64,000 bases of DNA. Source: Pseudomonadales bacterium. Its GTDB lineage: Bacteria; Pseudomonadota; Gammaproteobacteria; Pseudomonadales; Ketobacteraceae. The DNA lies in contig JAGUVW010000021.1 in the NCBI GenBank assembly GCA_020062665.1, forward strand, positions 62,001-126,000. Direction: 5' to 3'. Below are positions 1 through 64,000 of the stretch, one piece after another. Position 1 is the stretch's first letter, and each line of letters opens with the position of its first letter. The translations under genes and the position numbers were made by a program. The notes beneath the pieces are model-generated. The model saw nothing but the letters and a program-made list of their open reading frames with translations. It did not search any database and had not been told where the DNA came from.

Positions 1-234
1 AACGGTGTCGATGGCATTCTGGGTGAGTGCGGTGGCGGCTGTGCCTGCGGCACCTGCCATATCTATATCGATCCTGAATGGCAACATGTGGTTGGTGCGC
101 CTGACGACGTGGAAGACATGACGCTGGACATGGTATTTGAAACCCGCAAGCCCAACAGCCGCTTATGTTGTCAGATCACTGTGAGCGAAAAAATGGATGG
201 CCTGCGGGTCGTTGTGGCGCCCGAATCACTTTGA
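1..234 (+). CDS. 2Fe-2S ferredoxin, adrenodoxin/putidaredoxin type (5' end missing)
   Basis: The frame is open from the first base and ends in TGA at 232-234, so only the last 77 codons are present. It carries the ligand signature of the vertebrate/putidaredoxin-type 2Fe-2S ferredoxins, ECGGGCACGTCH, with the fourth cysteine in the downstream RLCCQI segment. Proteins of this family shuttle single electrons from an NAD(P)H ferredoxin reductase to a cytochrome P450 or a Rieske oxygenase in the cytoplasm. The KstD-like gene follows after 87 bases on the same strand, so co-transcription is possible. The oxygenase partner probably lies left of the window, but either Rieske oxygenase in the window could also be served. 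Confidence 0.88.
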   Translation, partial: NGVDGILGECGGGCACGTCHIYIDPEWQHVVGAPDDVEDMTLDMVFETRKPNSRLCCQITVSEKMDGLRVVVAPESL

Positions 235-321
235 ATACTGCTATCTCGGCATACCATATTCACTTTAAATCGCAGAAACACAGTGCAAGCATGTTTTCCA
301 GCGCCAAATCCGGAGAAGATC

Positions 322-2076
322 ATGAATACACCAGAAACCTATGATGTGGTTGTCGTGGGCTCCGGGGCGGCTGGCGCTTTGGCAGCACTGCGTGCTGCGG
401 ATCTTGGTTTGTCTGTGCTGATCGTAGAGAAAGCGCACAAGTACGGAGGCACCTCGGCCACTTCTGGTGGTGTGATGTGGATTCCGAACAATCAACTGTC
501 TCCAAGTGAAGATACACGCGATAAAGCCTTTACCTACATCAACAGCCTTTTAAGAGGGCCTGTCCAGCGTGACCGCCTTGAAGCCTATGTCGACGAGTCA
601 CCCCAAATGGCACGCTTTCTGGTTTCGCTCGGTGTTCCACTGGTGCAGGCTGCCTGGCCGGATTATTTCCAGAACGCACCGGAAGCCCGCTCTGACCGAT
701 CCGTACTCTGTGAGACATTTGACGGCCGTCAGCTCGACGACAAATACTTTGTTTCGATGCGAGAACAATATAACCGCTTCAAGATTTTCCGCCGCTACGC
801 GATGGATATAGGGGAATTCTTCGCTATTTCCACCCGCGCACCAGGCTGGGTGCGCGTCTTCCTGAAAATGCTCTGGCGATACTGGTCGGACATCGACTCC
901 CGAATGCTCAGTAGCCGTGATCGTCGCTTTACCCAAGGAGGGGCGCTGATGGGGCATATCTACAAGGAGATATTTGAACGCGGCGTGGAAGTGCGTACTG
1001 AAACCGGTCTGAATAAACTGATTGCTTCCAATGGGCGTGTCTCGGGCCTGACAGTCAGCCATTTCGGCCGTCTGTATGACATCAACGCCACTTATGGCGT
1101 GGTGCTGGCGGCAGGCGGGTTCGAGTGGAACCAGGCGCTTCGAGATCGCTTTTTCCCAATTCCGGGCCACACTCGATTCAGCAGCTCACCGGAGGATGCC
1201 AATCGAGGCGAAGCGTTGATTGCAGGCATGAGTATAGGTGCATCCACAGAGCATACCGAGGCCGGATGGTGGATTCCCACCATGCACAAACCCATGACTG
1301 GGGCATCCAATTTCGAAGAAATCCACCAGGCAGCGTTTGATGTCGGTCGCCCACACAGCGTGTGCGTCAATCGCAACGGCAAGAGATTTGTGGATGAAGC
1401 CTGCAGTTACGACGAGTTCGGCATCGCCATGGTGGAGGATCAGAAGAAGACGGGCGCCAATACGCCCTGCTGGCTGGTGTTCGACGCCACATTCCGCACA
1501 AAATTCACAGCCGGTGGTTTTCTGCCTGCCATGATCATGCCTGATTGGCGGATTCCGGCGGACTGCTGGGATCATTACATTTTCAAGGCAGAGTCGATCG
1601 ATGGGCTTGCAAAGAAGATTAGCGTGCCAGCCGACGCACTGCGAAATACTGTTTCCAGCATGAACAGCTACGCCAAGACCGGGGTCGATCCAGAATTTGG
1701 ACGCGGGGGCAACGCATACGACCTGATGTTTGGTGATGCGAATATAAAACCGAATCCGTGCCTGGGGCCGATTGACAAGGCTCCGTTCTATGCAGTGCTT
1801 ATCAATCTGGGCGACCTGGGCACAAAGGGTGGTCTGAAAGCCAATGCAAGGGCGCAAGTACTCGACAGCAACGACCGGCCAATCCCGGGGCTCTACGCAG
1901 CAGGCAACAATGCAGGAAGTCCCTTTGGCAATCTCTATCCAGGCGCAGGTGGAACTATCGGCCCTGCGGCAACGTTTGGATTTGTAGCCGCAAACGATAT
2001 CGCGGCTCAGGCAGGAAAGCTTACACCAGAAAAAAGCACTGAGGTCAAAGCAAGAAGCAGTGAAGCAATGGCTTAA
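322..2076 (+). CDS. KstD-like FAD-dependent 3-ketosteroid delta1-dehydrogenase family protein
   Basis: 584 residues. I chose ATG 322 because a GGAGAAG-type ribosome site precedes it and the FAD fold starts immediately (GSGAAG near residue 13, then an EKAHKYGGTSATSGG stretch). This is the FAD_binding_2 fumarate reductase/KstD family. The C-terminal NLYPGAGGTIG motif (Tyr539, Gly543) matches the Tyr and Gly that in characterised KstD enzymes support 2-hydrogen abstraction and keto polarisation, and Tyr115 in PDYF matches the proton-abstraction region. Family members put a C1-C2 double bond into ring A of 3-ketosteroids. Related enzymes act on 3-keto-4-ene or 3-keto-5alpha substrates and some on non-steroid cyclic ketones, so the substrate is unproven. 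The ferredoxin lies upstream and a convergent MFS gene downstream. Confidence 0.85.
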   Translation: MNTPETYDVVVVGSGAAGALAALRAADLGLSVLIVEKAHKYGGTSATSGGVMWIPNNQLSPSEDTRDKAFTYINSLLRGPVQRDRLEAYVDESPQMARFLVSLGVPLVQAAWPDYFQNAPEARSDRSVLCETFDGRQLDDKYFVSMREQYNRFKIFRRYAMDIGEFFAISTRAPGWVRVFLKMLWRYWSDIDSRMLSSRDRRFTQGGALMGHIYKEIFERGVEVRTETGLNKLIASNGRVSGLTVSHFGRLYDINATYGVVLAAGGFEWNQALRDRFFPIPGHTRFSSSPEDANRGEALIAGMSIGASTEHTEAGWWIPTMHKPMTGASNFEEIHQAAFDVGRPHSVCVNRNGKRFVDEACSYDEFGIAMVEDQKKTGANTPCWLVFDATFRTKFTAGGFLPAMIMPDWRIPADCWDHYIFKAESIDGLAKKISVPADALRNTVSSMNSYAKTGVDPEFGRGGNAYDLMFGDANIKPNPCLGPIDKAPFYAVLINLGDLGTKGGLKANARAQVLDSNDRPIPGLYAAGNNAGSPFGNLYPGAGGTIGPAATFGFVAANDIAAQAGKLTPEKSTEVKARSSEAMA

Positions 2077-2113
2077 CGGATGAGCATTCCATCACCGCGC
2101 CACAAATTTTCCT

Positions 2114-3334
2114 TCAAGCGACTTTTCCTTCCGGCGCATGAATGTCCTCGATTGCCCCCAGCCGCAACAAGTTGACGGCCCCGATCAGAACCAGCGTTCC
2201 CCCCACCAGCAGAAACGCGGTAAAGCTGTCAGTCTTCGAAAGCATGTAGCTCAACAATCCAGACCCAAGCCCAATGGCCAGTCCAACGGCCGTGGTGAGC
2301 AACCCCATGACGGAACTGTAGATATGCATGGGGAAGTAGCGTGCGGTGACATAAGCCAGAATATCAGCCTCTGCACCAAACGAGAGGCCGATCAAGATGA
2401 TCGCGAGGCCAAGCATGACAATCTGGGTTGTATCGGTCGCAAGAATGTAGGTACCAATGCACGGGAGCCCCATGCCGATCGCGGAAACGATGTGAGTCGG
2501 CCATTTATCCAGCGCAACACCCGCTACCAACCTCCCAAGAATCACGCCAATGGCAAACACTGACACCATATAACCTGCGCCGACGTCCGAGACGCCGTGA
2601 TCCCCCAGCAGAATCTTGACCTGCGACGTCGCCAACGCATGCGTCAAGCTACAGAGAAATGCGCTGACAGCGATGACACGAAACGCTGGGCTTGAAAAGA
2701 TCGCACGATAGTCCTTTCGGGCACTAGGCCTTGGCGCATCCGTCTTTCTTGCACGTGATTTTTTTGGAAGCAGGGCAAGCGTCAGTGCACCGAGCAGTCC
2801 TGAGAAGACAGCCATAACATGAAATCCTGACCGCCAACCGTTGGCATCGATATAGCTGGTCAACAATGGGCTGGCTATAGCCCCCGCAACGGCAGGCCCC
2901 GCCGCGCAAACAGCCAAAGCCAAGCCGCGCTGTTGTGAGAATCGCTCTGCGACGACGCGACAATACACCGTTGCCGTGGTTGAAGCACAGAATATTACCT
3001 GCATGAAATGGATCGCATATAGAACTCGCACATCGCCGGTCATGAGCCCCATCAATACGAAGCTTAAGGGATAGGCGATGATGCCAATAATCGCCACATT
3101 ACGAACACCGAACACATCCGCCATGCGCCCGATAAACGGTATCCACAGCACGGTGATAATGGATATTGCACCGTTAAGAGCGTACTCTGCCTTGCTCCAG
3201 TTGAAAGCTTCCAGTAAGTAGGGGCCAAAAATATTATTGATATATGCATTCAAACCCAGTCCCGCACTCATTCCGGCAGTCGCAGCCAGCAGCGCTGTCC
3301 ATCCGGTTCGGAATTCTCCATCTTTGATTTTCAT
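2114..3334 (-). CDS. MFS transporter
   Basis: 406 residues with about 12 hydrophobic segments. The classical MFS loop 2-3 signature is visible (GRMADVFGVR, about residues 64-73), and an analogous loop occurs in the second half (GRLVAGVALD). The layout resembles monocarboxylate/oxalate-formate antiporter type MFS proteins, which move organic anions across the inner membrane. The start ATG has an AGGA-type ribosome site about 9 bases upstream. It is divergent from a second MFS gene and convergent with the KstD-like gene. Substrate import is the likely role in a catabolic island, but neither substrate nor direction can be read from the sequence. Confidence 0.85.
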   Translation of the reverse strand: MKIKDGEFRTGWTALLAATAGMSAGLGLNAYINNIFGPYLLEAFNWSKAEYALNGAISIITVLWIPFIGRMADVFGVRNVAIIGIIAYPLSFVLMGLMTGDVRVLYAIHFMQVIFCASTTATVYCRVVAERFSQQRGLALAVCAAGPAVAGAIASPLLTSYIDANGWRSGFHVMAVFSGLLGALTLALLPKKSRARKTDAPRPSARKDYRAIFSSPAFRVIAVSAFLCSLTHALATSQVKILLGDHGVSDVGAGYMVSVFAIGVILGRLVAGVALDKWPTHIVSAIGMGLPCIGTYILATDTTQIVMLGLAIILIGLSFGAEADILAYVTARYFPMHIYSSVMGLLTTAVGLAIGLGSGLLSYMLSKTDSFTAFLLVGGTLVLIGAVNLLRLGAIEDIHAPEGKVA

Positions 3335-3365
3335 TCCAATATTCCTGGCTGCATTGAAAGAGCGG

Positions 3366-3379
3366 ACACTTTAATGTGT
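3366..3379. promoter_or_regulatory. Divergent MFS promoter region with ACAC-N6-GTGT dyad
   Basis: The 265 bases between the two divergent MFS genes contain ACACTTTAATGTGT, a short dyad located just upstream of the minus-strand gene. It is a possible operator or an overlapping promoter element. The dyad is short and not repeated in the window in an exact form, so this is tentative. Confidence 0.2.
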
Positions 3380-3599
3380 TCAATTGCGTCGCCTTTCAGA
3401 TTCGACACGCGTCGCCATTTACACACCAACGTTGTATATTATCGGCGTGGACTATGTCAAAGACTATCAGGGAAATCCTGATACCGGGAATACACCAAAA
3501 CAAATCCTTCTACAGCCTGTCCCAAAACAGCAGCGCGACTGTTATTAAACACGCGAGTGGATTAATCTAACGCTCCCTTGTCTACGTTGACTCCTGCCA

Positions 3600-5249
3600 G
3601 TGAATTACAAATCGGTTGGTGCCTTTGCGCCACTCAAGCACAAAACCTTTCGCAACATTTGGACAACCAGTGTTTTCTCGTACTTCGGGCACCTCATACT
3701 CGGTGTCGGAGTAGCGTGGGAAATGACTCGGCTCACCGATTCACCCTCCATGGTGGCACTGACACAAACGGCACTCATGATGCCTTACATGTTGGTGGCG
3801 ATGATGGCGGGCGCAGTAGCGGATATGTTCGACCGCCGCCTGATTGCCCTGTATTCCCTGGCATTTTCCATCCTCATTTCGGCTACGCTGACGATCCTGG
3901 CTTTTTTCGATCTCACCACACCCTGGATGCTACTGTTCTTTACCGTCATGATCGGCTGCGGTGTAGCATTCTATTCGCCGTCCTGGCAGGCATCCATTCA
4001 GGAGCAGGTACCGGGTGAGCAGTTGCCTGCTGCTATTGGGCTGGGTTCCGTGGCCTACAATGTGGCGCGCAGTGTTGGCCCTGCGTTGGGCGGCGTCATT
4101 GTGATGGCCTTTGGTGCCGATTATGCATTCGCGGTCAACTCTGTCTTCTATGTTCCCTTGTTCATTGCATTCTACTTCTGGCACCGTACTACCAGCGCAT
4201 CCCGCCTTCCTCCGGAACGAATCGGCCGGGCGCTGGTGTCTGGCCTGCGTTACGCACAACACTCACTACCCATCAAACGTGCGCTGATCCGCTCGTGTGT
4301 CGTATGCATCTGCATCGCTTCAGCGAATGCGTTGGCACCGCTGATCGCGCGGGACATTTTGAGGGGTGACGCCGATCTTTATGGGATACTGCTGGGCATA
4401 AGCGGCATTGGCGCAGTCTGTGCTGGACTATCGGTGAATTTTGTCAGAGCACGCGCGCCTACGGAAAGAACATTGAAGATCTTGTCATTGATTGGTGCAG
4501 TGGCGCTGCTTGTGGTCGGGCTAAGCACATCATTGACCCTGACATCAGTGGCATTGTTTATCGCCAGTGGGGCAAGCATCCTGATCGTCTCGCTGCTGAA
4601 TATCACAATTCAGCTTTCGGCACCTCGCTGGGTGATTGCTCGGGCACTCTCGATGTTTCAGACCTGCACCGCTGGCGGCATCGCCATTGGATCCTGGGTC
4701 TGGGGAGCAATCGCCACCGACTTTTCCGTGCAATCAGCGATGATGTTTTCCGCCGTTGCCTTGCTCATTACGATTATCATCGGTTTTCTTCTCCCGGTTC
4801 CCGATGACATCAAGGACGACATTCAGCTGATTGAAATTTCCAGTGAACCCAAGGTCGCACTGGATCTGTCGCTGCGCTCCGGCCCCATCGTTCTGGAAAT
4901 CGACTATGATGTCGCACCTGGCGAGGCTAGAGACTTCTATAACGCGATGCTGAACATGCAGAGAGTCAGACTGCGCAATGGCGGCTACGACTGGTCACTG
5001 GCGCGTGACATTGAGAACCCTGCCATGTGGACTGAACGTTTTCATTGTCCCACCTGGGCTGACTATCTACGAATGCGATCCCGCTACACCCAAACTGATC
5101 TGGCCATTCATGCCCTGGTTAAGGCGTTCAATCGTTTGCCCGGCGATACCAAAGTGCGTCGCAAGCTGGAACGCCCCGTCGGATCGGTGCGGTGGACAGA
5201 GGAAACGCCTGATGTCAAGCAGGAGCCGGTTGACTACACGGGTCCATAA
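3600..5249 (+). CDS. MFS_3-type (EntS-like) transporter with C-terminal soluble domain
   Basis: 549 residues. The start is GTG at 3600 with no clear ribosome site; no better in-frame start precedes the conserved FRNIWTTSVFSYFG opening helix. Residues about 15-400 form an MFS domain with the loop motif DMFDRRLIALYS. Residues about 420-540 are soluble and resemble the tail seen in many PF05977 (MFS_3) proteins, which looks like an antibiotic-biosynthesis-monooxygenase fold. EntS-type members export siderophores or other small molecules. In this context it may export a toxic intermediate or import substrate. It converges on the ferredoxin oxidoreductase gene 16 bases away. Confidence 0.82.
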   Translation: MNYKSVGAFAPLKHKTFRNIWTTSVFSYFGHLILGVGVAWEMTRLTDSPSMVALTQTALMMPYMLVAMMAGAVADMFDRRLIALYSLAFSILISATLTILAFFDLTTPWMLLFFTVMIGCGVAFYSPSWQASIQEQVPGEQLPAAIGLGSVAYNVARSVGPALGGVIVMAFGADYAFAVNSVFYVPLFIAFYFWHRTTSASRLPPERIGRALVSGLRYAQHSLPIKRALIRSCVVCICIASANALAPLIARDILRGDADLYGILLGISGIGAVCAGLSVNFVRARAPTERTLKILSLIGAVALLVVGLSTSLTLTSVALFIASGASILIVSLLNITIQLSAPRWVIARALSMFQTCTAGGIAIGSWVWGAIATDFSVQSAMMFSAVALLITIIIGFLLPVPDDIKDDIQLIEISSEPKVALDLSLRSGPIVLEIDYDVAPGEARDFYNAMLNMQRVRLRNGGYDWSLARDIENPAMWTERFHCPTWADYLRMRSRYTQTDLAIHALVKAFNRLPGDTKVRRKLERPVGSVRWTEETPDVKQEPVDYTGP

Positions 5250-5264
5250 TGGTTGCTGGATGAT

Positions 5265-8200
5265 TCACACCTGCGCCACTTTCAGTTTTTCCGATGCCGC
5301 GCGACTGGTAGTTTGCCGGTGCAAAGTATTGAGCAGCATATTCAGTTCAGACTGATAGCGCTTTACCGACGCCTCCTTCACCGGTCCATATCCGCCGATA
5401 TCCTGGGCTGCCGCGGCAATCCGGATGGCCACATCCAGATTGCCGGAATGGAGAGACGCAACCACACGTTCAATCAGACTGCGATAGTCAGCAATAAGAC
5501 GACGTTCCAGCTTCCTTTCCGGAAAATACCCGAACACATCAAACGCGGTTCCGCGCAGTCTCTTCATCTTGCTGAGCAGCTGGAATACCGACAAAACCCA
5601 GGGCCCAAAACTGCGCTTTCTCGGCTTTCCTGTTGCCTTGTCACGTCCCGGCAGGATAGGCGGCGCCAGGTTGAATGACAGCTTGAAGTCACCAGCGAAC
5701 TGTTCGCGAATGCGTTGCATGAACACCGGATCGGCATAAAGACGCGCCACTTCGTATTCATCCTTGTAACTCATCAGCTTTGCAAGCGTGATCGCCACTT
5801 GGCGCGCGAATTCTTCTTCCAGATCCAATCCCTTGGCGGCGACTATCTGACGAATTCCGTTCACGTATTTACGATAGGAATCGGCATAAGCCGCATCCTG
5901 GTAATCTGTCAGCAGGCGAACGCGACTCACAAGAACATCTTCCACAGTATCGAGCGATGGCAGTGCCGGCGCGTCGTCGATTTCAGATTCCAGTGCAGCA
6001 GGATCGTGCGCAGCGAGGCGGCCGAGAGCAAATGTCCTCAGGTTCCCGTCGACGAAAGTGCCATTGAGGCGGATTGCTTCCTGAATGGATTCGACGGACA
6101 GGGGAAGCAGGCCCTTTTGCGCGGCATAGCCCAACATGAGAACATTGGTGCCAATGCTGTCACCGGTCATATCTGTGGCCAATCTGCTGGCCTGCAGATC
6201 AAAACAACGACCGCCATCCAGAGCCTTGATGATGGCGGCACGCAGCCTTGTCTCACCCAGATCCAGATACTTGTTGCTCTGGAAATCCCCGGTCGGCGCC
6301 ACATCGGAATTGAGTATTGCTGCAGTATGGCCAGGACGAACGGTTTTAAGCACTTGACCACTCGAACCGACTATCAGATCGCAAGCTAGCAAAACGTCTG
6401 TCATGCCTTCGCTGAGGCGTGATGTATAGATTTGTTCTGGATTCTGACCAATACGAATATGACTGGTAACCGCCCCACCCTTCTGCGCCATTCCCGTCAT
6501 ATCGAGAATCGTGCAGCCTTTACCGTCAAGATGTGCTGCCATACCCAGTAATGCGCCAACGGTCAGCACCCCGGTACCACCGATGCCTGCCACAAGAATG
6601 TTGAATCCAGCGGCGCTCAATGGCGTCCGCGCCGGTTCTGGCAACGATGCCAGCAATGCGTTCAATCGTTTTGGATTACCGCGTGAACTAGTCGCGATCT
6701 TGCCGCCCTTAACGGTGACAAATGACGGACAAAAACCTTTGACGCAACTGTAATCCTTGTTGCAGGTTGACTGGTCAATTTTGCGTTTACGGCCAAACTC
6801 CGTTTCCAGTGGCGTGATACTGATGCAGTTGGATTGAACAGAGCAATCGCTACAACCCTCGCAAACATCAGGATTGATAAAAAAACGTTTTCCAGGATCA
6901 ACCATCAAACCGCGCTTGCGCCGGCGGCGTTTTTCAGTTGCGCAAGTCTGCTCATACACGATACCGCTTACACCTTTCACTTCACGTAATTCACGCTGCA
7001 GACGATCGAGCTCATCGCGGTGAAACAAGGCTGCATTTTCCGGGAGTCGAACATGCCGATACTGCGCCGGATCATCTGTCACCAGATACACTGGACGCAC
7101 ACCTTCCGATAGTAGCTGATTAACCATGTCCACTGACGTAATCTGTTGCTCGACAGGCTGGCCACCCGTCATTGCCACGGCATCGTTATACAGGACTTTG
7201 TAGGTAATATTGACTTTTGCTGCCACTGCCGCGCGAATGGCCAGCACTCCAGAGTGAGAGTAGGTGCCGTCGCCAATATTCTGGAACATGTGCGGAGTAT
7301 CGACAAACTGCGCGACGGAAACCCAAGGCGATCCTTCGTGTCCCATGGGCATGAACTGCATCGTATCACGCTCCATCACCACTGCCGCCAGCCCGTGACA
7401 GCCGATTCCACCCATCGCCCGAGAACCTTGAGGAATTTTGGTACTGTTATTGTGCGGGCAGCCTGAACAGAAATAGGCGGGACGATTCACTTGGCTTCCA
7501 AGCGCATGACTGCGCTCCTCCAAGGTTTGGTAACCAACATAACGCGCTTTTAGGTCTGCATCATTAATACCAAGCTGATCGAGCAATGTCATGATGGCGT
7601 GACGAATCCTGCCTACCGTCAGTTCACCAACAGCAGGCAACAGCGGTGCACCACGCAAGTCTTCCTTGCCAGCCAGCGCAGGACGCTGGTCCGCCGAAAC
7701 CGCATAAAGATGACGCGCAATCTGCTCTTCCATCACAGGTCGTTTTTCTTCGACGACCAATACAGCCCTGCTACCAAGAGCAAACTGATTGAGGCCGCTC
7801 TTATCCATTGGCCATACCAGTCCAGGTTTGTACAGGCGAACGCCCCGCGTTCGACACTTTTCATCGTCCAATCCCAGATCTGCGAGCGCCTGGCGTACAT
7901 CAAGAAACGCTTTTCCCGCACTGACGATCGAAAGATTGCGCAGCTCGCTATCAATGATGATGCGATCTACACCATTGGCGCGAGCAAAGGCAGTTGCAGC
8001 CGGCAGACGATAATTTACCAGCCATTCTTCTTCTACCAGCGGTGGCAAGTTGGGGCGAAGGTTCAGACCTTGCGAAGGGATGAGCACGTCTGCAGGCGTA
8101 ACATACGTTCTGAATGCATCGGGAAGCTCGACACATGCAGAAAGATCCAGAGTATCAGTGATGGTCTTGAGTCCGACATAACAACCACTGAAGCGGGACA

Positions 8201-8765
8201 TAGCCCAGCCAAAAAGACCAAATTCAATGATTTCACCGATAGTGGATGGATACAGAATTGGAACCATCGCTGCCATCAGCGTGTTTTCGGACTGGTGGGC
8301 GCTGTCAGAGGATTTTCCGCCATGATCATCACCAGCAACGATCAGAAAGCCGCCCGACGCGGAAGCACCTTCCAGATTACCCAGTTTCATGGACTCGCAG
8401 GCACGGTCAACACCAATGCCTTTTCCATACCAAAGACCGAAAATGCCATCAAACTCGGACTGACCAAACCACTTCAGTTCCTGCGTACCCCGAATTGCGC
8501 TGATCGCGAGCTCTTCATTCAACCCCGGCCTGAACACTATACGATGCTCATCCAGCAGTTTCTGCGCAGACCAGAGTGCTGAATCATAAACACCGAGAGG
8601 TGAACCACGGTACCCGGAAATGTAGCCCGCCGTTTTGATGCCACCTGCCCGATCCCGTCGCGCCTGATCCAACGGCAAGCGCACAAGGGCCTGATTTGCG
8701 TTCATGAAAACACGTCCAGAGGGCTGGACGTACTTGTCATCAAGAGTCACTGCTGTGGATTTCAT
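5265..8765 (-). CDS. Fused indolepyruvate ferredoxin oxidoreductase-type protein (IorA-IorB fusion)
   Basis: 1166 residues, the usual size of the proteobacterial single-chain family. Domain order: a ThDP-dependent 2-oxoacid:ferredoxin oxidoreductase core (about 1-600), a CEGCSDC...C cluster near residues 632-645 plus further cysteines to about 672 (Fe-S ligands), a gamma/IorB-like domain opening with GIGGTGVLTVG near 725, and a conserved C-terminal region (about 930-1166). Known relatives decarboxylate aryl 2-oxoacids or branched 2-oxoacids to acyl-CoA with ferredoxin reduction in the cytoplasm. It shares a transcript with the VOC gene (9-base gap). Its job in this island could be oxidative decarboxylation of a 2-oxoacid intermediate, or reductant balance; this is inference. 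Confidence 0.85.
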   Translation of the reverse strand: MKSTAVTLDDKYVQPSGRVFMNANQALVRLPLDQARRDRAGGIKTAGYISGYRGSPLGVYDSALWSAQKLLDEHRIVFRPGLNEELAISAIRGTQELKWFGQSEFDGIFGLWYGKGIGVDRACESMKLGNLEGASASGGFLIVAGDDHGGKSSDSAHQSENTLMAAMVPILYPSTIGEIIEFGLFGWAMSRFSGCYVGLKTITDTLDLSACVELPDAFRTYVTPADVLIPSQGLNLRPNLPPLVEEEWLVNYRLPAATAFARANGVDRIIIDSELRNLSIVSAGKAFLDVRQALADLGLDDEKCRTRGVRLYKPGLVWPMDKSGLNQFALGSRAVLVVEEKRPVMEEQIARHLYAVSADQRPALAGKEDLRGAPLLPAVGELTVGRIRHAIMTLLDQLGINDADLKARYVGYQTLEERSHALGSQVNRPAYFCSGCPHNNSTKIPQGSRAMGGIGCHGLAAVVMERDTMQFMPMGHEGSPWVSVAQFVDTPHMFQNIGDGTYSHSGVLAIRAAVAAKVNITYKVLYNDAVAMTGGQPVEQQITSVDMVNQLLSEGVRPVYLVTDDPAQYRHVRLPENAALFHRDELDRLQRELREVKGVSGIVYEQTCATEKRRRRKRGLMVDPGKRFFINPDVCEGCSDCSVQSNCISITPLETEFGRKRKIDQSTCNKDYSCVKGFCPSFVTVKGGKIATSSRGNPKRLNALLASLPEPARTPLSAAGFNILVAGIGGTGVLTVGALLGMAAHLDGKGCTILDMTGMAQKGGAVTSHIRIGQNPEQIYTSRLSEGMTDVLLACDLIVGSSGQVLKTVRPGHTAAILNSDVAPTGDFQSNKYLDLGETRLRAAIIKALDGGRCFDLQASRLATDMTGDSIGTNVLMLGYAAQKGLLPLSVESIQEAIRLNGTFVDGNLRTFALGRLAAHDPAALESEIDDAPALPSLDTVEDVLVSRVRLLTDYQDAAYADSYRKYVNGIRQIVAAKGLDLEEEFARQVAITLAKLMSYKDEYEVARLYADPVFMQRIREQFAGDFKLSFNLAPPILPGRDKATGKPRKRSFGPWVLSVFQLLSKMKRLRGTAFDVFGYFPERKLERRLIADYRSLIERVVASLHSGNLDVAIRIAAAAQDIGGYGPVKEASVKRYQSELNMLLNTLHRQTTSRAASEKLKVAQV

Positions 8766-8774
8766 TGCGCGGGA

Positions 8775-9263
8775 CTACTTCAGTCTTTTTACGACGGCAG
8801 GAAGATGCTCAAGCGGAAAGTCGCATTTTCCGTCGATGGTTTCCTGGATCTCGATCAGATTGCCTTCGGGATCTCGGCCGTAAATGGTGATCACATGACC
8901 CACATTGATTGGCGCAGGTTCAGGAAAGGTCATTCCCAGTCCTTTCAGGCGCTCAAACTCCATTGCAATGTCGACAACATCGACACAAAAATGGGTATAA
9001 CCCTTGTCGTACGGGTCAAGCCCGTTGCTGCTATTTGGCTTTGGCGCGCTGTACTGGAACATTTCCAGATAGCAGGTGCCTGCACGCAACATGGCGCCTT
9101 TGGCCGCAGATCCCTTCACCGCTACGATGCGATCGATGAATGCATCATTTTCCCAACTGAATGGCTCGCCAACCACTTCAAATCCAAAGGCATCCCGGTA
9201 AAACCTGATCATCCGATCCAGGTCATGAACGTGTACAGCAACGTGGTGAATTCCTCTGATCAC
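8775..9263 (-). CDS. VOC-superfamily (glyoxalase/bleomycin-resistance fold) protein
   Basis: 162 residues starting at GTG 9263 behind a clear AGGAG site. It has two beta-alpha-beta-beta-beta halves, and candidate metal ligands sit at the expected places: His7, Glu67, His91 and Glu138. The pattern is that of glyoxalase I, methylmalonyl-CoA epimerase and extradiol dioxygenase relatives. It is too short for a two-module extradiol dioxygenase, so an epimerase/isomerase or lyase role is more likely. The ferredoxin oxidoreductase gene follows after 9 bases, suggesting the two act on the same intermediate. The exact reaction cannot be assigned. Confidence 0.82.
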   Translation of the reverse strand: MIRGIHHVAVHVHDLDRMIRFYRDAFGFEVVGEPFSWENDAFIDRIVAVKGSAAKGAMLRAGTCYLEMFQYSAPKPNSSNGLDPYDKGYTHFCVDVVDIAMEFERLKGLGMTFPEPAPINVGHVITIYGRDPEGNLIEIQETIDGKCDFPLEHLPAVVKRLK

Positions 9264-9471
9264 GGGTCTCTCCTGCTTTGCTATTTTTCCTCATTGAAAC
9301 GAGTTTACCGGCTTGGGTAAAAGCCGATAAGTAGGCGTGCAAAGCAGTCAAGTCCCTATGCGCTTGCGGTCATTTTGACCACTCTTTTAGAGAGGCATAA
9401 TTGGCCTAGAAAAATGGCGGTTAATGAGAATTCCTGAGAAGGAAAAACAGGCGGGCATTGAGGGAATGACC

Positions 9472-10731
9472 ATGAGCAAAATTCTAATACGTGGAGCCAG
9501 GATTTTCGATGCCACAGGTACTGATCCATTTGTCGGGGACGTACTGGTCGAAGGTGACAGAATCACGAGAGTACTGCAGGCGCCGGGCCAGATACCTCAA
9601 GAGAATTGCAACGTCATCAATGCCAATGACATGTTCTTGATGCCTGGCATGACCGAAGGCCACGCACACCTGTCGTTCGACAACGTGACTGCAACCGCCG
9701 ATCTGATAACACCACCACCCGAAGAACATACGCTGTTAACTGCCCGCGTCGCCGAACGACTTCTGGATCACGGATTTACCAGTGCTTGGGGCGCCTCCGA
9801 GGCAAAGTTACGGCTGGGAGTGGCCGTGAGAAACGCTATCAACGCAGGTCACCTGAAGGGTCCGCGCATACGTGCAGGATCATTGGAAATATCGGTGACC
9901 GGCGCCATGGGCGACGAAAGCCGGTTGCACGATCCACGCCCGGGCGGCCCATCCATCATCGTGGACGGGCCGGAAGAAATGCGCAAAGCGGTTCGACTCG
10001 CCTGCCGTGAAGGCTGTGACAACATCAAACTGGATGTATCGGGGGACCCGTTCTATCCGGGCACACCCGCATTCACCACACCAATGACATTTGAAGAAGT
10101 AAAAATGGCAGTGGATACGGCGCACGCATACGGTCGCAGAGTCAACGCTCACGTGCGATCCATCGAAGGTGCCCAGATCTGCCTGCGCGCCGGAGTTGAT
10201 GTACTGTATCACTGCGAATTCACCGACACTGAAACCCTCGATATGTTCGAGGCAGCAAGAGACCGCGTCTTTGTCGCTCCCACCGTCAGTCTTTTCCACA
10301 CCCTGCTCCACGAAGCCGAACCTTACATGAGCAACGACATTGCTCGCGCCATGCAAATCGATCGCCTGCTCGAGGCGTCCCAGGAAACACACAACGCGTT
10401 ACGCAAACGCGGCATTCGTCACGCCATCGGCGGCGACTACGGGTTTGCCTGGAGTCACAACGGCACCAACGCGAGAGATATCGGATTCTTCGTCCAGTAC
10501 TTCGGCTACACCACCAAGGAAGCGCTGGTTTGCGCTACCGCAAATGGTGGCGCCATGATGACCATGGGAACCGATGAGAAACTGGGCCTGATCAGAGAAG
10601 GATATCTGGCCGATATTCTGTTGGTGAATGGAGATCCGATTGCAGATCCCTCCGTCATCGTCGATGCCAGGAACCTCAAGCTCATCATGAAAGCTGGATC
10701 AATCCACAAGAACAGCGTCGCCATCAGCTGA
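9472..10731 (+). CDS. Metal-dependent amidohydrolase (imidazolonepropionase/prolidase-like)
   Basis: About 419 residues from ATG 9472, chosen for the GAGGGA site six bases upstream; ATG 9466 and 9424 are in-frame alternatives. The TIM-barrel metal ligands are visible: HAH just after PGMTEGH (about residue 62), a lysine in NIKLDVSGD, the pair VNAHV...LYHCEF, and an aspartate in IGGDYGF. It belongs to the cyclic-amidohydrolase-like COG1228 group, whose members hydrolyse amide, ester or lactone bonds. It heads an operon with a Rieske oxygenase and its ferredoxin, so it may open a lactone or release an amide-linked substrate. The substrate is unknown. Confidence 0.85.
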   Translation: MSKILIRGARIFDATGTDPFVGDVLVEGDRITRVLQAPGQIPQENCNVINANDMFLMPGMTEGHAHLSFDNVTATADLITPPPEEHTLLTARVAERLLDHGFTSAWGASEAKLRLGVAVRNAINAGHLKGPRIRAGSLEISVTGAMGDESRLHDPRPGGPSIIVDGPEEMRKAVRLACREGCDNIKLDVSGDPFYPGTPAFTTPMTFEEVKMAVDTAHAYGRRVNAHVRSIEGAQICLRAGVDVLYHCEFTDTETLDMFEAARDRVFVAPTVSLFHTLLHEAEPYMSNDIARAMQIDRLLEASQETHNALRKRGIRHAIGGDYGFAWSHNGTNARDIGFFVQYFGYTTKEALVCATANGGAMMTMGTDEKLGLIREGYLADILLVNGDPIADPSVIVDARNLKLIMKAGSIHKNSVAIS

Positions 10732-10768
10732 CCCCGTTGATATCGAAAATGTGTTCGGAGATACAACC

Positions 10769-12160
10769 ATGAATATGAAAATAAACGTCGTAAATGGCGA
10801 GGCACGCTGCCCTGACGCTCCTAGCACCCAGGAAATCATCGCGCGGGACAAGGTCGGCGCGCCTGACTGGGTATGCTCGGAATCCTATCAGTTTCTTGGC
10901 AACGAGGACATTTCCACCGAGCGCTACATCGATTCCGCCTACGCCAAAAGGGAACTGGGAACGCTTTGGAAAACGACCTGGCAGTTTGCTTGCCGGGAAG
11001 AACACATTCCAGCGGTGGGTGACTATTACGTCTACGATCTGGCGCACTACTCATTCATCGTTACCCGCGTAAGCAAGAACGAAATACGCGCCTACTACAA
11101 TGCTTGCCTGCACCGTGGCACCAAGTTGCGAGCTTCAGGGACAGAAGGTTGTGCCAACGAATTTCGCTGCCCATTCCATGGCTGGTCATGGAACATTGAC
11201 GGCACTAACAAAAATGTCACGTGCGACTGGGACTTTCCGCATGTGGATAGAAAGGAACTGTGTTTGCCGCAAGCACGGGTTGAAACCCTGGGCGGCTTTG
11301 TATTTGTGAATATGGACGACAATGCGCCGTCACTGGCAGACTATATCGGCCCCGAAGCCATGGCCCACATCAGCAAATGGAAGCTGGAAGACCGCTACAT
11401 CGTGGCGCACGTTTCCAAAGTCATTCCTGCCAACTGGAAACTGACGATGGAGGCCTTCATGGAAGCCTACCACGTGATCGAAACCCATCCGCAGGTGGCA
11501 CCCTCCAATGGTGATGCCAACTCCCAGTACGACACCTACGGAGATCACGTCAATCGCTTCATTTCAACGCTCGGCGTGGTCAGCCCCCATCTCAAAGGCA
11601 GAATCTCTGAACAGGACATCCTCGACCAATTCACAGTGGGTGACAGCTCTGTTCTGGCAGGCGCTGATCGCAAACTGAAACAGGGGGAAACCGCACGCCA
11701 GCGCATGGCAGACATGATGCGGAATATGTTTGAACAAGCTACCAATGCCGATCTCAGTGGCGTTTCGGACTCCGAGCTGCTGGATTGCTTTTCCTACACC
11801 GTTTTCCCCAACACCTTCCTTTTCCCCGGCATTTCACTACCGATGGTCTACCGGTTCCGTCCGGTGAAAGGCGATCATCGCAAATGTCTCTACGAGGTAC
11901 TTTTCCTGCGTCCGGTACCAAAAGACGGCACACGCCCGGAGCCTGCGAGCGAAATCTGCCTGGAGGAGCATCAATCCTTCACCGAAGCAGAAGGCATGGA
12001 TCTCGGATTTGGCGCCATACTCGACCAGGATACCGAGAACCTGTTGCTGGAGCAGGAAGGCCTGGAAGCCAGCGCCAAGAAAGGATTAACCCTGGGCAAT
12101 TATCAGGAAATCAGAATCCGTCACTTTGAACTCATGGTGGACAAATACGTTAATGGCTGA
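10769..12160 (+). CDS. Rieske non-heme iron oxygenase, alpha subunit
   Basis: 463 residues from ATG 10769 (a GGAG lies upstream; ATG 10751 is the alternative). The Rieske 2Fe-2S ligands are Cys113-x-His115 and Cys134-x2-His137, and the mononuclear iron site shows as YHVIETH (His235, His240) with an acidic third ligand expected near the LDQDTENL region. Such enzymes insert one or both atoms of O2 into aromatic or alicyclic rings or demethylate, using electrons from a ferredoxin. The cognate Rieske ferredoxin gene overlaps the 3' end by 8 bases. No beta subunit is present, so an alpha3 KshA/oxygenase-type assembly is likely. The substrate is not evident. Confidence 0.92.
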   Translation: MNMKINVVNGEARCPDAPSTQEIIARDKVGAPDWVCSESYQFLGNEDISTERYIDSAYAKRELGTLWKTTWQFACREEHIPAVGDYYVYDLAHYSFIVTRVSKNEIRAYYNACLHRGTKLRASGTEGCANEFRCPFHGWSWNIDGTNKNVTCDWDFPHVDRKELCLPQARVETLGGFVFVNMDDNAPSLADYIGPEAMAHISKWKLEDRYIVAHVSKVIPANWKLTMEAFMEAYHVIETHPQVAPSNGDANSQYDTYGDHVNRFISTLGVVSPHLKGRISEQDILDQFTVGDSSVLAGADRKLKQGETARQRMADMMRNMFEQATNADLSGVSDSELLDCFSYTVFPNTFLFPGISLPMVYRFRPVKGDHRKCLYEVLFLRPVPKDGTRPEPASEICLEEHQSFTEAEGMDLGFGAILDQDTENLLLEQEGLEASAKKGLTLGNYQEIRIRHFELMVDKYVNG

Positions 12161-12521
12161 ATCAGGCGACACACCCAACCCGACCAAGGGCACGGAAGGA
12201 AACATTCCACTGGTAAAGGCATTTACCCGCTTCTGCGAGCTTGCCTTGCTGCCAGAGGGATCCAAAAAAGCAAAGAAGATTAATGACGCCATGGTGCTGG
12301 TCTGTCACACCAAAGGCCAGCTATTTGCCGTATCCAATGTCTGCTCCCACCAAGAGAAGTTTCTTCACGTCGGGCGGGTACGCAACTGCAAAATCACCTG
12401 CCCGCTGCACGGCGCGCAGTTCGATCTCGCAACAGGCAAGGCCACTTGTCTTCCCGGCACTAAACCCATACCCACCTATGAAGTCAGAGTAGTGGACGGC
12501 TGGATAGAGGTCTGTGTTTAG
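12153..12521 (+). CDS. Rieske-type ferredoxin
   Basis: 122 residues from ATG 12153, which overlaps the end of the oxygenase gene by 8 bases and indicates translational coupling. The cluster ligands are Cys64-x-His66 and Cys83-x2-His86, in the order expected for bacterial Rieske ferredoxins of the BphF/NirD type. It most likely passes electrons to the oxygenase encoded just upstream. The reductase is not in this operon. A strong terminator follows 43 bases downstream, so it is the last gene of the unit. Confidence 0.92.
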   Translation: MAESGDTPNPTKGTEGNIPLVKAFTRFCELALLPEGSKKAKKINDAMVLVCHTKGQLFAVSNVCSHQEKFLHVGRVRNCKITCPLHGAQFDLATGKATCLPGTKPIPTYEVRVVDGWIEVCV

Positions 12522-12563
12522 CAGGAAATTTCAGTTTAGGTCACCACCTTTCAATCACGACCA

Positions 12564-12597
12564 CCGGTGTCATTTCACTTTGACACCGGAATTTTTT
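12564..12597 (+). terminator. Rho-independent terminator after the Rieske ferredoxin gene
   Basis: A perfect 9-bp stem (CCGGTGTCA pairing with TGACACCGG), an 8-base loop and then AATTTTTT. It ends the 9472-12521 operon. Confidence 0.85.
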
Positions 12598-12681
12598 GTT
12601 AAATCAGAGAGTGCAGCAAACGCAGGCAGGAGCTGAAGCCGCATGCCTTCTATCTGAAGCAACTGTTGAAAGAACTCAAAC

Positions 12682-13779
12682 TCACGACAACCGAGCAACA
12701 ATCTGCGGCAAGTCGGTGGAAGCGCAGATACCAGGATCAGCAGCGCAAACGTAAGGAATCGCATTCACCGCGCGATGAGCAGTGTATCCCGCCATCCGCT
12801 CAGCAAAAGATTCGCGGGTTTCAGGAAGACAGATACTGATATCGAACGGCGCATCACTGTCCACCTGAATACGCCAACCAGATTCCTGTAGCTGCCAATT
12901 TTCTTCAATGTCCAGCGTGCAATACCAGTTGGCCCTGAAGCGTAGCAGCGGGCGCCCATCTTTCATCGCATTCACGGTAATTCGCAGCGCCCCGATGGAA
13001 CCTGGCTCGATGACTCCACCGCCTGGAGTCTGCACGCGGCGGCGTGCTGCAGCTGTCTCGCCTGTGCCTTCAATGGAATCTATAGGCAAACCCAGCGCAT
13101 CGGCCACCAGGGCCAGCGAGTGGCCAAATCCATGCACGGTGTAATCCAGCATCAACTGATTGACTTCGCCGTCATTGGGCTTGCCATAGCCCATAAACCC
13201 AAATATCAGCTCATCCGAGCAGCTGTCGGTGATGTTGGCATATTCGTCAATGACCAGACCATTCAGCTGACGGGTCACCGATGTGATGACCAGCGGAAAT
13301 GCTTCGGTTATGAACCCTGGGCTGATGCCTGTGCCATGGATGGACGCTCCGCCTTCACGACACGCCCCTTCGACACGTTCACGTGCTTTGGGATCCATCA
13401 TGGCAGGGAAGAAAAAGTCGCTGCGTGTAGTCACTATGTTGATACCGGCTGCCAGCAAACTGCAGATGTCATCAAAGTCTGTGGCTTGAGGCGTATAAAG
13501 AACGCAATCCGGCTTCAGCGCAATAATTTCATCCAACTTGCGTGTTGCGAGAATACCTACTGATTCGAGGCCACACAACTCACCCGCATCCTTTCCTTCC
13601 TTGGATTTTGAATAAACATAGACACCAACCAATTCCATATCAGGATGCTTGATGACGGCTCTCAAACCGCTTGCCCCAACCTTGCCCGGCGCCCACTGCG
13701 CAACACGCAGTTTTCTGTTGTGAACAGGCATAATCAGCACTTTTTCCTGACTTTCCATACGGGTTCGAACCTCGTGCAT
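12682..13779 (-). CDS. NAD(P)-binding dehydrogenase of the DapB/2,4-diaminopentanoate dehydrogenase-like type
   Basis: 365 residues. The start is uncertain; in-frame ATGs at 13758 and 13731 are also possible, and the conserved part begins at RKLRVAQWAPGKVG, a Rossmann glycine motif. The fold matches the DapB N-terminal family found in dihydrodipicolinate reductase-like and amine dehydrogenase-like proteins that are common in catabolic clusters of steroid- and hydrocarbon-degrading bacteria. The catalytic chemistry of those homologues is mostly unproven. The gene lies 14 bases downstream of an SDR gene and is the last of a four-gene minus-strand unit starting at 16193. No terminator is obvious after it. 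Confidence 0.75.
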   Translation of the reverse strand: MHEVRTRMESQEKVLIMPVHNRKLRVAQWAPGKVGASGLRAVIKHPDMELVGVYVYSKSKEGKDAGELCGLESVGILATRKLDEIIALKPDCVLYTPQATDFDDICSLLAAGINIVTTRSDFFFPAMMDPKARERVEGACREGGASIHGTGISPGFITEAFPLVITSVTRQLNGLVIDEYANITDSCSDELIFGFMGYGKPNDGEVNQLMLDYTVHGFGHSLALVADALGLPIDSIEGTGETAAARRRVQTPGGGVIEPGSIGALRITVNAMKDGRPLLRFRANWYCTLDIEENWQLQESGWRIQVDSDAPFDISICLPETRESFAERMAGYTAHRAVNAIPYVCAADPGICASTDLPQIVARLS

Positions 13780-13793
13780 TTTAGTTTCTACTT

Positions 13794-14504
13794 TTAGCTC
13801 AAACCTACCACCGGAATACCTGCTCCATGGATGGCGCTGCTGGCGTCCGACGCAAGAAATCCAACCACACTAGCCAGATCTGCTGGCTTTACCCACTTGC
13901 TGTGATCCGCATCAGGCATGCTATTGCGATTGGCCGGTGTATCAATGATGGAGGGCATAATGCAATTGACGTTGATTTTTTTTGCACGCAACTCATCCGC
14001 CATGCTTTCTGTAAGGCGCAGGACAGCACTTTTGGAAGCAATATACGCCCCCAGATGGGCCGCCCCCTTAAGCGACGATGCCGCAGACACATTGATGATC
14101 TTGCCACCGCCCTGCTTCAGCATGACCGGCACCGCTGCCGAAGCCGTATTGACAACGGAGCGGGTATTGAGATCAAAGAGAAAGTTCCAGGTCGCTTCCG
14201 TTGTTTCATGCACGGCCTCGCCCATGATGAATCCGCCAGCGATGTTCGCCAGTACATCGATACGACCAAACCGGCCAACAATGTCAGCGAACGCCTTGCC
14301 AGTAGAGTCGCGATCGGTGAGATCACATGGAATACAGAACTCTGATTCTGGATTGCTGTCTGGAAACACCTTGTGCAGTATGGCAGCGCTGACATCCAGC
14401 AAAGCCAGCCTGGCCCCCTCTCGCCGGAAATAGGCTGCGATGCTTTGACCAAGCCCCCCGGCAGCGCCCGTCACAACAACAACTTTATCGGTAAACATGC
14501 TCAT
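13794..14504 (-). CDS. Short-chain dehydrogenase/reductase
   Basis: 236 residues of the classical SDR type. The cofactor motif TGAAGGLG is near residue 11, followed by NIAGG, the catalytic Ser in NVSAASS and the YIASK (YxxxK) pair. An acidic residue after beta2 (LLDVS) points to NAD(H) preference. It is shorter than many SDRs, with an SAIHGAGIPVVG end in place of the usual VDGG tail. It sits between the DapB-fold gene and an enoyl-CoA hydratase gene, with gaps of 14 and 33 bases. It probably oxidises or reduces a hydroxy/keto intermediate. Substrate unknown. Confidence 0.87.
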   Translation of the reverse strand: MSMFTDKVVVVTGAAGGLGQSIAAYFRREGARLALLDVSAAILHKVFPDSNPESEFCIPCDLTDRDSTGKAFADIVGRFGRIDVLANIAGGFIMGEAVHETTEATWNFLFDLNTRSVVNTASAAVPVMLKQGGGKIINVSAASSLKGAAHLGAYIASKSAVLRLTESMADELRAKKINVNCIMPSIIDTPANRNSMPDADHSKWVKPADLASVVGFLASDASSAIHGAGIPVVGLS

Positions 14505-14537
14505 AACCGTGCAATCCTTCTGTAGGCATACCGTTTC

Positions 14538-15374
14538 TTATGTCTGAGGTTTTTTTCCAGCCTGCTTCAGCTTTTCCAGATCCACCAGCACCGGGAACCC
14601 GCACTGTGCCACCGCGTTGCCGTGTCCCAGGGAATGGATATCGAAAACAGATTGAATGGCAGCATACTGACCCATCACGTCCAGAGTCTGATTGACAGCA
14701 CGCTTGGCCATGGCAAGACCGAAAGCAGGCATTTTCGCGATCTGCTGGGCAAGCTCCATGGCTTGTGAATCGAGCTCTGCCAGCGGGATGACGCGATTGA
14801 CCATGCCCAGCTCCCGCGCTTCCTCGGCGGAGATGGAAGATGCAGTGAACAGCATTTCCTTGGCTTTGCGCGGACCAAACTCCCAGGTATGGCCGTGGTA
14901 CTCAACCCCACCGATACCCATCATCACCACCGGGTCCCGAAAAACAGCATTATCGGCCGCCAGAATCAGATCGCAGGGCCAGCACAGCATCATGCCCGCT
15001 GCAATGCAGGAGCCCTGCACAACCGCGATCGATGGCTTTGGAATGTCACGCCACTTACGACTGAATCCCAGAAAGTGCTTTCGCTCGTGCATGTACAACT
15101 TCATCATTCCGGATTCAGCCTTATCCTGTTCAAACTGAGCCTGAGCATTTGTGTTCGACAGATCGTGACCCGATGAGAAGTGTTTGCCATTGGCGCGCAA
15201 CAGAATCACTTTTACCTGATCATCTTCAGCGGCTCTGTCCCAGGCCTTGTCCAACTCAACCAACAGCTCCTTGTTCTGCGCATTGGCTTGTTGGGGCCGA
15301 TTCAGGCTTATCACGGCCACGGGGCCTTCCGTCGTGTAAGTGATGGGTGCTGTAACGCTGGCTTCATTTGTCAT
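14538..15374 (-). CDS. Enoyl-CoA hydratase/isomerase family protein
   Basis: 278 residues with an AGAGGA ribosome site. The crotonase fold is clear: ISLNRP near the N-terminus, the first oxyanion-hole segment KHFSSGHDL, and the second in QGSCIAAGMMLCWPCDL. The usual hydratase glutamates are not both obvious (VMMGIGGVEYHGHTWEFG region), so isomerase, hydrolase or ring-opening activity is as likely as simple hydration. The atypical WEFGPRKAKEML segment is shared with a group of crotonases found in degradation clusters. It is co-transcribed with two SDR genes. Confidence 0.87.
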   Translation of the reverse strand: MTNEASVTAPITYTTEGPVAVISLNRPQQANAQNKELLVELDKAWDRAAEDDQVKVILLRANGKHFSSGHDLSNTNAQAQFEQDKAESGMMKLYMHERKHFLGFSRKWRDIPKPSIAVVQGSCIAAGMMLCWPCDLILAADNAVFRDPVVMMGIGGVEYHGHTWEFGPRKAKEMLFTASSISAEEARELGMVNRVIPLAELDSQAMELAQQIAKMPAFGLAMAKRAVNQTLDVMGQYAAIQSVFDIHSLGHGNAVAQCGFPVLVDLEKLKQAGKKPQT

Positions 15375-15413
15375 GGTAGTAGTCCTCTTGAATCCGTCAG
15401 TTTGCGCAGACCG

Positions 15414-16193
15414 TTACCGGGGCTGCATCCGAATGGCGCCATCGAGGCGCACCGTTTCACCATTGATGTAACGATTGCGAATCATCTCCAACACCAGGCT
15501 GGCAAATTCGTCAGGGTGACCCAGTCGCTTGGGATGGGGAACCATCGCGCCGAGGGAGTCCTTCATTTCCTGTGGCGCCCTGGCCATGGCAGGCGTGTCA
15601 AAAATCCCGGGTTGAATGGTATTGACCCGGATTGCCTCTCGGGAAAGATCACGCGCAATGGTGAGCGTCATCCCCACGATCGCAGCTTTTGCAGCAGAAT
15701 AAGCCGCCTGCCCTATCTGACCTTCGGTAGCAGCAGCAGAGGCGGTGTTAATAATCACACCACGCTCATCATCAGTTAGATCTGCGCCCAGCATTCCGGC
15801 AGCGGAGCGGGTGATGCAGCGAAAGGTTCCAACCGTATTTAAGCGCAGCACCCATTCAAACTTATCGGTAGGAAACATTTTTATCTCGCCGCTTTTCTTG
15901 TCCCGACTAACTGTGGGAATAGCATTTCCACCACCCGCGCAACACACCAGCACGCGCTCCTGACCATTCACCTCCCTCGCGTGCGCAAATGCCTGATCAA
16001 CGCTTTCGTCCGACAACACATCACACTGGCAAAATAGGGCACCGGTTTCCGCCGCCACCTTTTCACCGATTTCCCTGTTCAGATCAAAAATCGCGACCTT
16101 GACCCCTTGCATTCTCAGCGCCTTTACCGTTGCCAAACCCAGTCCCGATGCGCCGCCGGTCACCACGGCGGCCAGAGTGGAATCAATTTTCAT
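15414..16193 (-). CDS. SDR, HSD10-like 3-hydroxyacyl-CoA dehydrogenase candidate
   Basis: 259 residues behind a GAAGAGGA ribosome site. TGGASGLG binds the cofactor, and Asp in FDLNRE suggests NAD. The catalytic region reads INTASAAATEGQIGQAAYSAAK, with Ser, Tyr and Lys in place, and the protein ends in [12 protein letters not shown]. This is the signature of type-2 3-hydroxyacyl-CoA dehydrogenases (HSD17B10 group), which oxidise 3-hydroxyacyl-CoA and some hydroxysteroids. It is closely similar in plan to the SDR at 41574-42338. It is the first gene of its operon, and its promoter region carries the CAACAGTGTTG palindrome. Confidence 0.88.
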   Translation of the reverse strand: MKIDSTLAAVVTGGASGLGLATVKALRMQGVKVAIFDLNREIGEKVAAETGALFCQCDVLSDESVDQAFAHAREVNGQERVLVCCAGGGNAIPTVSRDKKSGEIKMFPTDKFEWVLRLNTVGTFRCITRSAAGMLGADLTDDERGVIINTASAAATEGQIGQAAYSAAKAAIVGMTLTIARDLSREAIRVNTIQPGIFDTPAMARAPQEMKDSLGAMVPHPKRLGHPDEFASLVLEMIRNRYINGETVRLDGAIRMQPR

Positions 16194-16315
16194 GATGCAC
16201 AGTCCTCTTCAAATCGCCCACATCACAGGGCTTAGTTATTATTAAAAAATTCATGAGGTTACAAGCCTCCCTCGCTCAACCCATCAGCAGTCTTCCAATG
16301 CCATTCGATTATATA

Positions 16316-16326
16316 CAACAGTGTTG
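16316..16326. promoter_or_regulatory. Operator-like palindrome CAACAGTGTTG between divergent operons
   Basis: An 11-base inverted repeat in the gap between the minus-strand SDR operon (start 16193) and the plus-strand CoA-transferase operon (start 16414). The same CAACnnTGTTG pattern recurs at 29320 and 39289, both in divergent promoters. It is most likely bound by a TetR-family repressor. Confidence 0.6.
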
Positions 16327-16413
16327 TTGTTTAGTATCATACTTTGAATTCCTCTGACAAATCCAACGTATTCAATACGAGAAACCGCATCCGTTGCGGA
16401 ACTGGAGAACCCC

Positions 16414-17640
16414 ATGACGCAAGTAATGAAAGGTGTGAAAGTTCTTGAGGTCGCACAATTTACTTTTGTGCCTGCGGCCGGCGCGATTCTGGCCGACTGG
16501 GGTGCTGATGTCGTCAAGATCGAACATCCTGTTCGTGGTGACACCCAGCGGGGATTCATCAATATGGGCGGGATGAAAATCGATCCACAACGCAACACCA
16601 TGATGGAACACGCCAATCGCGGCAAACGCAGCGTGGGAATCGATATCACCAATCCTGAAGGGGTTGAACTGATTTACGAAATCGCCAAGACGGCCGATGT
16701 GTTTCTCACCAACTATCTGCCGGCCCAGCGCCAGAAGCTGAAGATCGATGTCGAGCATATTCGCGCTGTGAATCCGAACATCATCTATGCTCGTGGCAGC
16801 GCCTATGGTGACAAAGGGCCGGAACGGGACGTCGGCGGATTCGATGGCACTGCGTTCTGGTCTCGCAGCGGCGTTGGATTCTCCATGTCACCCGCTGAGT
16901 TGGGACAACCTCTGCCGCAGGGAATCGCCGCATTTGGTGATTCTATTGGCGGCATGAATATCGCCGGCGGCATTGCAGCGGCACTGTTTCATCGCGTCCA
17001 AACTGGGGAGCCGTCTGAAGTGGATGTTTCACTGCTCAGCACAGCCTGGTGGGCTGCGGGATCTGCAGTGGATCTGTTTATCGAGAAAAAGGAAGTCATG
17101 CGCAATCGCATGCCCCGTTCTGGCGGCAATCCTGGCAATCCGTTCACCGGCAACTATTCTACGTCCGATGGCGGAACCATCAACCTGTGTATCCTCACTC
17201 CAGGGGCCTATATTCGCGACACATTTGCACATCTCGGCATCCCGGAGGCTGCCAATGACTCGCGCTTCTCCACCACAGAAGCATTGATGCGCAACTGGAG
17301 TGATGCCAGCGAGTTGATGACGAAGGCCTTTGCCAGCAAGCCTTTCGAATATTGGCGCCAGCATCTGAAAACGATGAAAGGCCAGTGGGCGCCCGTTCAG
17401 AGTTTGCTTGACCTCGCCACTGACGAGCAGGCGCTTGCCAACGACATGTTGTTTGAAGTGGAATCCGTTGACGGTGGCGATCCCATCAAATTGGTGCGTG
17501 GCCCGGTTCAATTCAATCATCAGCCGGTCAACAATACCCGCGCACCTCAGGCGGCTGAACATACCGAAACTTATCTGATGGAACTGGGCCTGGAGTGGGA
17601 TCGCATCGATCGGCTGAAAGCCAGCGGTGCAATTGCCTGA
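16414..17640 (+). CDS. Class III (CaiB/BaiF) CoA-transferase
   Basis: 408 residues. The N-terminal [20 protein letters not shown] block is the family hallmark, and the catalytic aspartate is Asp176 in AFGDSIGGM. Family members move CoA between carboxylic acids through a glutamyl/aspartyl thioester intermediate, forming interlocked dimers in the cytoplasm. The gene begins a plus-strand unit with a small conserved protein and an acyl-CoA synthetase. Both a ligase and a CoA-transferase would therefore be available for CoA activation, possibly at different stages. Substrate unknown. The promoter region contains the CAACAGTGTTG site. Confidence 0.92.
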
Positions 17641-17675
17641 AAAATACTAAGAATAGCAGCAACAACGAGAGCATT

Positions 17676-17966
17676 ATGAAACCTGGAACAAAACTCAAAA
17701 GCGCTGTTTGCGATACTGAAGTGATGGTCATCAAGGGCATCAACATTGTGGTGGAGTGTGGCGGTAAGCCCATGTCAGACGCACCTCCGGCTGAACGTTC
17801 CGAACTGGATTCAGCCTTCGCTGAAGGCACAAAAATGGGTAAGCGCTACGTAAATGCTGATGGCAGTGTTGAGTTACTCTGCATCAAGGCCGGCAAGGGC
17901 TCGCTGTCAATCGGGGGCACTGCGCTCCAGATCAAGGACAGCAAGCCATTACCATCATCCGACTGA
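17676..17966 (+). CDS. Small conserved protein of unknown function next to acyl-CoA synthetase
   Basis: 96 residues from ATG 17676; the longer in-frame opening upstream runs into the CoA-transferase gene and has no coding character. The sequence is soluble, with SAVCDTEVMVIKG and VVECGGKPM near the start, GKRYV in the middle and LLCIKAGKGSLSIGG near the end. Three cysteines (SAVC, VECGG, LLCIK) could be functional. I recall similar small proteins beside acyl-CoA synthetase genes in actinobacterial and proteobacterial catabolic clusters, but I cannot confirm this here. The synthetase gene starts 13 bases downstream. A role tied to the synthetase is possible; no function is known to me. Confidence 0.72.
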   Translation: MKPGTKLKSAVCDTEVMVIKGINIVVECGGKPMSDAPPAERSELDSAFAEGTKMGKRYVNADGSVELLCIKAGKGSLSIGGTALQIKDSKPLPSSD

Positions 17967-17979
17967 AGGCCGCCAGCCC

Positions 17980-19473
17980 ATGAATATTTCACTTCTTCTG
18001 CAAATGTCGGCCGAGGCGGAACCGGACCGCATTGCCCTGGTCTGCAGTGGACGACGTTGGAGTTACGATGCACTCTGGCGGGCAGCTCAAGGCGCAGCGT
18101 CCTTCATCAGTCAAAGCGGCTGCCAGTTCGTCGCCCTGCTCGATGAAAGCAGTGAAGGGACGCCCATTGCGCTGTTTGGCGCTGCATTGGCAGGTATTCC
18201 TTACGTTCCACTGAATTATCGGCTTGCTGATGAAGATCTCTCTGCCCTGCTGAAGCGAATTGCACCGGCCTGCACCATCGGCGATGTAACGCGGGTTCAA
18301 CGTCTCGACCCAGAAGGCAATCACACCCGCTTCACCCGCGCAGAGTTCGTCGCAGCTGCTGAAGCAGCAGGCGGGTCTTTTGCCGAACAAGAACAGCTGG
18401 ACGGAATCGCCGCGCAAATCTTTACCAGCGGCACCACTTCCGCACCTAAAGCAGCGTTACTGAAACACGCCAATCTGCTTTCGTATATCCTTGGCACCGT
18501 TGAATTTGCTTCAGCACGTCCTGAAGAAGCCAGCCTGGTATGTGTACCCCCCTATCACATCGCAGGAATTGCGGCGTTACTCAGCTCAATCTATTCCATG
18601 CGAAAAATTCTGCTGCTTCCAGCCTTTGATCCAGACAGCTGGCTGCTGCTTGCCAGCGAGGAACGCGCCACCAACGCCTTCCTGGTACCGACCATGCTGT
18701 CACGCATCATTGCGCGCCTGGACGAGGGAGCCGATGCAGATCTCTCCACTCTACAAGCAATCGCCTATGGTGGCGGACCGATGCCGGCGGTTGTGATCGA
18801 GCGCGCCATGCAACTTTTTCCTGCCTGTGGCTTCACCAACGCCTATGGACTCACAGAAACCAGCTCCACCATTGCGTTACTGGGGCCAGACGATCACCGT
18901 GCTGCCTATGCTTCCGACGACCCGGCCGTACGTGCACGACTCGGCTCTGTGGGTCGCCCGTTGCCGACGATCGAACTGGAGATTCGCGACGAAGATGGCC
19001 GTCGCCTCCCCGCCGGGCAACGCGGGGAAATCTACGTGCGTGGCGAACAAGTGTCCGGAGAATATCGCGAACGCAAAGCGCTGGATTCGGATGGCTGGTT
19101 TCCGACCCGGGATGCAGGCTGGCTGGATGAAGATGGGTTTCTGTTTCTTGCCGGCCGCGCAGATGATGTCATTGTTCGTGGCGGTGAAAACATATCACCA
19201 GGGGAGATTGAAGACGTTCTGCTGGCACACCCATCGATCGCAGATGCGGCTGCCGTGGCTGTGCCCTCTACAGAATGGGGTGAAGCAGTAGGCATTGCCA
19301 TTACGCTAAAACCAGGCTGCACAGTTCCGAGTGAAAACGAACTGCGGCTTTTGATCAAGGATCGTCTGCGCTCATCTCGCGTACCGGAGCGCATCACGAT
19401 ACTGGACACGCTACCCTACAATGAAATGGGAAAACTGCTGCGTCGCGAAATCAGGAGACTGTTTGCAAGCTGA
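17980..19473 (+). CDS. Class I adenylate-forming acyl-CoA synthetase (FadD type)
   Basis: 497 residues from ATG 17980; an in-frame extension to 17854 overlaps the small gene and is not conserved in character. The AMP-binding loop is FTSGTTSAPK, followed by YGLTETSST (A5), TRDAGWLDEDG (A7), GRADDVIVRGGENI (A8) and the adenylation lysine Lys485 in NEMGKLL. Enzymes of this type activate a carboxylate to acyl-AMP and then acyl-CoA. The compact length fits FadD3/FadD17-like enzymes that take bulky or ring-containing acids rather than long-chain fatty acids. The operon partners are a CoA-transferase and a small protein. A terminator hairpin follows. Confidence 0.9.
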   Translation: MNISLLLQMSAEAEPDRIALVCSGRRWSYDALWRAAQGAASFISQSGCQFVALLDESSEGTPIALFGAALAGIPYVPLNYRLADEDLSALLKRIAPACTIGDVTRVQRLDPEGNHTRFTRAEFVAAAEAAGGSFAEQEQLDGIAAQIFTSGTTSAPKAALLKHANLLSYILGTVEFASARPEEASLVCVPPYHIAGIAALLSSIYSMRKILLLPAFDPDSWLLLASEERATNAFLVPTMLSRIIARLDEGADADLSTLQAIAYGGGPMPAVVIERAMQLFPACGFTNAYGLTETSSTIALLGPDDHRAAYASDDPAVRARLGSVGRPLPTIELEIRDEDGRRLPAGQRGEIYVRGEQVSGEYRERKALDSDGWFPTRDAGWLDEDGFLFLAGRADDVIVRGGENISPGEIEDVLLAHPSIADAAAVAVPSTEWGEAVGIAITLKPGCTVPSENELRLLIKDRLRSSRVPERITILDTLPYNEMGKLLRREIRRLFAS

Positions 19474-19525
19474 TAGTTCCTAACAAAGGCGCGTTCATCA
19501 TCGCTGACCACTACTGCATCACCTT

Positions 19526-19572
19526 CCGGCTCAATTTGAACTGTATGTCATTCCAAAATTGAGCCGGCTTTT
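19526..19572. terminator. Long-stem terminator between convergent fadD-like and thiolase genes
   Basis: A 12-bp perfect stem (CCGGCTCAATTT with AAATTGAGCCGG), an 18-base loop and then CTTTTA. It sits between the 3' ends of genes on both strands and could serve both. Confidence 0.7.
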
Positions 19573-19619
19573 AGCATGTTTCCACTATCAGAGTTTTTCC
19601 GCGGGTATATCAAAGACCG

Positions 19620-20873
19620 TCAGACCCGTTCGATGATCATGGCTGGCGCCATCCCACCAGCAGCACACATGGTAATCAGTCCTCGCTTGAGATCGCGACG
19701 CTCCAACTCATCCAATACTGTGCCAATCAATATTGCGCCGGTTGCACCGATGGGATGACCTAGTGCGATAGCACCACCATTGACATTGATCTTGTCGCGA
19801 TCGATATCCAGATCACGAATGAACTTTTCGACCACCACGGCAAAGGCCTCATTGACCTCCCATAGATCAATGTCCTTCGGCGTTAGTCCAGCTTTTGCCA
19901 ACACCTTCCGCGCCGCTGGTACGGGAGCATTCAACATAAGCGTTGGGTCTCCTCCCATATTGGCCGTCGCCACGATGCGTGCACGAGGCTTCCAGCCTTG
20001 TTTTTGCGTGTAAGACCTGGATGCCAGCAGCAGGGCGGCCGCACCATCCACTACACCGGAAGAGTTACCTGCATGATGAAAGTGTTCAATTTTGAGATCA
20101 GGATAGCGTCGGTTAATGAGTTGACGGTAGGTCGTGCCATTACGATCCGCTGGAAAATCCGCAATTTTGGCAAAGCTCGGCTGCAACGCCGCAAGTTCTG
20201 CCATGGTTGTCTGGGGGCGCGGATGCTCATCGCGTGCCAGCACAATCTTTCCGTTATCATCCACCACCGGCACAATTGATCTGTCGAAGCGCCCTTCTTC
20301 AATGGCCAGCGCAGCCCTTTGCTGACTCTCCAACGCGAAAGCATCCAGCGCAGCGCGATCAATTCCCTCCATGGAAGCAATGGCGTCTGCACAAAGTCCC
20401 TGGTGTGACTGAGGATGGCGCTCCTGCAAGCGGGCATTACCCGAGCCAATTCCCATAGGCTTTAAGCCAGCTTCCATTTCCTGCTTGCTGAGTGCTGTAA
20501 TCAGCGACATCATCTCCGTGCCGCCAGCAATGATCAGATCTTCAAAACCTGCAACCAGCTGTCCGGCAGCAAGATTGGCCGCCGTCAGACCGCTGCCGCA
20601 GAAACGATCCAGCGTGACACCGCTGGCCCGCACATCAAAACCAGCGTCGAGCGCGGCCATCCGCCCCATATCACCGCCTTGCTTGCCTTTCTGCGCGCTG
20701 GTTCCCCAAATGATGTCGTCCAGTTCAGCCGTGTTGACATCATTGCGCTCCTGCAGCGCCTTCAGCACTACAACAGCCAGATGCTGTGGATGCAAATTTG
20801 CCAATGCACCCTTTTCCATTTTGCCTATACCACGCGGAGTACGGACGGCGTCGATGATTAAAGCTTCGGACAT
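19620..20873 (-). CDS. Acetyl-CoA C-acyltransferase (thiolase)
   Basis: 417 residues from ATG 20873, preceded by AGGAG; the reading frame extends 8 codons further but without a site. Catalytic residues are Cys92 (DRFCGSG), His373 (GHPIGATG) and Cys403 (CAAGG), with NEAF before them, so it is a fully equipped degradative or biosynthetic thiolase. In this context it should cleave a 3-ketoacyl-CoA. It is transcribed alone, divergently from a TetR gene whose product may control it. The FadA6-type thiolases of steroid ring degradation are one possible group, but the sequence alone cannot separate them. Confidence 0.92.
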   Translation of the reverse strand: MSEALIIDAVRTPRGIGKMEKGALANLHPQHLAVVVLKALQERNDVNTAELDDIIWGTSAQKGKQGGDMGRMAALDAGFDVRASGVTLDRFCGSGLTAANLAAGQLVAGFEDLIIAGGTEMMSLITALSKQEMEAGLKPMGIGSGNARLQERHPQSHQGLCADAIASMEGIDRAALDAFALESQQRAALAIEEGRFDRSIVPVVDDNGKIVLARDEHPRPQTTMAELAALQPSFAKIADFPADRNGTTYRQLINRRYPDLKIEHFHHAGNSSGVVDGAAALLLASRSYTQKQGWKPRARIVATANMGGDPTLMLNAPVPAARKVLAKAGLTPKDIDLWEVNEAFAVVVEKFIRDLDIDRDKINVNGGAIALGHPIGATGAILIGTVLDELERRDLKRGLITMCAAGGMAPAMIIERV

Positions 20874-20956
20874 AATGCAATTCTCCTGTTGAATCACGGC
20901 TGATGCCTGTGGTTGATGCCGCTATACGCACGACTATACCATCACTCCACATTATT

Positions 20957-20970
20957 CAACATAGGTGTTC
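20957..20970. promoter_or_regulatory. Inverted repeat AACA-TAGG-TGTT between thiolase and tetR
   Basis: The dyad lies midway between the thiolase start (20873) and the divergent TetR gene (21069), where an autoregulatory operator would be expected. It resembles the CAACnnTGTTG sites but has a wider spacer, so it may belong to a different TetR protein. Confidence 0.35.
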
Positions 20971-21068
20971 ATTATCAATATTCCCGCATCCGCAGTCTTG
21001 CATAGTTTTGCCTTCGCCCACAGAATTTGGGATTATTCAGCAAGATAGCGACATGAGATCACACCAGA

Positions 21069-21746
21069 ATGAAGTCTCGATCCACACACCGCAAGACGGC
21101 AAAAGCTGCTGCAACGTTGAAAGACAAAAAATCAGTGAAAGAACCGCCAACAGAAAAGCGACGCTACAACAGTGTCGTGCGCCAGCAGCAAAGTTCCCAG
21201 ACGCGGGAGCTCATCATCTCCAGCGGCGTTGCCCTGGCTCACGAGTTTCCTTCCTGGGACTGGAAGAATCTGACGTTTCGTGCCGTTGGCGAACGTGCGG
21301 GTATCAGCGAGCGGACTGTCTATCGCTATTTTGCAACGGAGCAGGCGCTCAAGGACGCAGTTATACAGCAATTGGTGAAAGAATCCGGGGTCGACCTGAA
21401 CACGCTCACGCTGTCCGAATTCACCACGACAATCAAGGGACTTTTTCAATACATGCTGTCGTTTGCCGCCAAGTCGAAGGAAATTGAAGACCCTTCGTTC
21501 AGCAGCGTCGATCATGAACGGCGAACCGCCCTGCTGCGCTCAGTCACCCAGGCAACACCTAACTGGTCGGAAGCACAACAGCTGGTGGTGACAGCTGGCC
21601 TGGATCTGCTCTGGCAACCATCCACCTACGAGCGCTTGCTGAATGGATGGAATTTCGATTCCGAAAAATCACTTGCGACCCTCACGTGGCTTATTGATCT
21701 GATAGAAAAAGCCATTCAGGATGAACATCGCCCTGATATCAAGTAG
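21069..21746 (+). CDS. TetR-family transcriptional regulator
   Basis: 225 residues. After a basic N-terminal tail (about 35 residues), the HTH runs through WKNLTFRAVGERAGISERTVYRYFATEQAL, the normal TetR DNA-recognition pattern. The remainder is a helical ligand-binding domain without a recognisable ligand signature. It is divergent from the thiolase gene, with a dyad between them, so thiolase plus self-regulation is the simplest prediction. Acyl-CoA or pathway intermediates are usual ligands in such settings. The gene converges on the amidohydrolase gene across a long hairpin. Confidence 0.9.
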   Translation: MKSRSTHRKTAKAAATLKDKKSVKEPPTEKRRYNSVVRQQQSSQTRELIISSGVALAHEFPSWDWKNLTFRAVGERAGISERTVYRYFATEQALKDAVIQQLVKESGVDLNTLTLSEFTTTIKGLFQYMLSFAAKSKEIEDPSFSSVDHERRTALLRSVTQATPNWSEAQQLVVTAGLDLLWQPSTYERLLNGWNFDSEKSLATLTWLIDLIEKAIQDEHRPDIK

Positions 21747-21749
21747 TCG

Positions 21750-21788
21750 CGCAAGCACGGGAGCCAATAGGTGGCTCCCGTGCTTGCG
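21750..21788. terminator. Bidirectional hairpin between convergent tetR and amidohydrolase genes
   Basis: A perfect 17-bp stem (CGCAAGCACGGGAGCCA and its complement) around a 5-base loop. It fills the 44-base gap between two stop codons. There is no long T-run on either side, so it may stop transcription inefficiently or protect 3' ends. Confidence 0.7.
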
Positions 21789-21790
21789 TA

Positions 21791-23122
21791 TTAGCCCGCC
21801 TGAACCTTCTTGCTTCCTTCCTGAGCATGGTGCGCAAACATTTTCATCAGATCACCCGACGTGATCCGCCGCATCGATTCATCTGCACCCAATGGCCGTT
21901 CGCCACCATAGGACTTCGGTGTCGTGTCCACGCCGTCTCTGGCCGCCCTGGCACGCAGCGCACCCACTGTGAGATCCTGCTTCTTGACATGCTTGAATGG
22001 ATCGAAGTTGAACCACTTCATCGCATTCAGATGCGTAATCTTGTTGATCTGCTCATCATTCAGATGCCTGATGGTTTTCCAGAGATGTTCCGGGCACTCG
22101 GGCCACAGGGTGTCGGAGTGAGGGTAATCACACTCGTAGGCGATGAGATCCTCATTGAGTTCATCCAGATTCTTCAGCCCATAAGCGTCGTCGATAAAGC
22201 ACAGCATGAAGTGCTTCTTGAATACTTCACTCGGTTTCATCCCGTTGAAGTGATTATGAGTCCAGAATTTGTGACGGGAATGCGCGAAGTCTGCACGCTC
22301 CATGAAATAGGGAACCCAACCGATACTGGCCTCGGACAATGCAATCCTCAGATTGTACTCATGCAATGCACTGAGATGCAGCCAGTCTGCGGCTCCAACG
22401 GCGCTGGACAACGGCATGGTGGTAATCCAGGCTTCGATCGGTGTTTCAGCGGAAGCGTGAGGAACCGGATTACCCGCGCCAATATGCAGACACATCGTAA
22501 TATTGTGGTCCGCGATCGCCTTCCACATTGGGTTCCAGTATGCGTTGTGCACACTCGGCAAATCTTGTTTGGTTGGATTCTCGTTGAGCGATACAGCCGT
22601 GCAACCCTTCGCAGCAATGCGTTTGATCTCAGCAACGGTTGCATCCATGTCCCATGTAGGCAGCAGCGCGCAAGGGATAAAGCGGCCAGGGTAAGCAGCA
22701 CACCACTCATCGATATGCCAGTCGTTATATGCACGCAGATGTTTGAGCGACAGTCTTTTGTCGGGCGCTTTATGAAACCGGCCACCATCAAACCCAACAC
22801 AGGTACCAAAGTTCAGCGATGCAGCTACACCATTGACATTCATGTCGTTGATGCGCGCATGCACGTTGTACACACCTTCGCGCATTTCCTCCAGGGAGTT
22901 TGGCTCCATGCCATATTCCTCCAAAGGGCGGCCAACAACGGCATTCAGCCCTACTGAAGGCATGTACATGCCCTGGTACGACCAGTAGCTCTTGCCTTTT
23001 TCATCGGTGTGGAATTTTGGCGCCGTTTTCAGATCATCGCCTGAGAGATGCTTGTCAAACATATCAGGAGGTTCAGTGATGTGATCGTCCACACTGATGA
23101 TCACCATATCGTTCATTTCCAT
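21791..23122 (-). CDS. Amidohydrolase_2 (ACMSD-like) metal-dependent hydrolase
   Basis: 443 residues; ATG 23122 has GAGGA eight bases upstream. The N-terminal ISVDDHITEPPDMF block, CLHIGAGNP in the middle and ECDYPHSDTLWPECPE near the C-terminal third are the metal-site landmarks of the PF04909 family (2-amino-3-carboxymuconate semialdehyde decarboxylase relatives). Related proteins decarboxylate or hydrolyse, and many copies of unknown reaction occur in steroid- and terpenoid-degradation clusters. It is the last gene of a long minus-strand unit. The 92-base gap in front of it holds an extra open stretch of the DUF2889 gene and a small hairpin (23152-23172). Confidence 0.88.
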   Translation of the reverse strand: MEMNDMVIISVDDHITEPPDMFDKHLSGDDLKTAPKFHTDEKGKSYWSYQGMYMPSVGLNAVVGRPLEEYGMEPNSLEEMREGVYNVHARINDMNVNGVAASLNFGTCVGFDGGRFHKAPDKRLSLKHLRAYNDWHIDEWCAAYPGRFIPCALLPTWDMDATVAEIKRIAAKGCTAVSLNENPTKQDLPSVHNAYWNPMWKAIADHNITMCLHIGAGNPVPHASAETPIEAWITTMPLSSAVGAADWLHLSALHEYNLRIALSEASIGWVPYFMERADFAHSRHKFWTHNHFNGMKPSEVFKKHFMLCFIDDAYGLKNLDELNEDLIAYECDYPHSDTLWPECPEHLWKTIRHLNDEQINKITHLNAMKWFNFDPFKHVKKQDLTVGALRARAARDGVDTTPKSYGGERPLGADESMRRITSGDLMKMFAHHAQEGSKKVQAG

Positions 23123-23151
23123 GATTCATGTCCTCAGGTTGTTCGCTGGGC

Positions 23152-23172
23152 GAGTTCAATCTTTTTGAACTC
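23152..23172. repeat. Small inverted repeat in the DUF2889-amidohydrolase gap
   Basis: An 8-bp perfect stem (GAGTTCAA with TTGAACTC) and 5-base loop, with no T-tract. It may be an mRNA processing structure, or simply part of a read-through coding stretch. Confidence 0.3.
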
Positions 23173-23214
23173 TGTTGTTATGGTCTTCAGAAAATCCTGC
23201 ACGCAGGCTTCCCA

Positions 23215-23931
23215 TCAAGTAACCGGCTTGAATTCATCAAGCGGCTGATCATTCCCTTGGATGAAATCCCGAATTCTTCCGATCCTTTTTGCCAGCTGCG
23301 CCCGTTCCGGCTGAAAAGTGTAGCAACTGGCAGGCATCCTGGTGGCGTCCGATTGATTCTCTAGCGGAATGATTCTGCCATTCGCCAACATGTTGCCCCA
23401 CTGCAGCAATCGAGCCGGTTCCTGCAGTGGCTGATCAAGGCCATCTATCCAGGATCGCAACTTATCGAGACGACATCCAGCCGCGCTTTCTGGTTTTACA
23501 ATCTGAAAGCCTGACTCAACCCAGCTCAACAGGATTTTCCCGTTTTGACGAATTTCCGCCAAGCGCTGATGATTCACCGGATCCGATACCAGAATGTCAT
23601 AGACTGTCTGTTCTTCGTCGGCTGCGTGATTGGCTGCCAACAGTGCCAGATCATACAAATGCGTGCAGTTGGACTTCTTGTCACCTCGCTCGGCAAACAG
23701 TCGCAGCGCCACACCTGTAAATGTTTGCACAACATATTCAACTGCACCCGGACAAGTCGACCAGGGTGCACGACGCATTTCCGGAATGATCTGAACTGCT
23801 TTTTCACCATCATGGTGGACGACGACACTCATGCAATGGAAATCGTCCTCCACTTCGGCCTGAACCACATAAGGCGAAGGCGTCAATCGAAACCTGCGCC
23901 TGAATCCAGGCGTACGATGCAGGATTACCAC
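23215..23931 (-). CDS. DUF2889 family protein (possibly shortened by an in-frame TGA)
   Basis: 238-239 residues from GTG 23931, which lies one base after the stop of the thiolase-like gene; an in-frame ATG at 23988 overlaps that gene. The family landmarks are DDFHCMSVVVHHDG, RRAPWSTCPGA and NCTHLYDLALLA. DUF2889 has no established reaction. Its genes often accompany thiolase/DUF35 pairs in catabolic clusters (my recollection). After the TGA at 23215 the same frame stays open for 26 codons to 23134 and reads like a helical protein tail, beginning WEACVQDFLKTITTEF. The native gene may therefore end at 23134. Confidence 0.75.
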   Translation of the reverse strand: MVILHRTPGFRRRFRLTPSPYVVQAEVEDDFHCMSVVVHHDGEKAVQIIPEMRRAPWSTCPGAVEYVVQTFTGVALRLFAERGDKKSNCTHLYDLALLAANHAADEEQTVYDILVSDPVNHQRLAEIRQNGKILLSWVESGFQIVKPESAAGCRLDKLRSWIDGLDQPLQEPARLLQWGNMLANGRIIPLENQSDATRMPASCYTFQPERAQLAKRIGRIRDFIQGNDQPLDEFKPVT

Positions 23932-23932
23932 A

Positions 23933-25096
23933 TCAATCCCGCGCCAGCAGCAGGGCCGTCGCCAATGGCCCGCCTCCGGATGTCGCAACAGCCAGCTTTA
24001 CGTCTTTTTTAATCTGACGATCGCCACCCAAACCACGCAATTGCAGTACGGCCTCGTGAGCGAATCCGAATCCGTGTAACCGCCCACCCGCGATCTGACC
24101 TCCGCCTGTATTAATCGGCAACTCTCCATCCAGGGCGATGCGCTTGCCACCTTCGATAAATCGTCCGCCATCTCCAACATCGCAGAAGCCCAAGGCTTCC
24201 AGCCAGGTTATTGCAAGAAAACTGAAGCCATCGTAGAGCTGGGCAGTGTCGACATCGGCAGGTTTATAGTCCGTTCGCTTCCACAGATCCCGTCCAGTGG
24301 CATAGGACGCCATCCACTCCGCCTGATCCCAGCTGTGACGATCCACGCTACCCGCCATCGCTGCAATGCGGATGGATGTACATTTCACTTCATCCAGAAC
24401 ATCTCCCGCCGACACGATCAATACGGTCGACGCATCTGTATAACGGTCACAGTCAAACAGGCAGAGCGGTTCAGCCACCATTCGGGACGACAGATACTGA
24501 TCCATGGTCAGTGGCTCACGCACCAGTGCACGCGGGTTTCGCAATGCATTTGCGCGATCATTCAGGGCAATCTGGGCGAGCTGTTCGCGCGTCAAGCCAT
24601 ACCTTTTGACATGCCGCATGGCGTACTGGGCAAACCAGGTCGCAGGCGACAGCGCGTTGAACGGAGCGGTCCACTGCGCTGAGCCCTCGACCCGGTCACG
24701 ACGGGGCATGGGATATTCCGCCGGACGCGCCATCGCAGCCGCCTCATACACTGTGCGATAACAGATGACATGACGCGCCTGGCCAGACCTTATGGCTCCG
24801 ACAGCGGCAACCACCGCGCCCAACTGAGAGCTGATTTCACCGCCCCCTGCATACCAGGTTGCCTTGATGCCAAGCGCATCAATCAGCTCATCAGCACCAA
24901 TGGGCGAAAAGCCCAACATTTGCGGCACACGGCCGGGATAAGTGGAAACGCCATCAATCTGCTCGATGGACAATCCAGCGCCATCCAACGCTTCCTTGAC
25001 TGCATCAAGCGTCAACAGCAATGGGTGCCGCTCCAGATTCATTCCAACCTGGGATTGCCCAATTCCAGTGATAAAAGCTTCGCTACACTTGGTCAT
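23933..25096 (-). CDS. SCP2-thiolase/Ltp-like protein, probable retro-aldolase subunit
   Basis: 387 residues from ATG 25096; a TTG start at 25132 would overlap the DUF35 gene. It has a thiolase fold (ITGIGQSQVG opening, GGGEISSQLGAVVAA core, HGFGFAHEAVLQLRG near the end), but the nucleophilic cysteine position of true thiolases reads as glycine-rich sequence (YAGGGEIS). That is typical of the lipid-transfer/steroid aldolase group (Ltp2, SalA). These pair with a DUF35 protein and cleave beta-hydroxyacyl-CoA side chains by retro-aldol reaction. The DUF35 gene is directly upstream. A tyrosine in AQLYDGF could be catalytic by analogy with Ltp2. Confidence 0.83.
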   Translation of the reverse strand: MTKCSEAFITGIGQSQVGMNLERHPLLLTLDAVKEALDGAGLSIEQIDGVSTYPGRVPQMLGFSPIGADELIDALGIKATWYAGGGEISSQLGAVVAAVGAIRSGQARHVICYRTVYEAAAMARPAEYPMPRRDRVEGSAQWTAPFNALSPATWFAQYAMRHVKRYGLTREQLAQIALNDRANALRNPRALVREPLTMDQYLSSRMVAEPLCLFDCDRYTDASTVLIVSAGDVLDEVKCTSIRIAAMAGSVDRHSWDQAEWMASYATGRDLWKRTDYKPADVDTAQLYDGFSFLAITWLEALGFCDVGDGGRFIEGGKRIALDGELPINTGGGQIAGGRLHGFGFAHEAVLQLRGLGGDRQIKKDVKLAVATSGGGPLATALLLARD

Positions 25097-25128
25097 GATG
25101 CTGTTCAGCCATGATGGATACGCACAAC

Positions 25129-25524
25129 TCAATCAATCTTTACGAAAAGCGGCAGATATACATCATCCTGCTGCTCGAACTTAACCTTTACCCGGACACC
25201 AACATCGACCTCATCGATGCTGCAATCCACGATATTGGTCGTCAGGTAAACGCCTGGGGCATCGTCAAGAGCCACCCTCGCGATGACAAAAGGCACCTCC
25301 ATTTTCGGGTGCCATTTCTGATGATTGATTGTGAAGGTATCTATCACTCCGGTACCTGAAACGACCTTGCTGGCAACATTTTCGGAAAGGCAATGACGAC
25401 AAACAGGACGTGGTGGATGAATGAAATTTTCACAATCTTTGCAGTATTGGACGCGCAGCTCTCCCCGCTCTCCACCCGTCCAGAAATCGCGGTTAAATGA
25501 ATCCAGTTTAGGTAAAGCGCGCAT
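25129..25524 (-). CDS. DUF35 OB-fold zinc-ribbon protein (ChsH2 C-domain-like)
   Basis: 131 residues from ATG 25524; a TTG two codons upstream is the alternative. It has a rubredoxin-like zinc ribbon with four cysteines (CKDC and CRHC, about residues 29-47), then an OB fold with GTGVIDTFTINHQ and VPFVIARVAL. Proteins of this family bind acyl-CoA and form complexes with thiolase-like partners; ChsH2-Ltp2 in cholesterol side-chain cleavage is the best studied case. It lies 32 bases before the thiolase-like gene, so the two probably form one aldolase complex. Confidence 0.88.
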   Translation of the reverse strand: MRALPKLDSFNRDFWTGGERGELRVQYCKDCENFIHPPRPVCRHCLSENVASKVVSGTGVIDTFTINHQKWHPKMEVPFVIARVALDDAPGVYLTTNIVDCSIDEVDVGVRVKVKFEQQDDVYLPLFVKID

Positions 25525-25549
25525 CGTCAATCCCGCTGTCCAAACGCTA

Positions 25550-25700
25550 TTATTGCCGTCTTGATATCAAGGCAGACTTATTAACCTGACCGGTATTCAT
25601 GGCACCCATGAAACCACCATCGACATGCTAAAGACCCTGGGCGTCGGCGCCCAACGTCAGAAGAAGACCAGCTGTCACCTCGTCCATTTCCAAGAAACAA
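25550..25700 (-). pseudogene. Remnant of an SDR gene 3' end
   Basis: In the 382-base gap between the DUF35 and acyl-CoA dehydrogenase genes, the minus strand reads LEMDEVTAGLLLTLGADAQ, then a TAG and, in the same frame, HVDGGFMGAMNTGQVN before a TAA at 25550. This matches the closing segment of classical SDRs (an EVA..V.FLASDDA block, then the VDGGF tail) with about 8-10 residues lost between the halves and a stop at the joint. No N-terminal SDR part remains. The rest of the gap, 25701-25906, shows no gene; a short open frame across it has no family features. Confidence 0.45.
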
Positions 25701-25906
25701 CAGTTCACAATCATGTTATTGAACACCATTGATGATTAATATAAAGCAAGCCGACACGATAGTCCACTGGCTTGCACACCGGTGTTTTCCGTTCCTTAAC
25801 AGGCATATCAAACGCCCGCCATCGCCGAAGCAGTCAGTCATAACTAGCGGAAATTTCGCCCGTTTTGAGGAATAGACCACACTCACATCCGGGCAAGCCC
25901 CAGTCA

Positions 25907-26944
25907 TCACCTGGTGCCTGCCATCAATACCCGCGCAGTTTCCTGTGTGCAGACATTGGTGGCACTACCCAGATGTTCATTTAACAAAGCGCGCTTCAAA
26001 AACAGATGGCAGGGATGCTCCACAGCCATGCCGATTCCACCGTGCAGTTGCAGACAGGCCTCAGCAACGCGCGCAAACATCGTCGTTGCAAAAGATTTGG
26101 TGCCCATGGCTTTGATTCTCGCATCAGGCGAGTCAGGCTCATGCCTTACTTTGCGCGCCGCATCAAAGAGCAATGCTTCAGCAGCATCAATGGATGCTTT
26201 CATATCGGCGCAACGGTGCTTCAGACTCTGAAACATGGCCAACGGTCGCTTGAATTGAATGCGCGTCTGCAAATGGTCAACTGTCATTGCCAATATGGAA
26301 GCAGCACCACCCACTGCATCCGCAGCCAGCGCAAAGTCTCGCTGCACTAACAATCGGCGTATCAGGCTTTCGGCGCTTGCTCCCTCCGCGAGAATGACTT
26401 GCTCACCAAGATCGATATCATTCAAACGGACGCTGAACAAGCGCCTTGTTTGATCCCAGGTGTTCTTCACAACGATGTCGATTCCCGGCTGGTTCAGCGC
26501 GATCAGCGCGACAAGTTCATTGCCAGCAGTCCACACCAGCATGTGACGGGCGCTGTCGGCTGACTGAACCCCTTGAACATCGCCGCAAAGATGTTTTCCG
26601 CTAGTTTGGACACCGGACTCTGCCAAGGAGGCGGTAACCAACTCGCCAGCAATCATACGATCCAGCCAGTGCTCTCGATCACTGAAACCAGACTGACAAA
26701 CGGCATCGACGGCCAACGTGGCCGCAAGGTATGGTGCAGCCGACAGGCCTCGGCCCAACTCTGAATGCAGGATGCACGCGCCCGGCAAGCCCATGCTCAA
26801 CCCTGACAGTGCCTCCGGTACGGACACCAGCAGCCACCCCAGCTCCACCAGCTGCGACCAGGTGGCGCTTTCATTCGCTGCCAGCCCTGCCCCGCCTATT
26901 ACCTTGCGGGCAGATTCCTGCAATTCATTCAGCTCGACGCTCAT
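25907..26944 (-). CDS. Acyl-CoA dehydrogenase family protein (beta-type subunit candidate)
   Basis: 345 residues, shorter than the usual 380-400. The C-terminal helical domain is clear (QRDFALAADAVGGA, QFKRPLAMFQSLKHRCADM, LQLHGGIGMAVEHPCHLFLKRA). The middle FAD-binding part is weak: the canonical TEP.AGSD loop reads ASLAESGVQTSGK. Such subunits form alpha2beta2 heterotetramers with a more canonical partner, as shown for ChsE enzymes in steroid side-chain oxidation. The partner is probably the gene just upstream, with which it overlaps by four bases (ATGA). It may hold part of the FAD or substrate site. Confidence 0.87.
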   Translation of the reverse strand: MSVELNELQESARKVIGGAGLAANESATWSQLVELGWLLVSVPEALSGLSMGLPGACILHSELGRGLSAAPYLAATLAVDAVCQSGFSDREHWLDRMIAGELVTASLAESGVQTSGKHLCGDVQGVQSADSARHMLVWTAGNELVALIALNQPGIDIVVKNTWDQTRRLFSVRLNDIDLGEQVILAEGASAESLIRRLLVQRDFALAADAVGGAASILAMTVDHLQTRIQFKRPLAMFQSLKHRCADMKASIDAAEALLFDAARKVRHEPDSPDARIKAMGTKSFATTMFARVAEACLQLHGGIGMAVEHPCHLFLKRALLNEHLGSATNVCTQETARVLMAGTR

Positions 26945-28146
26945 GGCCTGCCCTCCACTACCTGCCAGCTCTTTGGCTCTCTGGGCATGCCAAGCATTCT
27001 TTCGGCAATGATATTGCGCTGGATTTCATTGCTGCCGCCGGCAATTGACCAGTTGTAGGAGTTCATGAAGTCGAGCATCCAGTGGCCGGTTTCCTGAGTC
27101 GCACCGCGCATGAAGCCTGAGTGGTATTGACTCTCCAACCCACCAATCCGCATGCCCAGCGAAGCAAACTCGCGCAACGTCTTTGCATAAAACAGCTTAA
27201 CAACAGAGGCATCGCCCACCTGCTCAGCGCCTGCAATACGCTTCGTCAGATATTGATCCGCCAATGCGCACGCCGCATCAATATTGACGACCAGACTACC
27301 CAGGTCACGCCGGATCACTGCGTCGTCCTCACAACCCTGTTCGCGCATTGATCTGACTAACCGCGGCAACGCATAGCGCATACGCTGAGTCAGTTCCACC
27401 AGCGTCAAACCACGCTCAGACGCCAGTGTCGCCTGCGCCACAGCCCATCCATCGCCCTCGGCTCCGACGCGATTTTCAACTGGAATTTCCACATCATCGA
27501 AGAATATTTCGGCGAACTCGTCATCGCCGGTAATCTGGGAAATAGGGCGCACGGATACGCCCTTGCTTCGCATGTCGAGCAACAAGTAAGTAAGTCCAGC
27601 CTGTGGCGGCCCTGAGCTGTCGGTGCGCGCAAGCAGCAAACAATAATCGGCGTATTGTGCCATGGTGGACCATATTTTCTGACCATTGATGATGTAACGA
27701 TCGCCATGGCGCTCAGCTCTGGTTCTTAGTGCAGCCAGATCCGATCCGGCATTGGGTTCCGAAAATCCCTGGCACCAGACCTGGCCGTTCAGAATGCCTT
27801 CCAGGTATTTTTCCCGCTGCTGGGCAGTACCGCACTCAAAGAGCGTGCACGCGGCGTGATAGAGCGCTACAAAATAGAGAATCAATCGCGGCGCGTCTGC
27901 GCGGGCCAACTCCTCAAAAATGACCTTTTGATCAGACAAGGATCGACCACCACCGTGCCAGCCCTCCGGCCAGTGAGGCGTCGCATAGCCGGCTCTTACC
28001 AGCTTCTCAAACCACATCCTTTGCAACGCAACGAACGCGTCCTGCCCAACGTTGGTCATGGCGTCCCGCCAGCCTGCAGGCACATTTTCCAGCAACCAGG
28101 TACGTACTTCCTGACGCAATTGATCGCAATTGTCACCTGTATTCAT
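26941..28146 (-). CDS. Acyl-CoA dehydrogenase (alpha-type subunit candidate)
   Basis: 401 residues with all three dehydrogenase domains. FAD/substrate loops are WCQGFSEPNAGSDLAALRTRA and INGQKIWSTMAQYADY. The C-terminal IAGGSNEIQRNIIAERMLGMPR lacks the usual YEG catalytic glutamate, as in steroid and bulky-acyl FadE proteins where the base lies elsewhere. It likely pairs with the overlapping downstream gene product as a heterotetramer introducing an alpha-beta double bond into an acyl-CoA. It follows an SDR gene by 55 bases in the same minus-strand unit. Confidence 0.92.
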   Translation of the reverse strand: MNTGDNCDQLRQEVRTWLLENVPAGWRDAMTNVGQDAFVALQRMWFEKLVRAGYATPHWPEGWHGGGRSLSDQKVIFEELARADAPRLILYFVALYHAACTLFECGTAQQREKYLEGILNGQVWCQGFSEPNAGSDLAALRTRAERHGDRYIINGQKIWSTMAQYADYCLLLARTDSSGPPQAGLTYLLLDMRSKGVSVRPISQITGDDEFAEIFFDDVEIPVENRVGAEGDGWAVAQATLASERGLTLVELTQRMRYALPRLVRSMREQGCEDDAVIRRDLGSLVVNIDAACALADQYLTKRIAGAEQVGDASVVKLFYAKTLREFASLGMRIGGLESQYHSGFMRGATQETGHWMLDFMNSYNWSIAGGSNEIQRNIIAERMLGMPREPKSWQVVEGRP

Positions 28147-28201
28147 CTGACAGCCTTATGAATTTCCGGATTACGAAACATCACCCGATACAACAAATAC
28201 A

Positions 28202-29173
28202 TCACAGGTCAGAAAGATAGCTGACCCCTGTCAGCGATTCGGAGACCGCCCACACCTGGCGTCCAAATTCGATGTTTTTTGCCAGCGGATTGATGCGTGC
28301 TTTGCCAGTTCTGCCCTTGATTTCAAACAAACCGGTGGGACCGTAATAGTCTCCACCGCAGACGTCGTCGGCACTGGCTGCATGAATGATGGGCTCGGCA
28401 GCCCGCTCGGGCACAGCAACCACCCACGCTTCCATCTTGCTTTGATACCAGCGGCCAAATGCAGTCTTGGGGGTTGTTGCGCCGGTCTTTCTGCCCATGT
28501 CCGTTGCAGCGAATCCAGGATGGGCGCTCAGCGCGATCGTAGTACTGCCTAATTTCTGCAGGCGACGATTCAGCTCCATGGTGAAGCTCGCTGTCGCAAT
28601 CTTGCTTCGAGCGTAAGCTTTCCAGTTGTTGTATCGGGTGTTGTTCCAGTTAGGATCTTCGAAATCAAATTTTCCAAAGCGATGCGCCAAACTGCCTACA
28701 TTTACCACTCGCGTTGCTGCCGTCTTGTTGAAAAACGGCAGCAGCAATCCGGTCAGCGCAAAAGCACCCAGATAATTGGTGGCAAGATGCAATTCATATC
28801 CAAGACTGTTGCGCGCCAGGTGCGGGGTCACAATGCCCGCGTTATTGATCAACACATCAAGCTTGCCGTATTGCTCGCCAAAGCGTGCTGCAAAATCCCT
28901 TACCGATGAAGGCTCAGAAACATCAAGAGGCAGAATTTCTATTTCTGCATCTGACATCTGGGACAGGATGTCGCTACGCGCCTGCTTCGCCTTTTCCACG
29001 CTACGACACGCCATCAGAATCCTTGCGCCACTGCCTGCAAGCTTCTGAGCAGCCTGAAATCCAATCCCGGCATTCGCCCCCGTGATGACCACCGTTTTGT
29101 CCGACACACTCATTGGCATATTGCGTTCGTGCAGACTTTTTTCGATTTGAAGACTGCTAGGTTTGGAGTGCAT
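28202..29173 (-). CDS. SDR, retinol dehydrogenase/WWOX-like
   Basis: 323 residues; ATG 29173 follows an AAGGA site, though ATG 29119 or 29113 would remove an unconserved 18-20 residue leader. It has TGANAGIG, NNAG in VLINNAGIV, Ser in NVGSLAH and YARSK for catalysis. Length and the HPGFAATDMGR segment place it with the long retinol dehydrogenase-like SDRs, which oxidise or reduce hydroxyl groups on isoprenoid or steroid-like alcohols and often prefer NADP(H). It is the first gene of the 21791-29173 unit, controlled from the promoter region with the CAACTGTGTTG palindrome. Confidence 0.88.
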   Translation of the reverse strand: MHSKPSSLQIEKSLHERNMPMSVSDKTVVITGANAGIGFQAAQKLAGSGARILMACRSVEKAKQARSDILSQMSDAEIEILPLDVSEPSSVRDFAARFGEQYGKLDVLINNAGIVTPHLARNSLGYELHLATNYLGAFALTGLLLPFFNKTAATRVVNVGSLAHRFGKFDFEDPNWNNTRYNNWKAYARSKIATASFTMELNRRLQKLGSTTIALSAHPGFAATDMGRKTGATTPKTAFGRWYQSKMEAWVVAVPERAAEPIIHAASADDVCGGDYYGPTGLFEIKGRTGKARINPLAKNIEFGRQVWAVSESLTGVSYLSDL

Positions 29174-29319
29174 TTGGCCGATCCTTTATTGCCCGTTTCA
29201 TTTGTACTTTTTGCTGTAGGGGCTACACAACAGAGTCTTTCCCGAACCCTCGATTCAGCCATGATCTGACTCACGCATGTTCCCACACCTCAATTTGTGC
29301 CACAAATCACCACAATAAA

Positions 29320-29330
29320 CAACTGTGTTG
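29320..29330. promoter_or_regulatory. Operator-like palindrome CAACTGTGTTG overlapping a promoter-like TTGACT
   Basis: The site lies in the 517-base gap between the divergent units starting at 29173 and 29691. Its right end runs into TTGACT (29328-29333), a plausible -35 box for the plus strand, with TAGGAT 18 bases further as a weak -10. A repressor bound here would block that promoter. The motif is shared with 16316 and 39289. Confidence 0.55.
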
Positions 29331-29398
29331 ACTATTAAATGAATGGAATGCTAGGATCGATTCAACAATATCCGCCTGGCTTCACCGCATCGATATAT

Positions 29399-29665
29399 GA
29401 CAGGGACACATTGTGTTTTCAGCAGCTTAGGTGAATCTGATGCGCGTCAAGATGCAGTGAAACGGAGCAAGCAACAGCGGACGCTCGGCATTCACCACCC
29501 ACTGACTCGCACACGGCGGTGATTTCATTGGTTGAGCGGTCGATCCGGCGCGCGACGACCGGCATTCTGTTTTTCTCCGACAGACTCAACCAAACCGACC
29601 TGATCTCGATCTGCGGTTCAGATTTATAGGCAAATAAAAGCAACTTGGACATGCCTGTCCCTGTC
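29399..29665. repeat. Distant 10-bp inverted repeat in the divergent promoter gap
   Basis: GACAGGGACA at 29399-29408 recurs as TGTCCCTGTC at 29656-29665. The enclosed 247 bases contain a minus-strand open frame of 83 codons (29419-29670) without recognisable features. The repeat could be two arms of a looped regulatory site or ends of a small lost element; chance is also possible. I see no gene in 29174-29690. Confidence 0.25.
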
Positions 29666-29690
29666 GCCACATTGATGGAGTCGCCTCAAT

Positions 29691-31919
29691 ATGAATTTAC
29701 ACCTCTCGGAAGACCAACGCCTGATGCGCGAAAACTTCGTGCGTTTCCTGGCAGAAGAAAGCAGCAAGGCACGCGTACGGGCAGCACAGCCGAGCGGATT
29801 TGATCAGCGTCTCTGGCATGGGCTGGCCGAGATGGGTGCTTTTTCCATGCGCGTGCCTGAAGCGGCCGGAGGTCTTGGGCTAGGACTGTTGGATGCTGCC
29901 ATATTCATGGAAGAAGTTGGCCGAACACTGGCGTCTGGCCCCATTGCTGAAACGCTGGTTTCCACTCGGTTGCTGGCGCTGCTGGGCGTCAATGCCAATG
30001 CTGAATTGCTCGAAAAGGCCATGCGTGGCGAAACCATCGTTACCATCGCGTTTCACGACATCGCCGAGCAGCCGGCGCAATGGGTAGCCGGTGGCGCGGC
30101 GGCGGACTTCGTGATCGCCCGCAATGGGAACAAAATCGTACTGGTAGACACCGTAGCAGCAACCTGCTCGGAATCAGGCTCGCTGGGCGAAGAAAACCTC
30201 GCCTCGACACCACTGGCGGAATTGCACCTGGCCAACGCGGCGCAAACACTACTGACCGACACTGTCGACGGACGCAACACTTTTGCCCAAGCGATTGAAG
30301 AATGGAAACTGCTGGTAGCTGCCGCCCTGGCAGGACTGTCACGCGAGGCCGTGCAACTCGCAGCCGCCTACGCCTGCGAGCGTGAGGCATTTGGTCAGCC
30401 CATTGGCACTTACCAAGCCATTTCACATCCACTGGCAGATCGCATTACCGATATCGACAGTGGCAAATATTTTGTCTGGAAGGCGATCCACGATATCGCG
30501 CACGGCGAGCCCGAAGCCGGCGCGGAAGTTTCCCTGGCTGCCTGGTGGAATGCCAGAACCGCAAGTCTTGCAGTCGCCCACGCATTGCACACCTTTGGCG
30601 GCTATGGACTGACAACCGAGTACGATATCCACCTGTACAACCTTCGCGCCAAGGATTGGGCGCTGATTCTGGGTGATCCGGAACGGTTGCTGGAAGAGGG
30701 CGGTCGTCGCCTCTATGCTGGCGAAGTGGCCGTGCTGCCCGATGTGGGAGAGGTGTCCATTAATTTTGACCTGGGTGAACAGGCACACCAAATGGCGGCC
30801 GAGCTTGATGCCTTCTTCACGAAGACGCTGACACCTGAATTGAAAGCAAAAGCCCACTACTCTTTTGACGGTTTCGACGCAGGGGTGCATCGAAAGCTGG
30901 CCGAAGCCAAGCTTCTGTTTCCCGACTGGCCCGTTGAGTGGGGCGGACGTGCAGCCCCGCCATATGCGATGAGTGCACTGTCCCATGTCTGGGAAAAGCA
31001 TCACTGGAGCCATCACGCAGTCGGCACTACCTCAATGGTTGGCACCATGATTCGTCGCTACGGAAGCGACGAACTGAAGCGTGAAGTTCTGACCAAAATC
31101 GTCTCTGGAGAAGCCATCTGCAGCCTTGGTTACTCCGAACCCCATTGCGGTTCCGATGTGTTTGCTGCCAAAACCCGTGCTACCCGGGAGGGTGATGGCT
31201 GGCGCATCGATGGATCGAAGATGTTCACCAGCGGCGCCAATATTGCGCAGTATGTGTTGATGCTCACCCGCACCAACACGGATGTTGCCAAACACAAGGG
31301 GCTCACCATGTTCGTGGTTCCCCTTGATGCTCCTGGTGTCGAAGTGCAGCCTGTCTACACGTTTCAGGAAGAACGCACCAATATCACCTACTACGAAGGC
31401 GTGAAGATTCCGGACAGCTATCGCCTGGGAGATGTTGACGCGGGCCTCAAGGTGATGGCGGCCGGACTTGAACTGGAGCACGGCGGCGGCAGTTTTGCCA
31501 ACCACCAACGCGCCTTGGTAGATGCGGCAGCCGAATTGTGTCGTGAAATCCGTTATCGTGGACGCCCCCTGATCGAAGACCCTGCAGCACAAAAACGTCT
31601 CGCCAAGTCGATGGCACATTATTTCCTGACCGAGATGATCTCGCGTCGCTCGCTGTGGGCCGCTGTTGAGAAGCTGCCCAATCTGGCCTACGGGCCCATG
31701 GCGAAAATGTTTTCATCCGAGAAATTTCTTGAGGATGCATCGGATCTGCTGGATCTGACTGCACCGTACTCTTTGTCCAAGCGGAAAGGCGCCGCCGCGC
31801 TGCTCAACTTGAGCTACCGGCACGCACAGGGCACCACCATCTATGGCGGCACCAGTGAAATTCACCGTAGCATGATTGCAGAACGTGCCCTGGGCCTGCC
31901 ACGCAGCCGCGCCAAATAA
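29691..31919 (+). CDS. Two-domain fused acyl-CoA dehydrogenase (FadE34-like architecture)
   Basis: 742 residues, about twice the normal size. Residues 1 to about 360 form one dehydrogenase unit that lacks the canonical FAD loop but keeps the C-terminal helices (QPIGTYQAISHPLADRITD, LHTFGGYGLTTEYDIHLYNLRAK). Residues about 375-742 form a canonical unit (LGYSEPHCGSDVFAAKTRA, IYGGTSEIHRSMIAERALG). Fusing an alpha-type and a beta-type subunit in one chain mirrors FadE34 of mycobacteria, which acts on the first side-chain step of bile-acid-like CoA thioesters. It is the first gene of a plus-strand operon whose next genes encode another two dehydrogenase chains. Confidence 0.9.
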   Translation: MNLHLSEDQRLMRENFVRFLAEESSKARVRAAQPSGFDQRLWHGLAEMGAFSMRVPEAAGGLGLGLLDAAIFMEEVGRTLASGPIAETLVSTRLLALLGVNANAELLEKAMRGETIVTIAFHDIAEQPAQWVAGGAAADFVIARNGNKIVLVDTVAATCSESGSLGEENLASTPLAELHLANAAQTLLTDTVDGRNTFAQAIEEWKLLVAAALAGLSREAVQLAAAYACEREAFGQPIGTYQAISHPLADRITDIDSGKYFVWKAIHDIAHGEPEAGAEVSLAAWWNARTASLAVAHALHTFGGYGLTTEYDIHLYNLRAKDWALILGDPERLLEEGGRRLYAGEVAVLPDVGEVSINFDLGEQAHQMAAELDAFFTKTLTPELKAKAHYSFDGFDAGVHRKLAEAKLLFPDWPVEWGGRAAPPYAMSALSHVWEKHHWSHHAVGTTSMVGTMIRRYGSDELKREVLTKIVSGEAICSLGYSEPHCGSDVFAAKTRATREGDGWRIDGSKMFTSGANIAQYVLMLTRTNTDVAKHKGLTMFVVPLDAPGVEVQPVYTFQEERTNITYYEGVKIPDSYRLGDVDAGLKVMAAGLELEHGGGSFANHQRALVDAAAELCREIRYRGRPLIEDPAAQKRLAKSMAHYFLTEMISRRSLWAAVEKLPNLAYGPMAKMFSSEKFLEDASDLLDLTAPYSLSKRKGAAALLNLSYRHAQGTTIYGGTSEIHRSMIAERALGLPRSRAK

Positions 31920-31945
31920 TCGAGCCATTGCCAGGATCTGTTTCG

Positions 31946-33082
31946 ATGGAATTCAGCTGGAACAAAGAACAGAAGGAGTTTCGCGCAACCGTGCGTGATT
32001 TTCTGGCCACGCACTTACCGGACAATTGGGAACACATTGCCCACGGCCCGGGATCAGCGTCACAAAGCCAGTTTTCCAGGCAATTCTGCGCACAGCTGGC
32101 TGACGCCGGATTGCTGGTTCCCCACTGGCCGGCGCGCTGGGGAGGTCGCGATGCAGACGCATGGTCTGCATTCATTCTGGCAGAAGAAATGTGGGCAGCC
32201 GGAGAACCTCGCGGCGGCCAGTACATGAACGTAAACTGGATCGGCCCCACGTTGATGAATTTTGGTTCCAAGGAACAGCAAGCGCGCTATATTCCGCCGA
32301 TGGCGCAAGGTCAAACGCTGTGGTGCCAGGGATTTTCGGAGCCAGAGGCTGGGTCGGATCTGGCGTCACTGCGCACTCGCGCACATCGGCAGGCAGACCA
32401 GTACTGTATCAATGGGCAGAAAATCTGGACCTCCTACGCAGCTGAAGCTGAAACCTGCTTTCTGTTGGCAAGGACAGGCACCGGCAAGAGTGGCATCTCC
32501 ATCTTTTTGGTTCCCATGGACACTCCTGGCATCACGGTGGTGGAAATTCCCAGCCTTATCGGTGAAGGTGATATCCACGAAGTATTCTTCGAAAACGTGT
32601 TGGTACCGGCCAGCGCAATGTTGGGAGAAGAAGGACAGGCCTGGGACATTGTGCGCACCGCGCTCTCACTGGAACGGGTTGGCATTCCCCGCTTTGCACT
32701 GGCGTCGCGAATTCTGCATCGTGCCGCTACCCTGCTCAAACAGCGTGATCGCTTTAGCACGGGCGCCACTGAACAGGCTGCGCGGGCAAAAGCCGCATGC
32801 GAAGCCGCCCGACTTTTCAGCTATGAGATCATCGATCAACGGCAGAAAGGTATCACCGCAGGATCGGAAGCCAGCGTCGCCCGCATTGCCACTGTCAACG
32901 CTGAACGGGCAGTGGCAGAGTTCGTGGTTGAGCACCTGCCAGAAACACTGGCCGGCGGTGATCCTTTGCTGTTGGCGCATCATCAACGGGGCATAGTGGC
33001 CGGTATCGCATCGGGTGCGGCTGAAATCCAGCTCAATCTGATTGCCACACAACTACTGCAACTGCCCAGGGAGCCACGCTGA
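31946..33082 (+). CDS. Acyl-CoA dehydrogenase, alpha-type
   Basis: 378 residues from ATG 31946; a TTG at 31928 is in frame but has no site. The loops WCQGFSEPEAGSDLASLRTRA and INGQKIWTSYAAEAE are canonical. The C-terminal segment reads VAGIASGAAEIQLNLIATQLLQLPREP, again without the YEG glutamate, as in heteromeric FadE subunits. The stop codon overlaps the next start by one base (TGATG), so translation with the 300-residue partner is coupled and a heterotetramer is likely. It should desaturate a bulky acyl-CoA. Confidence 0.92.
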   Translation: MEFSWNKEQKEFRATVRDFLATHLPDNWEHIAHGPGSASQSQFSRQFCAQLADAGLLVPHWPARWGGRDADAWSAFILAEEMWAAGEPRGGQYMNVNWIGPTLMNFGSKEQQARYIPPMAQGQTLWCQGFSEPEAGSDLASLRTRAHRQADQYCINGQKIWTSYAAEAETCFLLARTGTGKSGISIFLVPMDTPGITVVEIPSLIGEGDIHEVFFENVLVPASAMLGEEGQAWDIVRTALSLERVGIPRFALASRILHRAATLLKQRDRFSTGATEQAARAKAACEAARLFSYEIIDQRQKGITAGSEASVARIATVNAERAVAEFVVEHLPETLAGGDPLLLAHHQRGIVAGIASGAAEIQLNLIATQLLQLPREPR

Positions 33083-33984
33083 TGGATTTCGCACCCAATT
33101 CAGACCAGATTGCCCTCAACAGTGCACTTGATAAGCTGGCTACCAAATTCAAGAGTCCGCCCACTGAGTTTCGCGGGTTCAACCTCGTCGATCCAGCATT
33201 GACTCACGAACTGGAGTTGGGCGGATTTTTTGATGCCGCACAAATTCCCGAGCTCGGGCCGGTTGCTGCTGCCATGATGGTGGAACGTCTGGCACGCCTG
33301 CCCTATGCAACAGGAGCCGCAGTTTCAATGCTGGTGGGGCCTCAACTGGGTGGAGACTGGTCCCGGCCCATCGCAGTGGTTGAAAATGGCCGTCCTGGAC
33401 GTTTTGTCGCGGGAGCAGCGACATTGATTATTCTGGATGGTGATAAAGTTGGTATCATCAGCCCAGCGCCAGGCGATGTCGACGTTGTGGACTCCCTCTA
33501 TGCTTACCCCATGGGCCGCCTGAAAAGCATTCCTGACTACGCGCCTTTGCCAGACAAAGACGCTGCCAACATCCGCAAATGGCTGCGCATCGCTCTGGCA
33601 GCCGAGGCTGCTGGATTGTTGCAGGCAGCACTGGATGCAGCCACAGAACACCTGACGATCCGCAAGCAGTTTGGTCGCCCGCTCGGCAGTTTTCAGGCTG
33701 TGCAACATCGTATGGCGGAGTGTACTGTGCTGGCACGCGGCGTGCGGTTGATGGCCATCAAGGCTGCCTGGACAGCAGAGGAAGGCGACGCCGCAATAGC
33801 AGCACTGCACGCGCAGGATAGTGCGACGCGGGTCGTTTATGAGTTGCATCAGTTCGTGGGCGCGATGGGAATGACACTTGAATTTCCGCTGCACCTTTGG
33901 ACATACCGTCTGAAAGCACTGCTGTCCGAGCTCAAAGGGCGTGGTGGACAAGCACAAGCAGTTGCCGATCATTGTTTTCAGTAA
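33082..33984 (+). CDS. Acyl-CoA dehydrogenase-like short subunit (beta type)
   Basis: 300 residues, well below the normal dehydrogenase length. The N-terminal helical domain is reduced, the middle beta domain is small (residues about 105-165) and only the C-terminal four-helix part is well kept (LTIRKQFGRPLGSFQAVQHRMAE, LHQFVGAMGMTLEFPLHLWTYRLKAL). This is the form of the beta chains in alpha2beta2 acyl-CoA dehydrogenases, which contribute to the FAD site but lack the catalytic base. Translation is coupled to the upstream dehydrogenase gene. Confidence 0.85.
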   Translation: MDFAPNSDQIALNSALDKLATKFKSPPTEFRGFNLVDPALTHELELGGFFDAAQIPELGPVAAAMMVERLARLPYATGAAVSMLVGPQLGGDWSRPIAVVENGRPGRFVAGAATLIILDGDKVGIISPAPGDVDVVDSLYAYPMGRLKSIPDYAPLPDKDAANIRKWLRIALAAEAAGLLQAALDAATEHLTIRKQFGRPLGSFQAVQHRMAECTVLARGVRLMAIKAAWTAEEGDAAIAALHAQDSATRVVYELHQFVGAMGMTLEFPLHLWTYRLKALLSELKGRGGQAQAVADHCFQ

Positions 33985-34044
33985 CATTGAAAGCAGCACG
34001 ACATTCAACAAGACTCGAACAAAGAATGTGGAGAACAGTCGCGT

Positions 34045-34887
34045 ATGTCCGAAACACAGCCCGTACGCCAGTACAACCAGTTGATTGTGACACGCGCGGG
34101 GCGCCTTCTGGCCATCACCCTCAACCGGCCTGAACTGCTCAATGCCGTCAATCTGGAAATGCTGCAGGAACTGGCGGACGTGTTCATCTATGCAGCCTCC
34201 GATCCCCATTCCGATGTCGTGGTGCTGACCGGCGCCGGACGAGCGTTTTCAGCCGGTGGTGACCTCGAACACATTGCCGGCAATGCGGCTCGGCCAGAGC
34301 AGTTCGAATATGAAGCACGTCTGGCCAAGCAAATCGTGTATTCCATGCTGGATCTGGAGAAACCACTGATTTGCCGGCTCAATGGACATGCGGTTGGGCT
34401 CGGTGCCACGTTGGCGTTGATGTGCGACGTAATTTTCGCAGCGGATACAGCCAAAATCGGTGATCCTCACGTAGCACTTGGACTGGTGGCCGGCGATGGT
34501 GGTGCGGCCATCTGGCCTCAGCGCATCGGCTTTGGTCGCGCGAAGGAATATCTGCTGACGGGTGACCTGCTCACTGCTGTCAAGGCGCAGGAAATTGGCC
34601 TGATCAATCACTGCGTGCCGGTGACAGAACTGGATACGGCGGTAACCGCTTTTTGCGAGCGTATGCTGAAGGGCGCGACCAAGGCCATCCGCTGGACAAA
34701 AGTCCTGATCAATCTGGAACTGAAGCGCATCGTCCACTCGTTGCTGGATACGGGCCTGGCCTATGAAGGGCTCAGCGCTCACTCGAGCGATCATCGCGAA
34801 GGCGTACGTGCATTGCAGGAGAAACGCAAACCAGTTTTCGGGCAGCCAATCTCTCCGGATCGGAAAACGTCACAACCCGATCAATGA
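34045..34887 (+). CDS. Enoyl-CoA hydratase/isomerase family protein
   Basis: 280 residues. The first oxyanion segment is GRAFSAGGDLEHIAG and the second is NGHAVGLGATLALMCDV; the active-site region GLVAGDGGAAIWPQRIG holds an aspartate where hydratases often have glutamate. It belongs to the crotonase family and probably hydrates the enoyl-CoA made by the dehydrogenases encoded upstream in the same operon. Its 3' end overlaps the annotated start region of the TonB receptor gene by four bases if the early ATG 34884 is used. Confidence 0.9.
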   Translation: MSETQPVRQYNQLIVTRAGRLLAITLNRPELLNAVNLEMLQELADVFIYAASDPHSDVVVLTGAGRAFSAGGDLEHIAGNAARPEQFEYEARLAKQIVYSMLDLEKPLICRLNGHAVGLGATLALMCDVIFAADTAKIGDPHVALGLVAGDGGAAIWPQRIGFGRAKEYLLTGDLLTAVKAQEIGLINHCVPVTELDTAVTAFCERMLKGATKAIRWTKVLINLELKRIVHSLLDTGLAYEGLSAHSSDHREGVRALQEKRKPVFGQPISPDRKTSQPDQ

Positions 34888-34922
34888 TACCCTTCATACA
34901 GCCCGAAACCCGGATCAGCAAC

Positions 34923-37058
34923 ATGCGCAGTCTCACGTCCACCCCACATCACACGAATTCCGGTTTGGGCATGCTTCTGCTGTTTCACTCCATTCTGTTA
35001 TCAAGCGTCGCCCTCACCTGCCACGCTGGGCAACCATCACCTGACGACACGCCACTGCTGGAAACGATCACCGTCACTGCCAACAGAGTCGGTCAGCCCG
35101 TTTCCACATTGAACAGCAGTCTGAGTGTGGTTTCACAACAGGATATTCAGCAAGTGTCCGCCGTTCACATCAGCGAACTGATGAACCGCGTGCCTGGTGT
35201 CTGGATCACTCGCGGCAACGGCCAGGAACATCTCACCGCCATCCGCTCACCTGTACTTACCGGCGCCGGCAGCTGTGGTGCATTTTACATTGCGGAAGAC
35301 GGCGTATCCGTGCGCCCCGTCGGCTTCTGCAACGTCAATGAATTGTTTGATCTCAACACCGAGCAGGCACAACGGATCGAGGTTCTGCGCGGACCCGGCA
35401 CGGCACTGCACAGTTCCGATGCGCTCCACGGCGTGATCAATGTCATTAGTCAGCCGTCGTCTTTGCAGCATGAAGCGCTGTTTTCAGCGGAAGCGGGCCC
35501 CAACGACTATGGCCGCGCCAAGCTCAGTGTCAGCGACAGTCACGGGAACTATGGTTACCGCATCAACGTCAATGGCGCATCCGACGGCGGCTATCAGGAT
35601 GACTCTGGATTCGACCAGCAAAAGCTGACAGCCCGACTGGACTATCAGGGCGAGATCTGGAACAGCTTCAGTCTGATCAGCATGAGCAATCTCAACCAGG
35701 AAACAGCAGGGTATGTGGTTGGCACCGATGCATACAAGGACGACGAACGGCGGAAGGAAAATCCCAATCCGGAAGCCTACCGCGACAGCCAGTCCCTGCG
35801 CTGGCAAACCCATCTCGAACGCGATCTGGCAGATGGCAGCGTGCTGATCATCACACCCTATGCGCGACATTCCGACATGGAATTCCTGATGCACTTCCTC
35901 CCCGGCGAACCGGTGGAGGAAAACGGTCAGACCAGCGGTGGCGTTCAGACCACCTATCACAAACTCATTTACCCTGAACTGATTCTTACGCAAGGACTGG
36001 ATGTAGAGTTTACAGATGCCTATCTGAAACAAACCCAGGCCGACGATTTTGCATGGAACATTCCATCTGGCAAACAATACGACTACCAGGTAGCCGCCCA
36101 GTTGCTGGCGGCATTTTTGACTGCGGAATACCAATGGACTGACCGGATGAGCGTTTCATTGGGCGGGCGCTATGAAACTCTGGAATACGACTACGACAAT
36201 CGCATGATCAGCGGCAGCACGGATGCAGACGGCAACACCTGCGAAAACATCTCCACCGGTGCAACCGGTTGTCGCTACTCCCGCCCAGAAGATCGTATCG
36301 ACGACTTTGAAAACGTTTCTGCCAATACCGGCGCAGTTTACAGCTACAGCGATGCATTCATCACCAGCGTCCGCTTCAGCCATGGATTTCGTGCACCGCA
36401 GGCGACGGAACTCTACCGCCTGCAGGCTGGCCAGCTGATTGCCAATCTCGACTCGGAAGAAATCAACAGCACAGAGTTGGGCGTCAGAGGCACCATCGCA
36501 GCCGTCAGCTACAACCTGACCGGTTTTCACATGAAGAAAAACAATGTGATCTTTCAATCCTCGGATCGGCAGAATATTGATAGTGGCAAGACCCGCCACT
36601 ATGGCCTGGAGTATCAATTGCTGTGGGCGGTGAACGAGCAGTGGGATCTTGGTGCCGGTGGAACCTTCGCCCGACACTTTTATACCAACGATGTGACGGC
36701 GCCCGCCTCCAGCGCGCTGTTGCAAACTGACGGTAACGACATTGTCTCGGCACCACGGCGGATGAGTTCAGTGCAAATCGGCTGGAAACCTTACGACGCG
36801 ACCCGGCTGGAACTGGAATGGGTATCCATGGGCAAGTACTACACGGATCTGGAAAATCTGCACAGCTACGACGGACACGACCTGCTGCATCTGCGACTGC
36901 GGCAACAGGTTAGCGACGCACTCAACGTGGGCTTGCGTATTACCAATCTGACCAACAGAGATTATGCCGAGCGTGCAGACTACAGCGCTTTTGGCGGCGA
37001 CCGTTACTTCGTCGGCCTACCACGCTCCGTCTTTTGTGATGTGCAATTGCGCTTTTAG
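34923..37058 (+). CDS. TonB-dependent outer-membrane receptor
   Basis: 711 residues from ATG 34923, which gives a clean signal peptide ending near ALTCHA; ATG 34884 would add 13 residues in front. A TonB-box-like ETITVTANR follows, then the plug domain (about 45-190, with ELMNRVPGVWITRGN and RIEVLRGPGTALHSSDALHGVINVI) and a 22-strand-type barrel ending in phenylalanine (DVQLRF). Such receptors import large or scarce substrates such as siderophores, cobalamin and, in some degraders, hydrophobic compounds. Being last in a beta-oxidation operon, it may bring in the pathway substrate across the outer membrane; this is inference. Confidence 0.93.
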   Translation: MRSLTSTPHHTNSGLGMLLLFHSILLSSVALTCHAGQPSPDDTPLLETITVTANRVGQPVSTLNSSLSVVSQQDIQQVSAVHISELMNRVPGVWITRGNGQEHLTAIRSPVLTGAGSCGAFYIAEDGVSVRPVGFCNVNELFDLNTEQAQRIEVLRGPGTALHSSDALHGVINVISQPSSLQHEALFSAEAGPNDYGRAKLSVSDSHGNYGYRINVNGASDGGYQDDSGFDQQKLTARLDYQGEIWNSFSLISMSNLNQETAGYVVGTDAYKDDERRKENPNPEAYRDSQSLRWQTHLERDLADGSVLIITPYARHSDMEFLMHFLPGEPVEENGQTSGGVQTTYHKLIYPELILTQGLDVEFTDAYLKQTQADDFAWNIPSGKQYDYQVAAQLLAAFLTAEYQWTDRMSVSLGGRYETLEYDYDNRMISGSTDADGNTCENISTGATGCRYSRPEDRIDDFENVSANTGAVYSYSDAFITSVRFSHGFRAPQATELYRLQAGQLIANLDSEEINSTELGVRGTIAAVSYNLTGFHMKKNNVIFQSSDRQNIDSGKTRHYGLEYQLLWAVNEQWDLGAGGTFARHFYTNDVTAPASSALLQTDGNDIVSAPRRMSSVQIGWKPYDATRLELEWVSMGKYYTDLENLHSYDGHDLLHLRLRQQVSDALNVGLRITNLTNRDYAERADYSAFGGDRYFVGLPRSVFCDVQLRF

Positions 37059-37094
37059 CGGTTGTGATCGTGATGTGGAAACCGGAAGACTGTT

Positions 37095-38405
37095 CTACAT
37101 CGCGTTATGCCCGGAATTGCCAGAATCGGCAGCAAAATCCCGGATCATGGTGTGAACCGAATAGGTCGCCAGCAAACGCCCGTCTATCGAAAATATCTTG
37201 CCCACTCCTTGCGCCTGACCTCTGCCGGCATAAACAGCATCATTCACATAGAGCATCCACTGGCTGACATCCACCTCGTCATGAAATGAAATGTCGGTTT
37301 TGAGGGGGCCAGTGGATAATGACACGTGCGCAAGCGCCTGACTGAGACCGGGATGCGGACGCAGGGCGGCGGCGATTGTCCAGTGCGTCGTGGCCTGCGT
37401 CATCAACGCTGTGTGCTGGTAGGATTCTGCCGGTGCGTCACGAAAACGAATCCAGGCATAAAGCTCCGGCGGGCCGATATGATCAAGGTCGTTGGTGTAA
37501 GCGCCATCAACGATACGGATTTCGCGGCCAGTCACTTTCATATCCAGCGGCACTGATTCGAGCGGGCCAGCCACGCTGGGCATCGCCATAGTATTCCTGA
37601 TTCTATCCCCTGGCGATGCATCCATCAGCACCAGCCCCACCGACCTCAGCTGATTGCTCTGCACGGTTTTCACTTCCAGCGTGGAAAAATTACGGCCACC
37701 CCGCAACAGCTCCACGTGGACATCGAGCGGCTCTTCGAAGCTGGCAGCCTTGCTGAAAATCATGGATGCAGAAGTTACCCGCTGGCTTGGGATGGTCTTT
37801 GACGCGGCAACAATGGCCTGAGCCAACTGATGACCACCCTCCACCACACTGCGCCGGCGTCGCGCCTTGAGTTCGGCAATGAACGTGCCGATGGGCGGAT
37901 CGGGATAAGGAGCACTGACAAAGTGTTTGTCGGCAACCGGTTTCACATCCAGAAGATCGAGCAGATCGGTAGCATCGCCCCAAACAGGAAACGTCGTTAC
38001 AACCGCATGGTCTTTTTCCGCACCCCAGCGCTGCACCAGTTCCACTTTGAGTTTTTCGGTGTCGAAAGACACATATCCTTTCAACCCTTCCACTTCAGGA
38101 AAAGGATCACGATAAGTCCATACCACGTTTTCGACGCATACATCCCCCAGCTTCAACGACCAGTAGCTGGCATCACCTTTGAATGGGCAAAACGTCTGAT
38201 GCGGACTGGCCTCGAAAAACGACCAGTCCACATCGCCTTCCGGAAAATACAAGCGGCTGTCATGATCGGATTCCTGCACCACCAGACAAGCTTGGCTAAG
38301 TGCCAATGTTTTGCCCAAGTGGGAGATCCTTCCGGTTGCGCGACATGGCAGCAGGTCAACCCGATATCCCGAATAACGATCCCAGGCAGAACACTTCGCA
38401 CTCAC
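37095..38405 (-). CDS. DUF427 domain fused to a TesB-like acyl-CoA thioesterase domain
   Basis: 436 residues from GTG 38405, with an AGGGG site upstream. Residues about 35-125 match DUF427 (LYFPEGDVDWSFFEAS, TFCPFKGDASYWSL, VVWTYRDPFPEV). Residues about 160-436 look like a double-hotdog acyl-CoA thioesterase of the TesB type (RVTSASMIFSKAASFEEPLDV, TTHWTIAAALRPHPGLSQA, DVSQWMLYVNDAVYAGRGQ). It may release CoA from dead-end or stalled acyl-CoA intermediates, with DUF427 as a binding or second catalytic module. It lies 30 bases downstream of a TetR gene on the same strand and is probably co-transcribed with it. Confidence 0.8.
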   Translation of the reverse strand: MSAKCSAWDRYSGYRVDLLPCRATGRISHLGKTLALSQACLVVQESDHDSRLYFPEGDVDWSFFEASPHQTFCPFKGDASYWSLKLGDVCVENVVWTYRDPFPEVEGLKGYVSFDTEKLKVELVQRWGAEKDHAVVTTFPVWGDATDLLDLLDVKPVADKHFVSAPYPDPPIGTFIAELKARRRRSVVEGGHQLAQAIVAASKTIPSQRVTSASMIFSKAASFEEPLDVHVELLRGGRNFSTLEVKTVQSNQLRSVGLVLMDASPGDRIRNTMAMPSVAGPLESVPLDMKVTGREIRIVDGAYTNDLDHIGPPELYAWIRFRDAPAESYQHTALMTQATTHWTIAAALRPHPGLSQALAHVSLSTGPLKTDISFHDEVDVSQWMLYVNDAVYAGRGQAQGVGKIFSIDGRLLATYSVHTMIRDFAADSGNSGHNAM

Positions 38406-38435
38406 GGTACAGCCCCTATAAATCAGAATCAGCGT

Positions 38436-39140
38436 CTATTTGCGTGTCGCACCCAGCACTTCACGGCTCTTTGCCGCCAGGAAACCATGCAGGGTAAGAC
38501 GCAACACTTCATTTCCAAATCGCTGTGCCATCTGCAGCCGCATTTTTTTGGTCTTGGCATGAGCATCAACCCATACCGGCCACAGGAAAAACCCAGACAG
38601 CATCAAAACCGCCAGCGCTTCGGTATCGATATCGGGCTCACTCACGTCACTGCTGGCCAGCCTTTCGATCGCCTGCAGGAAGCGCTTGTAGAACACATCC
38701 TCCTTGGGATCCTTCTTGGACAGCACGTCAAAAAGCCAGATGCGGCTGATGTCCGGATTCTCCACCGTAAATTCCGCCATCCGCATGGTAAAACCGGCCA
38801 TGCGCTTGATGACATCGGGCAAGTGCTGCAGATCCGCATCCAGACCATCATCGCCGGGATAGGCGTTGTCTTCCGTTTCTTCGAATACCGCTTCTAGCAA
38901 CTGGTGACTCACTCTCTCCATCGTGGCTTCGATCAGATCTTCCTTGGCCAGAAAATGCTGGTAAGCCGTACCACGATTGACGCCTGCCAAATTCGCTACA
39001 CGGGAAACACTCAACGCTTCCGCACCATCCTGCGCCAGTATGGACTGGGCTGCATCCAGAATTGCACTGCGGGTTCCATCCGGATCTCTTCTACGACGCT
39101 CTCGGGGCATGGCTTTTGGCATATCGGGATCCCAAATCAT
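38436..39140 (-). CDS. TetR-family regulator, candidate master repressor of CAACnnTGTTG sites
   Basis: About 234 residues from ATG 39140; ATG 39122 and 39110 are alternatives, and a longer opening to 39248 runs into the promoter. The HTH covers ILDAAQSILAQDGAEALSVSRVANLAGVNRGTAYQHF, typical of TetR. The remainder is helical with no known ligand motif. The CAACATTGTTG palindrome lies 149 bases upstream in the divergent promoter shared with the dehydrogenase-thiolase operon, so it likely represses itself and that operon. Two more copies of the palindrome at 16316 and 29320 would make it the regulator of at least four catabolic units. Confidence 0.88.
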   Translation of the reverse strand: MIWDPDMPKAMPRERRRRDPDGTRSAILDAAQSILAQDGAEALSVSRVANLAGVNRGTAYQHFLAKEDLIEATMERVSHQLLEAVFEETEDNAYPGDDGLDADLQHLPDVIKRMAGFTMRMAEFTVENPDISRIWLFDVLSKKDPKEDVFYKRFLQAIERLASSDVSEPDIDTEALAVLMLSGFFLWPVWVDAHAKTKKMRLQMAQRFGNEVLRLTLHGFLAAKSREVLGATRK

Positions 39141-39288
39141 GTGTGTTTTAGAGAAAAGTTGCGCGCAAAGTGTAACACGCCGACGCCCGCATTTCATCGC
39201 TGGCCCTTGCAAGAGCCAGCGAGCCGCGCTGCCTTTCATGTCACGCAAAAGACCAATGGACTGCTGCCTCGCCAGCAGGCATAATAGA

Positions 39289-39299
39289 CAACATTGTTG
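39289..39299. promoter_or_regulatory. Operator-like palindrome CAACATTGTTG upstream of tetR
   Basis: Located between the TetR gene (start about 39140) and the plus-strand unit at 39391. Flanks resemble the 29320 site: both continue with ACTwTwA. This is the copy adjacent to a regulator gene and thus the best autoregulatory candidate. Confidence 0.6.
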
Positions 39300-39390
39300 A
39301 CTTTAATAATAACAGAGAATTCTCCGTCTGCGTCAATAACGCTGAAATTGTGATGAAGACTCCACGCCACCAGCACTGAAATCAAAAGAC

Positions 39391-40333
39391 ATGATCCTGA
39401 CCGATACACAGCTGGCCATTGCGTCAGCTGTACGTAATTTCGCGCAGCAGCAGCTACGCCCCAAGACCCTCCAATTCGAAGCCAACGGGGACTACCCACC
39501 GGAGCTGTTCGAAGAACTCGCGGAACTCGGTCTGATGGGGATGACCGCTCCGGAAGCCGTTGGTGGTGCCGGCGCCAACTACGTTTCCTACGCTCTGGCA
39601 CTCATGGAAATCGCCGCGGCCGCCATCCGGACCCGGGCTACCTGGACTGGCAGCCACTATGTCCTGAATGGCGCCAAACAGTTCATCACGTCGGGAAAAA
39701 TTGCTGGCCTTGCCATCGCGTTTGCGGTGACCGATCCCGCCGCCGGGAAGAAAGGCATTTCCGCTTTCCTGGTGCCCACCGATCGCGATGGCTATTGCGT
39801 CGACAAGGTGGAACACAAGCTCGGACAGGGAGCATCCGACACCTGCAGTTTGCGCTTTGAAAATCTGCTGATTGAACCTGCATTACGGCTGGGAGAGGAA
39901 GGTCAGGGCTATCGCATCGCACTTTCAAATCTGGAAGCGGGCCGCATTGGCATCGCGGCGCAATCCATCGGCATGGCCAAGGCTGCACTGGATATCGCGA
40001 TTGCCTACGCCAAAGAGCGTCAGTCCATGGGCAAGGCCATCATCGATCATCAGGCTGTGGGATTCCGGCTGGCTGATCTCGCTGCCCGCCTGGAGGCTGC
40101 ACGCGGCAAGCATCAAGGACACCGGCATTCCCTGCCTAAAGGAAGCGTCGATGGCAAAGCTGGTTGCTTCAGAAACCGCCGAGGCCGTCTGCTCGGGCGC
40201 CATTCAGACACTGGGTGGTTATGGCTATCTGGAAGAGTTCGGACTGGCCAAGATCTATCGCGATGTCCGCGTCTGCCAGATTTATGAAGGCACTTCGGAC
40301 ATCCAGCGCATGGTCATCGCCCGCACACTCTAA
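39391..40333 (+). pseudogene. Acyl-CoA dehydrogenase gene broken by two deletions
   Basis: The frame starting at 39391 reads a normal N-terminal domain to LALMEIAAA, then jumps to IRTRATWTGSHYVLNGAKQFITSG. About 55-65 residues, including the first part of the FAD/substrate loop, are missing in frame. Near 40105 the frame shifts: RLEAAR is followed in the +2 frame by [20 protein letters not shown] and a normal end ([17 protein letters not shown]) at 40333. The shift fits loss of about 17 bases between GCACGC repeats. Both C-terminal catalytic sequence and FAD contacts remain, but the protein cannot be functional as read. It is first in the operon with thiolase, SDR and flavoprotein genes. Confidence 0.85.
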
Positions 40334-40359
40334 TCAACCTTTCAGAAAAGGAGTCCATC

Positions 40360-41544
40360 ATGTCACCAGATCCCGTGGTCATCGCTTCCTACGCCCGTAC
40401 CCCCATGGGCGGATTGCTGGGCAGCCTGTCAGCGCTGAAATCGACGGAACTGGGCGCTGCTGTCGTCAAGGCTGCCGTAGCGCGGGCCGGAATATCCGGC
40501 GAAGCAATCGATCGCATCTACATGGGATGCGTGTTGCCTGGCGGTCTTGGTCAGGCCCCGGCACGTCAGGCGGCACTGAACGCCGGACTGCCCCGCTCAG
40601 TCCAGGCCACCACTGTCAACAAGATGTGTGGTTCCGGTATGCAGGCGGCTATTCTGGCGATGGAAACCTTGTTGGCGGGTGCAGCAGACATCATCGTCGC
40701 GGGCGGCATGGAATCCATGTCCAACGCGCCGTATCTATTATCCAAACACCGTGCCGGCAGCCGTGTCGGTCATGACACCATCAAGGATTCCATGTACCTG
40801 GATGGGCTGGAAGACGCTTACGAACAGGACACCCTAATGGGCGTGTTTGCGGAAAACAATGCTCGCAAATTTGGCTTTACCCGGGCCGATCAGGATGCGT
40901 ATGCCGCTGAAGGACTTGCTCGGGCGAAGCTGGCGATTGCCAATGGTTTGTTTGAGGATGAAATCGTGCCGGTTGAAGTGACAACCCGCACCGGAACCCA
41001 TTTAGTGAGCGTGGATGAACAACCGGGCAAAGTGAATCCGGAAAAAATTCCCACATTGAAGCCCGCATTCGCCAAAGACGGCTCCGTGACGCCGGCCAAT
41101 TCGTCTTCCATTTCCGACGGTGCCGCTGCCCTGGTACTCACCCGCGCCAGCGTGGCCCAACGCATGGGCATGAAGGTGTGTGCGCGAATCGTGGCAACGG
41201 GCTGTCATGCTCATGAACCAGGGGATTTTCCCAGCGCACCGGTTCCCGCCATGAAAAAAGTGATGGCGCAGGCAGGTTGGTCGGTCAAGGATGTCGATCT
41301 GTTCGAAGTCAACGAGGCGTTTGCCGTAGTGGCCATGATCGCCATGAAGGAACTTGCCATTCCCCACAAAAAAATCAACATCAATGGCGGAGCCTGTGCC
41401 CTGGGCCATCCCATAGGTGCATCGGGGGCCCGTATTGTGGCAACTCTGCTGGCTGCACTGAAGCAACGCGGTTTGAAACGTGGTGTCGCGGGCATTTGCC
41501 TGGGTGGCGGCGAGGCAACCGCCATGGCTGTGGAACTGGTTTGA
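40360..41544 (+). CDS. Acetyl-CoA C-acetyltransferase (thiolase)
   Basis: 394 residues with the full catalytic set: Cys90 (NKMCGSGMQ), His350 (GHPIGASG) and Cys380 (GICLGGG), plus VNEAF. An AAAGGAG site precedes the start. It is the standard degradative/biosynthetic thiolase type that releases acetyl-CoA from a 3-ketoacyl-CoA or interconverts acetoacetyl-CoA. It follows the broken dehydrogenase gene by 26 bases and precedes an HSD10-like SDR gene by 29, so dehydrogenation, oxidation and thiolysis were encoded side by side. Confidence 0.94.
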
Positions 41545-41573
41545 ACAGCAACGCACACGAGCGAGATACCACG

Positions 41574-42338
41574 ATGAAAATCAGCAAAGGACTACCTGCA
41601 ATTGTGACCGGAGGCGCTTCTGGATTGGGCGCAGCCACGACTGAAATGCTGGCAGAAGCAGGCGCCAGCGTGACCATCTTTGACATGAACGAAGAAGCCG
41701 GCAAAGCCCAGGCGAAAAAAATCAACGGCACGTTCATCACGGTGAACGTAACCAATGAGGACAATGTCCGCGAAGCCATCGCCGCAGCGGAAGCGCAATA
41801 TGGAATCGCGCGTATTCTGGTGAACTGTGCCGGCATTGCAACCGGCGCCAAGACGGTTGGCAAGGGAAACACACCGCATCCGCTGGGCCAGTTTCGCAAG
41901 ACCATCGAGATCAATCTGATTGGCACATTCACCGTCATTGCGCACTTTGCCGCCCGCCTGTCCACAGCTGAACCCATTGGCGAGGAACGCGGCGTAATCA
42001 TCAATACCGCCAGCGTCGCCGCTTTCGAAGGCCAGATGGGTCAAGCTGCCTACTCGGCTTCCAAAGGTGGTGTGGTTGGAATGACACTGCCCATCGCGCG
42101 CGATCTGGCTCAGTATGGCATTCGCGTAGTTGCCATCGCACCCGGCATTTTCTATACGCCGATGATGGCAGGCATGCCGCAGAACGTGCAGGATGCACTG
42201 GGCAAGCAGGTGCCCTTCCCCAGCCGCCTTGGCCAGCCATCGGAATACGCCCTCATGGTGCAAAGCATCATCGCCAACCCAATGCTCAATGGCGAGGTCA
42301 TCCGACTCGACGGCGCAATCCGCATGCCGCCACGCTAA
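41574..42338 (+). CDS. SDR, HSD10-like 3-hydroxyacyl-CoA dehydrogenase candidate
   Basis: 254 residues from ATG 41574; a longer in-frame opening to 41277 lies inside the thiolase gene. TGGASGLG and FDMNEE form the NAD site; catalysis is by Ser in [10 protein letters not shown] and the YSASK pair. It ends [13 protein letters not shown]. The plan and many segments match the SDR at 15414-16193, so they are paralogues probably acting on related 3-hydroxyacyl-CoA thioesters at different steps. It lies between thiolase and nitronate-monooxygenase-like genes in one unit. Confidence 0.92.
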
Positions 42339-43358
<1,020 letters not shown>

Positions 43359-44241
43359 TCAGATAGCACGCCTGTCGGGGATCTTGCACTGGGTCTCCGG
43401 CACTGTATTCGAAACAGCCTGCGCAGGCAGCGATTTTTCCCGCCGCGAATACCAGGCCATCGCGTCCTTTATGGTCTCCCTGATCGGGCGCGGATTCCAG
43501 TGCAGATCCCTGCGCGCCTTGCGGCTGTCCATCCGCTGAACGACGTTGGAAAGAAAAACAGCGTCGGTGCTCACAAGGTAATCCTTCCGGCGCAACAGTT
43601 TCAGGAACCGTTCAGCGACCTAGGCAATCCCGTATGCCAGTGATCGCGGGATGACATGTACCGGCTTGTTGCCGCATTCAGCTGCCGCCGCACTATAGAA
43701 GTCCCGATTACTGATGAACTCATTGGCAATAATGTAGCGTTCACCGATTTTCCCATGAAGTTCGGCAAGCAAGGCAGCCTTGGCAACATCGCGAATATCC
43801 ACAGTAGGCGCAACGGCATCTATGATGAAGCGAACTTTTCCACGCGCAACATCCCACAACATTTTGCCGTGAGGTGTTGGCTGATAATCCTCGGGGCCAT
43901 AAGTGTTGGCCACGCACAACGCCACGCCTGGCAAACCCTTGTTATGACAATACTGAAAAAATGTTTGCTCTGCGTGCAACCTGGCAAGAATGTAGGGTGG
44001 CGCCATATCGTACCAGTTGAAGTCAATATCCTCGGTGACCAGGCCGCCGGGATTGATGCCGAGCGTAAACAACCTGAACAAGCAGATTTTCGATTGCATC
44101 CTGGCGACTGGTCTTCCGCATCAACACGCTGACCTGACGCCCCTGTCTGACCAGCTCCCGGGCTGTATGACTTCCCACGAAACCGCTCGCCCCCGCAACC
44201 AGCACAGGCTTTTCAAGAAAGCCCTGTTGTTTCGACGTCAT
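43359..44241 (-). pseudogene. NAD-dependent epimerase/dehydratase gene, inactivated
   Basis: Three pieces of one gene are visible. The 5' piece from ATG 44241 has the Rossmann motif GASGFVGSHTARELV and ends near DAIENL. A shifted frame then continues with GGLVTEDIDFNWYDMAPPY, with about 70-80 codons of the normal fold (including the catalytic Ser and much of the NAD domain) missing between about 44090 and 44110. A TAG at 43620-43622 interrupts the end of this frame, after which the same frame reads VAERFLKLLRRKDYLV and on to 43359. The relatives are HpnA/dihydroflavonol-reductase-like extended SDRs. An internal deletion, a frameshift and a nonsense codon together rule out function. Confidence 0.82.
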
Positions 44242-44284
44242 GGTATGAAAACCTTTGTTGTTATCTGATTTGATTTTCAACAGA

Positions 44285-46234
44285 TCAGGACAACAGCGGC
44301 TCAAGATTCATGAAACACCGCAGCGCCTCTGGATTCGACAGCGATTCCATATTCTTGACCGCCCTGCCATGCACCACATCACGCACGGCGAGCTCGGTGA
44401 CTTTCCCGGAATGGGTGCGAGGAATATCAGTAACCGCCAAAATTTTCGCCGGTACATGGCGCGGCGTTGCATTGACGCGAATTTCATTTTTTACTCGTCG
44501 CACCAACTCATCCGTCAACTGGAAACCTTCCTTCAACCTGACAAACAACACCACACGCACATCATTGTCCCAATCCTGTCCGATCACAACAGATTCCAGG
44601 ATTTCCTCGATATTTTCCACCTGCCGATAGATTTCCGCGGTTCCGATGCGTACACCACCGGGATTCAGGGTTGCGTCCGAACGGCCGTAGAAAATCATGC
44701 CTTTCTCGGGCGTCAGCTCCACCCAGTCGCTATGACACCAGGCACTATCAAATCTGGCAAAGTACGCATCAAAATAGCGCTTGCGGTCAGGGTCATTCAG
44801 GAATCCCAGCGGCATGCCAGGATGGGGAGACAGACAGACCAACTCACCAGGTTCCCCCATGATCGGTTGTCCATCACCATCGTACACCCGGACATCCATT
44901 CCCAAATGCCGCTTCTGACACTGTCCTGCGTAAACAGGGCCGATCGGATTGCCCCCGACAAAACATCCAATGATGTCGGTTCCACCCGAGATGGAAGAGA
45001 GACAAACATCCTGCTTCCACGAAAGATAGACATATTGAAAGCCTTCGGCGGACAAGGGTGATCCAGTGGACAGAATGGTACGCAGACAAGCAAAGTCATG
45101 GGTTTCGACCGGTCTTACATTCTGTTTCGCACAGGAATCCAGATATTTGGCCGAAGTTCCAAAGTGTGTAACCTTTTCCTCTGCCACAACATCCGCCAGG
45201 TGATACGCATTCGGATAGGTTGGAGAACCTTCATATAGCACCAGCGTCGCATCCGATGCCAGCGCGCTCACCTGCCAGTTCCACATTGCCCAACCAAGGG
45301 TGGTAAAATACAACAGGCGATCCTGCGGCTTTATATCGCACTGCAGCTGATGTTCCTTCAAGTGGTGCAGCAAGGTTCCACCCACTGAATGGACAAAACA
45401 TTTCGGCAAACCGGTTGTACCGGACGAGAACAGGATAAATAGCGGATCACGAAAATTCACCTGCGTGTACTGCAGCGGCTGTTCTACATATTGTGAGCAA
45501 AGCTCAGTGAGCAGAACACCCTTCTGACCCAGAATCCCGATCTTTGGCTTGTCGTTAACAAATGGAATGACGACTATCTTTTTGACGTTGGGAAGGTGTG
45601 AACCCAATTCCGCCACAACGCCCAATGAATCGAAAAACTTGCCATTGTAGGTGTAGCCATCTGCCGTAAACAGAACCTTGGGTTCAATCTGACCAAAGCG
45701 ATCCTTGAGCCCGTTCACGCCGAAATCCGGAGAACAGGAAGACCACACAGCGCCCAGAGACGCCGTTGCGAGCATGGCTACCACAGCTTCTGGAATATTG
45801 GGCAGATAGCCTGCAACACGATCGCCTTTCTGAACCCCCATATTCCACAGCGCCTGTTGCAGGCGTGAAACCTGGTCGCACAGTGTCTGATGCGATATCT
45901 CCTGACGCATGCCACTCTCATGACGAAATATCAGCACCGGATCAGCCTTGGCTCCGCGCAGCAGATTCTCGGAATAATTGAGACTGGCATCGGGAAAAAA
46001 TTCGGCGTTGAAGAGATCCTGACCATTGCGCAGAACCTCCTCCGCAGGATCACCCACCACACCACAGAAATCCCAAACCGCGCGCCAGAAATCCTCGATC
46101 TCATCCACAGACCACTGCCATAGCTGATCATAATCCTGGAATACACCATACTGTTTGCAGATGCTGTCCATAAAGCGCTTGAGCAACGTGCCTTCAATTC
46201 GTTCCGGGGATGGTGACCAAAGTTTCTGTGTCAT
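44285..46234 (-). CDS. aacS: Acetoacetyl-CoA synthetase
   Basis: 649 residues from ATG 46234, the usual length for acetoacetate-CoA ligase. It has LWSPSPERI at the N-terminus, the AMP loop FSSGTTGLPKC, YFTTLGWAMWNW, SGGTDIIGCF and an ACS-like end with HSGKVTELAVRD. The enzyme turns free acetoacetate into acetoacetyl-CoA at the cost of ATP, feeding thiolase. In this island it may capture acetoacetate or a related 3-oxoacid released from the substrate. A related 3-oxoacid:CoA ligase role is possible. It lies downstream of the GntR gene on the same strand (62-base gap) and may be co-regulated. Confidence 0.92.
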   Translation of the reverse strand: MTQKLWSPSPERIEGTLLKRFMDSICKQYGVFQDYDQLWQWSVDEIEDFWRAVWDFCGVVGDPAEEVLRNGQDLFNAEFFPDASLNYSENLLRGAKADPVLIFRHESGMRQEISHQTLCDQVSRLQQALWNMGVQKGDRVAGYLPNIPEAVVAMLATASLGAVWSSCSPDFGVNGLKDRFGQIEPKVLFTADGYTYNGKFFDSLGVVAELGSHLPNVKKIVVIPFVNDKPKIGILGQKGVLLTELCSQYVEQPLQYTQVNFRDPLFILFSSGTTGLPKCFVHSVGGTLLHHLKEHQLQCDIKPQDRLLYFTTLGWAMWNWQVSALASDATLVLYEGSPTYPNAYHLADVVAEEKVTHFGTSAKYLDSCAKQNVRPVETHDFACLRTILSTGSPLSAEGFQYVYLSWKQDVCLSSISGGTDIIGCFVGGNPIGPVYAGQCQKRHLGMDVRVYDGDGQPIMGEPGELVCLSPHPGMPLGFLNDPDRKRYFDAYFARFDSAWCHSDWVELTPEKGMIFYGRSDATLNPGGVRIGTAEIYRQVENIEEILESVVIGQDWDNDVRVVLFVRLKEGFQLTDELVRRVKNEIRVNATPRHVPAKILAVTDIPRTHSGKVTELAVRDVVHGRAVKNMESLSNPEALRCFMNLEPLLS

Positions 46235-46296
46235 GACTGAACATCTATGAAAATTGAAAGTTGAAAACCATTCTTTACTTCTCGACCGTTGCAACG

Positions 46297-47109
46297 TCAG
46301 GACTTGAACCGCTGCAATATCATGGAGTGTCGATATCGGGAAGCAGGATGCGTATTGATTGTCACCTGAAGGATTTTTCCACTGGATGCCTTGTAAGTAC
46401 GGCGAATTTCAAGCGCGGCAGAATCTTCCTTGACCTTGAGCTCCGCCGCAAGCGCTTTGGACACCAGCGTGGCTGCGATCTGCTGATGAACCTCAGCAAC
46501 CTTTTCACCAAACATGTCCTCGATCAGCGGAAATATCGGGCCTTCGTGTCGCAGCAAAATCCTGCCTATGGCTGCGAATGCACTATTGATGTAGTACTCC
46601 GACTGGCCCACCGGTTCATCTGCGTTTTGAGTTCTGCGAAAGCCGAGCACCTGTAGCCACTTTTCTCCCACAGGCAATCCAGTTCGCGTCGCCAGCTTGC
46701 TGTCGATGGTCACCATCTTGATGGAATCAATGGCAAAGCGGGTACCGGTGCCAAATGCCAGCAAATCATTGATGGACATCACCTGATGGATATCCGCATC
46801 GCGCGGACGGGGCGGAACAACGATGGTGCCCGCACCACGACGGGACGACACCAAGCCCTCCTCACGCAGAACTCTCAGCGCCTCCCTCACCGTGTAACGG
46901 CTGATGGAAAAGCGCTTGCACAGCTCATCCTCTGTCGGAATCAATGACCCAACGGGATACACACCATTCACAATTTCGGCCTTCAGCTCCAACGCCGCCT
47001 GCATGTATAGCGGACGCTTGGAATCAGCCTCCACCGTCATGATTGTGTGCCCTGCCTGCGCCGGTGCTTTCTTGGGTTTAACCGCCGTTTTGGATCGGTT
47101 CTTTATCAT
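46297..47109 (-). CDS. GntR-family regulator, HutC/UTRA subfamily
   Basis: 270 residues from ATG 47109; a TTG at 47148 is in frame. The winged helix covers about residues 38-100 (ELKAEIVNGVYPVGSLIPTEDELCKRFSISRYTVREALRVLREEGLV), and the rest (about 115-265) is a UTRA ligand domain with LGFRRTQ and EVHQQIAATLVSKALA. HutC-type proteins bind palindromes of the TGTnnnnACA or GTCTAGAC kind and release DNA on binding pathway metabolites. The ATGTCCGGACAT palindrome lies 145 bases upstream in the promoter shared with the divergent Rieske operon. Confidence 0.92.
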   Translation of the reverse strand: MIKNRSKTAVKPKKAPAQAGHTIMTVEADSKRPLYMQAALELKAEIVNGVYPVGSLIPTEDELCKRFSISRYTVREALRVLREEGLVSSRRGAGTIVVPPRPRDADIHQVMSINDLLAFGTGTRFAIDSIKMVTIDSKLATRTGLPVGEKWLQVLGFRRTQNADEPVGQSEYYINSAFAAIGRILLRHEGPIFPLIEDMFGEKVAEVHQQIAATLVSKALAAELKVKEDSAALEIRRTYKASSGKILQVTINTHPASRYRHSMILQRFKS

Positions 47110-47181
47110 GGCCTCGCATTCGACTCCGCTGGTGGACAAAAACGCCAAAAAGCCTGGCGCCTTGTCAGATTACTATATTAA

Positions 47182-47190
47182 TCCGGACAT
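47182..47190. promoter_or_regulatory. GntR operator-like site TCCGGACAT (partial palindrome)
   Basis: It matches one and a half arms of the ATGTCCGGACAT motif and lies 73 bases before the GntR start, close to where its promoter is expected. It may serve for autoregulation together with the full site at 47254. Confidence 0.5.
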
Positions 47191-47253
47191 CTACATCAAT
47201 CATTGAATATTCTAGCACCATATGGCTTCGCAACCTTGATTGTGCCATCATAC

Positions 47254-47265
47254 ATGTCCGGACAT
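47254..47265. promoter_or_regulatory. GntR operator, perfect palindrome ATGTCCGGACAT
   Basis: A 12-base perfect palindrome about 90 bases before the Rieske oxygenase start and 145 before the divergent GntR start. Its form suits a HutC-type GntR dimer. Related copies occur at 53886, 55128 and 55213. Confidence 0.7.
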
Positions 47266-47355
47266 ATTTTTTGAACTACTCAATCAATCATTCAGGCGAA
47301 AGCCGCTGGCACGACAGAGCCACCCTGCACCGCCTAAACGGGATTGGAGAAGACG

Positions 47356-48729
47356 ATGACAAATAAAATAACCGGTATCAAGGAAGTCCTGTCTGAACCG
47401 GTCACCATTCCAGTGGATGCCTATATCTCGCAGGACTATGCCCGGGCTGAGCGCGACCGTCTGTGGCGCAAGGTGTGGCTCCAAGCCGGTCGCGTGGAGG
47501 AAATCCCGGACAACGGCAACTTCATAACGTTTGAGATTCTGGATGACTCCGTCATCATCGTGCGCTCGCAGGAACACATCCGCGCGTATCACAATGTCTG
47601 CCCCCATCGCGGCCGCCGCTTGGTCGACACACCTCCCGGCGCCCGAAATGCCCAGGGTCAACGCAGTCAGTTTTTCTGCGGCTACCATGGCTGGCGGTTC
47701 AGTCTGCAAGGCGAGAACACCCACATTCCACACCAGGAAGACTGGCAGGGTGCGCTCACCAAAGGGTGTACGGATCTGAGTCCCGTCAAGGTTGATACCT
47801 GGGGCGGCTGGATCTGGATCAACCTGAATCCGGATTGCGAACCTCTGCAGGACTACCTCAACCCGGTAACCAGCATGCTGGATCCCTTCGAATTGCAGAA
47901 CATGCGCTTCCGCTGGCGTAAGTGGGGAATCTTCGACTGTAACTGGAAAGTCGCACTGGAAGCCTTTAATGAAACCTATCACGTGCAGACCACACACCCG
48001 GAATTCAACAAATTCGGTTCATTTCGCGGCTGGGCCAGAGCGCACGGGAAACACAGCAATATCGGCTACGAACGCCCCAAGGATATGGATGAAAACCAGT
48101 CGGCGAAACTGCGGATCGGCACCAACGATGACCCAAGAATTTCTACGGCCGAAATGCAAACCTATACCTGGGAAAAAGCCAACACCAACACCACCCAAAC
48201 ACTGGTAAACGCGGCAAAGCGACTAGCCGATGAATTGCCCCCAGGCACGCCCGGCGACCAAGTCCTGAAGCACTGGATAGAGTCCGCACGCCGAGACGAC
48301 GCGACCCGTGGCGTCATCTGGCCTACCGTGGATCCCGCATTGCTGGCACAAAGCGGCACAGCCTGGCAGATCTTTCCCAACTTTCAGATCGGCCACTCTG
48401 TCAACAACGCGCTGTGCTACAGCGCCCGCCCTCATGGCTACGATCCTGACAAATGCATTTTCGAAGCTGCGGTTTTCGAATTGTTTCCGAAGGGAGAGGA
48501 ACCACAAACCCAATGGGAATTTTGTCCGCCAACAGAAGAAGCCTGGTGCTACGTGTTGTCGCAGGATTTTTCCAACATGGCTGCCGTGCAACAAGGAATG
48601 AAATCCATGGGATTTACTGGCACCAAGCCAAATCCCTACATGGAACGAAGCACCGCCAACTTCCATCGCAACCTGGCGCAATATATGGGCACCGGCAATC
48701 CCAGGCCGCTTGCCGACAACAACAACTGA
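47356..48729 (+). CDS. Rieske non-heme iron oxygenase, alpha subunit (second)
   Basis: 457 residues from ATG 47356, with GGAGA five bases upstream; a TTG at 47344 is the alternative. Rieske ligands are Cys82-x-His84 and Cys108-x2-His111, and the iron site is in NETYHVQTTHPE. It belongs to the same broad group as the oxygenase at 10769 but is clearly diverged, so the two probably act on different intermediates. No ferredoxin or reductase gene accompanies it; the ferredoxins at 1-234 and 12153 are candidates. It is the first gene of a GntR-controlled operon with a CoA-transferase, dehydrogenase and hydratase. Confidence 0.93.
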   Translation: MTNKITGIKEVLSEPVTIPVDAYISQDYARAERDRLWRKVWLQAGRVEEIPDNGNFITFEILDDSVIIVRSQEHIRAYHNVCPHRGRRLVDTPPGARNAQGQRSQFFCGYHGWRFSLQGENTHIPHQEDWQGALTKGCTDLSPVKVDTWGGWIWINLNPDCEPLQDYLNPVTSMLDPFELQNMRFRWRKWGIFDCNWKVALEAFNETYHVQTTHPEFNKFGSFRGWARAHGKHSNIGYERPKDMDENQSAKLRIGTNDDPRISTAEMQTYTWEKANTNTTQTLVNAAKRLADELPPGTPGDQVLKHWIESARRDDATRGVIWPTVDPALLAQSGTAWQIFPNFQIGHSVNNALCYSARPHGYDPDKCIFEAAVFELFPKGEEPQTQWEFCPPTEEAWCYVLSQDFSNMAAVQQGMKSMGFTGTKPNPYMERSTANFHRNLAQYMGTGNPRPLADNNN

Positions 48730-48762
48730 CACCACATTCATTCACTTAGCAAGCATGCCACT

Positions 48763-49971
48763 ATGTCTGACAAAAACACTGATCACAGCAAACAAAATGA
48801 AAAAACCAAGCACTCTGGCCCATTATCCGGAGTACGAGTCGTCGACCTGACCGCCATGGTGATGGGGCCCTATTGCACCCAACTATTGGCGGATATGGGC
48901 GCAGACGTTATCAAAATCGAACCGCCCAATGGCGATAGCACACGCTTCATTTCCCCTGGCCCGGTGCCTGGCATGAGTGGCGTCTTCGTCAACGTGAACC
49001 GGGGAAAGCGCAGCATAGTTCTGGATCTGCAATCGAAATCCGATTGCAACGTGCTGCGCGAACTGATCAAGACTGCGGACGTGTTCATCCATTCCATGCG
49101 CGCCAAGGCCATCAACAAGCTTGGCTTCAGCTACATGGATGTTTCAGCCCTGAATCCTTCCATCGTTTATACCAACTGCTATGGCTACAGCCGCCGCGGC
49201 CCGGATGCGGATTTTCCTGCTTACGACGATACCATCCAGGCGGAATGCGGCCTGCCAATCGTGCAACAAATGCTGACCGGCGAAGTCAACTACGTGGGCA
49301 CTATCATGGCGGACAAAATTGCTGGAATGACTGCGCTCTACGCCACTGTCATGGCGCTGTTTCATCGTGAACGCACCGGCGAAGGCCAGGAAGTGGAGAT
49401 TGGCATGTTTGAAGCCATGGCCTCATTCATGCTGGTGGAACACGCCAACGGCATGCTGTTCAATCCGCCACTCGGGCCCGCCAATTATCACCGGGCCGTG
49501 GCACCCAACCGGCGCCCCTATCAAACAAAGAATGGTTATATTTCTGCCCTGGTTTACAACGACAAACAGTGGTCGCTGTTCATGGACGCCGTGCAGCCAC
49601 ACTGGGCCAGCACAGAATTCGCCACACTGGAACAGCGCGCCAAGCGCATCAACACCCTGTATGGCCTGCTGGGGGAAACTTTCAAAGAGCGCACGACGGA
49701 AGAGTGGCTGGATCTGCTCCACACTCTTGGCATTCCTGCCGCCCCGCTACGCACGCCAGACGAGCTTTTTACCAACCCTCATCTGCAGGCAATCAATTTC
49801 TTCGAGACAGTCAAAGCCCCCTATGGCGAGATGCGATATCCCGGCGTTCCAACCTGGTTTTCCCGGACACCGGGAAAAGTCGCCCGCCCCACCCCTCTGG
49901 TTGGCCAGGACACGCAGGAAATATTGGAAGAACTGGGGCTAGCCCAGAAGACAGCAGTCACTTACGGCTAG
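48763..49971 (+). CDS. Class III (CaiB/BaiF) CoA-transferase
   Basis: 402 residues. GVRVVDLTAMVMGPYCTQLLADMGADVIKIE is the family N-terminal block (here given only by landmark; DMGADVIKIE is diagnostic), and Asp184 in MADKIAGMTAL is the catalytic aspartate. A polar 20-residue leader precedes the fold. It transfers CoA to or from a carboxylic acid in the cytoplasm. It lies 33 bases downstream of the Rieske gene and 90 bases before an acyl-CoA dehydrogenase gene, suggesting that the oxygenated acid is activated and then desaturated. Confidence 0.93.
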   Translation: MSDKNTDHSKQNEKTKHSGPLSGVRVVDLTAMVMGPYCTQLLADMGADVIKIEPPNGDSTRFISPGPVPGMSGVFVNVNRGKRSIVLDLQSKSDCNVLRELIKTADVFIHSMRAKAINKLGFSYMDVSALNPSIVYTNCYGYSRRGPDADFPAYDDTIQAECGLPIVQQMLTGEVNYVGTIMADKIAGMTALYATVMALFHRERTGEGQEVEIGMFEAMASFMLVEHANGMLFNPPLGPANYHRAVAPNRRPYQTKNGYISALVYNDKQWSLFMDAVQPHWASTEFATLEQRAKRINTLYGLLGETFKERTTEEWLDLLHTLGIPAAPLRTPDELFTNPHLQAINFFETVKAPYGEMRYPGVPTWFSRTPGKVARPTPLVGQDTQEILEELGLAQKTAVTYG

Positions 49972-50061
49972 AGACAAACAACAGGAAAGGCAGCAAAGTG
50001 ATCTGACACCATATAGATCTGCTGCCCAACGCGCTCATCCCGAAATAAAAAAGGTGAAACC

Positions 50062-51228
50062 GTGAATTTCTCCTTCACTGCAGATCAGCAAAACATACGC
50101 GACTCCGTACTCAGACACTGCTCCCGCTTCACGGATGACTACTGGCTATCACGGGATCGGGATGCCATTTTCCCCCATGATTTTCATCGCTCCATGGCCG
50201 AAGCCGGCTGGTTGGGTGTCGCCATGCCAGAAAAATTCGGCGGTGCTGGCCTTGGCATCACCGAAGCAGCCATCATGATGCAGGCCGTAGCCGAGTCCGG
50301 TGGCGGCATGTCAGCTGCATCCAGCATTCACGGCCCGGTGTTTACCATGAAGCCGGTGGAACTGTTCGGCACCGATGAACAAAAGCAGCGCATGATACCG
50401 CCGGTCATCAATGGAGAAGACCTGATCTGCTTTGCCGTAACAGAGCCCAACACCGGACTGGACACCACCAAACTGAAAACTCGCGCAGAAAAACGCGACG
50501 GCGGCTATCTTGTCAACGGTGAGAAAATCTGGATCTCTGTTGCCAAGGTCGCGAAAAAGGTGATGTTGCTGGCTCGCACGACACCACTGGATGAAGTCAA
50601 ACGCAAAACAGATGGACTCTCGCTGTTTTTTACGGATATAGATCCAGCCAAAATGGAAATTCGTACCATCCACAAGATGGGTCGCCATGCCGTGGATTCC
50701 AATATGCTGTTTATCTCGGATCTATGGATTCCCGAAGAAGATCGCATCGGCAAGGAAGGCGATGGCTTCAAGATCATCCTGCACGGGCTCAATCCGGAGC
50801 GGATACTGCTGGGCGCTGAAGCAATCGGACTTGGCCGCGTTGCATTGAAAAAAGCTGCCCGTTACGCCAATGAACGCATTGTGTTTGACCGGCCCATTGG
50901 CATGAACCAGGGCATACAGCACCCTCTGGCAAAATGCTGGGCTCAGCTTGAAGCTGCCAATCTCATGGTGATGAAAGCGGCCACCCTGTTTGACCAGGGC
51001 CTGGATTGCGGAATCGAAGCCAACGCTGGAAAATACCTGGCGGCCGAAGCAGGCTTCGAAGCCTGTCACACCGCTATGCTGACGCTGGGCGGAATGGGTT
51101 ACGCCCAGGAATATCATGTGGAACGCTACCTGCGGGAGATACTGATCCCGCGCACCGCGCCGGTAAGCCCACACATGATCCTGAATTTTCTGGCCGAAAA
51201 AGCCTTGGGACTCCCCAAGTCCTATTAA
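50062..51228 (+). CDS. Acyl-CoA dehydrogenase (IVD/LCAD-like catalytic position)
   Basis: 388 residues from GTG 50062, behind AAAAGGTGAAAC. The loops FAVTEPNTGLDTTKLKT and VNGEKIWISVAKVAKK are canonical though GSD is replaced by GLD. The helix GLNPERILLGAEAIG carries a glutamate at the position used as the base in isovaleryl- and long-chain acyl-CoA dehydrogenases, in line with the missing YEG glutamate at the C-terminus (IPRTAPVSPHMILNF). It probably works alone as a homotetramer, unlike the heteromeric types at 25907-33984. It lies third in the GntR-controlled operon. Confidence 0.93.
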   Translation: MNFSFTADQQNIRDSVLRHCSRFTDDYWLSRDRDAIFPHDFHRSMAEAGWLGVAMPEKFGGAGLGITEAAIMMQAVAESGGGMSAASSIHGPVFTMKPVELFGTDEQKQRMIPPVINGEDLICFAVTEPNTGLDTTKLKTRAEKRDGGYLVNGEKIWISVAKVAKKVMLLARTTPLDEVKRKTDGLSLFFTDIDPAKMEIRTIHKMGRHAVDSNMLFISDLWIPEEDRIGKEGDGFKIILHGLNPERILLGAEAIGLGRVALKKAARYANERIVFDRPIGMNQGIQHPLAKCWAQLEAANLMVMKAATLFDQGLDCGIEANAGKYLAAEAGFEACHTAMLTLGGMGYAQEYHVERYLREILIPRTAPVSPHMILNFLAEKALGLPKSY

Positions 51229-51255
51229 CTGGGCAACCGCAACGAGGAGGATGTA

Positions 51256-52023
51256 ATGAGCGACGCGGTACTATTCGAAGCACGTGATGACGGAATAGCC
51301 ATCATCACCCTGAATCAACCTGAAACACGAAATGCCCTCAGCCGGGAAATTCGTCAGGGACTATTTGCCGCCTGGGAGCGCTTTGAGCGCGATCCTGCTC
51401 TCCGCATCGCCATCCTGACAGGCGCCGGCGACAAGGCGTTCTGCGCCGGGGGCGATCTGAAGGAAATGGTAGACCGCGGACTGCAAGTGCCACCGCGCGA
51501 CATGTTCCCTGTACCTTATGATTCAGTCGAGCTGTCCAAGCCGACGATTGCTGCCGTGAATGGCGTAGCGTTCGCCGGTGGCTGGATGATTGCACAGGCC
51601 TGCGACCTTTGTGTTGCCAGCACCCATGCAAAATTTGCAGTAACTGAGGTGAAAGTGGGTAGAAGCTCGCCATGGGCAGCGCCTTTGATTCACATGATTC
51701 CCCAGCGCATCATGATGGAAATCCTATTGACAGGAAAACCCATCACCGCTCAGCGCGCTTATGAAATCGGCCTGGTGAATCGACTGACAGAGCCCGAGAC
51801 TCTCATGAAAACGGCGCTGGACCTGGCGGCAGAAATTCTTGATGGCGCGCCGCTGTCTGTAAGAGCAGCACGGGAAACCGTCATGCTGGCTACCGAGATG
51901 GGACGTTCTGCCGCGCTGCAAGCCGCGAGGCACGCATCAGAATATTGCTACAACAGTGAAGATGCCCAGGAAGGCCCCCGGGCGTTTGCCGAAAAGCGAA
52001 AGCCGCTGTGGAAGGGGCGCTGA
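51256..52023 (+). CDS. Enoyl-CoA hydratase/isomerase family protein
   Basis: 255 residues with a GAGGAGG ribosome site. Oxyanion segments are DKAFCAGGDLKEM and NGVAFAGGWMIAQACDL. The catalytic region VKVGRSSPWAAPLIHMIPQ lacks the standard second glutamate, so its reaction may differ from simple hydration. The C-terminal EGPRAFAEKRKPLWKG is the common crotonase ending. It is the last gene of the plus-strand Rieske operon; a hairpin spans its stop codon. Confidence 0.92.
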   Translation: MSDAVLFEARDDGIAIITLNQPETRNALSREIRQGLFAAWERFERDPALRIAILTGAGDKAFCAGGDLKEMVDRGLQVPPRDMFPVPYDSVELSKPTIAAVNGVAFAGGWMIAQACDLCVASTHAKFAVTEVKVGRSSPWAAPLIHMIPQRIMMEILLTGKPITAQRAYEIGLVNRLTEPETLMKTALDLAAEILDGAPLSVRAARETVMLATEMGRSAALQAARHASEYCYNSEDAQEGPRAFAEKRKPLWKGR

Positions 52024-52035
52024 GCCCCTTCCTTT
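52010..52035 (+). terminator. Hairpin spanning the stop codon of the hydratase gene
   Basis: A 9-bp stem (GGAAGGGGC with GCCCCTTCC), with the stop codon TGA as part of the 5-base loop, followed by TTT. It is a short-tailed terminator between convergent genes. Confidence 0.6.
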
Positions 52036-52045
52036 ACCGAAGCCC

Positions 52046-53779
52046 TTATTGTGCTCCTTCAGCATACCAGGTACGGAACTCATCATAGTTCGGCGTATCC
52101 TTGTTTTCATTGCCACCATGATTCGCCACCGGGTCGATGGGCACATGGATAACAGTCGGTTTGCCGCTGGCAAATGCCTCGCTGATCGCAGGTGCAAGCT
52201 CTTCAGGCCTTTCGACATACATGCCAACACAACCAAGACCTTCAGCTATCTTGTCAAAGCGCACGTTCTTGCCCCAGTGAACGCCCGGTTCGGTCGTGTT
52301 GCCATGACCAAATGTGCGCTTGTAAACACCGACCTCAAGGCCCCACTGATTATCGACAGCGACAACCGTGACAATCGGCAGATTGAGACGCGCAGCCGTC
52401 TCCAGCTCGCCAATGTGGAACAGGAATGCGGAGTCGCTGGTCGTGAACAACACAGGCCGCTTGCCGCCATCGGCGATCGACGCACCAATCGCATAGGGAA
52501 GCCCCGTGCCAAGATGGCCAAAATTCTGGTTCCAGATTACATCGTGCGGCTTGCTCTGCAGATACGTCCACGTAAAGATGACCGAGCCACCACCGTCGCG
52601 CACATGAATGCCGTTTTCAGGAAAAGCCTTGGTCGCCTCAGTCACCCAGCGAGCGGTGTGCATCCGACCACTTTCGGTTGTCTTACCTTCAGCTTCCCGG
52701 GCCAAATCGGCGATACGTTTTCTATCAGCCTCAATCCAGCGCGCCAGATCAGCAGAGGGTTCCCGCGGACTGTCTTTCAACGCCGCAGTTAACTGCGGCA
52801 CCACAGTGCGCAAATCGCCTACCAGAGGAACATCGATGGGACGATTCTGACCTATGGCAGTACCATCCAACTCAACGTAGATCCACTTGCGCGAATCCTT
52901 GTTGTTTTCCCAGTGCCGCCAGCGACCATAATGCACCGGCTCGCCCAGCTCCGTGCCAATGGCAATGCACAGATCAGACTGCGATACCGCCTCGTTCGCA
53001 ACCTTCGAAAAACCATAGGGGAATGTGCGATCTTCAAGGCCTGGAATGAATGCGGTGCCACCGGAAGTCTGAATAACGGGACAGGCCAGCACTTCCGCAA
53101 GAGCCTTCACCTGCTCCCCGCCACGGGATGTCTGCACCGCGTGCCCCACCAAGAGAATAGGATTTCTTGCAGCCTTGATCAGTTCAGCGGCCTTGGCAAC
53201 CATGTTTCCGTCGGCACCGGGCTTCACCAAACGGTAAGCATCAGGCGCCACCGGTGGCGGCACATCCAGATCCTGCAAAATTACGTGAGATGGATATTCA
53301 ACATAACAAGGCCCCGGCGTACCGGACTGACATATCCGCAAGGCATGCCGAAAGATTTCGTCAGTCTGGTCGGCATATTCGATGCTGGCGCTGTATTTCA
53401 CCGAATTTTCAAACAGCGGCCCCTGTTTGACAAACTGGATACGACCACGGCGCACGCGCTGCTCGGTAACGCGCGCCCGCTGCCCTCCCAGGAAAATGAT
53501 CGGAGAGTTCTCGACTTTGGCGCACATCATAGCACCAGCAGCATTCGCGATGCCTGGCCCCAACGTGGCGATGCACAGCGCAGGCGTGCCTTTCATGCGT
53601 GCATAGCCTTCTGCCATAAAGCCAACTGCCAATTCATGGTGAGGTGCCACAACATTCCAGCCCCGCTTTTCGGCGGCAACAAACATATGTACAAAATTTG
53701 GATCGGGGATGCCAAAGATTGTATTGATACCCTCTGCTTCAAAGAGTTGCAGGATGCGTTCGTAAACTTTTACCGGCAT
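52046..53779 (-). CDS. ThDP-dependent enzyme (acetolactate synthase/2-hydroxyacyl-CoA lyase-like)
   Basis: 577 residues from ATG 53779; a longer opening to 53896 runs across the operator. The ThDP glutamate is Glu49 (HHELAVGFMAEGYAR). The pyrophosphate/Mg site deviates from the standard: instead of GDG...NN it reads SDS (448-450) and DNQW (476-479). Three-domain order (PYR, central, PP) is normal. It could be a lyase or decarboxylase acting on a 2-hydroxyacyl-CoA or 2-oxoacid. It points toward the Rieske operon, with the TGTCCGGACA palindrome just upstream of its start region, so it is likely part of the GntR regulon. Confidence 0.85.
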   Translation of the reverse strand: MPVKVYERILQLFEAEGINTIFGIPDPNFVHMFVAAEKRGWNVVAPHHELAVGFMAEGYARMKGTPALCIATLGPGIANAAGAMMCAKVENSPIIFLGGQRARVTEQRVRRGRIQFVKQGPLFENSVKYSASIEYADQTDEIFRHALRICQSGTPGPCYVEYPSHVILQDLDVPPPVAPDAYRLVKPGADGNMVAKAAELIKAARNPILLVGHAVQTSRGGEQVKALAEVLACPVIQTSGGTAFIPGLEDRTFPYGFSKVANEAVSQSDLCIAIGTELGEPVHYGRWRHWENNKDSRKWIYVELDGTAIGQNRPIDVPLVGDLRTVVPQLTAALKDSPREPSADLARWIEADRKRIADLAREAEGKTTESGRMHTARWVTEATKAFPENGIHVRDGGGSVIFTWTYLQSKPHDVIWNQNFGHLGTGLPYAIGASIADGGKRPVLFTTSDSAFLFHIGELETAARLNLPIVTVVAVDNQWGLEVGVYKRTFGHGNTTEPGVHWGKNVRFDKIAEGLGCVGMYVERPEELAPAISEAFASGKPTVIHVPIDPVANHGGNENKDTPNYDEFRTWYAEGAQ

Positions 53780-53885
53780 GTTCGTAGAGCCTCGTTCTGG
53801 AATTATCGGTCGCTGTCTGCTGGAATATCTTGCAAACAAGCTTACCGTTGCCGACGCCCCTGTGCAACAGAAAGAATCATTTATT

Positions 53886-53895
53886 TGTCCGGACA
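53886..53895. promoter_or_regulatory. GntR operator-like palindrome TGTCCGGACA upstream of the ThDP gene
   Basis: A perfect 10-base palindrome about 107 bases before ATG 53779, identical in core to the 47254 site. A weaker relative, TTTTCCGTATAT, lies at 53915-53926. Confidence 0.65.
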
Positions 53896-54024
53896 TTTAA
53901 CTGCCAAATCACTTTTTTCCGTATATTTCAGCACATATGTACAACAAATCTAGACACATATATCAGGACACCAAGTGAACACACATGATCAATACAGTCG
54001 CGAACCGCTCGTCAGGACAACCCC

Positions 54025-54051
54025 AAAAAAAAAGCCCGACATAAGTCGGGC
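54025..54051 (-). terminator. Rho-independent terminator after the SDR gene
   Basis: On the minus strand, a 7-bp stem (GCCCGAC with GTCGGGC), 4-base loop and nine T residues. It ends the 54085-54996 SDR transcript before the ThDP promoter. Confidence 0.9.
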
Positions 54052-54084
54052 AAACTTCTGGTAGTGAGGCGTAAACCGATCGGC

Positions 54085-54996
54085 CTAACTCTTGGAAGCC
54101 ATCGAAAAACTGTAACGAAGGTGATCTACATGACCAGAGGGCACAGGAGAAAAAATAACGGGCTTATCAGCAGCGCGGATTGCATCCATCTGCTCAGCCA
54201 CCTGCTCCAACGTCCAACTTGAACGGTGCACGCCCCGAGTCTCAGCAGCAAAAGCACGCGCAATTCGACCTGCAATGGAAATCAACATTTCACCGGTTAT
54301 TGAGCAGGATTCATGCGCCATCCAGGCTACGGCCGGCGCCACCAGCTCGGGATCCATAGGGGGATATTTGCTGGTATCCAACCCCTCCGCCATCCGAGTG
54401 ACAGCACCAGGAAGAATGACATTACTCTTGATACCGAACTCTTCACCCTCAATAGCAGCGACATTGGACAACCCAACAAGACCTGCCTTGGCAGCACTGT
54501 AGTTGACAACCCCTCGATTCCCATACAACCCATTAATTGAACCGGTCAGGACGATACGACCATAACGGGCTTCACACATATGAGGAAAAGCTGCACGAAC
54601 AACATGAAAACCGCCCCGCAAGTGCACATCAAGAACACTCTCAAAGTCCTGGTAGGACATTTCGTGCAACAGCGCACGACGAACGATCCCTGCATTGTGA
54701 ACAAGAATATCCACTCGACCATAGCGATTCAGTGCAGTATCGATGACCGCCTGCCCGCCCTCTGGTGTTGCAATGGAATCCGTATTGGCAACAGCTTCAC
54801 CCCCAGAGGCCCGAATCTCGTCCACAACCTGCTGCGCCGGGGCAACATCGCTACCATCACCCGCCATACTCACGCCAGGGTCATTAACAACAACGCTGGC
54901 GCCCCTCGACGCAAGCAATCTTGCATAAGCAGCTCCCAACCCCCTGCCAGCCCCCGTGATGACTGCCACACGCTTATCGAATCTCAATTCTGTCAT
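54085..54996 (-). CDS. SDR, MFE-2/HSD17B4-like 3-hydroxyacyl-CoA dehydrogenase candidate
   Basis: 303 residues. It has TGAGRGLG, then VNDPG, which is the NAD-binding turn of multifunctional enzyme type 2 dehydrogenases, NAGIV, Ser in TGSINGLYG and YSAAK. A C-terminal extension (about 250-303, with WTLEQVAEQMDAIR) is also seen in MFE-2-like bacterial SDRs. It probably oxidises a 3-hydroxyacyl-CoA. It is transcribed alone, ending in a strong terminator. Its divergent promoter shares two GntR-like sites with the CoA-transferase gene at 55370. Confidence 0.9.
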   Translation of the reverse strand: MTELRFDKRVAVITGAGRGLGAAYARLLASRGASVVVNDPGVSMAGDGSDVAPAQQVVDEIRASGGEAVANTDSIATPEGGQAVIDTALNRYGRVDILVHNAGIVRRALLHEMSYQDFESVLDVHLRGGFHVVRAAFPHMCEARYGRIVLTGSINGLYGNRGVVNYSAAKAGLVGLSNVAAIEGEEFGIKSNVILPGAVTRMAEGLDTSKYPPMDPELVAPAVAWMAHESCSITGEMLISIAGRIARAFAAETRGVHRSSWTLEQVAEQMDAIRAADKPVIFSPVPSGHVDHLRYSFSMASKS

Positions 54997-55369
54997 TTGA
55001 TTAGCTCTGTTTAACCTTGGCGCTGCCTTTCAATAACCGGCAAAACATCACCGATCACGCTCAGCAAGCAATAGATAACGAATCACTGGTTTTGAGTATA
55101 CACAGAAAAAGCAGCGCACAAAATCAAATGTCCGTATATATGAATGGATGAATGTAATTTTATTTTGCCTTTAAATGGCATTTATGCGCAAAAAACCTTC
55201 AAAAAAGACAAAAAGTCCGTACATTTAAAGACATGAATGAAAATCATGGAGCCGCCACCCGCAATACTGCCACCCCCCACAATAATTGACTATTAATCAT
55301 TTTTATGGGTGAATTGATACCCAGACAACAAAAGAAACTGAAGCCCTTATCTGGGCACCTTGGCGCCGA
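54997..55369. promoter_or_regulatory. Divergent intergenic region with two GntR-like sites
   Basis: The 373 bases between the SDR and CoA-transferase genes are AT-rich and hold no gene that I can recognise. Two motifs related to ATGTCCGGACAT are present: ATGTCCGTATAT at 55128-55139 and AAGTCCGTACAT at 55213-55224, 85 bases centre to centre. Confidence 0.5.
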
Positions 55370-56614
55370 ATGACCACCTCAGGATCCTCCCTCGACTCCC
55401 TGCCACTCGCGACAAGCGCCAACCTGGCGCTCGAAAGGTTCGCTCACCTGTCGGGAATCAAAGGGAAATCGTTTACAGGTGCCGAATTGCTGTATGAGCG
55501 CGCAGCAATGCTCGGCTATGCATCCAGGGCAGAATTCTCTGCCGGCGGCAGCTGTCATTTGATCCGATGCCGCGATGCCGTACTAGCGGTCAATCTGCCA
55601 CGGGATTCCGACTGGGAACTGATACCAGCCTGGCTGGGCCCGTGGCTGGATGACGCAAACATCGCTCACGGAAACTGGTCTGCTCTGGCTTACCATTGCC
55701 AACGCATTGCCGCCTGCAACCTGCTGGGACAGGCCCATTGCCTGGGGCTTGCCGTTGCCTTGGCTAGCGACCTCCCTCCACCACCTTCACACCCAGCCAA
55801 TCACCAACAATTTCGCCTGCAACACAAAACCACCACAACCCTCCTCAGAGACGCACCCGTTATTGTGGATCTATCCTCCCTCTGGGCTGGCCCACTGTGC
55901 AGTCATCTACTCCATCAAGCGGGCTGCCGCGTAATCAAGGTTGAAGGCCTGAATCGCCTCGACGGGGCGCGCACAGGATTTCCGGGTTGCTACCAGCTAC
56001 TGAACCAGGGCAAGGAATCCGTGGCTCTGGATTTTCGATCCGATGCAGACATTCAGCAGCTGAAAAAATTGATTGCCTACGCCGACATCATCATCGAAGC
56101 CTCTCGCCCCAGGGCGCTTCGCAACATGGGAATATATGCGGAACAGTGGGTTCAGTCTCAACCAGGACGAGTCTGGCTAAGCATTACCGGCTATGGTCGC
56201 GACAGTGTCAATGGCGAACGCATTGGGTTTGGTGATGACGCTGGGGCAGCTGCAGGGCTAAGCCACATCATGTACGAAGCAACAGGGAAATATCAGTTTG
56301 TTGGCGATGCAATTGCCGACCCCCTGACCGGCATGCACGCTGCGCTGCTTGCGTGGCAAAGCCTGATGGCAGGAGGCAACGAACTTATATCCATTTCACT
56401 GCGCGATACCGTTTCCTGGTGCCTGCATCAGGAACTGAACACATCTCGCAGGAACGTACTGGAATCCTGTCGGCGGTGGCAGCAACTTGGTAGCGGAATC
56501 AGTCGGCTGTTTCCGTCGGGTTTACGCACGCCATCTGCAGCTTGCGCCACACCAGGCCAGCACAACGAGACAATCTTCAAAGAGCTGGATTCAGTCGCAG
56601 GGGCCTTTCACTAG
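55370..56614 (+). CDS. CoA-transferase family III protein with rearranged domain order
   Basis: 414 residues. The CaiB-like N-terminal block starts only at residue 163 (VIVDLSSLWAGPLCSHLL, GCRVIKVEG), and the catalytic aspartate is Asp317 in ADPLTGMHAAL. The first 150 residues (with GGSCHLIRCRDAVLAVNLPRD) resemble the region that normally lies C-terminal in CaiB proteins. I believe this layout is an established, little-studied family rather than a truncation. Function: CoA transfer or CoA-ester racemisation, substrate unknown. Its 3' end overlaps the convergent TetR gene by 24 bases. Confidence 0.8.
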   Translation: MTTSGSSLDSLPLATSANLALERFAHLSGIKGKSFTGAELLYERAAMLGYASRAEFSAGGSCHLIRCRDAVLAVNLPRDSDWELIPAWLGPWLDDANIAHGNWSALAYHCQRIAACNLLGQAHCLGLAVALASDLPPPPSHPANHQQFRLQHKTTTTLLRDAPVIVDLSSLWAGPLCSHLLHQAGCRVIKVEGLNRLDGARTGFPGCYQLLNQGKESVALDFRSDADIQQLKKLIAYADIIIEASRPRALRNMGIYAEQWVQSQPGRVWLSITGYGRDSVNGERIGFGDDAGAAAGLSHIMYEATGKYQFVGDAIADPLTGMHAALLAWQSLMAGGNELISISLRDTVSWCLHQELNTSRRNVLESCRRWQQLGSGISRLFPSGLRTPSAACATPGQHNETIFKELDSVAGAFH

Positions 56615-57223
56615 CAACATCATCCACAACTCCTTGATGGCGTCATTGAGTTTTTTGCGAGTGATTCTGGTTGCGCCTGCCAAGGCTCGAAAATTGGCTC
56701 CCGCCAACCGTTCCATCGCAGTAAACAGCACTAACGCCAGTGACAGCGGATTCTTGCAATGAGGTTGAGCCTCGGCCACTTTTTTCTCAAGCCCTTCAAT
56801 AATTTCCCTGGTGGACTCCAAGCGAAACTGCAGGAAACGCAGATTACCCTGATCGGCTTCCTGGTTGCGAATGCGGAGCTCCACTGCGTGCTGCTCCCAA
56901 ATATTCATGTAGGAATCCACAAACTCGGACACCATAGCCGCCATATTATCGCTGCTCCACTCCTGATTGAGGACATCCTTAATGCGCCCCAAATCCTGAT
57001 CAGCCTCCCTCACGCAAGCGAACAGCACGTCTTCAATATCTGAAAAATACACGTAAAAGGTGGAAGTTGAGGTCCCCGCCTCGTAAGCCACATCCGCAAC
57101 CGTAAGATCCTTGTAGGAAGAGTCCCTGATCAGCTCCAGCGCCTTTTCCATGATGCGCTTGCGCATGACCAACCCCTTGCGCCCCATCTTCTGCCCGTGT
57201 TTGTTAAGCAACTCCTTTTCCAC
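56591..57223 (-). CDS. TetR-family regulator
   Basis: About 210 residues from GTG 57223; TTG 57271 and ATG 57187 are in-frame alternatives, and the basic HGQKMGRKG lead-in common to its subgroup favours a start before 57187. The HTH includes YKDLTVADVAYEAGTSTSTFYVYF. The C-terminal domain is helical and may bind an acyl-CoA. It is divergent from the amidohydrolase gene at 57419 and overlaps the CoA-transferase 3' end by 24 bases. An imperfect dyad (AATAACT...AGTATTT) near 57268-57290 is a possible operator. Confidence 0.88.
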   Translation of the reverse strand: MEKELLNKHGQKMGRKGLVMRKRIMEKALELIRDSSYKDLTVADVAYEAGTSTSTFYVYFSDIEDVLFACVREADQDLGRIKDVLNQEWSSDNMAAMVSEFVDSYMNIWEQHAVELRIRNQEADQGNLRFLQFRLESTREIIEGLEKKVAEAQPHCKNPLSLALVLFTAMERLAGANFRALAGATRITRKKLNDAIKELWMMLLVKGPCD

Positions 57224-57418
57224 CCTGTCGCCCCCATCTATGCCAACACCTGTTCTGATTATACCATCCAATAACTGACGAGTATTTATTTTTGTGATAG
57301 ATTAGCTGCACGCCCATTGCACCAAAACGAATAGTTTCAGAGTCGAACACCACCATAATGGGAAGACAGAGCCTGGCAAGCGAATATAACTGACACGAAA
57401 TCAGCTAAATACTCCAGC

Positions 57419-58837
57419 ATGTTGATCAAAAACGCAGAAATCTACCAGGCAGGACTGAACGACCTGCGAGTTGAACAAGGCATCATAACCGCCATTGGCC
57501 GCCTGTCGCCGCGCCCGGATGAAACCGTTGTGGATGCGTTTAGCGGTGCATTACTGCCGGGCCTGCATGACCATCACATTCACTTTCTCAGCTATGCCGC
57601 ATCATGGGCGTCTCTGGATTGCGGCCCCGCTGCTGCGCCCAACAGCCAAGTCTTCGCACAATTATTACAACAACAAACGCCCGGGATTGAGTGGCTGAGG
57701 GGAATTGGGTACCACGAAAGCATCGCCGGCGATATCGATTGCCACTGGCTGGATCAGTATTGCCTTAATCGCCCCGTCAGAATACAGCACCGGTCGGGAA
57801 GGCTCTGGATGTTCAATTCAATGGGACTCGCCATCCTCAAAGGTTCGCTTTACCGGTCGACCAATCCGCCAACACTGCCTGCAGAAGGCCTTAGATCCGG
57901 GCGCTTTTATGACGCTGACCAGGCACTAGCTTCCCTGCTCGGCCGTCAGCTCCCCCCGGTGAGCCACGCAAGCAAAAAGCTGGCGTCATACGGCATTACC
58001 GGCTTTTCCGACATGACACCCTCAAATGACCGGGACACGCTGGCGCTGTTCCAGCAGCTGCAATCGCAACACCTGTTGCTGCAGAACATCCGTCTTGCCC
58101 GTCGTTCTGTACTTGACGTAGCTGACACTGCGGATCTAACGGCGGACGCCCTCGGCCCCGTCAAAATCCATTTGCATGAAAACCGTCTGCCTGCGTTGCA
58201 GGATCTGATCGAACGCATTCACCTGAGTCACACAGCCGGCGCAGCCGTGGCTATTCATTGCGTTACCGAAATTGAACTTCTCTTCAGTCTTGCCGCACTG
58301 GAAGAGGCCGGCTCCATCGCCGGAGACCGAATAGAGCATGCAGCTGTCACACCGGAGCATGCACTCGATCGCATGCGTGCGCTGAACCTCACTGTAGTCA
58401 CGCAGCCGGGCTTCATTGCAGAAAAGGGCGACACCTATTTGCGCGACATGGCAGCCGCCGACCAAGATTCCCTCTACCGCTGCAACGCCTTTTTGAAAGC
58501 GAACATCGCACTGGCTGGGAGCTCGGATGCACCATTCGGTTCCGCTGATCCCTGGGCTGCCATGAAAGCCGCAGTGACACGCCGCACCACGTCCGGGCAA
58601 ACCGTTGGCAGAGATGAAGCCTTAACTCCTGAGCAGGCACTCGCGCTGTTTTTGGGTTCACTGGAAAACCCTGGGCAACCCAGACGCATCATGACTGGCG
58701 TGAGCGCAGATTTGTGTCTGCTGAAGCACCCCTGGTCAATTTCAAGAACTCGATTACAGAGCGAAGATATTCAGCTCGTAATCTGCAAAGGGATTCCAAT
58801 TCACCAACGGGCACAGTTGTTCGAGAAAACAAGCTGA
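57419..58837 (+). CDS. Amidohydro_3 (YtcJ-like) metal-dependent hydrolase
   Basis: 472 residues. The beta-sandwich start is MLIKNAEIYQAG, and HxH appears as GLHDHHIHFL (near residue 56). Further ligands are His in AVAIHCVTE, His in DRIEHAAVTPE and Asp in AGSSDAPFGSADPW. Members hydrolyse exocyclic amide, carbamate or formamide bonds; many have unknown substrates. It is transcribed alone, divergently from a TetR gene that may control it. No signal peptide is seen, so it is cytoplasmic. Confidence 0.88.
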   Translation: MLIKNAEIYQAGLNDLRVEQGIITAIGRLSPRPDETVVDAFSGALLPGLHDHHIHFLSYAASWASLDCGPAAAPNSQVFAQLLQQQTPGIEWLRGIGYHESIAGDIDCHWLDQYCLNRPVRIQHRSGRLWMFNSMGLAILKGSLYRSTNPPTLPAEGLRSGRFYDADQALASLLGRQLPPVSHASKKLASYGITGFSDMTPSNDRDTLALFQQLQSQHLLLQNIRLARRSVLDVADTADLTADALGPVKIHLHENRLPALQDLIERIHLSHTAGAAVAIHCVTEIELLFSLAALEEAGSIAGDRIEHAAVTPEHALDRMRALNLTVVTQPGFIAEKGDTYLRDMAAADQDSLYRCNAFLKANIALAGSSDAPFGSADPWAAMKAAVTRRTTSGQTVGRDEALTPEQALALFLGSLENPGQPRRIMTGVSADLCLLKHPWSISRTRLQSEDIQLVICKGIPIHQRAQLFEKTS

Positions 58838-58853
58838 AGATCGTCCACAATTT

Positions 58854-59855
58854 TCAGGAATTCTCCAGGAATATTTCGTCAATGAGCCCCCACTCCAGCG
58901 CTTTTCTTGCATCAATTTTTTTGTTCATCAACACCATATAGGCTGTGCGCTGCCGCCCTATCCGACGGGAGATACTGACACACCCTCCCGCTCCTGGAAT
59001 CAACCCCATGGAAAGCTCAGGCAGCCAGAACAGGGTTTTTGCCGACGCACTCAGATAACCGGCACAGGCTGGTAATTCAATGCCACTGCCAACACAAGCG
59101 CCATGAACATGAAAATGATAACGATCAGAAGCTGACAACAGCAGCCTGGCAGGGGAAACGTGTGATCGGATCATATGCGCTGATACGGGAGAACTTACCA
59201 CACCAAACTCTGTCAGCTCACCACCAGTACAAAAGCAGCGACCCTCAGCACTAACCCGAACCTGACGAATCGATGCGTCCAGCTCCACCAGACTGAACGC
59301 CTCCATCAACGCGTCCCGCAACTCAACCGAGTAGGCGTTGCCGTTGCCCGGCCGGTTCAACACCAGCGTGAGCTGATCTGCATTTCTTTCCACGCGCACC
59401 GGCGGTCCGCTCTCTTTGGTAGGTGCGGCAGGATTTTGCGACTGATACTGCGTCAACCAACGCCGGAACTCTTCACCAAACTGCAACGTGGCATATCCTA
59501 GCGACTCCACGACAAGCCCATCTAGCGGTGAGAGATGCTCGATCGTTCGAAGCACCTGCACGAGCACGGCAGCCGCCTGGGGATTAACCGCCACGCGACG
59601 CAGCATCGTGTTGAGCTCGGCGTCACTCTCGACAACAGCATCGACACAAGTGACCGCCGGCAACGACTCATGTCCCTTGCCAACAACAGGACAAGGCTGC
59701 CTTCTACTCCAACGCTCCACAGCCACTAGATCGCTTTCACTCAAGCGGGACAGACTTTGCAGATCCAGAACAACAGCAGGTTGACTGCTCTCCGCAAGCA
59801 GATCTACGGCTGAGCGCATTAATGCAGAATCAATTGTCGAATCATCCAACAACAT
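58854..59855 (-). CDS. Enoyl-CoA hydratase/isomerase-like protein with N-terminal extension
   Basis: 333 residues. The crotonase fold occupies about 150-333: LTLVLNRPGNGNAYS, GRCFCTGGELTEFG, HGACVGSGIELPACAG and LPELSMGLIPGAGGCVSISRRIG, with glutamate in LPELSMG and Gly-rich oxyanion holes. The first 150 residues are a degenerate extra domain that itself looks crotonase-like (PAVVLDLQSLSRLSESDL, LSPLDGLVVESLGYATLQFG), perhaps an eroded duplicate. It is the last of three minus-strand genes after folM and folK, but its role fits the catabolic island better. Substrate unknown. Confidence 0.78.
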   Translation of the reverse strand: MLLDDSTIDSALMRSAVDLLAESSQPAVVLDLQSLSRLSESDLVAVERWSRRQPCPVVGKGHESLPAVTCVDAVVESDAELNTMLRRVAVNPQAAAVLVQVLRTIEHLSPLDGLVVESLGYATLQFGEEFRRWLTQYQSQNPAAPTKESGPPVRVERNADQLTLVLNRPGNGNAYSVELRDALMEAFSLVELDASIRQVRVSAEGRCFCTGGELTEFGVVSSPVSAHMIRSHVSPARLLLSASDRYHFHVHGACVGSGIELPACAGYLSASAKTLFWLPELSMGLIPGAGGCVSISRRIGRQRTAYMVLMNKKIDARKALEWGLIDEIFLENS

Positions 59856-59929
59856 CAGAAGCCACCAGAATGCATCTCCCAGTCATCGCCCTGGTCTGTG
59901 CTGAATCCATTGCTTGCCGATGCCCAAAA

Positions 59930-60337
59930 TCACGTAAGTGCAATCGCGTGCTTTTGCAGAAGCTCATTGACCGGATTGACGACATAGTGCTTGTTCTGCC
60001 GGTAATCGTCGTGAACAATCTTTCCGTCCCAGACAATGATATCCAGATCAATACAACGAGGACCGGATTTGATGGGCCCCTTAACCCTGCCAAGCCGCTC
60101 TTCAACGCCTTTGAGATAACGATTGAAGTCGTCATAAGACATTGTCGTACCGAGCAGATACGCGCCGTTGAGAAAATCAGGTTGGTTCCGGTAGCCATCC
60201 GGCGCGGTCTGAATCACTTCCGACTCACCCAAAAATTCCACTTCGCTCGCCAGAATTTTTCGGGCACCCTGCAGATTGTGCTGCGGTTCAATATTGGAGC
60301 CCACAGACACAACGACGAGATGAAGCTTTCTATCCAT
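59930..60337 (-). CDS. folK: 2-amino-4-hydroxy-6-hydroxymethyldihydropteridine pyrophosphokinase-like protein
   Basis: 135 residues from ATG 60337; GTG 60346 adds three residues. The family signature is complete: SVGSNIEPQHNL at the start, FLNGAYLL for substrate contacts, the ERLGRVKGP loop and GPRCIDLDII for ATP/Mg. HPPK transfers pyrophosphate from ATP to 6-hydroxymethyl-7,8-dihydropterin in folate synthesis. It is somewhat shorter than E. coli FolK and lacks some of the C-terminal part. It follows folM by 15 bases, so a pteridine operon is likely. Confidence 0.9.
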   Translation of the reverse strand: MDRKLHLVVVSVGSNIEPQHNLQGARKILASEVEFLGESEVIQTAPDGYRNQPDFLNGAYLLGTTMSYDDFNRYLKGVEERLGRVKGPIKSGPRCIDLDIIVWDGKIVHDDYRQNKHYVVNPVNELLQKHAIALT

Positions 60338-60352
60338 CGACCCCACCCGCCA

Positions 60353-61111
60353 TCAGGAACGGTCACCGGTGAAGTTCTCGGCATTCCTGCCCACTTGGTT
60401 CAGGGATTCACCTCCATCAACAAAGAGGATCTGGCCTGTAACGAAGTCATTTTGCAGCAGGTAGTCGAGAGCCGCCATCAAATGCCTATCACTGCCCTTT
60501 TTTGCAAGTGGTATGCCGTCAATGCGCCAGCTCAGATAGGCGCTGTCTCGAGTTTCCCCTGGCAATGTCACGCCCGGGGCAATACCGTTAACACGAACAT
60601 GAGGGGCAAATTCCAGCGCAGCCAATCGGGTAAATTCAGCCAACGTCTTTTTTGATAGCAGGTACGCAGAATAGTGGTATTGATTGTAGGCAATTTTGTT
60701 ATCGATAATGTTGATCACCTGCCCCTGAGCAACGTTTCGCTTGAAGCTACCTGCCATCAAGAATGGGGTAACGAAATTAACCCTGAACTGGGTTTCGAGC
60801 AGCTCTCGACCTGTGTTTTGGGATGTGGCTGCCTCATAGGCAGAGGCATTGTTGATCAGACAGACCAAGTTTGAAAAACGTGTCAGCACTTTCGCAATAA
60901 AGTTGTCGGTATCGAAAGGCTCGGTGAAATCCTGAACGAAAACATCGCACTGAATTCCGCTGCTTTGCAGCTCCTGCGCCAGCTGCCTGGCACCGTCCAG
61001 CGAGGCATTGCAATGCAGCGCAACATCATATCCCCGGGACGCCATATGCCTGGCAAACAGGCTTCCCAATCGAGTACCCGCTCCGGTAATCAGAACCGCC
61101 GGTGAATTCAC
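60353..61111 (-). CDS. folM: FolM/pteridine reductase-like SDR
   Basis: 252 residues from GTG 61111. Instead of the standard SDR TGxxxGxG motif it has TGAGTRLG, the TGxxxRxG variant typical of pteridine reductases and dihydromonapterin reductase FolM. It has NNASAY, an aspartate in NIIDNK and YLLSKK for catalysis, plus FVDGGESL at the end. It is expected to use NADPH to reduce dihydropterins for tetrahydromonapterin or folate metabolism. It heads a unit with folK. It marks the border between the catabolic island and housekeeping functions. Confidence 0.85.
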   Translation of the reverse strand: MNSPAVLITGAGTRLGSLFARHMASRGYDVALHCNASLDGARQLAQELQSSGIQCDVFVQDFTEPFDTDNFIAKVLTRFSNLVCLINNASAYEAATSQNTGRELLETQFRVNFVTPFLMAGSFKRNVAQGQVINIIDNKIAYNQYHYSAYLLSKKTLAEFTRLAALEFAPHVRVNGIAPGVTLPGETRDSAYLSWRIDGIPLAKKGSDRHLMAALDYLLQNDFVTGQILFVDGGESLNQVGRNAENFTGDRS

Positions 61112-61467
61112 GTGTGATAAGCCCCCATGACCGTTTCGGGTCTTATCTCAAATAAAAGACGTGAAGTCAACTTTGAGTTTTCGGGCCACCAGCGCCGAAA
61201 AACACGTAAAGACTACGAGAATATTAAGTTACACAAGCAATTTGCGAGCCCCGAATAACGCAGCCATCCGACTCGCAGATGCCTACATAAAACTCACATA
61301 TAGTCAATTATTTCGTCTAACCATACCCGCCCGCTCCCTCTCACCGAGCCACGCTCTTGCAGTCATCATCTAGTCCCAATTGATGAGATGCGGCGAAAGC
61401 GATTGGAGTAGCATACGCGGCAACACCTCAAGAAGATTCCTCGGCATGGAACCGGCAGACATCCGTC
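61112..61467. promoter_or_regulatory. Divergent promoter region between folM and the RND exporter
   Basis: 356 bases without a convincing gene. Just upstream of the folM start lies a nested inverted repeat: GATAAG (61116-61121) with CTTATC (61142-61147), enclosing GACC and GGTC. It may be a leader hairpin or operator. No other structure stands out. Confidence 0.3.
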
Positions 61468-63918
61468 ATGAATTCTAAGAAAGCCAACTGGAAAGCAAGG
61501 GTTGAACAGGGATTTGAACAGCTGGGATGGGCCATGGGCAAGCATCCCTGGCGCTGGTTGCTGGGCACCCTCCTGATCATCGTAGCGCTGGCATCGCAGC
61601 TAGGCCACCTTAAGCAGGATTCCAGCATCGAAGGTTTTCTGCCGGAAGACTCTGAAACCATTCTATCTTACGTCCAGTTCAAAGAAACATTCGGCCGCGA
61701 CGAAACCTTTGTCATCACCGTCGAAACAGATGATCCCTACACCCAGGCTTTCGCCACCCAGCTCCACGCACTGCACCAGCAGATCATGGATGAAGTACCA
61801 TACGTCGCCAAAGTGGATTCCCTGGCTAATGCGCGCCACACCCATGGCGCGGACGATACCCTGTTCATTGATGAACTCCTTCCTGAGATCCTGCCGGGTG
61901 ACCCAGCCGAAATACAAAAGCTGAAAAACTACGCCCTGACCAACGAAAACTACAGAAACTTTTTGATCTCGGAAGATGGCCGCATGGTGACGCTCATCGT
62001 CCGTCTAAATTCTTTCGACTACCAGAAAGATCAACGGGGAGAACTACACCGCAGATACCTCGAAGAACCCGACATGCTGAGTGCGTACAAAAAACTCAAT
62101 GAAATCATCCAGCAGCATCGGGGCGTCATCTCAAACGACATAGAGCTCACGGGTGGCATGCCACTTTCGCTTGAGCTGTCTGAACTGACCAGACGAGACT
62201 TCATCGTGCTGTCCGGGTTAGCCAATCTGATTATCGGGGTCGTTCTGTTCATTGTGTTCAGGAGAGCATCCGGTGTCGTGCTGCCGTTGATCGTCATGGC
62301 TTTCGGCGTCACCGTCACCATGAGTCTGATGGCCATCTTTGGCACGCCCATGCAGGTCAGCACATCTATTTTGCCTGCATTTCTGCTCGCCGTTTGCGTC
62401 GGCGACAGCATTCACCTGCTGACGATCTTCTACCGTCACTATGATGAAGGTGATGAGAAAATACATGCATTGGCAAAATCCATGGGGCATACCGGACTTG
62501 CCATGCTGTTCACTAGCATAACAACAGCAGCTGGCCTGATATCGTTCGCCACATCCGAACTGACCCTGATAGCCGCACTGGGCATCTACGGCGCACTGGG
62601 TTCTCTGGCCGCATTCCTTCTCACCATTTCCATTCTCCCCTGCCTGATTGCACTGGCACCAGTCAAACGGCGGCGACTGCATCAACATCAGAACATGGGC
62701 CTGAATCGATTCCTGGCCTGGAGTGCCTGGTGTTCTGTCCGCCATGCCAAGCTCATTGTCATAGCTGGTGTGACCCTGCTGCTTGGCAGCGCACTCATTG
62801 CCAGTCAGCTGAAGTTCAGCCATTACCCTCTGGCATGGTTGCCACAAGATAATCCGTTCACCGTGGCGCTGAGGAAATATGAAGAGCGCATGGGGTCAAC
62901 TGCCAGCATCGAAGTCCTGCTCGATACCGGAAAAGATCGCGGCATATTGAATCCGGCATTCCTGCGCGCGATGGACGACATCCAGAAAGAAGTCGTCACC
63001 TGGGATACAGAGCATTATCAAATCGCCAAGGCGATCAGCATCACCAATATCATCAAGGAGACCAATCGGGCCTTGCATGATAACGCCGATGAGCACTACG
63101 CAATTCCCGATGACCCCATGCTCATCAGCCAGGAATTGTTCATGGTGGAGATGGATCAGCCGGATGATCTCTACAACGTGGTGGATCAGGATTACCGGGT
63201 AGCGCGACTGACCATCACCTCCACCTGGCTCGATGGCGTCCACATGCGTCCGCTGCTGGATAAACTGGAATCGCGCTTGAAAGAAGCCATGCATCCACAC
63301 GATGTCACGTTTTCCTTTACCGGACTTTCCCCCATTATGGGTGTCACCTTCGGCAACATGCTGATTTCAACTGCGGAAAGCTATGGTATTGCAGCCATCT
63401 CGATCACTCTGATGATGGTGCTGCTGATTGGCAATGTGAAGCTCGGAATGCTCAGCATGATTCCATCACTGCTGCCCATTGTGACGGTGCTGGCGGTCAT
63501 GCAACTGTTGAATATCCCGCTGGATATGCTCACGATGCTGATAGGCTCCATCGCCATCGGTTTGACCGTGGATGACAATATCCACTTCATGCATGGCTTT
63601 CGCAGGTTGTACCTCAAAACAGGCGACCCTGTATACGCAGTGGAAAAGACCTTGATGTCTACCGGTCGTGCCATGCTGATCACGTCCATCGTACTGAGTC
63701 TTGGCTTTCTCGTTTACACCCAGGCGCAAATGACCATCATGGTAGGCTTTGGCGTCATTACGGCGGGCTGCGTTGTACTGGCGTTACTTGCATCTTATCT
63801 GGTAGGGCCGGCACTGATGGTGCTTGCGAACAAGACCTGGCACCACCACGACAACCACAACAAAAGCACAGAAGTGAAAGCCGTGAAACCGGTCGCCCAG
63901 GCAGAGGCGGTGGACTAA
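61468..63918 (+). CDS. RND-superfamily exporter, MMPL/SSD type
   Basis: 816 residues. TM1 is about 27-47, followed by a periplasmic domain (about 48-230), TM2-6 with sterol-sensing-domain-like sequence (about 232-400; LPLIVMAFGVTVTMSL, AVCVGDSIHLL), TM7 near 430, a second periplasmic domain (about 450-625) and TM8-12. A conserved aspartate in the fourth TM of each half (VCVGDSIH, LTVDDNIH) fits proton coupling. HpnN/MmpL-type members move hopanoids, lipids or hydrophobic compounds to the periplasm or outer membrane. Here it might export or import hydrophobic substrate; no fusion-protein gene is adjacent. Confidence 0.9.
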   Translation: MNSKKANWKARVEQGFEQLGWAMGKHPWRWLLGTLLIIVALASQLGHLKQDSSIEGFLPEDSETILSYVQFKETFGRDETFVITVETDDPYTQAFATQLHALHQQIMDEVPYVAKVDSLANARHTHGADDTLFIDELLPEILPGDPAEIQKLKNYALTNENYRNFLISEDGRMVTLIVRLNSFDYQKDQRGELHRRYLEEPDMLSAYKKLNEIIQQHRGVISNDIELTGGMPLSLELSELTRRDFIVLSGLANLIIGVVLFIVFRRASGVVLPLIVMAFGVTVTMSLMAIFGTPMQVSTSILPAFLLAVCVGDSIHLLTIFYRHYDEGDEKIHALAKSMGHTGLAMLFTSITTAAGLISFATSELTLIAALGIYGALGSLAAFLLTISILPCLIALAPVKRRRLHQHQNMGLNRFLAWSAWCSVRHAKLIVIAGVTLLLGSALIASQLKFSHYPLAWLPQDNPFTVALRKYEERMGSTASIEVLLDTGKDRGILNPAFLRAMDDIQKEVVTWDTEHYQIAKAISITNIIKETNRALHDNADEHYAIPDDPMLISQELFMVEMDQPDDLYNVVDQDYRVARLTITSTWLDGVHMRPLLDKLESRLKEAMHPHDVTFSFTGLSPIMGVTFGNMLISTAESYGIAAISITLMMVLLIGNVKLGMLSMIPSLLPIVTVLAVMQLLNIPLDMLTMLIGSIAIGLTVDDNIHFMHGFRRLYLKTGDPVYAVEKTLMSTGRAMLITSIVLSLGFLVYTQAQMTIMVGFGVITAGCVVLALLASYLVGPALMVLANKTWHHHDNHNKSTEVKAVKPVAQAEAVD

Positions 63919-63958
63919 AGCACATCTGCTTGAAAGGATACGATCCCGCACATCAAAA

Positions 63959-63992
63959 CTCCCTGAGCCTGCAACGACATCGCAGCAGGGAG
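63959..63992. terminator. Hairpin after the RND gene at the window edge
   Basis: CTCCCTG pairs with CAGGGAG, with an inner CTGC/GCAG extension. On the minus strand it is followed by TTTT, so it may terminate a gene entering from the right. The window ends 8 bases later. Confidence 0.35.
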
Positions 63993-64000
63993 TCAGCATG

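Follow-up and report, generated by a model that had tools for sequence, protein, structure and literature searches.

The window, by which we mean the whole 64,000-nucleotide stretch that was analysed, carries a GntR/UTRA regulator gene that lies divergently to a Rieske oxygenase operon, within a CoA-thioester/Rieske cluster (Table 1). The regulator combines an N-terminal GntR winged helix-turn-helix (HTH; residues 47–110, PF00392, 64.5 bits at a cut-off of 27) with a C-terminal, chorismate-lyase-like UTRA domain (residues 142–273, PF07702, 50.7 bits at a cut-off of 23.8); UTRA is the sole effector domain, and neither a LacI-type nor an FCD domain was found in the protein. It stays under the cut-offs of all 25 NCBIfam models among the matches listed, the best being the HutC model (90.7 against 220 bits). 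The true start of gntR is probably located inside the listed ORF, e.g. at M14 or M37, and alignments with its orthologs begin at residue 11–42. Likewise, the Rieske gene probably starts at ATG 47356, and the ThDP gene probably at 53779, its orthologs aligning only from residue 32–44. In the latter case the predicted operator TTGTCCGGACAT would be situated about 106 bp upstream of the gene. Judging from its position, the acetoacetate-CoA ligase gene is probably co-transcribed with gntR, and the same gene order is seen in G234, G098, G126 and G214.

Table 1 Genes and predicted operators of the cluster (positions within the window)
Feature	Position	Strand	Evidence or remark
Acetoacetate-CoA ligase gene, directly behind gntR	44285..46294	-	TIGR01217 854 bits, cut-off 521
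GntR/UTRA regulator gene	46297..47148	-	Pfam GntR 7e-18, UTRA 2e-13
Operator O1 (predicted), gntR-proximal, degenerate TAATCCGGACAT	47179..47190	.	matrix; counterpart position in relatives mostly strong sites
Operator O2 (predicted), Rieske-proximal, perfect ATGTCCGGACAT	47254..47265	.	75 bp from O1
Rieske oxygenase alpha subunit gene, first in operon	47344..48729 (listed ORF)	+	Pfam Rieske, Ring_hydroxyl_A
CoA-transferase family III (CaiB-type)	48763..49971	+	Pfam CoA_transf_3 2e-110
Acyl-CoA dehydrogenase	50062..51228	+	
Enoyl-CoA hydratase/isomerase family protein	51256..52023	+	
ThDP enzyme gene	52046..53896 (listed ORF)	-	TPP_enzyme N/M/C
Predicted operator upstream of ThDP gene, TTGTCCGGACAT	53885..53896	.	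mismatch scan, matrix
Weak presumed partner site ATATCAGGACAC, 75 bp from 53885 site	53960..53971	.	position only
SDR oxidoreductase gene	54085..54996	-	adh_short
Predicted operator ATGTCCGTATAT, between SDR and second CoA-transferase gene	55128..55139	.	mismatch scan, matrix
Predicted operator AAGTCCGTACAT, 85 bp from 55128 site	55213..55224	.	mismatch scan, matrix
Second CoA-transferase family III protein (CaiB2)	55370..56614	+	Pfam CoA_transf_3, partial 165-357

The five palindromic sites on which the initial annotation had built a GntR regulon are all present. The palindrome described as perfect at 47254–47265 is ATGTCCGGACAT without a mismatch, a sequence that occurs once in the 5.78 Mb genome (5,779,219 bases), beside the GntR/UTRA gene. 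The partial site placed at 47182 is the core of the site starting at 47179 (three mismatches), the core at 53886–53895 lies within the site at 53885 (one mismatch), and the variants at 55128 and 55213 deviate by two mismatches each. With up to three mismatches allowed, the window holds 22 matches, below the 28.8 expected from shuffles; the site at 47179 thus carries no weight by itself and is credible solely through its counterparts in relatives. The suggested genome-wide motif search had a divided outcome. An overall excess did not appear, as 98 matches with up to two mismatches compare with 99 for the reversed control, while the local cluster stood: four of the 98 fall in the 8.9 kb of the cluster itself, all of them intergenic, where 0.15 would be expected at the genome density (a post hoc comparison). 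Genome-wide enrichment of the motif is absent, and the regulon looks local.

For ranking, we used a matrix built from sites of other genomes alone, with no site of the window's genome. The four top matches in the 64 kb window were the sites at 47254, 53885, 55213 and 55128 (21.1, 20.5, 13.3 and 13.1 bits), followed at a distance by the next best with 8.3 bits; the 47179 site ranked seventh (7.6 bits). Ten Markov-simulated windows contained 0–3 matches of at least 12.5 bits each, 10 altogether. The strict pattern WTGTMCGKACAW has two copies in the genome, both in the cluster, and the looser pattern WTRTMHGGACAW matches nine places outside the cluster, each within a mechanical ORF of at least 100 aa. 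Ten further palindrome matches (one or two mismatches) sampled from the 98 gave a similar picture, nine being within such ORFs (the exception is C6:140765), and at none of the ten was a second site found within about 100 bp.

The proposal that the Rieske operon, the ThDP gene, the SDR and the CoA-transferase belong to one regulon was to fall if orthologous promoters lacked the motif. In relatives of the same order the motif was found at these promoters, which supports the predicted regulon. At the Rieske promoter sites are present in 10/10 genomes from three families, also where gntR lies elsewhere, and at the SDR/CaiB2 promoter in five of six, the sixth (G194) having weak remnants only (5.8 and 1.5 bits). 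All four separate ThDP promoter regions examined carry sites as well; in G126 and G214 these precede a tandem pair of ThDP genes, the G126 pair being located some 580–660 bp upstream of the first ThDP match, an interval that contains small ORFs. In G186 a further pair, spaced by 77 bp, is flanked by a FAS1-dehydratase-like/SDR unit on one side and a second Rieske gene on the other. In total, 21 of 23 promoter regions combine a best site of at least 12 bits with a second of at least 6 bits, and none of 806 control stretches of 300 bp, drawn from 12 of the loci, has even one 12-bit site, a contrast rather than an independent test since the matrix includes many of the cluster's own sites. The strict pattern follows the cluster, which accounts for 23 of its 26 genome-wide matches in the nine site-supplying genomes; among the extra matches, those in G098 (C2, C17) and G194 (C66) have no partner with up to three mismatches within about 110 bp. 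Two other carriers show one match (G186, before the second Rieske gene) and none (G052), and 17 genomes without the gene have 27 matches, for which the count only was taken.

Beyond the initial annotation, the comparison revealed that the sites come in pairs, and it added the weak second site at 53960 upstream of the ThDP gene. For each of the 23 promoter regions the best matrix sites were chosen blind to spacing. The ten Rieske promoters gave spacings of 75, 74, 75, 77, 77, 77, 74, 74, 76 and 76 bp (mean 75.5, SD 1.3), whereas the distance from operator to Rieske gene varied with an SD of 21 bp (measured in seven of the ten genomes). Pairwise identity among the spacers has a median of 0.54 (0.42–0.69), compared to 0.50 for one pair shuffled 100 times; length was thus kept while the sequence largely diverged. 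At the non-Rieske promoters the spacing is mostly 65, 75–77, 85–88 or 96 bp, i.e. whole helical turns: 124 (window), 77, 75 and 65 bp before ThDP genes; 85, 99 (G234), 86, 96, 76 and 88 bp (G194, very weak sites) at SDR/CaiB2; 77 bp at the second Rieske promoter of G186; and 87 bp before gntR of Mycobacterium branderi, the single-site ThDP promoter of which was left out of the count. These 12 pairs deviate on average by 1.25 bp from 75.5 + n × 10.5, compared to 2.56 bp expected (p = 0.0008, against spacings uniform between 50 and 130 bp and with lineages treated as independent). Two of the 12, at 124 and 99 bp, are off phase under this unguided choice, and replacing them by the sites at corresponding positions (53960 in the window, 9961 in L028) yields 75 and 85 bp. 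The site at 53960 corresponds in position to ATATCAGGACAT of G234 and ATATCTGGACAT of G126; this position is its support, as the matrix ranks at least three other sites of the region higher. Guided by orthologs in this manner, eight lineages gave a mean deviation of 0.79 bp (p = 0.0001 under the same assumptions), and 10.5 bp was the best of 17 periods between 7 and 15 bp (resultant 0.87). The unguided set has a broad peak (0.65–0.73 over 9.5–12 bp, with 0.73 at 11.5 and 0.66 at 10.5). Apart from the two unguided exceptions, the two operators of a pair would hence occupy one face of the helix, as judged from lineages that are few and related.

Taken together, the site, its tie to the GntR protein, the pairing and the conserved phase are established by comparison of sequences, and from them we infer the steps of binding, repression, cooperativity or looping, and induction. 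The GntR/UTRA protein would repress the CoA-thioester/Rieske catabolic cluster locally and regulate its own gene, with a dimer binding WTGTMCGKACAW and degenerate forms of this palindrome. Three promoter regions would carry two operators each, with centres separated by approximately whole helical turns (6, 7, 8 or 9 in relatives). Two dimers on the same DNA face could then bind cooperatively, most likely with a short loop between the operators that would shut the promoter or promoters. In the gntR/Rieske region each operator could in addition block one of the divergent promoters directly. A catabolite binding to the UTRA domain would release the repressor. We regard an autoregulated local repressor that binds two phased operators cooperatively, perhaps via a short loop, as the probable reading, held with fair confidence. 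DNA loops of 65–96 bp are stiff for bare DNA, and no site for a bending protein was established; both points count against looping. The supported regulon in the window would comprise gntR with the acetoacetate-CoA ligase gene, the Rieske–CaiB–acyl-CoA dehydrogenase–enoyl-CoA hydratase operon, the ThDP gene, the SDR gene and CaiB2. Best matches of the ThDP enzyme are acetolactate synthases (191 bits) and then 2-hydroxyacyl-CoA lyase/oxalyl-CoA decarboxylases (169 bits), the Rieske protein matches solved Rieske proteins in its first half alone, and acetoacetate as end product of the pathway is a guess from the ligase gene.

The GntR protein could also bind each operator independently, with every site acting on its own promoter and the constant spacing reflecting the packing of divergent promoters. 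We consider this rather unlikely, with some observations in its favour. In the window, O1 lies inside a consensus-like promoter toward gntR (TTGATG-N16-TATAGT), and in six of the eight genomes where gntR is the neighbour the gntR-proximal operator is found between −35- and −10-like boxes that match the consensus at 9–11 of 12 positions; random best scores average 7.3 and reach at least 9 in 9.6% and at least 10 in 1.1% of cases. Boxes over the Rieske-proximal operator score just 8–9 in five genomes. In the gntR/Rieske region each operator may thus block one of the divergent promoters directly, and double sites of the independent kind have been described for 28 of 60 HutC divergons (PMC4494728). 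Conversely, pairs persist where there is no divergent gene. At the ThDP genes the SDR gene upstream is co-directional, with small mechanical ORFs in the gaps, and in G173 the Rieske gene, with its pair at 76 bp, likewise follows a co-directional gene, one for a wax ester synthase. A partner site appears to be maintained in its own right. Where gntR is not adjacent (G173, G194), the boxes fall to 8 and 6 while the operators stay at 18.9 and 18.1 bits, an argument weakened by G192 and G665, in which gntR adjoins and the boxes still score at background (7 and 7). Finally, the whole-turn differences among the SDR spacings (76, 85–86 and 96 bp) count against this explanation.

A further explanation, which we judge quite improbable, is that the sites are operators of another regulator with gntR as a mere neighbour. 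It could draw on the TetR gene adjoining CaiB2 and on G173, where the pair is strong and spaced by 76 bp but no GntR protein closer than E 3e-13 was found, in a draft called 99% complete (the gene may be lost, in a gap or replaced). G098 and G126, however, retain the sites, although the TetR gene was not found next to CaiB2 in these two genomes. Moreover, among 390 sampled genomes of the order, ten have gntR orthologs of at least 50% identity (four more have a relative at 32–35%) and ten a Rieske ortholog of at least 72%. Nine genomes have both, so that co-occurrence is 9/10 in either direction; G052 (75% complete) has only gntR and G173 only the Rieske gene. In class (1/369) and phylum (1/398) samples, gntR was found in its own genome alone each time. 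In G194, gntR and the Rieske operon are about 36 kb apart on one contig and the pair is still spaced by 76 bp, and sites precede gntR in other families and, with different neighbours, on an actinobacterial plasmid. The tie of the sites to this GntR is well supported by these comparisons. That chance palindromes were picked after the fact, as the lack of a genome-wide excess and the low three-mismatch count might suggest, is refuted by conservation at orthologous promoters and by the empty control stretches, and its probability is negligible.

On a plasmid of M. branderi, a 56% identical gntR lies behind two GTCCGGAC sites, TGGTCCGGACAA and ATGTCCGGACCA, 87 bp apart; its start is annotated at L102:9097 and the tblastn match extends to 9001, so the start is uncertain. 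The Rieske cluster of this plasmid is about 77 kb away from gntR, with TTGTCCGGACAA as a single site 140 bp before its ThDP gene. Six plasmid Rieske genes (four from Sphingobium, one each from Rhodococcus and M. branderi) showed no site with up to two mismatches within 400 bp of the start, and the five from Sphingobium and Rhodococcus count against the proposed reading. The four Sphingobium Rieske plasmids are absent from the gntR-bearing records, in which the single Sphingobium record is another plasmid. For GntR relatives of 38–42% identity (Novosphingobium L018, Sphingobium L109, Variovorax L110), good sites in a phased pair were not found near the gene. A TTGTCCGGACAA copy in Sphingobium sp. 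RAC03 (L104:3290) was set aside, being within a long inverted repeat and having no partner. The broader proposition, a UTRA-type repressor with a very short loop whose phase is kept while its length varies in whole turns (6 to 9), and whose CG-centred specificity accompanies the regulator even onto a plasmid of an actinobacterium, is offered tentatively, with doubt slightly outweighing belief.

AraR of Bacillus subtilis shares a GntR-type DNA-binding domain with the window's regulator; its effector domain is of the LacI type, compared to UTRA here. For AraR, two in-phase operators, cooperative binding and a small loop are described in PMC4218819. For Atu1419 of Agrobacterium fabrum, a VanR/FadR-type GntR protein, a divergent promoter contains two palindromes, one of which lies between the −35 and −10 elements of the regulator's own gene, and a loop was observed by electron microscopy (PMC7797058). 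Unlike the present regulator, Atu1419 is described there as a tetramer with an all-helical FCD effector domain, and its palindromes are separated by 190 bp. By analogy, the regulator of the window would work like AraR and Atu1419 without being one of them, as it has UTRA in place of a LacI-type or FCD domain. Suvorova et al. 2015 reported two sites at roughly constant distance in 32 of 60 HutC divergons and read them as cooperative pairs; the parts of that paper covered contain no helical phase analysis of these double sites (PMC4494728). Direct repeats two or three turns apart are described for MocR, and HutC of P. aeruginosa and P. fluorescens is described as forming higher oligomers on its promoters. 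Within the GntR superfamily, in-phase operators bound cooperatively and loops (AraR, Atu1419), as well as constant-distance HutC double sites, are thus already known from the sources cited. In the literature searched, outside of which most subscription papers lie, no report was found of a UTRA/HutC regulator with helically phased distant operators or looping, and among the matches listed for the core string no title named a GntR operator. Helically phased site pairs for a UTRA regulator hence appear to be new, with looping as their putative part. For an uncharacterised GntR/UTRA group, an operator and a set of target genes are thereby predicted, together with a geometry that can be tested, and the whole-turn spacing changes among relatives amount to a natural half-turn/full-turn insertion experiment, suggesting how cooperative or looping repressors might be recognised by sequence alone.

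The DNA-recognition residues were compared with the HutC subfamily (NagR/YvoA, DasR, HutC), which likewise joins a GntR winged HTH to UTRA and uses a palindrome with GT and AC four bases apart. This arrangement recurs at the conserved promoters as GTMCGKAC, which the GntR protein is predicted to bind and which equals the subfamily consensus GTMTAKAC with CG replacing TA; the strong sites are centred on CG, not on TA, with Tyr or His at HTH position 39. The GTMTAKAC centre is typical rather than strict, and centres of G/C have been reported together with Asp at position 39 (PMC4494728). Relative to NagR, position 39 is Tyr/His instead of Met and position 28 Asp instead of Arg, and the NagR site GTGGTCTAGACCAC (PMC4333415) differs from the M. 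branderi half TGGTCCGG only in the centre. In NagR, Arg38 reads G-5 and Arg48 reads G-4 (PMC4333415). R84, the equivalent of Arg48 and reader of G in GT, is present in 22/22 rows of the HTH alignment, which takes its NagR row from a printed alignment, includes L037–L040 (31–35% identity) and has one row duplicating the window's gene. D74 takes the place of Arg38, the reader of G where the window-type site has T. Orthologs have Asp, Glu, Gly or His at this position and mostly T at that base, and in M. branderi, where the residue is His, both sites carry a G in one of their halves. The position of NagR Met49, tied to the central bases in PMC4494728, is Tyr in the window's genome and nearer relatives and His in G192 and G665. 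Sites of the latter two are of the GTACGGAC type, which also occurs in Tyr-bearing genomes, e.g. G098. The recognition residues fit a CG centre, as a correlation over few sequences, and the CG-centred regulator–operator pair would provide an added case for the HutC-type recognition code (HTH positions 28 and 39).

In the window (53779-53896), the start of the longest open reading frame of the ThDP gene falls within the predicted operator of the GntR/UTRA regulator. As the alignment of its orthologs begins only at about residue 32-44, the start is placed further downstream and, judged from these alignments, should lie at about 53779. In three relatives the ThDP gene is accompanied by another one (54-55% identical; see table below). 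At the corresponding position, neither the window nor L028, the region fetched from relative G234, was found to have such a gene.

Second ThDP genes of the relatives
Feature	Fetched region and position	Arrangement
Second ThDP gene	L029:7405-9111	tandem with first ThDP gene
Second ThDP gene	L030:7970-9688	tandem with first ThDP gene
Second ThDP gene	L032:2220-3920	tandem with first ThDP gene

The match of CaiB2, the second CoA-transferase (window 55370-56614), to the family III profile is partial, covering residues 165-357 only; residues 1-164 gave no Pfam family match at the limit used.

In genome G173, which is without a close regulator copy, the Rieske promoter carries a strong operator pair with a spacing of 76 bp (L089:17109-17334). 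In G194, the moved Rieske operon is adjoined by a divergent gene for an FAD-dependent reductase of the ferredoxin-reductase type (L090:15366-16601), whose Pyr_redox_2 and Reductase_C domains were identified and which is a possible electron donor.

Additional Rieske genes were also observed. In G186, a 77 bp operator pair lies upstream of a second Rieske oxygenase, only 28% similar, followed by a CMD-family gene and an AMP-ligase gene (L093:278-5675); this locus is possibly a further regulon branch. The window's own genome encodes a second Rieske paralog, 56% identical, on the same contig but ahead of the window (G000:C6:28789-30129).

A megaplasmid of the actinobacterium Mycobacterium branderi (NZ_AP022607.1; regions L102 and L103) also has the regulator gene, sites resembling the operator, and Rieske and ThDP genes, with the set split over two places, ~77 kb apart. 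This recurrence points to transfer between phyla.
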